A stretch of DNA of 36,055 nucleotides, from assembly GCA_002304425.1 (NCBI GenBank), contig NEUY01000005.1, forward strand, positions 1-36,055, in the 5' to 3' direction. The notes beneath the pieces were generated by a model. That model saw nothing but the letters and a program-made list of their open reading frames with translations. It ran no database searches and had not been told where the DNA came from. Each line of letters starts with the position of its first letter. Position 1 is the first letter of the stretch. The stretch comes from Opitutia bacterium Tous-C10FEB (GTDB taxonomy: Bacteria; Verrucomicrobiota; Verrucomicrobiia; Opitutales; Opitutaceae). Below are positions 1-36,055 of this stretch, piece after piece. A program made the position numbers and the translations under genes.

Positions 1-172
1 AATGATCACCACGGAAAAAGATGCGGTGCGCATCAACGCGAGTGAGAAAATCACTATTCCCTGTTATTATCTACGCCTAGAAATTGATATTTTACGAGGC
101 GCGGCGGACTTCCAGGAGGCGGTAAGTAAGATATGTTTCCCCCACGGGGAGACGTTCGGCCCTCGTCGCTAA
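1..172 (+). CDS. lpxK: Tetraacyldisaccharide 4'-kinase, C-terminal fragment (5' end outside window)
   Basis: Only the last 56 codons are present; the reading frame enters from the left edge and stops with TAA at 170-172. The fragment contains TTEKDAVR near its start, which matches the conserved (M/T)TEKDAVK element near the C-terminus of LpxK. LpxK phosphorylates the lipid A disaccharide precursor at the 4' position on the inner face of the cytoplasmic membrane. The segment after the motif ([10 protein letters not shown], then a short polar tail) also fits the end of LpxK. The kinase P-loop and the bulk of the protein lie outside the window. The call rests on one short motif plus position at the C-terminus. 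Confidence 0.72.
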
Positions 173-258
173 GCGCGCCATTTTTTGGGAGGAAGGTTTC
201 GGCGCCGACGGGATCTTTTTCGGATTGTACGTTTTCTCGCCGTCGCGAAAGTAGCGCG

Positions 259-1377
259 ATGAGTGATCCCCGTTATACCCAACTCGCCGAGGTGTTGACC
301 GGCTTTTCGACCACCTTGAAAAAAGGTGAGCGCGTCCTGATCGACGCATTCGATGTGCCTGATGCTTTTACCATCGCACTCGTGCGCGCGGCCCGAAATT
401 GCGGGGCCATGCCCTATGTCAATGTCCAGCGGGCTCGCATTACTCGTGAACTGTTGCAAGGCGCGACGGCGGAACAATACGCGGTGACCGCCGAGATTGA
501 ACTCCGCCGGATGCAGCAAATGCAGGCTTACATCGCCGTGCGCGGCTCGGAAAATATTTTTGAAACCTCCGATGTTCCCGCGGCACGGGCGCAAACCGTG
601 GCCAAGACGCTTAAGCCTGTTTTGGACTACCGCGTTAACAAAACCAAATGGGTGGTGCTCCGCTGGCCATCCTCCGCGATGGCCCAGCAGGCCGGCATGA
701 GTACGGCCGCTTTTGAAGATTTTTATTTCCGGGTCTGCACCTTCGATTATAAACGCTATGGTCCGGGCATGAAGGCCCTCGCTGATTTAATGAGCAAGAC
801 GGACCGCGTCCACCTCAAGGGTCCCGGCACCGATTTAAGATTTTCCCTCAAGGGTATTGGGGCGGTCCCGTGCGGTGGGGAACGCAACATCCCCGATGGG
901 GAAGTATTTTCCTGTCCGGTCAGGGATAGCGTCGAAGGGGTTATTCAATACAACGCCCCCACCATTTACCTCGGAACTTCATTCGACAGTATCCGGCTGG
1001 TATTTAAACGCGGGAAGATCGTCGAGGCCACCAGTAACAATACAAAACGCCTCAACGAGATACTCGATACAGATGACGGCGCGCGCTACATTGGTGAATT
1101 CGCCATTGGCTTTAACCCGCACATTCTCGAGCCCATGCGCGACATTCTCTTCGACGAGAAAATCGCCGGCTCCTTCCATTTCACCCCTGGGCAAGCTTAC
1201 GAACAGGCGGGGAATGGTAACAAATCAGCCGTCCACTGGGACATGGTAAATATTCAGCGCCCCGAGTACGGCGGTGGGGAGATTTGGTTCGACGGGAAAC
1301 TTATTCGTAAAGATGGTCTCTTTACGTTGCCGGCACTTAAGAAGCTAAATCCTGATCAACTCCTGAAAAAGGGGTAG
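259..1377 (+). CDS. M29-family metallo-aminopeptidase (aminopeptidase T-like)
   Basis: 372 residues from the ATG at 259. The frame is open upstream to 133, but that stretch overlaps lpxK and looks non-coding, so 259 is preferred. M29 enzymes are cytoplasmic, dimeric, two-metal exopeptidases that remove N-terminal residues from peptides. The expected metal-ligand pattern is visible: a Glu in [12 protein letters not shown], a Glu in IGEFAIGFN, a His in GSFHFTPGQ, and the HxD pair in AVHWDMV near the C-terminus. The N-terminal half ([21 protein letters not shown]) is the usual M29 alpha/beta domain. Length fits the family (about 370-410). It lies 86 bases after lpxK on the same strand; no functional link is evident. 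Family assignment is firm, substrate preference is not. Confidence 0.9.
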
Positions 1378-1471
1378 GGATCCGGCCTACGCATCTTTCG
1401 ATATTTTCTGGTTGAAGCGGATACAATCACGCGTCGCTTGCTCGAAAATATTAATCGGCGCTTTTTCTTCC

Positions 1472-2464
1472 ATGCTCCCTGCTGCATCATTGTCCGCGTT
1501 TATTCAGGCACTGCCGAAGACCGAGACTCATCTCCACGTAGAGGGTGCGCTGCCCTATGAATTATTGAGAAAATGGCAGCCGGATACCTACCAAGAATTT
1601 CCGGCATTTCGAGAACGCGGGTATCGCTACGAAAATTTTCCTGCTTTTGAAAAACAGCTTCTGAATCATGCGCTGCCGTGGTTTATCAGCGCCGAGCGCT
1701 ATTTTGAAGCGGCTCAGGTGATGTTCGCTCAGCATGTCGCGCAGAATGTTAAATACGTTGAGACAAGTTTTCACCTGCCGGTGACGAAGTTCATCAATAT
1801 ACCCGGTCAGGAAATTATTGCCGCGATCAAGTCCGCGGCCCCAGTTGGACTTGAGGTGCGCGTCTTTGCGGGCATGTTGCGCACGGATATTGCCGGGCCG
1901 CTGCGTACCACCATCGACGAACTTCATCGCTGGGATAATCTTGATGGAACCGACCTCCATGGCTTTGAAGGCCAGCCGACTGAACCTGATACCGCTAAAA
2001 TCTGGGCGAAGCTACGCGCGGCCGGCAAAATAACGAAGTGTCATGCGGGTGAATTTGATGGTCCTGCCCGCGTGCGGGAAGCGATTGAGCAACTTGGGGT
2101 AACGCGGATCCAGCATGGCATTCGCGCCAGCGAGGATTCCGCGGTCATGCGGCTGGCGGCCGATCGGGGCGTTACCTTTGACGTTTGTCCGATCAGCAAT
2201 GTCGGCCTTAAAATTGTGCCCGACATGGCTCATCACCCGCTGCGTAAACTGACCGCGGCGGGCATTCGCTGTACGCTCAGCACTGACGATCCGCTTTGCT
2301 TTGCGAACACGGTTAATGAGGAATACTCGGCTATTTCGCATGGCCTCGGTTTTACGCGCAAGGAATTGGCGCGTATCGCTCGCAATGGCTTTGAAGTTGC
2401 GAGTATGACTGCTGGGACAAAACAGCCTTGGCTCGACCAACTTGATGTGATCCTGAACGGGTAG
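1472..2464 (+). CDS. Adenosine deaminase-family protein (amidohydrolase)
   Basis: 330 residues from the ATG at 1472. A TTG at 1412 in frame would add 20 residues but has no family similarity and overlaps a possible -10 (TACAAT, 1422-1427). Metal and catalytic motifs of the adenosine/AMP deaminase family are present in order: HLHVEGALP (first metal His pair), HAGEFDGP (catalytic Glu with its His), a QHGIRASED segment, and STDDPLCF (Asp pair). These enzymes hydrolytically deaminate adenosine or adenine in purine salvage. Purified members also act on modified adenines, so the exact substrate cannot be read from sequence. The gene follows the M29 peptidase by about 95 bases and precedes the pseudouridine synthase by 28, so it could be co-transcribed with the latter. 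Confidence 0.88.
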
Positions 2465-2492
2465 GGCATCCTTGCTTTGACCGGAAGGCAGC

Positions 2493-3455
2493 TTGCAGGC
2501 GACCGATAGTCCTGCACCATCCGCTCACTTGGAACCCACCGTTTACATCGTCCCTGACTCTATTCGTCGCGAGCGCGCCGACAAAGTACTGGCGCAAGCC
2601 TTTCCTGAACATAGTCGCTCCGCCTTTCAGCGGGCGTTAGAGGCCGGTCGCGTCAAAGTTGATGGCCAGGTAATTGAGCAGAGTCAGGAGGTTAAAGCTG
2701 GCCAGAGCATCGCGTGGTCATTTCCGGAAGTAGTCCAAGCGGAGATCCGCGGGGTAGACATCGCCCTCAAGGTTATTTTTGAAGATAAGCACATGATCGT
2801 GCTCAACAAAGCCGCGGGCATGGTAGTCCATCCCGGCATTGGTACTGGCGAAGATACGATGGTGCATGCGCTCCTCGCGCATTGCGCCGGTGGTTTGAGC
2901 GGCATTGGCGGCGTCGAACGCCCAGGTATCGTGCACCGCTTAGATAAGGAAACCTCTGGTCTGATCGTAGTCGCGAAAAACGATGCGGCGCACCGCGCCT
3001 TGGCTGATCAATTCGCCTCGCGCACGTTGCGCAAAGAATATGTCACGCTGGTGGCCGGTGTCCCTAAAAAAGATAGCGGCTGCATTGATCAAAGCATCAG
3101 TCGGCATCCCGTTCATCGGCACCGTATGACCACGGGCGAAGGTGGTCGGCCCTCACGCACGGATTGGACCGTCGAAAAAAAATTCGCGAATCAAGCGGCC
3201 TTCATGCGCTGCCGTATTCACACCGGGCGCACGCATCAAATTAGGGTACACCTTAAGTCGCTGGGCTACCCCGTGCTGGGCGATACTACTTACGGCTGGA
3301 AACAAAACCCCGCATTGCCAGTGCCGCCACGGGTCATGCTCCATGCCGAACATTTGGTTTTTGCCCATCCCATCAGTAGCAAGGTTATGGATTTGACGGC
3401 GCCGCTGCCGGCCGATTTCAAGAAAATGCTGACGGCGCTACGGAAACTAAAGTGA
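2493..3455 (+). CDS. RluA/RluD-family 23S rRNA pseudouridine synthase
   Basis: 320 residues, starting with TTG at 2493. GGAAGG at 2483-2488 lies four bases upstream and no ATG is available before the conserved N-terminus, so TTG is the likely start. An S4 RNA-binding domain covers roughly residues 25-80 (RADKVLAQAF, GRVKVDGQ). The catalytic domain follows with HRLDKETSGL, where the Asp is the nucleophile that isomerises uridine, and GRTHQIRVHL near the C-terminal third. S4 plus this domain is the RluD architecture, whose E. coli member modifies helix 69 of 23S rRNA; RluC and RluA share the fold, so the exact target is inferred. It converges on the Ppx/GppA gene with a 29-base gap. Confidence 0.92.
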   Translation: MQATDSPAPSAHLEPTVYIVPDSIRRERADKVLAQAFPEHSRSAFQRALEAGRVKVDGQVIEQSQEVKAGQSIAWSFPEVVQAEIRGVDIALKVIFEDKHMIVLNKAAGMVVHPGIGTGEDTMVHALLAHCAGGLSGIGGVERPGIVHRLDKETSGLIVVAKNDAAHRALADQFASRTLRKEYVTLVAGVPKKDSGCIDQSISRHPVHRHRMTTGEGGRPSRTDWTVEKKFANQAAFMRCRIHTGRTHQIRVHLKSLGYPVLGDTTYGWKQNPALPVPPRVMLHAEHLVFAHPISSKVMDLTAPLPADFKKMLTALRKLK

Positions 3456-3484
3456 CTAGTTGAGGGGAAATGCCCCAGTGCGAT

Positions 3485-4420
3485 TTACAAGCCAGCGAGT
3501 GCTTCCGTCGCTAGCCCCCAGCGTAAATTGTGCAGGGAGTGGTGAAAGCAATCGAGGTGAGCGTAGTCGGCCACCGTCAGCATGGTGATCAAAGCAGCGG
3601 GGAAGACATCGGCGCGCGCCTTCGACATCCCGGGCAGGGCTTGGCGGGCCACCAGATTGAGTGGGCTGATTTCGTCGAGCAAGTCAGCGATCGTTTCAAT
3701 ACCGATTAGCGGTGGGCTTTCCGCGAACGATAAATTATGCCGAGCGCCCTTCAATGCTCGCACGGTGTGCATACTGCCGCCCATAAAAATCGCGGGTGGA
3801 GCAACGAGGGGGAAACGAAAACTGCTACGCTTAAGTTCGTCGCGCACGTGTAAGGCTAAGGCCGTTGTCTCAGCGATCAGCAGAGGGGCCGCGGGCTCTT
3901 TAATAAAACGCTCCGTGAGCCGAACGCACCCGAGTTGGAGGCTCAGGGCCTGCGTGATTTTGCGTTGGACAAAACGCAGGCACTCAAGGCTACCCCCGCC
4001 CAGATCGAAGAGATAAAAATCATTGAAAGCGGCAAAGGCCGGATCGCTGCTCAAGCCGAGCCCGATTATTTTCGCTTCTTCCTCACCGGTGAGAATGCGA
4101 ATATCATGCCCGGTCTCAGTGGCAACGCGGGCCCGAAAATCTGCGCCGTTCGTGGCATCGCGCACTGCGCTGGTGGCGACAAGAATAATTTTAACGGGGA
4201 CGTACGGCGCCGCCGTGGCGAGCAATGCTTGAATAGCCGCAAGCCCACTGGCCATTCCTTCCGCACTGAGCCGAGGTCCCGCCTGGCTGATACCTTGGCT
4301 GATCCGCGTTTCGATCGTCTGACTCTGCAGCTCTTTAATTTCACCGGCTGGTCCTCGATTAGCGACGAGGAGCTTGAGCGAATTGCTCCCGATATCGATG
4401 ATCGCGACAGCGGGCGTCAT
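3485..4420 (-). CDS. Ppx/GppA phosphatase family protein
   Basis: 311 residues, ATG at 4420. The ASKHA fold is marked by the phosphate-1 loop DIGSNSLKLL at residues about 9-18 and the phosphate-2 loop DLGGGSLE near residue 143. These are diagnostic of exopolyphosphatase / guanosine pentaphosphatase enzymes, which hydrolyse polyphosphate or pppGpp. At about 310 residues it is the short, two-domain form without the C-terminal HD-like domain of E. coli Ppx (about 510 residues). The start codon lies two bases after the rsmI stop, suggesting translational coupling in an operon with rsmI. Which substrate it prefers cannot be decided from sequence. Confidence 0.88.
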   Translation of the reverse strand: MTPAVAIIDIGSNSLKLLVANRGPAGEIKELQSQTIETRISQGISQAGPRLSAEGMASGLAAIQALLATAAPYVPVKIILVATSAVRDATNGADFRARVATETGHDIRILTGEEEAKIIGLGLSSDPAFAAFNDFYLFDLGGGSLECLRFVQRKITQALSLQLGCVRLTERFIKEPAAPLLIAETTALALHVRDELKRSSFRFPLVAPPAIFMGGSMHTVRALKGARHNLSFAESPPLIGIETIADLLDEISPLNLVARQALPGMSKARADVFPAALITMLTVADYAHLDCFHHSLHNLRWGLATEALAGL

Positions 4421-4422
4421 GG

Positions 4423-5145
4423 CTAGAGCACGAAATCTTTCGGCGCAATGAGCACGACGAACTCACCTTTAAGGCTCAGCTTGAGCAGTTGCGCTACGAC
4501 ATCGCCCGCCGAACCGGTCAGAAAGGTTTCGTGGATTTTAGTGACCTCTTTCGCGATGCAGATCACCCGTTCAGACCCGAGAGTATGGACGATCTCCGTG
4601 GCAAATTTCTCGATGCGGTGACAGCTTTCGTAGAGCGCGATGGTGTAATCAAAATCACGATGCCTTTCGAGAAAGGCCGTGCGGGCGGCGGTCTTGGGTG
4701 GCAGAAAGCCAGCAAACAAGAAGCCGTTGGTGGGCAAGCCCGCGGCGCTTAGGACTGCGATAACGGCACTCGGACCGGGCACCGGGACGACGGGCAGCTG
4801 ACGGCGGCGACAAGCGCGCACGATTCGAAAACCCGGATCACTCAAGCCAGGCGTGCCCGCATCACTCACGACAGCGACGGATTTTCCCTGGCTAATAAGT
4901 TCAACTAACTTGTCGGCCGCCTCGGTCTCGTTGTGATCGTGATACGGGACCAATTCCCGATGCAGGCCGAGTCGCGTTAGCATCGTGCCGGTGGTGCGGG
5001 TATCCTCGCAGGCCACGACATCAACGGCTCCCAGAATGGCGCGGGCGCGATCCGTGAGATCGCCCAGATTGCCGATGGGGGTAGCCACCACATAGAGGTG
5101 GCCCGGCAAGGGCGTGAACGAAGCGTTGGCGGCAGGCGTGGTCAT
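4423..5145 (-). CDS. rsmI: 16S rRNA (cytidine-1402-2'-O)-methyltransferase
   Basis: 240 residues, ATG at 5145. It shows the RsmI / tetrapyrrole-methylase-like signature: LYVVATPIGNLGDLT close to the N-terminus, ACEDTRTTGTML, SDAGTPGLSDPG and VPGPSAVIAVLSAAGLPTN. RsmI uses S-adenosylmethionine to 2'-O-methylate C1402 in the ribosomal P site. E. coli RsmI has about 286 residues; this one stops after EFVVLIAPKD and lacks the usual C-terminal helical extension, so it is a short form. Its stop is two bases before the ppx/gppA ATG. A small lipoprotein gene lies 36 bases upstream on the same strand. Confidence 0.93.
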   Translation of the reverse strand: MTTPAANASFTPLPGHLYVVATPIGNLGDLTDRARAILGAVDVVACEDTRTTGTMLTRLGLHRELVPYHDHNETEAADKLVELISQGKSVAVVSDAGTPGLSDPGFRIVRACRRRQLPVVPVPGPSAVIAVLSAAGLPTNGFLFAGFLPPKTAARTAFLERHRDFDYTIALYESCHRIEKFATEIVHTLGSERVICIAKEVTKIHETFLTGSAGDVVAQLLKLSLKGEFVVLIAPKDFVL

Positions 5146-5181
5146 GACGTCGCCGATAAATGGCGCGAGGTCGGCCGCGCC

Positions 5182-5334
5182 TTACTTGCCCATCCCAGGA
5201 ATACGGCCTTCCCAGTCGGCGGGACGGCTCCACGGAATTGAGGAATCCTGCTTAGGTGGCACGCAGCCGGAAAGACCGGCGAAGGCGAGGATCGCGAGCA
5301 ATGAAACCAAAAGGGGCTTTCTCAGGTTAGACAT
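5182..5334 (-). CDS. Small predicted lipoprotein (50 residues)
   Basis: The ATG at 5334 gives MSNLRKPLLV, a short positively charged n-region, a hydrophobic core, and a lipobox LSGC at residues 21-24. After processing the lipid-bearing Cys would be followed by only 26 residues. The mature part is rich in Pro, Trp and Gly (IPWSRPADWEGRIPGM) and has no predicted helix or domain. A start 12 codons earlier (5370) is possible but would spoil the signal peptide. It sits 36 bases upstream of rsmI and about 140 downstream of pgi. I do not recognise a named family. Tiny envelope lipoproteins with a Trp/Pro tail may be a lineage-specific conserved protein. Function unknown. Confidence 0.7.
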   Translation of the reverse strand: MSNLRKPLLVSLLAILAFAGLSGCVPPKQDSSIPWSRPADWEGRIPGMGK

Positions 5335-5475
5335 ATTAGATTTTGATACGAAATTATCCCCACTCTGCAACTGTCCTTTCGAGCGAGCTGACGACGCTGA
5401 AGTGGGGCGAGGCAGGGCATGAGCGGTGAAGGATGATGAAAATTAATTACGCAATCCAGATGGGGTGGGTGAGCT

Positions 5476-7065
5476 TTAAGGCACCTGCTGGTAGGTTGAG
5501 TTGGACCAAGGCTTGCGCGGAGTTTTGCTGACTTGGCGACTAGGATTGGCGGCCAAATGTTCCAGAATTTTGAAAACAAGTTCTGCTTGGGCGGGCTGGC
5601 CAATGGTTTTTGCTAAACTCTCCGCCGTGAAGGCAACTTCCGGGGCGGCGGCCAAGGCCGCCTTGATGGCTAGTTTGAGCGTCAGGACTTTACCCGCGGC
5701 CAGCTTACCGGCTTCAACCCCGGGTTGGTGGTAGGCATTGATCTTAATTAACGACGCATAAAATCCCACGGCCCGCTCGTAGAGCGCGATCAGCCGCCCG
5801 ATGCTCTGGGGTGAAACCTCGTCGATCGTAATGGTGAGGGATGGGCGGTTTTTATCACTGAGGGCTTCGCGCGTCCCGAGCAGAAAGCCTTGGAGGAAAT
5901 CACCGCTGGTTACGCCGGGTTCAACTTCGAGCGCAGAATCGGTCGCGCGGTCTTTGAGTACTTCAATGAAGGTTATAAAAAAATTATCCACGCCATCACG
6001 CAATTGCTGCACATAAGCATGCTGATCGGTGGAACCTTTATTCCCATAGACCGCGATCCCTTGGTGCACGAGGTTGCCCGCCAGATCACGTTCTTTGCCT
6101 AATGATTCCATGACGAGCTGCTGCAGGTAACGGGAAAAAAGCAGGAGCCGATCTTTGTAGGGAAGTATGACCATGTCCTTCGTGCCGCGTCCATCGGTAG
6201 CCCAATACCACATTAACGCCAACAAGGCGGCCGGGTTTTCTCGCAGCACGGGCTGGCGGGTGGCGACGTCCATCGCGGCCGCCCCAGCGAGTAATTGATC
6301 AATTTTGATGCCTTGAAGTGCGGCGGGTAGGAGGCCCACGGCGCACAGGACTGAGGTGCGACCACCGATCCAGTCCCACAGGGGAAAACGCGCGAGCCAG
6401 CCCTCTTGCTGCGCCAGTCGATCGAGTTGGGAATTTTCCCCAGTAACCGCGATGAAGTGGCGGGGATAGTCGAGCCCGGCCGCGCGAAAAGCCGCCTGGG
6501 CTTCCACCATACCGTTGCGCGTTTCGGCCGTGCCGCCAGATTTTGAAATTACCAGGACGAGCGTTTGCTTTAAGCGCCGGCCTAATTGTTTGAGCACGGA
6601 GTCCATGCCGTCAGGATCCGTGTTGTCGAAAAAGACTAAGCCCATTTTATCGGGTCCAGCCTTAAGCCGGCCCAACGCGTGGCTGATAAACTGAGCGCCG
6701 AGCGCTGAACCACCAATGCCGATGACAAGCACCTCTTTAAATTTCCCAGCCGCACCGGTGATTTCCCCTCGGTGTATTTTAGCAACCAACGCTTTGATCA
6801 CTGCAATATTGGTGCTGATCGCGGTGCGCAGTTCAGCCGTCGGAGCCAAATGCGCCGCCCGTAACCAATAATGTCCAACCATGCGATTTTCATCCGGATT
6901 GGCCATGCCTCCGGCTTCCAAGGCCGCCATATCAGCCCAAGCTTGCTGTAATTGCGGCTGCATTTTCTCGAGGAAATCATCGGGAAAGGGCATCCGACTA
7001 ATGTCGAGTGACAAGCCGAGCTTTGGCTGGGTGTAGAAGAGCGATTGGAAACGAGCCCACGTCAT
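5476..7065 (-). CDS. pgi: Glucose-6-phosphate isomerase
   Basis: 529 residues, ATG at 7065. PGI interconverts glucose-6-phosphate and fructose-6-phosphate in the cytoplasm (glycolysis and gluconeogenesis). The two SIS-type sugar-binding regions are clear: [13 protein letters not shown] near residue 115 and [14 protein letters not shown] near residue 173. The phosphate loop, the [14 protein letters not shown] segment and [12 protein letters not shown] near residue 343 are all PGI signatures. Length lies in the family range (450-550). It is divergent from scpB, with about 107 bases between the start codons, and is followed after about 140 bases by the small lipoprotein gene. No clear terminator is visible in that gap. 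Confidence 0.95.
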
Positions 7066-7172
7066 AGGCTGAAATGATTAACTGAGTGCCGTGATGGCGG
7101 CTAGCTCCAAAACGGACATGTTTTTCGGGATTGCTAGGTCGGCGTGAGGCCGCATTCACTGGAGATTAAAGT

Positions 7173-7988
7173 ATGTCATTTGATCTCAAGCGCGTGTTGA
7201 AAGTGATGCTCTTCGCCTCGAACGGGCCACTTTCGGTAAAAGATATCCAAACGGCCATCAGCCGTTTTCATGAGCAAGCTCTGGGCTTGCCCCTCCAAGG
7301 CGAAGATGCCCCCGCCGCTGAAGTGCCCACCGATGGATCAGTTGCCGTACCCAGCGAAATAATTGACCCGGGGGAAGCTTTGCCCGCACTGGTGGAAGAT
7401 GACGAATATTATCGCAATGTGCCGAGTTTGATCACGACCGCGCAAATTCGCGAAGCGGTTGAGGTCATCTCACTGGAGCTACAAGCGAGCGAAAGTGAAA
7501 TTATTTTAGTGGAAAGCCACCATGGCTGGCGCTTGGTCACCCATCCGCGCTTTGCTCGCTGGGTGCGTCTGCTGCGCAATGAACCGCCGCCAGTCCGCTT
7601 GAGCGCCACCGCCCTCGAGACTATGGCCGTCATCGCGTATCGTCAGCCCGTGACGCGCGCGGAGATCGAGCATATCCGCGGGGTATCGGCGGAGGCTGGT
7701 TTAAGCAAACTCCTGGAGAGGGATTTGGTCTATGTGGTTGGGCGGGCGGACCAACCTGGTCGTCCCCTGCAATATGGCACGACGGAATCTTTTCTCGAAT
7801 TTGTCGGCATTAAATCACTGGATGAATTGCCCTCATCCGATGTGCTTTCTCCCCGCCAAATCGACGCCTGGCTGCAAACTTCCAATGCACCTAAAGGGGC
7901 GAGCGATGCCGAGATGGGCCTCGATGAAACTGAGCAAAGCCAACTCTCTTTAGAAAGAGCTGACGCGCCCCCGGCGCCAGCGCCGTGA
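7173..7988 (+). CDS. scpB: SMC-Scp complex subunit ScpB
   Basis: 271 residues, ATG at 7173 preceded by GGAG at a 9-10 base spacing. ScpB binds ScpA as a dimer and with SMC forms the bacterial condensin that organises and segregates the chromosome. Family signatures: LKVMLFASNGPLSVKDI at the N-terminus, then GWRLVTHPRFA, and ALETMAVIAYRQPVTRAEIE, the core of the second winged helix, followed by GRPLQYGTTESFLEFVG. Two oddities: residues about 37-86 form a Pro/Ala/Glu/Asp-rich insertion between the first helices, and about 45 residues after the core are a low-complexity acidic and Pro-rich tail. ScpA, often adjacent, is not in the window. The last four bases overlap the next gene. Confidence 0.93.
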   Translation: MSFDLKRVLKVMLFASNGPLSVKDIQTAISRFHEQALGLPLQGEDAPAAEVPTDGSVAVPSEIIDPGEALPALVEDDEYYRNVPSLITTAQIREAVEVISLELQASESEIILVESHHGWRLVTHPRFARWVRLLRNEPPPVRLSATALETMAVIAYRQPVTRAEIEHIRGVSAEAGLSKLLERDLVYVVGRADQPGRPLQYGTTESFLEFVGIKSLDELPSSDVLSPRQIDAWLQTSNAPKGASDAEMGLDETEQSQLSLERADAPPAPAP

Positions 7989-9019
7989 CCCCGCCTCTGC
8001 GCATTGGTTTCATCGGCGCGGGTGCCAATACTCGCAGCCGGCACCTGCCGGGCTTTCAGGAGATTCCGGGGGTGGTCTTGGCCGCCGTGTGCAACCGCAC
8101 CGAGGAATCCAGTCGGAAAGTAGCTCAAGCATTTGGCATTCCCGTGGTGGCTCCTGATTGGCGAGCGATTATTGATTCACCCACGATCGATGCCGTATGC
8201 ATCGGCACCTGGCCGAATCTGCATGCTGAATTGACGATTGCGGCACTCCGCGCCGGCAAGCATGTGCTGACGGAAGCCCGCATGGCGCGAGATTTAGGCG
8301 AAGCGTTACTCATGTTCGCCGAGGCCCAGCGACATCCTCAACTTGTTGCCCAAATCGTGCCGGCGCCGATGTCCTTAGCTTTCGATGCAACCATTGTTAA
8401 ATTAATCAATGCGGGAGTGCTCGGATCCTTACGCGAAGTGTCAGTGATGTGCACCAATAACACTCAAGTTGATAGCGCCTTGCCCAGTGGCTGGCGCCAA
8501 GATCCCCAGCTCAGCGGTAAGAATACGCTCGCCCTTGGGATCTATTACGAAATGACCCTGCGCTGGCTGGGACGCGGCGTGACTACCCTCAGCGCAGATG
8601 CGGCTATTTTCACGCCGCAGCGAAAAAATGCTCAAGGGGAACAGCAGACGATGACGATTCCTGAAAGGGTGACGGTGCTCGGTCGTTATGCCGATGCGGC
8701 CCGCTTTCTCGCTCATTTTAGCAGCGTTGAACTCACCGCACCGCGTAACGAAATTCGCCTCCATGGCAGTCGCGCCGGACTGCGATTAGATTTTATTACC
8801 AATCAACTGTGGCTCACGGAGGCAGCCGGACCAGAGCGATTGGTCGAGATCATGCCCGCGCTGGGCGATGCTTGGCGGGTGGAGGCTGATTTTATCGCCA
8901 GCATACGCGAGGATCGGCCCGTAACCTTAACCGACTTCGCCACGGGGGTCAGCTATATGCGTTTTACCGAGGCCGTTTGGAGCTCCTGGAATGAGCAAGG
9001 TCGCTGGGTAACGATTTGA
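7985..9019 (+). CDS. Gfo/Idh/MocA-family oxidoreductase
   Basis: 344 residues from a GTG at 7985, inside the last codons of scpB (GTGA overlap), so translation is probably coupled. An N-terminal Rossmann NAD(P)-binding fold is shown by IGFIGAGANTRSRHLPG, AAVCNRTEESS and DAVCIGTWPNLHAELT; the C-terminal half is the alpha/beta substrate domain (GTWPNLH onward to YMRFTEAVW). Family members oxidise or reduce sugars, inositols and bile pigments. The near-universal EKP motif, whose Lys sits in the active site, is replaced here by LTEARMARDLGEA, with no lysine. The enzyme may therefore be inactive in the classical sense or use different chemistry. Substrate cannot be predicted; scpB linkage does not inform it. 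Confidence 0.88.
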   Translation: MTPPLRIGFIGAGANTRSRHLPGFQEIPGVVLAAVCNRTEESSRKVAQAFGIPVVAPDWRAIIDSPTIDAVCIGTWPNLHAELTIAALRAGKHVLTEARMARDLGEALLMFAEAQRHPQLVAQIVPAPMSLAFDATIVKLINAGVLGSLREVSVMCTNNTQVDSALPSGWRQDPQLSGKNTLALGIYYEMTLRWLGRGVTTLSADAAIFTPQRKNAQGEQQTMTIPERVTVLGRYADAARFLAHFSSVELTAPRNEIRLHGSRAGLRLDFITNQLWLTEAAGPERLVEIMPALGDAWRVEADFIASIREDRPVTLTDFATGVSYMRFTEAVWSSWNEQGRWVTI

Positions 9020-9022
9020 GTT

Positions 9023-9290
9023 CTAGAGTGTGCGGTGGACGAGATAAAACACCCCTAACCCTAGAGCCAATAGGCCGAAGGCAGCCGCAAAGGAAGAGCA
9101 CGCAGCCTAATTTAGCCTTGGCTTGTAAAGCGGTGGGATCGCTCTGGGATTGCGCGAGAATGGCCGCAGCTGTCGACTCTAGGAGTCCTGGACGATCACT
9201 CGTCTCGGCCAGGGGCGGCGGATCGAGTTCTTGGGCGATCGCCTGATCAATCAGATCGAGCTGGGTCTGAGCGAGGGTGGGTTGACGCTG
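9023..9290 (-). pseudogene. Remnant of a small C-terminally membrane-anchored protein gene
   Basis: On the minus strand a frame open from 9290 reads PTLAQTQLDLIDQAIAQELD and continues through about 60 plausible residues to ALQAKAKLG near 9108. A neighbouring frame then takes over and encodes AAFGLLALGLGVFYLVHRTL followed by a stop at 9023-9025, an excellent transmembrane helix with a short positive tail. The two pieces join only if one base is gained or lost between about 9085 and 9110. No start codon is visible: the first frame has stops at 9291-9293 and again upstream. The relic converges on the oxidoreductase gene (stop at 9019). I infer a decayed gene; a sequencing error could explain the frameshift but not the missing start. 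The rest of 9291-9395 holds nothing I can identify. Confidence 0.45.
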
Positions 9291-9395
9291 TCAGTCGGTG
9301 AGACGATTTGACCAGGAAAATTGGCAGTAACTTCAGCGGGGATTCGCCAGGATCAGCTCACGGCGCACCCAGGGGATCGGCCGCTGGCTGGAGTC

Positions 9396-9425
9396 AAAAA
9401 AAAGGCGCACCGTAAAGGGTGCGCC
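9396..9425 (-). terminator. Rho-independent terminator of rplU-rpmA
   Basis: On the minus strand a perfect 8-bp stem, GGCGCACC paired with GGTGCGCC, encloses a 6-base loop and is followed directly by eight T residues. It begins 22 bases after the rpmA stop codon, the usual place for the end of this operon. Confidence 0.9.
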
Positions 9426-9447
9426 GCAAGGCAGATGATTGATTCGA

Positions 9448-9687
9448 TTAGACGACGTTAACTTTGCGATGAGCCTTATCGAACTCAACGGTGCCATCGC
9501 GCAAGGCGAAGAGAGTCCAATCGCGACCCACGCCTACGCCCTTGCCGGGATGGTGTTTGGAGCCGCGCTGACGCACGATGATGCCGCCGGCGAGAACTTT
9601 CTGACCGCCAAACAGCTTGATGCCGAGACGCTTCGCTGTGCTATCGCGACCGTTGCTCGATGATTTTTGACCTGTTTTATGTGCCAT
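9448..9687 (-). CDS. rpmA: 50S ribosomal protein L27
   Basis: 79 residues, ATG at 9687. The N-terminus [20 protein letters not shown] matches L27, whose flexible tail reaches towards the peptidyl-transferase centre; the core [17 protein letters not shown] and [11 protein letters not shown] are family signatures. The protein begins MAHK with no upstream propeptide, so the N-terminal cleavage seen in Firmicutes is not needed here. It follows rplU by 12 bases and is followed by a strong terminator, giving the classic rplU-rpmA operon. The obgE gene that often follows in other bacteria is absent. Confidence 0.97.
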
Positions 9688-9699
9688 GACAGTGGGTGC

Positions 9700-10014
9700 T
9701 TAAATGGTGATAGACTCGATTTTGATGACCGAGAGTTCTTGGCGATGACCGCGTTTACGCTCCATGCCCTTGCGCTTCTTCTTCTTGAAAACGATGACTT
9801 TCTTGGCGCGCTTATTTTCGAGGACCTTGGCCTTAACCGAGGCACCGACGAGGAAGGGGGTACCGACCTTAAAATTTTCGCCTTCGCCAGCGGCGAGGAC
9901 TTCATTGATTTCGATCGTGGAACCGGTCTCCGTCTTGGGATAGCGATCGACGATGAGGATATCGCCCTCGCTGACCGAGAACTGCTTCCCCTGTGTTTTG
10001 ATAGTGGCTTTCAT
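9700..10014 (-). CDS. rplU: 50S ribosomal protein L21
   Basis: 104 residues, ATG at 10014. [18 protein letters not shown] is the typical L21 start, followed by the beta-barrel core ([20 protein letters not shown]) and the Lys-rich rRNA-binding stretch [21 protein letters not shown]21 binds 23S rRNA in the large subunit. It is the first gene of the rplU-rpmA operon. A possible -10 TAAAAT lies about 50 bases upstream on the minus strand, in the gap before the MFS gene, but no convincing -35 accompanies it. Confidence 0.97.
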
Positions 10015-10087
10015 AAGTTCAAAGGGCGAAATAAGGGGAGTGCCTAGCGGGTAAGCAAGAATTATTTTATTCGAGAGCGAAACTTCT

Positions 10088-11503
10088 CTAACGTCCGCGC
10101 TTTTCGGGCTTAACGAAGAGGTAGTTAACTAAGAAACTTAGCCCAAGTACCCCGCTTAATGTGCGAATATTCCGCATCGCCCCAACGACGGTTCTCAGCT
10201 CACTAGCTGCTGGTTCTTTGATTTTAATTAAGAACAGGCAGCTTAGTATGGATAAAACAGGCTGAACCAAGAAAGCAACGTGGTAAACAGTTAATGGAGA
10301 GTATTCTTGCGAAATCCCCCAGGCGAGTGCCTGTCCGCCAATAATGGGTGAAATGGCGGCGACCAGCGAGGTAACCGCTAGATTGAGCCCAATCGCCATA
10401 CTTTTGGCCTCAGCGGGGATCAATTTCAGCAGGATGATAAACATCCCGAGAGCAAAGCCGGCACTCCAACCGCCACCGATGAGCCACATGGGGTAAAGCA
10501 TCCAGCTATTGGCGGGGGTCATGAAACAATATAAAAAATTCTGCAGCTGGCCGAGCATGAGACCGACGGTCATAACCGCCTTATTGCCATAGCGGTCCAG
10601 TAATTGTCCCCAGACGGAGAGCGAAAAAACCCCGCCCAGCGCCGCCAAGGTGGCTAATAATCCGACTTGCGTGCCGGAAAAATCCAATTCCTCAAAAATA
10701 AAAACATGATAAAAAGGTCCAAAGCAATTTGCCGCGAAAGACCAAATTGAGCCGAAAACAATATAGAGCAGGAGGGATCGCGACTGAGCCACGATTCGGA
10801 CCTGCTCAAGCAAAGGGCGCTGCGGTTCAATTAATTTTGGCTGAGCGGGGCGAACGCCTGGCATCTGGAAAAAATAATACAGCGAGATGAAGCGGGCAAA
10901 GCAGGCGACGCCAATGACGCCCTGAAAAGTGGCGATGGCGTAATGGCCACGGGAGAGGGCAAAGCCGAGAAGCAGGACAAAAACAAGCGTGGCTACTTGG
11001 GAATAGCGATTGCGCTGGGCAAAGTAGCGACCCCGCAGGCGCGGCGGCACTAGCTCATGCATCCAGATATTCCAGGCCAGACTCAGCGAGGCGTTAAACA
11101 AACTAGCCAAGAAAAACCAGGGCAGCAGGAATTTCGCCACCGCGACAGGATCAGCGAGCGGCAAAGCGGGTAATTTCCAACCGAGCCAGCCCCAACAAAC
11201 CAAATGCAGACTGGCGAGGGTAATGGCGGTGGGTTTAACCCGAAACCAACGCCCCACAAAGGGGGAATAAAAAATTTGCAAAAAATTACAAACGAACGGC
11301 AGCGAAGTCAGATTCCCAATGGTTGGCTTGGAGAGGGCAAAGCCCTTCGTAATGAGCGCCGTAATAAAAATATTAACCGGCAGCGACATCGTCACAATCG
11401 GCACCGACAAGATGCCCTCCAGCGTGCTGGCGCGCAGCCCCAGTCGGAGTTGAGCCCGATGCAGGTGGGGCGGGACTGAGTTTGCCTGTAACATCGCGCG
11501 CAT
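10088..11503 (-). CDS. Major facilitator superfamily transporter
   Basis: 471 residues, ATG at 11503 (a second ATG three codons later is equally possible). About 12 hydrophobic helices are spaced through the protein, with an MFS-like loop between helices 2 and 3 ([16 protein letters not shown]) and a second-half equivalent [17 protein letters not shown], which carries the DRYGxK pattern of the family. It is thus an inner-membrane secondary transporter with an unidentified substrate. The N-terminus has a cytosolic segment of about 30 residues before the first helix. It is the last gene of the long minus-strand block, 113 bases after DUF3108. An inverted repeat lies in the upstream gap. No terminator is visible between it and rplU. 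Confidence 0.85.
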
Positions 11504-11522
11504 GCTGAGTGACGGGAACAGG

Positions 11523-11551
11523 ACGTAAACCTGAAATTCTTTATTTTACGT
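11523..11551. repeat. Inverted repeat upstream of the MFS gene
   Basis: ACGTAAA at 11523-11529 is mirrored by TTTACGT at 11545-11551, with the arm centres 22 bases apart, about two helical turns. It lies 20 bases before the MFS start codon. This geometry could be an operator for a dimeric regulator, or a weak hairpin in the mRNA leader. A 7-base arm can arise by chance. Confidence 0.3.
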
Positions 11552-11616
11552 GACGCTAAACTTAGAACCCAGCGATCGCTCAGTGGCCCCCAAGCATCGG
11601 CCCAAGGCTGCTGCGA

Positions 11617-12390
11617 TTATTTGGCGACGGCGGGAGCCTGATAGTCACTGAGCAGCAAAGTGGCCGCGCCAAAATTTAATTTAAGCTGCATTTTGACCGG
11701 TAAATTACTGGCATCTTGGGCGATCCAGACTTTGATTTCACCGCCTTTTTTAAAGAGGCCCTTGGGGTTATTTTCCATGCGCGGAATCAAAACCAGCGTT
11801 TGGTAAACGCCGAGCGGCGTGCGCACTTCTTCATAATGATCGGCGTAAATCGATAGGAGGTAGAACTCTCGACCGAATTGGACGAGGAGATCGCGTTTCA
11901 TCCCGGGCTGCAGGTGCCAGTCGCGCGTCTGGACCAGGGCGCTGATTAGATCGACGGGATTCCCCTCGGGTAGGGCTATTTTAGTCGAACGCTGCGGCCG
12001 AACCCGGTCGGTGTATTGGGCGGTCCGAGTCGTGTAATCGAAGATTATCTCAGTATCGGTCGCCCGCTTAGGATCAGCCCCGCTCTCTTGGACGCGGAGC
12101 ATGCGGCCAGAGGCCTGCTCGATGACGACGGCCGCCTGGTTATCGAAAGCATAGAGCCGACGAACGATGCCGTTCGACTTGGTGTTGGTCGTAATGCGGA
12201 TCACGTTCACGTCCGCCTGTTGCTCCGCATGCGCGGCAATCGTGAGATCACCAGCGTGCGGGAAAATCGCAAAACTCACCCGGTAGGTAAAAGACTCGCC
12301 ATCGCGGAAAGCCGTGAAGGGCGCGGCATAACCGAGACTAGCCAGCGCGAGGAGAAGAAGAATATTTTGGCCGAGCAAGCGCATCACCAT
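11617..12390 (-). CDS. DUF3108-domain periplasmic protein
   Basis: 257 residues, ATG at 12390. An N-terminal signal sequence is clear: MVMRLLGQNILLLLALASLG, with a likely cleavage after YAA near residue 23. The mature protein begins FTAFRDGESFTYRVSF, where DGExFxYxV is the DUF3108 hallmark, and continues with beta-strand-rich sequence of the LolA/LolB-like kind, including DLISALVQTRDWHLQPGM and a C-terminal VWIAQDASNLPVKMQLKL. Molecular role is not established for the family. Its start lies only 11 bases after the stop of the MBL-fold gene, so they are probably co-transcribed. Being a possible lipid-binding fold, it may cooperate with the upstream MMPL/DUF1302/DUF1329 cassette, but that is inference. 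Confidence 0.82.
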   Translation of the reverse strand: MVMRLLGQNILLLLALASLGYAAPFTAFRDGESFTYRVSFAIFPHAGDLTIAAHAEQQADVNVIRITTNTKSNGIVRRLYAFDNQAAVVIEQASGRMLRVQESGADPKRATDTEIIFDYTTRTAQYTDRVRPQRSTKIALPEGNPVDLISALVQTRDWHLQPGMKRDLLVQFGREFYLLSIYADHYEEVRTPLGVYQTLVLIPRMENNPKGLFKKGGEIKVWIAQDASNLPVKMQLKLNFGAATLLLSDYQAPAVAK

Positions 12391-12401
12391 AAAAGGGGAC
12401 C

Positions 12402-13403
12402 TCAGGTTGAGCTAACGTTTGTTGAGATGGGAAGCTCCATTTGATTTTGTTTTCCGATGGCCCAAGCCTCAACGCCGCGCGCCCGCAGGGTGGTGGCGAA
12501 TTCCTGAGCGAAGCCGTGCAAGGTATAAACTATCTTGGGCTGAACCCGCTCAACGAGCGCCAGCAAATCGGGGAAATCGGCGTGATCCGAAAGCGGGAAG
12601 GCCTCATCACAGCCATAGCGGAATTTCGCACTCGGATCGAGCGCCCAGCCGGTAGCGATCGCGGTGCGTTTGGGATGAATCCACGTCAGCGGGGCAGTCG
12701 ACGCGCTCGCGGGTGGCGCGATAATCACGTGACCAGCATAGGCGTGCTCGTTGAGCAAACTATACGGCGGTAGTTTCATGCCCAACTCGGCATAACGCTT
12801 GGTCAGGCGGTGCCCGTGAGCATGCAACATAACCGGCAGACCGGCGCCTCCGACAATTTGCAATAATTCCTGCGTCTTACCCAAGGCATAGCCATAAAGC
12901 ACCGGTGTGATTTTGGCGGCCAGCGCCTCGCGACAAAAAGCGACAATCCGCTGCTCAACCTCCGCCGCTGGGGGTAAGACATAGCGCGGCAGTCCAAAGG
13001 TAGTCTCCATGATGAGTACATCCGCGCGCGGAGTTTCACACGGTTCCGCCGCGTGGCTCGTGCGAAGTTTGAAATCTCCTGTGTAAAGTAGCGTGCCTTG
13101 GTCCGTGGTGGCGTGCAGCATCGCCGACCCAAAGATATGGCCGGCGGGAAAGAGCTGAAACTCGGCGCCGAATTCCGCGGCCCAGGGCTGGCGGAAATCG
13201 AGGATCGTCTCGTGCCGCCGACCGGAGAGCCGCAAACGCATGAGGCTGGCCGTCGTGCGCGTCGCGACTATTTCGCGATGGGCGGCGATATGATCCCCGT
13301 GCGCATGCGAGACAAAGGAACGCAATTGGACGGCGCGAGCGTCGAGCCACCAGCCGATTTGGGGCAAATGGACCCCGTCTTTGAAACGAACTTCCCAGGA
13401 CAT
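12402..13403 (-). CDS. MBL-fold exonuclease-like protein (beta-CASP type)
   Basis: 333 residues, ATG at 13403. Metallo-beta-lactamase motif 2, SHAHGDHI (HxHxDH), lies near residue 33; motif 3 His is in PAGHIFGSAM and motif 4 Asp in LLYTGDFKL. The following ETTFG and the ALGKTQELLQ segment, then LSDHADFPDLLALV and TLHG, match the beta-CASP nucleases that include mRNA 3'-end processing factors and the ligase-associated DNA exonucleases. About 330 residues matches the latter, but no ATP-dependent ligase or Lhr helicase is in the window. It lies between the MMPL exporter (41 bases) and DUF3108 (11 bases). No signal peptide, so cytoplasmic. Nucleic-acid substrate cannot be specified. Confidence 0.82.
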   Translation of the reverse strand: MSWEVRFKDGVHLPQIGWWLDARAVQLRSFVSHAHGDHIAAHREIVATRTTASLMRLRLSGRRHETILDFRQPWAAEFGAEFQLFPAGHIFGSAMLHATTDQGTLLYTGDFKLRTSHAAEPCETPRADVLIMETTFGLPRYVLPPAAEVEQRIVAFCREALAAKITPVLYGYALGKTQELLQIVGGAGLPVMLHAHGHRLTKRYAELGMKLPPYSLLNEHAYAGHVIIAPPASASTAPLTWIHPKRTAIATGWALDPSAKFRYGCDEAFPLSDHADFPDLLALVERVQPKIVYTLHGFAQEFATTLRARGVEAWAIGKQNQMELPISTNVSST

Positions 13404-13444
13404 AAGAACGGCGCAGGAATCGCGTTAAGGCGGGCCCGAATTCA

Positions 13445-15772
13445 TTAGCGTCCGCCAGAGTTTTCGACGGCGCGATGTTTGGCAAATAACCAGCGGGCCA
13501 GGGCGGGCATGAGCAGCATTGCTCCGAGCATGTTGCAGAGGAACATAAAGGCGAGCAGGACCCCCATATCGGCTTGAAACTTAATGGCCGAGAAAGCCCA
13601 CGTGCCAACGCCAATGGAAAGTGCCAGCCCGGTGAATACGACGGATGTGCCCATGGTCGCGAAGGATTCGTATAAAGCGTCCTCGAGTGATTTACCTTCG
13701 CGCATTTTATCCATCAGCGCCGAGCAAAGATAGATACCGTAGTCGACGCCGATGCCAACCCCCAGCGCCACGACCGGCAGGGTCGAGGTTTTTAAGCCGA
13801 TCTGCAAATAGACCATAATCGCGTAAGCCAGATCCGACACGATGATCAGGGGCAGCACGACGCAAACCGTGGCCCGCCAAGAGCGAAATGAAACGAGGCA
13901 AAGCAGAATAATCGCAATATAGAGCCACATCACCATGGGGAATTGGGCTGATTCCACCACTTCGTTGGTGGCGGCCATCACGCCGACATTACCGGTCGCG
14001 AGCTGGAATTTGACTAGCCCAGTAGGGTGGTTCTCCCGAAATGCTTTAACCGCTGCGATGACCCGCTTGATGGTCTCAGCTTTATGATCCGTAAGATAAA
14101 TCATGACTGGGATTACACTGCCATCGTTATTCAAGAGACCGGTCGAGGTTTCTACCGGCGAAACTGATTGCGCCAACATGGCTTTATTTCGCGGAATGGT
14201 TCGCCACTTGAGACTACCTTCGTTCCAACCGGCGGATATCGTTTTGGCCACGTCGGTGAGCGCGAGGGTGGACTTAACCCCGGGAAGATTGCGCATCTGC
14301 CAGCTAAATTGATCGATTAAGGCCATGACCTCATGGTCAATCACCCCATTGGGAATCGTTTCGGCAATAACGGTGATCACATCAACTCCGATACTAAATT
14401 TGGCCGTGATCGCCGCCGTGTCTTGATTGTAGCGCGAGCTTTGCCGGAGCTCAGGAACGCCGGCATGCATGTCGCCAATTTTAACCTGCTGAGCCTTAAT
14501 GAAGCCGAATGTCCAGCAACCCACCGTCACGGCAATAATGATTAAAGCATTACGCCCCGTCGTAAATGTTACCAGCTTCCGCCACAGCGGCTGGAGCGCA
14601 AAACGACGAATATTAACCCGTTTGCGGAAATCCGGCGCCATTGTCGTGTAGGTCAGCAGGACCGGCAGTAAAAACCGATCGGTGAGGATGATGAGGGTGA
14701 CCCCTAGGCTGGCGGTGATCGCCAATTCTTGAATAATGGGGACTTTCACGAGGTAGATCGTGAGGAAGCCCACCGTGTCGGTTAGGATAGCGACGGTGCC
14801 CGGAATAAATAAATTGCTGAAGGAAGCACGGGCCGCGAGTTGTTCGTTACGGCCGACGTAAAATTCGTGCCGGAAAGATCGCAGCATTTGCGTCGCGTGA
14901 CTCAAGGCGATCGCGAAGACCAGAAACGGCACTAAGATTGATAGGGGATCGATGCCGAAGCCGAAAAGATAGAGCAGGCCCAATTGCCAGATCACGGCGC
15001 ACGCGGAAGTGACTAACGGGAGAATAGTTAAAATCAGCGACTGGGAAAAATAATAGAGCAGCCCAGCGGAAATAATTATGGCGATACCGAAGAAGAGGAG
15101 CACGCCACGCGCGCCATCGGTAATGTCGCCAATGACTTTGGCGAAGCCGATGATATGAATAGTGACCGCGGGGGATTGGTATTTAGCGCGAATCTTCGAT
15201 TCCAGCGCATCGGCTACTTCCGCGTAGACAAGTTTTCGGCCTGTTTGCGGATCAACTTCCAGTAACGATACGATAATAATCGCCCCCGTAAAATCATTGG
15301 CCACGAGCTGGCCGACGCGGCCTGATTTAATGATGTTTTGGCGTACCCGTTCGAGGCCGGCGGCAGTCGGCACAAAATCAGCCGGTATAATATTGCCCCC
15401 TTGCAGGCCATCTTCGACGACCTCGAGATAGCGGACATTCGGCGTGAAAATCGAAGTGACTTGCGCCCGATCGACCCCCGGCAGGTAATACGAGTCATCG
15501 GTGACCGCTTTGAGCGTTTGGAAAAAACTGGGCGTAAAAATATCGCCCTGCGCCGCGTGCAGCGCGATGACGATGCGATTAGCCCCGCCAAATTGCTCCT
15601 GATATTTAATGAAATTCCGAATGTATTCATGGTCGCTCGGCAGCTGTTTATTGAAACTGGCGTCGACGTGGGTCTTGCTCGCAAAAAAACCAAGCAGGAT
15701 GGTGAGACCGGCAAATACCGCGACCGTGAGGTGACGGTGCCCGAAGATTATTTTTTCAATCGCGCGCAACAT
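13445..15772 (-). CDS. MMPL-type RND exporter
   Basis: 775 residues, ATG at 15772. A tandem-duplicated RND architecture: a first helix near residue 15-30, a large periplasmic loop, five clustered helices (GVLLFFGIAIIISAGLLYYF onward), then the same pattern repeated in the C-terminal half. Helix 4/10 motifs VFAIALSHATQMLRSFRHE and GVGIGVDYGIYLCSALMDKM are the MMPL equivalents of the proton-relay region; the GVDYG Asp is a good candidate. MMPL proteins move lipids or other hydrophobic molecules across the envelope. The start is one base after the YCF48 stop. It is the third cassette member before the MBL and DUF3108 genes; substrate unknown. Confidence 0.9.
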   Translation of the reverse strand: MLRAIEKIIFGHRHLTVAVFAGLTILLGFFASKTHVDASFNKQLPSDHEYIRNFIKYQEQFGGANRIVIALHAAQGDIFTPSFFQTLKAVTDDSYYLPGVDRAQVTSIFTPNVRYLEVVEDGLQGGNIIPADFVPTAAGLERVRQNIIKSGRVGQLVANDFTGAIIIVSLLEVDPQTGRKLVYAEVADALESKIRAKYQSPAVTIHIIGFAKVIGDITDGARGVLLFFGIAIIISAGLLYYFSQSLILTILPLVTSACAVIWQLGLLYLFGFGIDPLSILVPFLVFAIALSHATQMLRSFRHEFYVGRNEQLAARASFSNLFIPGTVAILTDTVGFLTIYLVKVPIIQELAITASLGVTLIILTDRFLLPVLLTYTTMAPDFRKRVNIRRFALQPLWRKLVTFTTGRNALIIIAVTVGCWTFGFIKAQQVKIGDMHAGVPELRQSSRYNQDTAAITAKFSIGVDVITVIAETIPNGVIDHEVMALIDQFSWQMRNLPGVKSTLALTDVAKTISAGWNEGSLKWRTIPRNKAMLAQSVSPVETSTGLLNNDGSVIPVMIYLTDHKAETIKRVIAAVKAFRENHPTGLVKFQLATGNVGVMAATNEVVESAQFPMVMWLYIAIILLCLVSFRSWRATVCVVLPLIIVSDLAYAIMVYLQIGLKTSTLPVVALGVGIGVDYGIYLCSALMDKMREGKSLEDALYESFATMGTSVVFTGLALSIGVGTWAFSAIKFQADMGVLLAFMFLCNMLGAMLLMPALARWLFAKHRAVENSGGR

Positions 15773-15773
15773 C

Positions 15774-16757
15774 TCAAGGAATCGTGAGGCGCGTTACGCC
15801 CGCTTCACCAACGGCGACAATCGCCCCATCGTTAGTCTCGACCAAATCAGCCACGCTCGTGCTAAAGTCAGCAGGTTGCCAGGCTTGGAAGCTGCGTCCG
15901 GCATCACGACTGATAAAAAAATTTCCTCCTTGCCCGCCTAACACCAGCGGCCCGCGCCGAAGGCGAAGGCCGCCCATAATGAGAACTTTGACGTCAGTCG
16001 TCAGCGGCACCCAATGTTCGCCTTGATCATCAGAGCGAAAAATATGACCGCGTAGACCGTAGGTGATAATTTTCTGCGCCGTCAGCGGCAAGACGCCAAA
16101 AAGGGAACCGTCATAAGGAACTTCCAATTTTTGCCAGGTTTTGCCCATGTCAGTCGAAAGCAGGCATGAGCCACTTTCACCCGCGAGGTAAAGTGTGCCC
16201 TCGGGCCCAACGCTCATTCGATTATAATGCGCCTCATCCGTGGTGGGATGGCCGCTCTGCCAATGGAGGCCTCCGTCGATCGTAAAGGCGTATTTTCCGT
16301 AAGCGCCGACCGCAAAACCGCGCTGGGCGTTGAGAAATAAAACACTGAGATAAATTGTATCGAGTTGTTGGCCATCATCCTGGCGTTGCCAGGTTTTACC
16401 GCTGTCGCGCGTTGCAATAATAACTCCATCGTGGCCGACGGCCCAGCCATGTTGGGCATCGGGGAAACTGACGCTGGTCAGCAGCGCACGGGTCGGCGTG
16501 ATCTGCTGGGTCCAATGGCGCCCGTGGTCAGACGAAATTAAAACATGACCGTGATCACCCACCGCCACAAGTTGTTGGCCGGTATTTACGATGCTCAGCA
16601 ATAAGCTCCGATCTGCCAAGGGAGCTAATTCCGCCGAGTCTGTGGCGTGAGCCATCGGCAGAAAAATAAGCGCGCAGGATACCCGCCACAGGCTGGAGGA
16701 TTTATTTAAGGACCGGAGGCGATTAAGTTGCCGTTGCGCAAAAATTAGCATGCTCAC
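15774..16757 (-). CDS. YCF48/BNR-repeat beta-propeller protein
   Basis: 327 residues, start GTG at 16757 with AGGAG twelve bases upstream; an ATG at 16751 is an alternative. The N-terminus has a basic stretch, a hydrophobic core (LWRVSCALIFLPM) and a probable signal cleavage around AHA. The rest is tandem repeats such as AQHGWAVGHDGVIIATRDSG and AQRGFAVGAYGKYAFTIDGG, the pattern of HCF136/YCF48 propellers used in plants and cyanobacteria as photosystem II assembly factors. Here it is presumably a periplasmic partner of the MMPL exporter encoded one base downstream. This gene pair recurs next to DUF1302/DUF1329 in other Gram-negative bacteria. Precise role unknown. Confidence 0.85.
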   Translation of the reverse strand: MSMLIFAQRQLNRLRSLNKSSSLWRVSCALIFLPMAHATDSAELAPLADRSLLLSIVNTGQQLVAVGDHGHVLISSDHGRHWTQQITPTRALLTSVSFPDAQHGWAVGHDGVIIATRDSGKTWQRQDDGQQLDTIYLSVLFLNAQRGFAVGAYGKYAFTIDGGLHWQSGHPTTDEAHYNRMSVGPEGTLYLAGESGSCLLSTDMGKTWQKLEVPYDGSLFGVLPLTAQKIITYGLRGHIFRSDDQGEHWVPLTTDVKVLIMGGLRLRRGPLVLGGQGGNFFISRDAGRSFQAWQPADFSTSVADLVETNDGAIVAVGEAGVTRLTIP

Positions 16758-16795
16758 TTTGATAAATATCTCCTAATAGCTGCGCGGCAGGCAAG

Positions 16796-16823
16796 AAAAA
16801 GGGCGGCCGGTTGAGGGCCGCCC
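16796..16823 (-). terminator. Intrinsic terminator or attenuator between DUF1329 and YCF48
   Basis: On the minus strand a perfect 8-bp GC stem, GGGCGGCC with GGCCGCCC, has a 7-base loop and is followed by TTTTTCTT. It begins 18 bases after the DUF1329 stop and lies 39 bases before the YCF48 start. It would end or reduce transcription in the middle of the cassette, so that the outer-membrane and periplasmic proteins are made in excess over the exporter. Confidence 0.82.
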
Positions 16824-16840
16824 GCAGAGGCTAAATAGCG

Positions 16841-18199
16841 TTAGCGCACGCCATCCTGCCGCAAGGTCGCCGGAGTGTAGTCCTGCGGCGCGCGGGTGAG
16901 GCCAAAATTATACATCTTAGTTTCGTTATCCAAGCCGATGGCCACATAACGACCTGCAATCAAATCGGTATGCACCTCGAGCGTGCTCCAGAAAACTTGG
17001 GCTTCATAGTAATTGATGCAATGGGCCTCCGAGACGCGCCAGAGTTGGCCGCGGCCATCATATTGATCAACGGCGAGCACCTGCCAGCTATCTTCGTCGA
17101 TATAGAACGTGCGCTGGGCGTAAACGTGGCTGGTGCCCGCTTTCAGCGTGGCGTTAACCACCCAGACCCGGTGTTTCTCGTAGCGCGTGAGGCTTTGATT
17201 GATGTGTAGCGGCTTGAGGATGTCGCTATATTTGATCGAATCGCTATGCAGCTTATAGGAATTGTAGGGCACGATCATTTCTTTTTTGCCGACCAATTTC
17301 CAGTCGTAGCGATCCGGTGCTCCATTGAACATATCGAATTGATCGGAAGTGCGCATGCCGTCTGCGGCGGTGCCGGGATTGTCGTAAGAGACATTAGGCG
17401 CACGGCGCACGCGCCGTTGGCCGGAATTATAAAGCCAAGCCCGGCGTGATTCCTTCACTTGGTCGATGGTCTCGTGCACAACTAAGATTGAACCAGCCAG
17501 CCGAGCTGGGGCCGTCACCGCCTGCTTGAAGTAGATTAAAACATTATCGAGGTCCTTCTCCTGCATGCCTTCGCGGGCATAATTGAAAAGAAATTCATCT
17601 TCGAAATCGACCAAGGTGTAACTGCCATTGCGCTGCGGTGCCGCTTGGCTAACGGTGCGATCGGCGGCCACTCCGCGGTAGCGGGTGAGATGATTCCAAA
17701 TCACCTCGAGCCCGTTCTGTGGTACTGGGAATGGAGTGCCAATAGTTGAACCGGAGATACCGTTACCCCCTTCGGTGAGTGCGGCGGTAGTCGCATTTTG
17801 CTTGGTCGCATCGTAAACCCGCTGCGGATTAGAGACGCTGCGATGCGACGGGTAAACGGGCATCGAGTAATCCGAGTAGGCCTTCAGCAAAGCTAAATGC
17901 CCCACGCTTAGTTCCGCCGTATATTTATCCGCATTGGCCGCAGTAATCGTGAATAACGGGGCTTCGTCCTTGTACGGGTCGGGATGATGCATTCCCGCGG
18001 TGTAGCCCGCCGGAGGGGTGGTGATGCCGCCGGTCCAAGCCGGAATTGAACCGTCGGCGTTGCCGGCCTTTTCACCGCCCAGCGGGGTGAGGTCGTTGCC
18101 GAGTCGGTTCGCGTCGCCCACAGAAATAGCGGCGAGAGCGCCCAGAGTAAGGGAGAGGAGGGTGCTGCTCGCGATCAAGTAACGGATTCCAGTTTTCAT
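16841..18199 (-). CDS. DUF1329-family periplasmic protein
   Basis: 452 residues, ATG at 18199. A signal peptide covers about residues 1-24 (ending LGALAA). The mature start shows the family hallmark DLTPLGGEKAGNADGSIPAW followed by TGG. The rest, with LVDFEDEFLFNYAREGM, RRVRRAPNVSYDNPGTAADG and TFYIDEDSWQVLAVDQYDGRG, fits DUF1329, which is described as having an outer-membrane lipoprotein-sorting (LolA/LolB-like) fold. It is presumably soluble in the periplasm. It follows DUF1302 by 19 bases, the standard order of the pair in Gram-negative genomes, and is followed by a strong hairpin terminator. Cargo not determined; a hydrophobic ligand is the working hypothesis. Confidence 0.92.
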   Translation of the reverse strand: MKTGIRYLIASSTLLSLTLGALAAISVGDANRLGNDLTPLGGEKAGNADGSIPAWTGGITTPPAGYTAGMHHPDPYKDEAPLFTITAANADKYTAELSVGHLALLKAYSDYSMPVYPSHRSVSNPQRVYDATKQNATTAALTEGGNGISGSTIGTPFPVPQNGLEVIWNHLTRYRGVAADRTVSQAAPQRNGSYTLVDFEDEFLFNYAREGMQEKDLDNVLIYFKQAVTAPARLAGSILVVHETIDQVKESRRAWLYNSGQRRVRRAPNVSYDNPGTAADGMRTSDQFDMFNGAPDRYDWKLVGKKEMIVPYNSYKLHSDSIKYSDILKPLHINQSLTRYEKHRVWVVNATLKAGTSHVYAQRTFYIDEDSWQVLAVDQYDGRGQLWRVSEAHCINYYEAQVFWSTLEVHTDLIAGRYVAIGLDNETKMYNFGLTRAPQDYTPATLRQDGVR

Positions 18200-18218
18200 G
18201 ATAGTGGAGTGGGTAAAA

Positions 18219-20207
18219 TTAGAATGAATACTTCAAGTTGCAGGAGACGAAATCACGATCGCTGATGAGATTATAGCGATCGGCACCAAAGAAATTAATG
18301 TAACGCAGATCGAACGCCCAAGCATTTTGGAAGGTAAACTCTGCGCCGATGGTAAGCGATTTCCGCCCGTGCAGGAAATTGCCCAAGGGCAAGGGCGTGT
18401 TCCCGCCGACATCGTGAGCGTAGATCACGGTCGGGGAAATATTAACCCCGCGGAAGACGTTATTGTAATCAAGGCGACCAACTAATTGATAACCCCAAGA
18501 AAAGCTGTCCGCGAAAGCCGAGGCAGGCTCCGACAAGGGAGCGATATTTGAAGCATTATTGCCGGAATTTGTCATGTAGTTCACATCGCCACCCACCATC
18601 GTACCGGGACCATCAAAACGTAAGACGTTCTTGCTCGGGAGGTCCGCGTTGACGAAGCCGGTCTCAGCCAAAAGGGTCGTCTGGGCTGACCCGAGGATGC
18701 CTTTACCCACCCAAGTGGCGGTCATCTGCCCCGTCGTTACTTTGAGTCGGCGATAGCCGGGGACGTAGGTATTCAGCTGACCCAAGAAATTACCGATTTG
18801 GTTATTGGCACCAAAAGCAGGGTTAATTGAGGAGAATGCGGCGAAAAGTAATTCGACGTCATCAACCTGTAGCGGCTGACTTTTCCGGTAGCTGATTTCA
18901 CCCTGCAGGGCGATGCCGTGCACGCTCGTATTGAAGCTGGCTCCAACTAAGCCGATGTCTTCCGGGAATTCGATCAAGTAGCGGCCGGTACCAGCGGCAG
19001 TCAGGAAGCCGATGGTCCTAGCTCCATTCGCAATTGTGACCGTGGAGGGATAAAATGCCGCGTAAGGCGCTAATGACGGAGCCAAGGAGCCAACCGGCAC
19101 ACTGGTCAGAGCAGAACCCACCAGTCCGGGTAAAATAGCCGAGACGGTGGCAGCAGGAATTCCCGCTGCAATCATGGCTGGGGCCAGATTCGCGCTAGCC
19201 AAGCTGCTCGCGGTTGCTTGCACCAAGGCTGAACTGATCGCATCCCTCGGGGTGAGCGCTGAAATGACCGGGAGGCGACTGTGATAATTCATGGCGAACA
19301 AGCCGAATTCCGTGTCCTTCAAACCGCGCGCTAGCCAGCGAAGATTGACGCCGTATTGCCCGGCGAAACCAGGCTCATTGTCAGTCCCACGGGGCACCGC
19401 GCCGAGATTGGCGGTATCGGCGATAGCGCCGAATCCGAGCATGACCTTAGTGCCGCCTTTGGGCGCAAAGTCATTCGAACTAAAATATGTACCAGGAGGA
19501 TCAATGCGGGTGCGATCCCAGCCGAGGAGGTAAAAAGCTTCTAACGACAAATCCTCGTTTAGACCTAAGGCGGCAGAAACCATGTTAACCGGACGAAGCG
19601 CTTCTTTAAGCTCTGAGCCGGGCGTGCGGAGTTTCGCCACATCAATTGGGTTAATGGAGTTGATCCCGTTGGGAATAAAGGTGCTCTCACCCCAGCTCAA
19701 TACTTGGCGACCCAGGCGAAGGGTGGCGGGCATTTCGCCAATCGTCTCCTTGAAATAAACGTAGGCATCGAGTAATTCCGCTCCGGTACTGACGATTTTA
19801 TTGGCCTCATCGCTGAGCGCAGTCCGATCGCGCGCGCCGTTGGAATTTACTAAGTCATTGAAATAATAGCCGCGGACGAACAGCCCGGCGTGCTGATACT
19901 TAATAAGGAGATCGTGATTCGCCTTCATGAGGAAGGAAGCAACTCCACTGTTCCGGTAGTTCAAATTGCCATCGTCGTTGTTGTTCGAGCGCTGAAGACC
20001 ACCGGATCCGAGCCCGTAGAACTGTGGATCGGCGGGATTAACGCGGTAAAGCCCGCCCACTGAAAGCGTGGTGTCAAAGTTGCCTTTGACGTCACCAAAT
20101 TCAAAAACAAAGGCTTGGGCGCACGGCGCTTGGGCCAACAAAGCCAAACCGGCGATAGCCGATAGGCGCAGACAAGAAGAGACAGCTTTGCTTAGGTTCA
20201 TAGACAT
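18219..20207 (-). CDS. DUF1302-family outer-membrane beta-barrel protein
   Basis: 662 residues, ATG at 20207. A signal peptide is predicted to about residue 32 (LLAQAPCAQA). The mature protein begins with FEFGDVKGNFDTTLSVGGLY, typical of DUF1302, and contains LRLGRQVLSWGESTFIPNGI (residues 164-183) and LRPVNMVSAALGLNEDLSLE. It ends NLKYSF, a C-terminal aromatic residue as used by the BAM machinery. Residues about 317-407 are an unusual Ala/Pro/Ser-rich insertion between the conserved HSRLP and EFPEDIGL elements, probably a loop. The gene heads the DUF1302-DUF1329-YCF48-MMPL cassette and diverges from uvrA. A channel or binding barrel for a hydrophobic substrate is the likely role. Confidence 0.9.
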   Translation of the reverse strand: MSMNLSKAVSSCLRLSAIAGLALLAQAPCAQAFVFEFGDVKGNFDTTLSVGGLYRVNPADPQFYGLGSGGLQRSNNNDDGNLNYRNSGVASFLMKANHDLLIKYQHAGLFVRGYYFNDLVNSNGARDRTALSDEANKIVSTGAELLDAYVYFKETIGEMPATLRLGRQVLSWGESTFIPNGINSINPIDVAKLRTPGSELKEALRPVNMVSAALGLNEDLSLEAFYLLGWDRTRIDPPGTYFSSNDFAPKGGTKVMLGFGAIADTANLGAVPRGTDNEPGFAGQYGVNLRWLARGLKDTEFGLFAMNYHSRLPVISALTPRDAISSALVQATASSLASANLAPAMIAAGIPAATVSAILPGLVGSALTSVPVGSLAPSLAPYAAFYPSTVTIANGARTIGFLTAAGTGRYLIEFPEDIGLVGASFNTSVHGIALQGEISYRKSQPLQVDDVELLFAAFSSINPAFGANNQIGNFLGQLNTYVPGYRRLKVTTGQMTATWVGKGILGSAQTTLLAETGFVNADLPSKNVLRFDGPGTMVGGDVNYMTNSGNNASNIAPLSEPASAFADSFSWGYQLVGRLDYNNVFRGVNISPTVIYAHDVGGNTPLPLGNFLHGRKSLTIGAEFTFQNAWAFDLRYINFFGADRYNLISDRDFVSCNLKYSF

Positions 20208-20285
20208 AAAACGCAGAGGTTCAGGATGAGGAAGCCATTAGCGACATAGGCTAACGGCTCTGCTTAGGGGTAGCAGGTAATAAGG

Positions 20286-20294
20286 TGCTATAAT
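20286..20294 (+). promoter_or_regulatory. Candidate extended -10 promoter for uvrA-dinB
   Basis: In the 178-base gap between the divergent DUF1302 and uvrA genes, TGCTATAAT (TG-n plus perfect TATAAT) lies about 90 bases before the uvrA ATG. No good -35 is visible (TTAGGG at 20264 is poor), consistent with an extended -10 type. No GAAC-N4-GTTC or TGTTC-N4-GAACA LexA-like site is seen in the gap. Confidence 0.45.
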
Positions 20295-20385
20295 TACGGA
20301 ATCACAAGCGAGAAACATGGCTCCCAAAATAGCGAATGCACTAATCCCACTTTGACGCGCGAACTAAAACCGCAACATTGGTGCC

Positions 20386-23235
20386 ATGAACGCGGCCACG
20401 CACATTCATATTAAAGGAGCCCGCGAACATAATCTGCGGAACTTAGAACTTCGGATTCCCCGCGGGAAGCTGGTCGTCTTGACGGGCCCGAGTGGTTCAG
20501 GAAAGTCATCGTTGGCCTTTGATACAATTTATGCGGAGGGCTACCGGAAATATATGGAAAGTCTTTCCGCTTCGGCGCGCCAGTTGCTGGAACAGCTCAA
20601 GCGACCGGATGTCGATTTTATCCACGGACTTTCCCCGGTTCTCGCGATCGAGCAACGCACGGGCGGTGGCTCTCCGCGCAGTACGGTTGCCACCGTCACG
20701 GAAGTGGCCGATTACGCGCGCTTACTTTGGGCCTTCTGCGGTGAACCACGTTGTCCTAAGGACGGGGGGCAGGTTCAGAAACGCTCGCTGGACGATTGCG
20801 TGACCCAATTATTTCAGTCGGCCCCGGGCGAGCGCGCCATCTTGCTCGCGGCTTGGATGACGGCCAAGCCATCCGTCCTCCGTGAGGAATTACCCCGGCT
20901 TAGCCAACGCGGCTTTCAACGGGTGCGCATTGCGGGCGTGATTTATTCTCTGGATGACTGGACCCTCGGTGTAAACGGTTCGGCTGAGCTCACCGTGGAG
21001 TTGGTGGTGGATCGGGTCGTCATCACCGCCGAGCAACGCAGCCGTTTAGCTGATTCTCTGGAGCTGGCTTTTCGCGAAGGGCAGAATCGGGTCAAAGTGC
21101 TGGTGCAAAAAACGACCGAGGATACTTGGCGGGAAATCCCGCTGAGCCAGAATTTAAGCTGCTCGATTTGTGGCGACATTTTTGAACTACTTTCGCCGCG
21201 GCATTTTTCATTTAATCATCGTGAAGGCGCATGTCCGGATTGTGGCGGTCTTGGTCGCAAACTGGCGTTCAGCGATGAATTAATTGTTCCCCAACCGCAA
21301 AAATCAGTGCGGGCGGGAGCCATCAAGCCTTGGCGGATTGGCGGTCGTAATCTCATCATTCGACATAGCTCGATCCTGAAACAACTAGCCGAGCAATTGC
21401 CGTTTGATCCTGAGTTGCCCTGGCAGGATTTGCCGCCGCCGATCAAAACAACAATTTTGCACGGCGCCGGTGAGCGCTTGTTTAGTTTTCGCTTACGGCG
21501 GACGCAGAAGGCTGAGTTAAAGCCATTTCTGGGGGTAATCGCGCTGCTGGAAGCCGGGCGACGGGAATCGCGCAGCGACGGCTACCGCGCTCGCTTGGCC
21601 ACCTTTATGGGCAGTGCGGATTGTCCTGCCTGTCACGGCTGGAGACTTAATGCGCGCAGCGCCGCGGTGCAGTTGGCGGGCCGGAGCTTTGTGGAATTCA
21701 TGGCCATGGACATTCAAAGGGCCTATGAATTTATGCAGGGCCTTCCCGCCGTATTGCCCCGCACCGAAGCGGTTGCCGAAGTCGTGGCCGCAGTGGAACA
21801 GCGTTTGCGCTTTTTGAATGAAACGGGGCTAGGTTATTTAACCCTCGAGCGAGAATATGCGACCCTATCGGGCGGTGAAGCCCAGCGCGTTCGGCTGGCC
21901 ACGCAATTGGGAATGGGGCTCGTCGGAGTGATCTACGTGCTGGATGAGCCGAGCATCGGGCTGCATCCGCATGATAATCAGCGCTTGCTCGCCACGCTCC
22001 GGGAGCTGCGCGATCGGGGTAACACCGTGTTGGTCGTCGAACACGATGCGGACACGATGCGGATCGCCGATGAATTAATTGAACTCGGACCAGGCGCGGG
22101 CACCGAAGGCGGTCAGATTCTCTTTCAGGGCTCGCCCCAAGCCTGCGCGGCATTGCCCGCGGCAAACTCACGCACCGGAGCGTATTTGGCGGGGAAGCTG
22201 AGTATTATTAAAAATGCTCCGACCAAAAAACCCGACAACCGCTGGTTAATCGTGCAAGGAGCAACCGAGCATAATCTAAAAAACATCGAGGCTCGTTTTC
22301 CCGTCGGTCTCCTCACTTGTGTCACCGGCGTCTCGGGTTCCGGTAAAAGCTCGTTGGTTAACGATATTCTGGCGGTCGCCGTCGCCCGCAAACTGAACGG
22401 AGCAAAAAATCTCCCGGGGGCCCATCGCAGTTTGCGGGGGCTCGAGGCTTTTGCAAAAGCCGTCGTGGTCGATCAAGCGCCGATTGGAAGAAGCCCTCGC
22501 TCAAATCCGGCGAGCTTCGTCGGGTTGTTGGATTTACTCCGCGAACTTTTCGCTAAATTACCGCTGGCGAAAGTCCGCGGCTATAAAGCGAGTCGCTTTA
22601 GTTTTAATGTGCGGGGCGGTCGTTGCGAACGTTGCCAAGGCGATGGGCAAATCAAACTTGATATGCAATTCATGGCTGACGCCTACACACCGTGCGGCAG
22701 TTGTGATGGCCAGCGTTTTAATCGTGAAACGCTGGAAGTGCGTTTTCATGGGAAAAGCATTGCCGATGTTCTCGCCCTCACGGTTCGGGAAGCGCTGGAG
22801 CTTTTTCGCCCGGTGCCGCGGATTATGGAAAAATTAGCCACGCTCGATGCGGTGGGGCTGGGTTATTTACAACTCGGACAATCCGCGACCACACTCTCCG
22901 GGGGTGAAGCGCAGCGCATTAAACTGTCCCTTGAACTGAGTAAGCGTGAGCAGGGTTTAACTCTTTATATTCTGGATGAACCCACCACGGGGTTGCATTG
23001 GACCGATATCCAGCGACTGATGGATTTACTTTTTAAACTGCGCGACGCGGGCAATACCTTGGTCGTGATCGAGCATAATCTGGATGTCATTCGAATGGCG
23101 GATTGGGTGCTGGACCTCGGGCCCGGCGGTGGCCCCGCCGGCGGCAATATAGTCTATGCGGGTGACGTCGCGGGCCTGAAAAAAGTATCAGGGTCACTCA
23201 CCGGCCGAGCCTTGCGGAGTGTTACTTTACGCTGA
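20386..23235 (+). CDS. uvrA: Excinuclease ABC subunit A
   Basis: 949 residues, ATG at 20386. UvrA is the damage-recognition ATPase of nucleotide excision repair. Two ABC modules are complete: Walker [10 protein letters not shown] at residues 34-42 and GVSGSGKSS near 648, each with LSGGEAQR and LDEP. Zinc modules C259-x2-C262-x20-C283-x2-C286 and C747-x2-C750-x19-C770-x2-C773 match the E. coli spacing. The UvrB-binding region between residues about 120 and 245 is present, so this is not a UvrA2 type. Oddities: the usual CPxCG after the first region reads CPKDGG, and the highly conserved SHNPRSTVGT is [10 protein letters not shown]. It overlaps dinB by one base; divergence may mean a second UvrA paralogue elsewhere in the genome. 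Confidence 0.95.
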
Positions 23236-24407
23236 TGTCTGACTTGCCGCTCATCGTTCACCTCGATGCGGATGCTTTTTTTGTGTCCTGCGAGCTGACT
23301 TTGCAGCCGGCCTTGCGCGGAAAAAAATGTGCCGTTGGTGGCCGCGAACGTGGCATCATTGCCTCTGCGAGTTACGAGGCGAGGGCTTGTGGCGTTTACA
23401 CGCCCATGCCGACGACCCAAGCGCTCAAGCTTTGCCCCGACTTGATTTTGCTCCCGCCAACCGCTGGACTATATGGTAAAATCTCCCAGCAATTATTCGA
23501 CCTCTGCGAAACGCTGACCCCGTACGTGCAGCGCAATTCGATCGACGAGGGTTATCTTGATCTCGGGCCGTGTGGCTTCACGTCGACGACGGAAATTGAA
23601 CAACAGGTGCGCGCACTGCAGCAGCGTATCCGGGAGGAATTGGGCGTGACGGCTTCATTTGGCCTAGCCTCGAATAAGCTTGTCGCGGCAGTCGCGAGCA
23701 AGGCCTACAAGCCGCGGGGGTTCACGCTGGTCGCCCCTGGCAGTGAGGCTCAGTTTTTAGCGCCATTAAAAGTGAGTGTAATTCCCGGCATCGGAAAAAT
23801 AACCGAAGCGCGTTTGGCCGATGCCGGGATTCGCTTGGTCAGTGACCTCATCGCGCAGTCGGCCGCCGAACGACAGCGCCTTTTGGGCGATGCCGGGCCG
23901 GCGCTGCTCGCATTGGCTCGAGGTGAGGACACCGACTCGGTCGATCCGACCGCGGCAGCGGCCCAGTCCTATTCTACGCAGGAAACTTTTAATCATAATA
24001 GTAGCGACTTTTCTCTCATCGAACGAGTAACGAAGCGGATGATCGATGAACTCATGCCTAAAATCAGAGCAGAGGGAAAACAGGCCAAAACTCTCACCAT
24101 AAAAATTCGCTATCCCGGGATGGAGGATCGTTCCTCGGCCCGCAGCTTGGCGGTCGGCAGTGATCTAGAAACCGCATTTTATCCCCTCGTCTCGCAGTTG
24201 TTGAAAGCGGCGTGGACCGAGCCACGGCCATTGCGACTCGTGGGCGTGCGTTTTTCTGGTATCGAGCAACCCAGCCGCCAGCTCGAAATTTTTGGTGAAG
24301 TAGCCGATAAAAAGCGCCGCTTGGCTGGGGTGCTGGATAAATTGAATGCCCGCGGACCGTTGCCCGCGGTGCATTCCGGCCATCAGCTCGGACCGCGGCC
24401 GTCGTAG
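23235..24407 (+). CDS. dinB: DNA polymerase IV (Y-family translesion polymerase)
   Basis: 390 residues, ATG at 23235, whose first base is the last of the uvrA stop (TGATG). Pol IV copies damaged DNA without proofreading. Catalytic acidic residues are present: D11 in HLDADAFF (steric-gate region F15/F16) and D104-E105 in NSIDEGYLD. A helix-hairpin-helix thumb segment IPGIGKITEARLADAGI lies at about residues 183-199, and the little-finger domain follows. QLEIF at residues 349-353 resembles the beta-clamp binding pentapeptide. Overlap with uvrA indicates co-transcription and translational coupling. Confidence 0.95.
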   Translation: MSDLPLIVHLDADAFFVSCELTLQPALRGKKCAVGGRERGIIASASYEARACGVYTPMPTTQALKLCPDLILLPPTAGLYGKISQQLFDLCETLTPYVQRNSIDEGYLDLGPCGFTSTTEIEQQVRALQQRIREELGVTASFGLASNKLVAAVASKAYKPRGFTLVAPGSEAQFLAPLKVSVIPGIGKITEARLADAGIRLVSDLIAQSAAERQRLLGDAGPALLALARGEDTDSVDPTAAAAQSYSTQETFNHNSSDFSLIERVTKRMIDELMPKIRAEGKQAKTLTIKIRYPGMEDRSSARSLAVGSDLETAFYPLVSQLLKAAWTEPRPLRLVGVRFSGIEQPSRQLEIFGEVADKKRRLAGVLDKLNARGPLPAVHSGHQLGPRPS

Positions 24408-24409
24408 CC

Positions 24410-24746
24410 TCGGCGCGATGATTGAGGGTGGTGCGGTAACGCTGTATCGCCGGGAAGTTAGCCGCGGCTGGTTCATGGGCCAGAGCAACTACAACGTTAA
24501 CTACCCGTTTAAAATCGTTATCATCCGCATCATTCCAACGCACCTTAGCGCGAAAATATTCGGCCCAATAGAATTCCTAAAAGAAACCTTCCGGCTTTTT
24601 TTCTCAACGAAGCCGCCGGCTTTCATCACGGCCCAGCCTAGGCCCCGATGGCTGTTGCTCTGGATTTCGGCCAGGGGCGTGGGGAGCAAGCTGGCGGCCA
24701 GCCAGGAATACGATTCATGGTACCCGATACGCTTTTATGGCTTAAA
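24410..24746 (-). pseudogene. Remnant of an unidentified protein-coding gene
   Basis: The 429-base gap between dinB and the IMPase gene is not empty. On the minus strand, one frame encodes FLTPSTLFKP, a TAA stop at 24735-24737, and then KRIGYHESYSWLAASLLPTP, AEIQSNSHRGLGWAVM and KAGGFVEKKSRKVSF, down to about 24580. A neighbouring frame, after a TAG at 24577-24579, continues with EFYWAEYFRAKVRWNDADDN and DFKRVVNVVVALAHEPAAA towards dinB. Both pieces have convincing amino-acid composition and meet at one point, as expected for one gene with an in-frame stop and a one-base shift. I do not recognise the family. No start codon can be assigned. The remaining bases to 24836 show nothing further. 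Confidence 0.45.
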
Positions 24747-24836
24747 CAGAGTGCTAGGGGTCAAAAAAATCTAGGTCACAATCAAATATCGCGGTCGGCG
24801 GGCTAGATTCCATTTGGAATCAGAGCGGCTCTGTGG

Positions 24837-25664
24837 ATGCTACCCTTTAATTATATGAACCCCGCTGCGTCCAACCACGAGATCGATCAACGCGTTGCCG
24901 CTGCCCTTGCTGCTGTGAGTGCGGAAACAGAGTTACTGCATCAGGAGTTCGGGCGCGCGCGCAGCGAACTTAAATCCGACGGCACGAAAGTCACGGCGGT
25001 CGACATCGCTATTTCTCAACATATTCAGACCGCCATTGGGGCGTTGTTTCCCACCGATCAATTTTTTAGCGAAGAGCTGACTCCGACCGAAGTCGCAGTG
25101 CCTGTAACGGCCCGTTTCTGCTGGGTCCTTGATCCGATCGATGGCACGAACAATTACGTCAACGGGATCAGCCATTGCGCCATATCTCTCGCGCTGCTGG
25201 AACGGGGCGAGCCGGCTTACGGCGTGATTTATGATTTGGCTCGACGGGTGCTCATTCATGGCGGACCCGGGCGCGGGCTATTTGAGGGCTCGCGACCAGC
25301 TCGCGCTCGCGGCGAGGCACCGAATAGTCATAGTTTGATTGGGTTTCATTCGCCCTCGGATAAGTCTCATGCGATGGAAGGGAAGCGGCTGATCGAAAAT
25401 TTTAAAATTCGCGGACTCGGTAGCAGCACCCTGCATTTAGCCTACGCCGCCATCGGCCTGCTTGATGGGGTGGTGGACCACAATAATAAGGTCTGGGATA
25501 TCGCCGCCGCTTGCGCCCTTTGCGCCGAGGCGGGCATCAGCATACATTATCTAGAAAATCCGCCCTTTCCCATGCGAGAATTTACGCTGCAAGCACCGCG
25601 CGTACAATACGCGGCGGGGCTTCCCGCAATGGTGCAACGCCTGCGCGAAGTGCTCGACCGCTAA
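24837..25664 (+). CDS. Inositol monophosphatase-family protein
   Basis: 275 residues from ATG 24837; an ATG at 24855 is an alternative, and neither has a strong ribosome-binding site. The Mg2+-dependent phosphatase motifs are present: FFSEEL (metal Glu), DPIDGTNNYVNG (near residue 98) and the second-half WDIAAACALCAEAG, which supplies the last metal Asp. The family dephosphorylates inositol phosphates, PAP or fructose-1,6-bisphosphate; the Y-V-N of the DPIDGT motif in place of the common NF-x-H/R does not decide among these. Convergent with the MBL-fold gene, sharing 4 bases (25661-25664). Confidence 0.87.
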   Translation: MLPFNYMNPAASNHEIDQRVAAALAAVSAETELLHQEFGRARSELKSDGTKVTAVDIAISQHIQTAIGALFPTDQFFSEELTPTEVAVPVTARFCWVLDPIDGTNNYVNGISHCAISLALLERGEPAYGVIYDLARRVLIHGGPGRGLFEGSRPARARGEAPNSHSLIGFHSPSDKSHAMEGKRLIENFKIRGLGSSTLHLAYAAIGLLDGVVDHNNKVWDIAAACALCAEAGISIHYLENPPFPMREFTLQAPRVQYAAGLPAMVQRLREVLDR

Positions 25665-27019
25665 ACGAGGTAGGACTGGAGCGGCACGGGATCGAGCACT
25701 TTGGCGCCAGGTAATTTGGTGGCAAGTTGGGCGGCAAACCAAGCGCGGGCCGGTGGGTCGCCGTGGGTCAAAACGATCGAGCGCGGCTGGCACGCTAAGG
25801 CATAGTCGAGCAACTCTTCACGCGTGGCGTGGCCACTAAACTCAAAGCGCTCAATTTGCGCACGGATCCGCGCCTTAACATTAACTGCCGCAAATAGAAA
25901 TTCTTCGCCATTTTGTGCCGCCTGCAGATGCCCACCGGGGGTGTCCGGATCGCAGTAGCCGACGAAACAGATACTATGCTTGGCGTTGCCGACGAGGCAG
26001 GAGGCAAGGGTATAAGAGGCGGTCTTTTCCACCATCATACCGCTGCTCACGACATAAATCCCTTGCGTGGGCGGTTCTTTTCCGGGGACGAGATCGCGGG
26101 GAGACTTTTTAATTTTTAGTTCCTTCAGAATCGTTCGCGTAAAGTGAACGAGACCAGTTTTTTTGGAAATATCATCCAGGTAATCGCAAAGATCCATGCC
26201 GAGACCTGAAGCGAAAATCGGGGCGGCGCCTAAACGATTAAATTTTCGAGCATCGTGGAGGATCGCGAGGATTTCCTGCATCCGCCCAAGGGCAAAAACT
26301 GGAATCAAGACCGACCCACCGCGCAACAACGTTTGATTGATTGTGTCGATCAAGCGAATCATCTCGTTCGAGCGAAGGTGGCCCGGCGGTTTATCGCTAG
26401 CGCCATGCGTGGTTTCAGTAACGAGCGTATCGAAATGAACCCGGGGGAGTTTCGCTCCATCCAAGATTCGTTGCGGAGAAAAAAGCACGTCACCGGTAAA
26501 AAAGATGCGCCGATGTTTATGGACAATTTCCACGCCGCACGCACCGGCGATGTGCCCAGCGGCATAAAAAGTGAATTCGATCTCATCCTGGGCCCCGGCA
26601 AATTTTTTTGGACTGTTCAGTGAGTGGGGTAACAAGCGCGGCGCAATACGATCAATCTCATCATGCGTGAAAAGCGGGTATTCCATGATGCCTTTTTCTT
26701 CACGTTCACGAACCATGACGTTCGAGGAATTATGCAACATCCGCTCGATGAGCATGCGGCTCGGGAGCGTCATGATCACCGGGGTGTTCGGTTGGTGCCG
26801 CATGAGTAGGGGCAAAGAACCAATATGATCCAGATGACAATGAGTGATGAAAATGAGGTCGAGCTTCACCCCCGCGAGCGGTCGCAGATCGGGGGCCGCG
26901 ATGCGGCCCACTTGTTTAGGATTGAGTCCGCTATCGATGACAAAATGGAAATCACCGATCTGACAGTACAGGCAGTTAGCCCCGATGCCCCCCGCACTGT
27001 TTAAATCGATGATCTTCAC
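25661..27019 (-). CDS. MBL-fold / beta-CASP ribonuclease
   Basis: 452 residues, ATG at 27019. Metallo-beta-lactamase motifs: THCHLDHIGSLPLL near residue 60 (HxHxDH), AAGHIAGACG (motif 3 His), FFTGDVLFSP (motif 4 Asp). A beta-CASP domain follows, with VTETTHG, PVFALGRMQEIL, SSGMM, GYCDPDTPGG and FSGHATREELLDYA (motif B/C His), ending LTHGDPPARAW. Size and motif order fit the CPSF73/RNase J-like processing nucleases; ETTHG replaces the commoner ESTYG. Cytoplasmic, no signal. It starts 14 bases after the apaG stop, so the two are probably one operon. Confidence 0.87.
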   Translation of the reverse strand: MKIIDLNSAGGIGANCLYCQIGDFHFVIDSGLNPKQVGRIAAPDLRPLAGVKLDLIFITHCHLDHIGSLPLLMRHQPNTPVIMTLPSRMLIERMLHNSSNVMVREREEKGIMEYPLFTHDEIDRIAPRLLPHSLNSPKKFAGAQDEIEFTFYAAGHIAGACGVEIVHKHRRIFFTGDVLFSPQRILDGAKLPRVHFDTLVTETTHGASDKPPGHLRSNEMIRLIDTINQTLLRGGSVLIPVFALGRMQEILAILHDARKFNRLGAAPIFASGLGMDLCDYLDDISKKTGLVHFTRTILKELKIKKSPRDLVPGKEPPTQGIYVVSSGMMVEKTASYTLASCLVGNAKHSICFVGYCDPDTPGGHLQAAQNGEEFLFAAVNVKARIRAQIERFEFSGHATREELLDYALACQPRSIVLTHGDPPARAWFAAQLATKLPGAKVLDPVPLQSYLV

Positions 27020-27033
27020 GTGATGGGCGCCAG

Positions 27034-27417
27034 TCAGTCGGCCGGAATAATCATGTCAAACTTTGGGATCCGGACAAAAATCCGAGCGCCGTGCGCATCT
27101 ACTCCATGAAAACTGCCGGAGGCCTGACTGTTACAGTTTCCTATATGGTAGCTGTTGTACGTAAAATGCGCGCCGGGGATGAGGGTGGGGGTCTCACCGA
27201 CGATTTTGTCTCCCTCGACCACCGCCCGGGTTCCATCCGCATTTTCGATCACCCACTTCCGGCCAAGCAGGGTAACCGTACGATCAGAGCCATTATGAAT
27301 CGTCAGGTAATAGATGAACGCGTGGGGGCGATCGGCTGGGAGGTGATCACCGCCGTAACGATAAATGAGCTGATCTAAGTTAACTTTGAGACCAAGTAAT
27401 TCATGCGCGACACTCAT
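27034..27417 (-). CDS. apaG: ApaG-domain protein
   Basis: 127 residues, ATG at 27417. An all-beta ApaG (DUF525) fold is indicated by [36 protein letters not shown] and [17 protein letters not shown], and the C-terminal [20 protein letters not shown]. ApaG is a small protein of debated function, classically linked to the apaH locus and to Co2+/Mg2+ tolerance; neither apaH nor rsmA is present here. It has an N-terminal extension of about 15 residues before the core. Divergent from purH, 110 bases between start codons. It leads a pair with the beta-CASP nuclease. Confidence 0.85.
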
Positions 27418-27527
27418 CAGATGGCAGCAGTAGAAACGAAGCTAACCGCAAAATACATAAAAAAGTTCAGGCCGGGGGCAGGCTTTCGACTTGCGCACTA
27501 AAACGCTCCCGCGCAGAAAAGCCCTCT

Positions 27528-29075
27528 ATGGAAAAGCTCGCCCTGCTGTCGGTCAGTGACAAACAAGGCCTCGTCGAATTTGCGACTGCCCTCGTACGCC
27601 AACAAGGGTATCGATTGCTCTCGACGGGGGGGACCGCGAAGCTACTGGCGGCGGCTGGATTGCCGGTGACCGAAGTAGGGCAGCACACCGGATTTCCCGA
27701 AATCATGGAAGGGCGCGTGAAGACCTTGCACCCTAAAATTCATGGCGGGTTATTATGCCGGCGCGACAAGCCCGAGCATCTCGCCCAGGCGATGAAAAAT
27801 GACATCACCCTCATTGATTTGGTGGTAGTGAATTTATATCCGTTTGAACAGACGGTCGCCAATCCCCAGGTTTCCTTCGAAGAAGCGATCGAAAATATTG
27901 ATATTGGCGGGCCCTCGATGTTACGCAGCGCGGCTAAAAATCACCCGAGTGTAACGGTAATTTGTGATCCCGCTGACTACGCGACCGTCTTGGCGGTGAT
28001 GGGCAAGCCCGTCGAATTATTGGCCCTGCGCCGTAAACTCGCGCTTAAAGTATTTCAGCGCACCGCCCGTTATGATGCGGCGATTGCCCGTTATCTCGAA
28101 GCGCAACAAGACGAACCCGATATCGAGGCCCTGAGTGGCTTCCCGGCGACGTATAATCTGGCCCTGACCAAAGCCCAAAACTTGCGCTACGGTGAAAATC
28201 CTCATCAGAAAGCGGCGCTCTATGGCACGTTCCATCAACACTTCGAGCAATTACAAGGCAAGGAGCTGAGCTATAACAATATTTTGGATATCACGGCCGC
28301 GACTTATTTAATTGGTGAGTTTGAACGACCAACCGTCGCAATTTTAAAACACACCAATCCTTGCGGGGTCGCGAGCGCCGATACGCTGTTAGCTGCTTGG
28401 GAAAAAGCTTACGCAACCGACCGGCAGGCTCCCTTTGGGGGCATTATTGTCGTCAATAATACCTTACACGGCGATCTCGCGAAGCTCATTGCGGAGATTT
28501 TCACCGAGGTGATCATCGCGCCGCATTTTAGTGAGGAAGCGCGAGAAATCTTAGGGAAAAAGAAAAATTTACGCTTGATGATCGCGCAGGAGGGATTGGG
28601 CGCCGATACATTACAAGAAGTCCGCTCCGTCGTCGGTGGGGTACTGGTCCAGGACCGCAACCGTTTGTTGGGTAAAGTGAGCGACTTTAAAGTCGTGACC
28701 AAGCGCCAGCCCACGGCTGATGAATGGACCGCCATGCTTTTCGGCTGGAAGGTCGGCAAGCACGTCAAATCAAACTCAATTGTCTATTGCCGCGGCGAAC
28801 AAACACTCGGGGTGGGCGCCGGCCAAATGGCCCGAGTGGACAGCTCGCGAATCGCCATCTGGAAAGCAAATGAAGCGCAGCTGAACTTGCAGGGCTCCGT
28901 CGTGGCGAGCGAAGCCTTGTTTCCGTTCGCTGATGGCTTGATTGCCGCGGCGGAAGCGGGTGCCACCAGTGCTATCCAGCCCGGTGGTTCCCTTCGTGAT
29001 GAAGAAGTGATTCGCGCCGCCGATGAGCGGGGCATGGCGATGGTCTTCACCGGTATCCGCCACTTTAAGCACTGA
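27528..29075 (+). CDS. purH: Bifunctional AICAR transformylase / IMP cyclohydrolase
   Basis: 515 residues, ATG at 27528. PurH performs the last two steps of IMP synthesis. The N-terminal MGS-like IMP cyclohydrolase domain shows [42 protein letters not shown] and [14 protein letters not shown]. The transformylase domain has [36 protein letters not shown] and the C-terminal [11 protein letters not shown] and [14 protein letters not shown]. Length matches the family (about 510-530). It stands alone: other pur genes are not in the window. No clear PurR-type site is visible upstream. Confidence 0.97.
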
Positions 29076-29136
29076 GATCAACTTACCCAGGGTACTTCTT
29101 GCTAGCGCCCCGCTTAAAATTGGTTAGCATTATACT

Positions 29137-30507
29137 ATGTTTGATCCGGTAGAAAAATTAAAGGAATACGTCCGCCACGCGAGCGTTTCGGCTGATCCTC
29201 AATACCAGCAGGGGATGGTAGGAGCGCAGCAATTCGTGAGCAATTTGCTCAAAGAAATTGGCTTTAGTGTCGAAGTGGTCCCGACCGCCTTACACCCCGT
29301 AATTCTGGGTAAGCGCGGCGATAATCCTGCCTGGCCGCACGTGATTATCTACGGCCACTATGATGTTCAACCCGCAGACCCTTTAGCTAAATGGGAAACG
29401 CCGCCATTCGAACCAACCATTAAAGGGGAACGGATTTATGGTCGGGGCACAGCTGATAATAAAGGTCCGCTCATGGTGCATTTGGCGGCGGTGGGGCGAT
29501 TGTTGGAGAAAAACCCCAATCTACCGCTTCGGATTACCTTTATGATTGAGGGGGAGGAGGAGATCGGGAGTAAAAATTTCAAAACTTTTCTCGGGGAAAA
29601 CAAAGAAAAACTGCGCGGAGATTTTGTCTACCTCTCTGACACGGGCATTCCTTCGCCAGATCAAATTGTAATTACCGTCGGACTGCGTGGCATGCTGGCT
29701 TTTGAAGTTGAATTCACCGGTCCTCAGTCGGATTTGCATTCTGGGATCCATGGCGGCGTAATCATGAATCCGCTCCAAGCCCTCGCAGAATTTTGCGCAT
29801 CACTCCATACTCCTGACGGTCGCGTAAATCTTCCTGGGTTCTATGATGCCGTGGTGGAACCGGAGGCCTGGGAGCGCGCCGAATTACTCAAATTAGGCTT
29901 AGATCAGCGCCCTTACGCTAAATTTTTAGGCATCAATGAATTTCATACGCCTCCGGGCTATAATCCTTTTGAGGCCATTCGTTTTCTCCCGACGCTGGAA
30001 TTTAACGGCTTTAGCGGTGGTTATCAAGGAGCCGGCACCAAAACGGTCATTCCAAGTAAGGCTAGCGTCAAAATCACCTGTCGCTTGGTGCCCAACCAGA
30101 CCCCTGAAAACACCAAAGAAATTATGTTCGCTGAACTGCGTCGCCGCTGCCCGAGAGGGGTGTCGATGACGATCAAAGAACAACATCACGCGACTCCTTA
30201 CGTGGTGATTCCACCTGGACGATCAAACACTCCGCCCGATCAATCAGCTGTTTTAGCCCGGGGATTCCGCGCGGTTGAACATGCGGTTACAGCCGTTTGG
30301 GGTAAACCACCGCTCTTTCTGCGCGAAGGGGGAAGCGTGGGGTTGATCGCTGATCTTAAACAAGTACTCGGGCTTGATGCGGTGATGATGGGCCTTTTCT
30401 TACCAGAGGATAATCTGCACGCACCAAATGAAAGCTTTCATCTCGGGGTAATGAAAAAAGCGATCGATGCATCGGAGCGCGTCCTCGCGGAATTGGCTCA
30501 AAGCTAA
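29137..30507 (+). CDS. M20-family dipeptidase
   Basis: 456 residues, ATG at 29137. Two-zinc M20 peptidase: the His ligand is in IIYGHYDVQPADP, the shared Asp in GRGTADNKGPL, the catalytic and ligand Glu pair in EGEEEIGS, the next Asp in YLSDTG, and the last His in LHAPNESF. The DVQP motif and PADPLAKWETPPFEP are typical of the dipeptidase / carnosinase-like branch. The dimerisation domain lies between residues about 190 and 330. No signal peptide, so cytoplasmic. It follows purH by 61 bases on the same strand; no obvious promoter or terminator separates them. Substrate specificity is not readable from sequence. Confidence 0.92.
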   Translation: MFDPVEKLKEYVRHASVSADPQYQQGMVGAQQFVSNLLKEIGFSVEVVPTALHPVILGKRGDNPAWPHVIIYGHYDVQPADPLAKWETPPFEPTIKGERIYGRGTADNKGPLMVHLAAVGRLLEKNPNLPLRITFMIEGEEEIGSKNFKTFLGENKEKLRGDFVYLSDTGIPSPDQIVITVGLRGMLAFEVEFTGPQSDLHSGIHGGVIMNPLQALAEFCASLHTPDGRVNLPGFYDAVVEPEAWERAELLKLGLDQRPYAKFLGINEFHTPPGYNPFEAIRFLPTLEFNGFSGGYQGAGTKTVIPSKASVKITCRLVPNQTPENTKEIMFAELRRRCPRGVSMTIKEQHHATPYVVIPPGRSNTPPDQSAVLARGFRAVEHAVTAVWGKPPLFLREGGSVGLIADLKQVLGLDAVMMGLFLPEDNLHAPNESFHLGVMKKAIDASERVLAELAQS

Positions 30508-30569
30508 AATGGCCGTAGCGCAAGAATGCGTCCACCCTGCTGTCCTTCTCTGCGTCGTTTTGCAGACAT

Positions 30570-30596
30570 AAAAAAACCCCAGCAAGAAAGCCGGGG
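30570..30596 (-). terminator. Rho-independent terminator of pal
   Basis: On the minus strand a 7-bp stem, CCCCGGC with GCTGGGG (one G-T pair), encloses TTTCTT and is followed by seven T residues. It begins 24 bases after the pal stop. On the plus strand no T-run follows, so it serves pal rather than the converging dipeptidase gene. Confidence 0.85.
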
Positions 30597-30620
30597 CCTT
30601 GGTTCTTGCTCTAAAATTAA

Positions 30621-31157
30621 TTAGCGCTTGAGGACCACGAAATCGACACGCCGGTCTTTCGTCGAGTCGCCTTCAGAGCCGCCTTGCTTCGCATCGATGG
30701 AGCCTTTCGAGAGGGTTTCCAGCCGCTTTGCATCAACACCGAGTGATTCGAGGTAGCGTTTGACCGCGTTAGCGCGGCGATCACCGAGGCCGAGATTATA
30801 TTCAGCGGTCCCGCGCCAGTCGCAGTGGCCAATGAGTACGAGATTTTTATCACCATTATCATTGAGCCATTTAACGGCGGCCTCAATTTTAGGGCGTTCC
30901 GCTGAAGCCACTGCTGATCGATCGAGCGCGAAATACACCGGCTCGACGACACTCTTGCTCGCATCATCGACCGAGCCGCCGTCGCGGGCGGAAAGGTTCG
31001 CGTTATCACCAGGGACCGCGATTTGCTCAGGATTAATACCGCTGGAACCAGTTTGCGTGGAATCTGGCATCGCCCGCACTGGTTTTTTGGCGCACGCGGT
31101 AAAAAGCAATGCGGTGGCAGCGAGAATCAGAGCGGGGATTTTTGAAGAATTAATCAT
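30621..31157 (-). CDS. pal: Peptidoglycan-associated lipoprotein (OmpA/Pal family)
   Basis: 178 residues, ATG at 31157. The signal peptide ends with a lipobox, FTAC at residues 19-22, giving an N-terminal diacyl-Cys22. A flexible linker of about 45 residues is followed by the OmpA C-terminal domain: VYFALDRSAV, VLIGHCDWRGTAEYNLGLGD and RRANAVKRYLESLGV, which is the diaminopimelate-binding region (Asp and Arg). It ends KDRRVDFVVL. Pal tethers the outer membrane to peptidoglycan and usually works with TolB. The tolQRAB genes are not nearby. It has its own terminator. The name pal is by family; an OmpA-like lipoprotein paralogue cannot be excluded. Confidence 0.9.
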   Translation of the reverse strand: MINSSKIPALILAATALLFTACAKKPVRAMPDSTQTGSSGINPEQIAVPGDNANLSARDGGSVDDASKSVVEPVYFALDRSAVASAERPKIEAAVKWLNDNGDKNLVLIGHCDWRGTAEYNLGLGDRRANAVKRYLESLGVDAKRLETLSKGSIDAKQGGSEGDSTKDRRVDFVVLKR

Positions 31158-31253
31158 GGGTTACAATGTGATGAGTCTGTAGACTAATGGACAATCGGTA
31201 GTTACGCGCAAGAAAGAAACTCACGGCGGCACATTCAGTCCCAGCGGCCAGCA

Positions 31254-31919
31254 TCAGTGGTGGATAAGGCCAATTTCTAGCGAATAACGAGTCAGGCTTG
31301 CGACATCGTGCATATCTAACTTTCGCATTAAATTAGTTCGGTGGTTATCAACCGTCTTCGCGCTGATCGCCAGTTTCTCGGCTATACCCCGAGTGCTATT
31401 ACTTTCTGCCACAAGCTTCAGGATTTCCCGTTCGCGGCGCGTCAGAGCATCAATACCACTCGCAGGTCCGGGATGTGCGACCACATTGCGCAGCAGAGCA
31501 GCCACGCCAGGGCCAAAGTAAGTGCCACCGCGAGCAATGGTTTCTAAGCCTTTTTTAAATTCACTAAGTCCCGCTGTTTTTTCAACAAAGCCGTGGGCTC
31601 CTGCCTCAAGCATTTCGCGCACCAAAATCGGGCTTTCAAAGGCGGAAAAGATCAATACCCGAGTCTGTTTGAGCGGTTTGCTGATGCGCCGGAGGATATC
31701 GACCCCACTCAGACCTGGCAGACGGGCATCGAGCACAATGAGATCGGGCTTAAGCTCCAAACATAACTTACAGGCCTGCTGGCCATCGCCACATTCACCC
31801 ACGATTCGGTAATTTTGGTCGCTTCGCAAAATTTCAGCTAACATTTCGCGAATGGCGGTTTGATCTTCAACAATCACTATTCGTTGCGGATGGGCGGAGG
31901 TAGTCACAAGTGGTAGCAA
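31254..31919 (-). CDS. NarL/LuxR-family response regulator
   Basis: 221 residues from a TTG at 31919; a GTG at 31907 is an alternative and neither has a clear ribosome-binding site. Receiver domain: acidic pair E18-D19 (VIVEDQ), phospho-acceptor D64 in [12 protein letters not shown], conserved Lys in GFVEKTAG. C-terminal HTH-LuxR domain: [29 protein letters not shown] and MRKLDMHDV. It is therefore a two-component DNA-binding regulator. No histidine kinase is within reach (pal on one side, tRNA-Lys on the other), so it is an orphan at this locus. Target genes unknown. Confidence 0.92.
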
Positions 31920-32014
31920 TAATGGGGGAATAACCTGATAGCTAACTCAGGAATTAAATTTGTCCATGCAGGAATGGTCTAAAGCTAATGGCAAAATATC
32001 TCTCGCGCGGCGGC

Positions 32015-32089
32015 TGGTGGGGCGACCGGGATTCGAACCCGGAACCAAAAGCTTAAAAGGCTTCTGCTCTACCATTGAGCTATCGCCCC
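32015..32089 (-). tRNA. tRNA-Lys (anticodon UUU)
   Basis: The minus strand folds into a standard cloverleaf. The acceptor arm pairs GGGGCGA with TCGCCCC. The D-loop follows TAGCTCAATGGTAGAGC. The anticodon stem GAAGC/GCTTT encloses CTTTTAA, anticodon TTT. The T-arm is CCGGG-TTCGAAT-CCCGG. The discriminator is A and the next three bases are CCA, so the 3' end is encoded. No intron or variable-arm expansion. Confidence 0.97.
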
Positions 32090-32212
32090 CTCGCCAGCTT
32101 GCAGGGTTGAGATATTTTTTCAGTCAGCTGGCAACGCAAGAATTATTTACGTTTAGCTGATATTGACCCCTCGACGCGTTTTCGTCCAAAATCGTCTCCC
32201 ACGACGTTTATC

Positions 32213-32863
32213 ATGGGAACAATTCTCCAAACTCCGGATCAAAAAGATGCTGCACCCATGACAGATAAAGCCCAAGAAGTAGCTTTGGATCGGCTGTTGG
32301 TCGACCGCTTTAGAGGCGGCGATGCCGGGGCGTTTGAACAGTTAGTAACTCGCTATTGGGATCGCATCTATGGAATGGTGCATCAACTGCTGCGCAATCA
32401 ACAGGATGCCGAGGAGGTCACCCAGGACGCTTTTATTCGCGCTCACCGCGGATTAGTTAACTTTCGCGGAGACTCGGCCTTTTCGACTTGGCTCTATCAA
32501 ATCGCGACAAATTTAGCGCGCAACCGTTATTGGTACTGGTGGCGCCGGAAACGCGATAAATCGATTTCCTTTGATGCGCCGGTGAGCGGGGACAATGACA
32601 CCACGCTAGCCGAACTTATCCCCGCGGAACAAGAAACCCCGGAGGATGCTACGGTTACTCAAGAATTTGTTAATCGGATCGCCGAGTGCATGGACAAACT
32701 CAACGAAAAGCATCGCGAGATTCTCGTCCTGCGGAATGTTCGCAACCTCGCCTACGAGGAAATCGCAGAAATTCTCGGCATTAGCGTCGGCACCGTTAAA
32801 AGCCGCATCGCGCGAGCTCGAGAAAGTTTGCGCGAACAATTAGGAGAGGAATTCACCCAATGA
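32213..32863 (+). CDS. ECF-type RNA polymerase sigma factor (sigma-70 family)
   Basis: 216 residues, ATG at 32213 (a second ATG at 32258 is possible). Sigma region 2: AFEQLVTRYWDRIYGMVHQL, then QDAEEVTQDAFIRAHRGL and FSTWLYQIATNLARNRY, the -10 binding part. A linker rich in acidic residues follows. Region 4: LNEKHREILVLRNVRNLAYE, ILGISVGTVKSRIARARESL, the -35 recognition helix-turn-helix. Only regions 2 and 4 are present, the ECF arrangement. Its stop overlaps the start of the next gene by ATGA, so sigma and anti-sigma are co-translated. Inducing signal unknown. Confidence 0.94.
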   Translation: MGTILQTPDQKDAAPMTDKAQEVALDRLLVDRFRGGDAGAFEQLVTRYWDRIYGMVHQLLRNQQDAEEVTQDAFIRAHRGLVNFRGDSAFSTWLYQIATNLARNRYWYWWRRKRDKSISFDAPVSGDNDTTLAELIPAEQETPEDATVTQEFVNRIAECMDKLNEKHREILVLRNVRNLAYEEIAEILGISVGTVKSRIARARESLREQLGEEFTQ

Positions 32864-33519
32864 AAGACCATCGTTTTATCGAACTCGTAAATTTGTATAT
32901 CGACCGGCAGATCACCGCCGCCGAAACCGCTGAGCTGGAGGCTGAAATTCAAGGGCACCCCCGTCACCGCGCCATCTACCAGCAATATTGCCAAATCCAC
33001 CGCGCCACATTGGATATTGGAGAAGGTTTTCGTCCGCAAGCTGCCGGCCAATCAACTCAAACTACCTTTACCAATAGCCAGTCCGTCCAACGTGCGAGCC
33101 AACAGCGTCAGCGGCGCGTTCGCTGGGGCTATTATGCCAGCGGCCTAGCTGCTGCCGCGTGTTTCGGCTTAATTTTCGTACGCCTAAATTCAAAACCAGC
33201 CGGTGTGATCGAGGGGCTCGCAACTGCGCCGGCTTTAATCGCCCAACCCGCGCTCACCCCACGTGCCGTCGAGTCGGTTGTGGGGCCGGTTAGCCCAACT
33301 ATGGCCAACTCTATTTATGTCGCGAACGAAGCGCCCGCGCGGCCGATGCAACGTTCACTGCTTAGCCGCCAAAGTGAATCAATCCAGTACCCATCGCTAT
33401 TTGCGGATGAGGTTTTCAACCCAAAGCAAAGCGGACCGTTGAGCAACTCACGGACTTTTCGCGGACTACCTACACCCAATCAGCAGCTCGAATTTACGGC
33501 TTTTCAGTTTCAGCGCTAG
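32860..33519 (+). CDS. Putative membrane-anchored anti-sigma factor
   Basis: 219 residues, ATG at 32860 overlapping the sigma stop. Residues 1-60 form a small helical domain (ELVNLYIDRQITAAETAELE) like anti-sigma cytosolic domains, but without the canonical HxxxCxxC zinc motif: only a CQIH is present. After a Gln/Arg-rich linker, one transmembrane helix lies at about residues 90-108 (GLAAAACFGLIFV). The C-terminal 110 residues should be extracytoplasmic: low-complexity, Pro/Ser/Gln-rich, no domain recognised. Gene order and topology, not homology, are the main support. Converges on ruvA with a 2-base gap. Confidence 0.72.
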   Translation: MKDHRFIELVNLYIDRQITAAETAELEAEIQGHPRHRAIYQQYCQIHRATLDIGEGFRPQAAGQSTQTTFTNSQSVQRASQQRQRRVRWGYYASGLAAAACFGLIFVRLNSKPAGVIEGLATAPALIAQPALTPRAVESVVGPVSPTMANSIYVANEAPARPMQRSLLSRQSESIQYPSLFADEVFNPKQSGPLSNSRTFRGLPTPNQQLEFTAFQFQR

Positions 33520-33521
33520 AC

Positions 33522-34133
33522 TTAGCCCAGGGCTTTCTTGATCAAGGACTCGGTCGAGGTGGTAGGTCCGAGCGTAACCCACGCTTGCCGGACAGCTTTA
33601 TCCGCATCCACTGCGCGATAGCCTAGGGCCACTAACGCCAAGACGGCATCGCGAATTTTATTTTCAACTGAAGCCACGGGAGCCGCCCCTGCGCCCGCCT
33701 GGGTCGCGGCAGCACCAGCGAGCTCAGCCGGATTTAAATAATCGCGTAGTTCAATGACGAGGCGCTCGGCCGTTTTTTTGCCAATCCCGGGGCACTTCGA
33801 GAGTAAGCCGATATCACCTGCGGCGATGGCTCCTTTTAAAGTAGCGAGTGATAGCTTGCTGAGTACGCTGAGTGCCATTTTGGGGCCAACCCCAGTGACT
33901 TTTTCAACTAAGAGCCGAAAAAAATTGCGCTCTTCCTCTGTGCTAAAGCCATAGAGCGTTTGCGAGTCTTCGCGATAAACAGCGACGGTGTGCAATTTCG
34001 CCTGCTGCCCGAGCGAGGGCAGGCGCTCGGCTGTCGTTACAGGAATGTGCACTTCGTAGCCAAAGCCCCCCACCTCAATGGTGGCGGTGAGGGGAGTGGC
34101 GGCGACCAACTGACCAGTGATGCTGGTAATCAT
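33522..34133 (-). CDS. ruvA: Holliday junction branch-migration protein RuvA
   Basis: 203 residues, ATG at 34133. The N-terminal OB-fold domain begins MITSITGQLVAATPLTATIE. Two helix-hairpin-helix motifs, GVGPKMALSVLSKL and CPGIGKKTAERLVIEL, contact the junction. A flexible Ala/Gly-rich linker joins the C-terminal RuvB-binding domain (DAVLALVALGYRAVDADKAV). Length matches the family. It overlaps the dapB stop by 4 bases (ATGA), so it is the third gene of a dapA-dapB-ruvA operon. ruvB and ruvC are not in the window. Confidence 0.96.
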   Translation of the reverse strand: MITSITGQLVAATPLTATIEVGGFGYEVHIPVTTAERLPSLGQQAKLHTVAVYREDSQTLYGFSTEEERNFFRLLVEKVTGVGPKMALSVLSKLSLATLKGAIAAGDIGLLSKCPGIGKKTAERLVIELRDYLNPAELAGAAATQAGAGAAPVASVENKIRDAVLALVALGYRAVDADKAVRQAWVTLGPTTSTESLIKKALG

Positions 34134-34861
34134 TTCAATCCGAGCACGTCCTGCATATCGTACAATCCGGGAGGTTGCCCAATGATCCAGTGGGCGGCGC
34201 GAAGGGCGCCACGAGCAAAAATGGCGCGATCACTTGCCTTGTGGGTGAGCTCGACGCGTTCACCGAGCGCAGCAAAAATCACGGTATGATCTCCGACGAC
34301 ATCACCGCCGCGTAAAGCATGTACGCCCACTTCAGTAGGTGATCGCTCCCCAGTGAGGCCCGCACGACCGTGACGCAGAGCAGTCGCAGTCAACTGCCGC
34401 TCTTCCAAAATAATATCCAATAAACGAGCGGCTGTTCCGCTAGGCGCATCTTTTTTAAAGCGATGATGCATTTCCACTACCTCGGCATCGTAATCAGCAC
34501 CGAGAATACCAGCTGCGCGTTGCGTCAGGGCAAAAAGGAGATTAACACCGACAGAAAAATTTCCAGCCCAGACACAGGGTATTTTTGCGGCCATGCTGCG
34601 TAAATGCTCCTTTTCAGCTGGAGTATGTCCCGTGGTACCCAGCACGACAGGTTTGTGATGAAGTTGGGCGAGCTCGAGCACTTGAGCCGTGGCCCCCGGT
34701 GAGCTGAAATCAATAATTACCTCGCAGCGGGAGATCGACGCACTGAGATCATCCCCAGCGTCGAGGCCGGCGTAAATTGTCGCATTCATTTCACCAGCAA
34801 CGCTGGCGATGACTTGGCCCATTCGGCCCTTGGCCCCGTTCAAGAGAATTTGCAGTGGCAT
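34130..34861 (-). CDS. dapB: 4-hydroxy-tetrahydrodipicolinate reductase
   Basis: 243 residues, ATG at 34861. NAD(P)H-dependent reductase of the lysine / diaminopimelate pathway. The dinucleotide-binding loop NGAKGRMGQVI lies at residues 8-18. Further signatures: VIIDFSSPGAT, VVLGTTGHTPAE, SVGVNLLFAL and EMHHRFKKDAPSGTA, which contains the active-site His and Lys. It follows dapA by 5 bases; together they supply two consecutive steps. Diaminopimelate also feeds peptidoglycan synthesis. Confidence 0.96.
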   Translation of the reverse strand: MPLQILLNGAKGRMGQVIASVAGEMNATIYAGLDAGDDLSASISRCEVIIDFSSPGATAQVLELAQLHHKPVVLGTTGHTPAEKEHLRSMAAKIPCVWAGNFSVGVNLLFALTQRAAGILGADYDAEVVEMHHRFKKDAPSGTAARLLDIILEERQLTATALRHGRAGLTGERSPTEVGVHALRGGDVVGDHTVIFAALGERVELTHKASDRAIFARGALRAAHWIIGQPPGLYDMQDVLGLK

Positions 34862-34866
34862 GTGCG

Positions 34867-35757
34867 TTAGGCTCGGTAAGCGGCCAATGCGGCCAGAAGC
34901 GTTTTGCGACTGACCGGACTTAAGGCGCAGAGTGGTAAGCGAACTTCCTCAGAGCTAATAATCCCCAAGCGGGCGAGGGCTACTTTCATCGGCACCGGGT
35001 TCGATTCAATGAAGAATGTCTTAAAGAGCGGGTAAAGTTTTCGGTGCAGAATACGCGCACGACGGTAATCACCGGCCAGAGCGAGCGCGGTCAATTGGGT
35101 GACTTCCCGCGGAAAATAATTAGAGGCCACACTGATCACTCCTTTCGCCCCCACCGCCATGAAGGGTAGGGTGAGGCTGTCATCACCACTCAGCACAGTC
35201 ACGGCATCGCCCAAAGTTTGCATGATTTGATCAACACGATCCACGCTACCGCCCGCTTCTTTGATGTGGGCTACGTGCGGATATTTTGCTCGAAGCCGAG
35301 CGATCACGTCTACGCTAATTTCAACGCCACAGCGACCGGGAATCGAATACAATATGATGGGCTTGTCCGTGACGTCAGCGATTCGGGCGAAGTGCTGGAA
35401 AAGCCCCTCTTGCGTCGGGCGATTATAGTACGGCGCAACCAGTAACAATGCATCGGCCCCTGCCGTCACTGCCGCCCGGCTGAGATCAATGGCTTCCTGG
35501 GTGGAATTGGAGCCCGTTCCAGCAATAACCGGGACTCGTCCTCGGGCCGCCTCAATGGTGCTGGCGATGATGGCCAAATGCTCTTCATGGGTGACCGTCG
35601 GGGACTCACCCGTAGTACCAACAGGAATGAGGCCATCGATCCCGGCCTTAATTTGAAATTCGACGAGCTTCTTCAATTCGTCAAATGCGACGACGCCGCG
35701 CCGGAAGGGTGTAACGAGGGCAGTATAAGAACCGGTGAACTGGCGTGGACGTTTCAT
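34867..35757 (-). CDS. dapA: 4-hydroxy-tetrahydrodipicolinate synthase
   Basis: 296 residues, ATG at 35757. A (beta/alpha)8 class I aldolase that condenses pyruvate and aspartate semialdehyde. Signatures: GSYTALVTPFRRG at the N-terminus, GTTGESPTVTHEEH near residue 47, VAPYYNRPTQEGLFQHF with the active-site Tyr, YSIPGRCGVEIS, and HIKEAGGSVDR with the Schiff-base Lys near residue 167. First gene of the dapA-dapB-ruvA operon, divergent from the pilT-like gene with a 77-base gap. Confidence 0.96.
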   Translation of the reverse strand: MKRPRQFTGSYTALVTPFRRGVVAFDELKKLVEFQIKAGIDGLIPVGTTGESPTVTHEEHLAIIASTIEAARGRVPVIAGTGSNSTQEAIDLSRAAVTAGADALLLVAPYYNRPTQEGLFQHFARIADVTDKPIILYSIPGRCGVEISVDVIARLRAKYPHVAHIKEAGGSVDRVDQIMQTLGDAVTVLSGDDSLTLPFMAVGAKGVISVASNYFPREVTQLTALALAGDYRRARILHRKLYPLFKTFFIESNPVPMKVALARLGIISSEEVRLPLCALSPVSRKTLLAALAAYRA

Positions 35758-35777
35758 GGGAAAGTTACCTTGAACGA

Positions 35778-35800
35778 AGCAAAGTTAAGCTTTAGCAAAG
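35778..35800. repeat. Short direct repeat in the dapA / pilT-like divergent gap
   Basis: AGCAAAG occurs at 35778-35784 and 35794-35800, 16 bases apart, with AAGCTT and CAGCTTAA between and after. The gap holds the promoters for both genes, so the repeat could be a regulator site; seven bases is short enough for chance. Confidence 0.25.
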
Positions 35801-35834
35801 CACAGCTTAAATCTCGGTTCACGCAAAAAATTCC

Positions 35835-36055
35835 ATGAGTATCACGATTCACACTGAAATGGTTAACGATCTGCTCAAATTAGCGGTCGAGAGCGGTGCC
35901 AGTGACATCATTATCAAAGCGGGTAAGTCTGGTTATTTACGCATCGGTGGGCGGTTGCGACCTGTCGAAATGGAATCCATTTCAGCGGACCACGCGCAAG
36001 CCTTTGTCGACGAAAAAGTGCCGCCGGTTTTCAAGGAACGCTGGAAGCAAGAAGG
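35835..36055 (+). CDS. PilT/PilU-like type IV pilus ATPase, N-terminal fragment
   Basis: 73 codons from the ATG at 35835; the gene runs off the right edge. LLKLAVESGASDIIIKAGKS and YLRIGGRLRPVE are the N-terminal PAS-like domain of twitching ATPases, in which S-D-(I/L)-H-L-K and a Gly-rich turn precede the RecA-like core. The ATPase domain with its Walker boxes is outside the window, so PilT and PilU cannot be separated. Such proteins power pilus retraction at the inner membrane. Confidence 0.82.
   Translation, partial: MSITIHTEMVNDLLKLAVESGASDIIIKAGKSGYLRIGGRLRPVEMESISADHAQAFVDEKVPPVFKERWKQE

Follow-up and report, generated by a model that had tools for sequence, protein, structure and literature searches.

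The chromosomal locus analysed here probably encodes a tetrapartite RND transporter of the AmeABCD type, with a LolA-like carrier, attenuation at an internal hairpin and an apolar cargo. The window, i.e., the whole stretch of 36,055 nucleotides that was analysed, is an entire contig of an assembly of 1.42 Mb (70% complete). The genes for DUF1302, DUF1329, YCF48 and MMPL proteins follow one another in this order on its minus strand, from 20207 to 13445 (Table 1). In the proposed mechanism, the proton gradient would drive the inner-membrane MMPL pump, which would exchange an apolar molecule with DUF1329 acting as a LolA-like carrier in the periplasm; the YCF48 propeller may help the pump to dock or to assemble, and the port in the outer membrane would be formed by the DUF1302 barrel. 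In many members, the hairpin after DUF1329 would attenuate transcription.

Table 1. Features of the cassette (positions in the window).
Feature	Position	Strand	Details
DUF1302 outer-membrane barrel, AmeA-type	18219..20207	-	662 aa; Pfam 1.9e-159; signal-peptide-like N terminus; C-terminal Phe
Helical insert of DUF1302	18993..19232	-	residues 326-405, three helices in the model
DUF1329 periplasmic protein, AmeB-type	16841..18199	-	452 aa; Pfam 1.6e-158
Modelled LolA-like carrier domain of DUF1329	16844..17725	-	residues 159-452; Z 20.6 to 9tp6, 19.4 to 4z48
Intrinsic-terminator-like hairpin and T tail, between DUF1329 and YCF48	16793..16823	-	recurs in relatives
YCF48/BNR beta-propeller, periplasmic, AmeC-type	15774..16757	-	327 aa, GTG start; Pfam PSII_BNR/YCF48 5.5e-22
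MMPL/RND inner-membrane pump, AmeD-type, HAE3-like	13445..15772	-	775 aa; Pfam MMPL 1.9e-27
Invariant Ser-His, presumed TM4	14897..14902	-	residues 291-292; 60/60 Opitutales-type and 17/17 plasmid rows
Invariant Asp-Tyr, presumed TM10	13739..13744	-	residues 677-678; 77/77 rows
Divergent intergenic region shared with uvrA	20208..20385	.	seen in the sequence; uvrA on opposite strand in 66/82 stretches

The four open reading frames are each complete and are separated, from DUF1302 to MMPL, by 19 bases, 83 bases (including the hairpin) and 1 base. Together with the Pfam matches, these coordinates confirm the initial annotation, which had described four complete, tightly spaced genes in one direction. 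The verrucomicrobial host that it proposed is also borne out: named relatives place the host in the Opitutaceae, and the best named DUF1329 match is 98% identical. With genes for DUF1302, DUF1329, a YCF48-like protein and an RND pump arranged in a conserved order, the cassette is of the AmeABCD type. This kind of cassette has been known since 2018; its Opitutaceae host and its wide conservation there are new, and no paper on an AmeABCD-type cassette in Verrucomicrobiota was found among the open-licence papers listed.

Among 387 genomes of the phylum, 42 have a DUF1329 match at E 0.001 or better, and 25 (window included) encode the full-length protein: 23 belong to the same family, one to the same order and one lies elsewhere in the phylum, the remaining matches being partial. 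Within the family, DUF1329 is matched in 86 of 150 genomes, in 79 at full length by our own reading of the rows. The 82 loci compared (the window and 81 others) come from these 79 genomes, one of which has two loci, and from two genomes outside the family. Matches to the full set of four, in this order, occur at 77 of the 82, some of them incomplete where a contig stops; contig ends truncate the five remaining loci. On the opposite strand, uvrA is present in all but 16 of the stretches, nine of which are under 12 kb. One Opitutaceae genome (G010) has two complete cassettes (L046 and L056), with uvrA in just one of the two fetched stretches. Distribution was followed on an rpoB tree covering 100 family genomes out of 150, and the cassette is present in 55 of those 100. 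Among the other 50, 27 had no rpoB match at 1e-60 and 23, including the window's own genome, were dropped, mainly for partial matches or low completeness. Cassette presence needs 12 changes on this tree, compared with 33 when shuffled, and at least 10 of them fall on well-supported branches. With midpoint rooting, one side of the tree, comprising 15 genomes, lacks the cassette. The small number of changes and the common place by uvrA fit early gain and repeated loss, gain and loss being indistinguishable by the change count itself. We propose mainly vertical chromosomal inheritance in the Opitutaceae, with frequent loss. A contig labelled Thermoanaerobaculia (L191, CALZKB010000046.1) carries an Opitutales-type cassette with a 68% identical DUF1329, reflecting either transfer or mis-binning.

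The cassette is chromosomal and lies by uvrA and dinB, and no catabolic or lipid genes adjoin it. The initial annotation extended the block downstream to an MBL nuclease, DUF3108 and an MFS transporter. This extension is not supported: different genes lie 3' of MMPL in three relatives, of which L051 has an AI-2E-type transporter gene there, while L032 and L034 both have MacB/FtsX genes on the opposite strand. MBL, DUF3108 and MFS occur in that order, behind other sequence, at 4 of 25 cassette loci, many stretches being too short to tell, and we do not count them in the cassette unit. The MBL protein itself (12402-13403 of the window) resembles ligase-associated DNA-damage exonucleases, below the model cut-off (TIGR04122, 195 bits, cut-off 325); uvrA and dinB lie on the cassette side opposite MBL.

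By sequence, no solved structure is found for DUF1302. The AlphaFold2 model (pLDDT 83.1) is a barrel, in which we count some 18 long strands from the DSSP listing, with short turns on one side, long loops on the opposite side and Phe as the last residue. Foldseek of this model returns general porins and AlgE, with TM-scores by query length of 0.31-0.40 among the matches listed. If the N terminus is periplasmic, the strand count would place the helical insert outside the cell. The region aligned with the insert is longest in the 18 Opitutales rows (52-93 aa), shorter in three proteobacterial rows (L198, L199, L206; 37-47 aa) and shortest in the remaining 16 (4-27 aa), including the outlying verrucomicrobial L041 (16 aa). 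For DUF1329, sequence search against solved structures gives only two chance-level matches (E 0.4-0.5). Its model, built from 48 sequences (pLDDT 86.7, pTM 0.87), contains a domain (residues 159-452) whose top structural match is LolA3 of P. gingivalis (Z 20.6, 2.6 A over 236). The structure of a Desulfovibrio DUF1329 protein matches the same domain (Z 19.4), and four LolA-family structures match the model at Z 15-21. DUF1329 is modelled here as a LolA-like carrier. This model, the outer-membrane-type barrel modelled for DUF1302 and the published AmeABCD (PMC6394551) support the earlier suggestion that the four proteins span the envelope as a conduit for a hydrophobic molecule.

Searched by sequence against solved structures, the propeller matches YCF48 proteins, and the pump matches HpnN and mycobacterial MmpL exporters. 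The pump also scores above the Pfam cut-offs of ACR_tran (32.3 vs. 28 bits) and Sterol-sensing. Its best NCBIfam model is TIGR00921 (HAE3; E 9e-51, 172.8 bits, under the cut-off of 351.9); the HpnN model gives 61.2 bits, below its cut-off of 751.85, and the BstA model is far under its own. No membrane-fusion protein or TolC-type factor, as in HAE1 (AcrAB-TolC-type) systems, occurs among the four cassette and three downstream proteins. The kinship with HpnN and the MmpL exporters, the LolA-like carrier and the chromosomal place by uvrA in most loci would also suit a system that exports one of the cell's own envelope lipids to the outer membrane, as the hopanoid transporter HpnN does. We regard this as unlikely, because the well-supported changes of presence on the rpoB tree argue for a dispensable function, and hopanoids make a poor candidate: SQHop_cyclase_C is matched in 10 family genomes out of 150, five of them above the cut-off and two of these strongly, whereas 79 have the cassette.

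The pump was aligned with 77 relatives, 60 from named Opitutales-type loci and 17 from plasmids. Two residue pairs, Ser-His and Asp-Tyr, are invariant, and we take them to lie at TM4 and TM10, respectively. In three distant verrucomicrobial MMPLs, acidic residues occupy both positions. In AcrB, the relay places an acid in TM4 and a base in TM10. It is conceivable, at a level we would call speculation, that AmeD-type pumps constitute an RND class of their own, in which the proton relay is mirrored (TM4 carrying the His and TM10 the Asp, the reverse of AcrB) and acyl lipids are drawn inward from the DUF1302 port through the LolA-like carrier, as a proton-driven lipid importer made in two expression tiers through the internal terminator. 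The excerpted text of the AmeABCD paper mentions neither this residue pair nor an internal hairpin (PMC6394551). The genes for the distant verrucomicrobial MMPLs adjoin small (~270 aa) DUF1329/LolA-like frames (L058 6659-9758, also near the MMPLs of L057 and L060), suggesting that MMPL and a LolA-like carrier may form a broader module.

The 83-base gap contains a GC stem of 8 pairs, followed by TTTTTCTT. RNA folding of a 106-nt stretch around the hairpin is unremarkable overall (z -0.89), and the hairpin is credible because of its recurrence in relatives rather than the fold energy of this stretch. The 160 bases 3' of each gene were scanned under one criterion, with 10 shuffles each. A terminator-like hairpin follows DUF1329 at 31 of 81 loci (shuffles 1.5), the other 50 having none by this criterion; the counts after DUF1302, YCF48 and MMPL are 2/80 (shuffles 0.4), 0/79 (0.9) and 3/70 (0.7). 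Across 80 named loci, from genomes partly shared with the main set, the hairpin is found after DUF1329 in 41 of 79 cases, compared with 1/80 for DUF1302, 1/73 for YCF48 and 1/62 for MMPL. Proteobacterial plasmid loci have it after DUF1329 in 2/18, DUF1302 in 0/18, YCF48 in 1/17 and MMPL in 3/17, and thus display no preference for the DUF1329 site. The stems vary among loci (GGGCGGCC, GGGCGACCC and GACGGCGGGC types), so that a structure recurs rather than one sequence. Its position after DUF1329 suggests two expression tiers. We infer that the hairpin attenuates transcription, so that the cell would make much port and carrier but little propeller and pump; another promoter could lie 3' of the hairpin. 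In a table for a related cluster of Desulfobacterota ORM2a, the DUF1329 protein ranks 4th, and the YCF48 and MMPL proteins rank equal 36th and 45th (PMC13101534), an order that agrees with attenuation, though it comes from another phylum. The cassette promoter likely lies within the intergenic region shared with uvrA; a sigma-70 scan yields 8 sites against 7.8 expected, an uninformative count, and none of them is on the cassette strand in that region.

Since the hairpin separates the halves, the locus could also consist of two merely adjoining systems, one made up of DUF1302 and DUF1329 and the other of YCF48 and MMPL. Judging by locus tags, P. putida has the halves at separate sites (PMC10866462). 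In Indioceanicola and in Caballeronia SBC2 they are encoded on opposite strands, and on an Azospirillum plasmid seven genes intervene. The initial annotation had named homologues regularly found singly as grounds for refutation, and some do occur: two P. aeruginosa plasmid stretches have DUF1302-DUF1329 alone and one from Comamonas has YCF48-MMPL alone. Such cases stand against the 77 of 82 loci that keep all four genes together in order, and the four P. putida genes have correlated fitness phenotypes (PMC10866462). Two independent systems are thus very improbable, and a single four-part transporter is the preferred reading. A second YCF48 gene lies near DUF1302-DUF1329 on the Indioceanicola plasmid (L199 5862-7016), apart from the YCF48 beside MMPL.

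Plasmid settings were taken from 19 stretches out of 60 matches listed. By our own sorting, in which some stretches fit two classes, eight adjoin genes for degradation of aromatic or other compounds, six fatty-acid or CoA genes and three other genes (metal resistance in two of these), and two are without annotation. In the DUF1329 tree, the Opitutales rows, L041, Indioceanicola and four P. aeruginosa rows come together (SH-aLRT 83), apart from a group of nine proteobacterial rows (98) with mixed settings, acyl-CoA and CoA genes among them. In the MMPL tree, Indioceanicola again groups with the Opitutales rows (90), but P. aeruginosa L206 and L207 join the remaining proteobacterial rows (99); MMPL is absent from the two further P. 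aeruginosa stretches. Indioceanicola alone of the five proteobacterial rows is therefore near the Opitutales on both trees. For the pump, the tree comparison covers MMPLs of plasmid loci. Genes for acyl-CoA ligase, thiolase, esterase, fatty-acid desaturase or acyl-CoA dehydrogenase are found in three of the five near stretches, and the Indioceanicola cassette genes lie near acyl-CoA ligase, esterase and fatty-acid desaturase genes. These settings of near relatives weakly suggest an acyl cargo; some of the distant group are likewise flanked by fatty-acid or CoA genes, which therefore are no marker of the near one.

Gene content of the 150 family genomes was compared with cassette presence. Acyl-CoA dehydrogenase occurs in 44 of the 79 cassette genomes vs. 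19 of the 71 others (raw p 0.0005; by genus 21/30 vs. 7/19), and FadB-like proteins, hand-picked from the listing by E-value and frame length, in 30/79 vs. 10/71 (raw p 0.0015). FadL has no association with the cassette (31/79 with, 29/71 without). The flagellin control gives 42/79 vs. 42/71; COX1 is near-universal (144/150) and thus unusable as a control. A pairs test on the 100-genome rpoB tree gives no support for co-occurrence with beta-oxidation, either for FadB-like proteins or for acyl-CoA dehydrogenase (1.6 vs. 0.7 and 2.5 vs. 1.0 pairs). The cargo is probably an apolar molecule, and our best guess is a fatty-acyl lipid. The initial annotation regarded the cargo as not established, which is too sweeping given the experimental data. 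AmeABCD deletion mutants grow less well on limonene and further apolar monoterpenes, and when de-energised they accumulate slightly more Nile Red (PMC6394551). In P. putida, growth on Tween 20 requires the relatives (PMC10866462), and a Delftia DUF1329 gene is reportedly required for normal growth on phenanthrene (PMC13101534). The passages on PP0765 transcripts (PMC3325844) and Delftia nanopods (PMC3110197) do not settle the function. The deletion, Nile Red and Tween 20 data are compatible with either transport direction. General efflux, in which toxic apolar compounds of the habitat (terpenes, solvents, fatty acids) are expelled as proposed for AmeABCD, accounts for the deletion phenotype and the slightly raised Nile Red, and suits a chromosomal setting without catabolic genes. 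However, real-time Nile Red efflux is almost identical in wild type and AmeABCD mutant (PMC6394551), and the Tween 20 requirement is explained equally by uptake (PMC10866462). Efflux is a possible reading that we hold only tentatively.

DUF1302 and DUF1329 have no agreed function, and a widespread, non-catabolic version in the Opitutaceae shows the core machine apart from the pollutant-degrading contexts of its discovery. It also offers testable handles: the Ser-His/Asp-Tyr pair for energy coupling, the hairpin, which predicts unequal expression, and the LolA-fold carrier for ligand binding.

Among the closest known systems, AmeABCD of Castellaniella defragrans has the same order of DUF1302, DUF1329/LolA, YCF48-like (COG4447) and HAE3 RND genes (PMC6394551, 2018). 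AmeB belongs to the LolA superfamily, a feature shared by the modelled fold of DUF1329 (PMC6394551). The two are likened by family and gene order rather than by sequence; AmeABCD is monoterpene-induced and lies in a monoterpene-degradation island, whereas the present cassette lies by uvrA and dinB without catabolic genes. In P. putida, PP_0765/PP_0766 and PP_2018/PP_2019 encode DUF1302, DUF1329, a periplasmic protein and an RND-type pump (PMC10866462). By locus tag they form two separate gene pairs, with a Tween 20 phenotype, whereas the cassette here is contiguous. Contact prediction weakly favours a position of 0766 between 0765 and 2019 and strongly pairs 2018 with 2019 (PMC10866462). The 'nanopod' cluster of ORM2a, from a benzene-degrading enrichment, also brings DUF1329, YCF48 and MMPL together, but two genes separate DUF1329 from YCF48 (PMC13101534). 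BstABC is an RND/MMPL pump for lipids (sterols) with periplasmic and outer-membrane partners, although BstB and BstC belong to other families (PMC10942540), and HpnN is an RND/MMPL lipid pump without such partners (PMC6394551). The LolA/LolB lipoprotein carriers have the LolA fold in common with the DUF1329 model. Their partner is LolCDE, whereas the encoded neighbour of DUF1329 in the Opitutaceae cassette is an RND pump.
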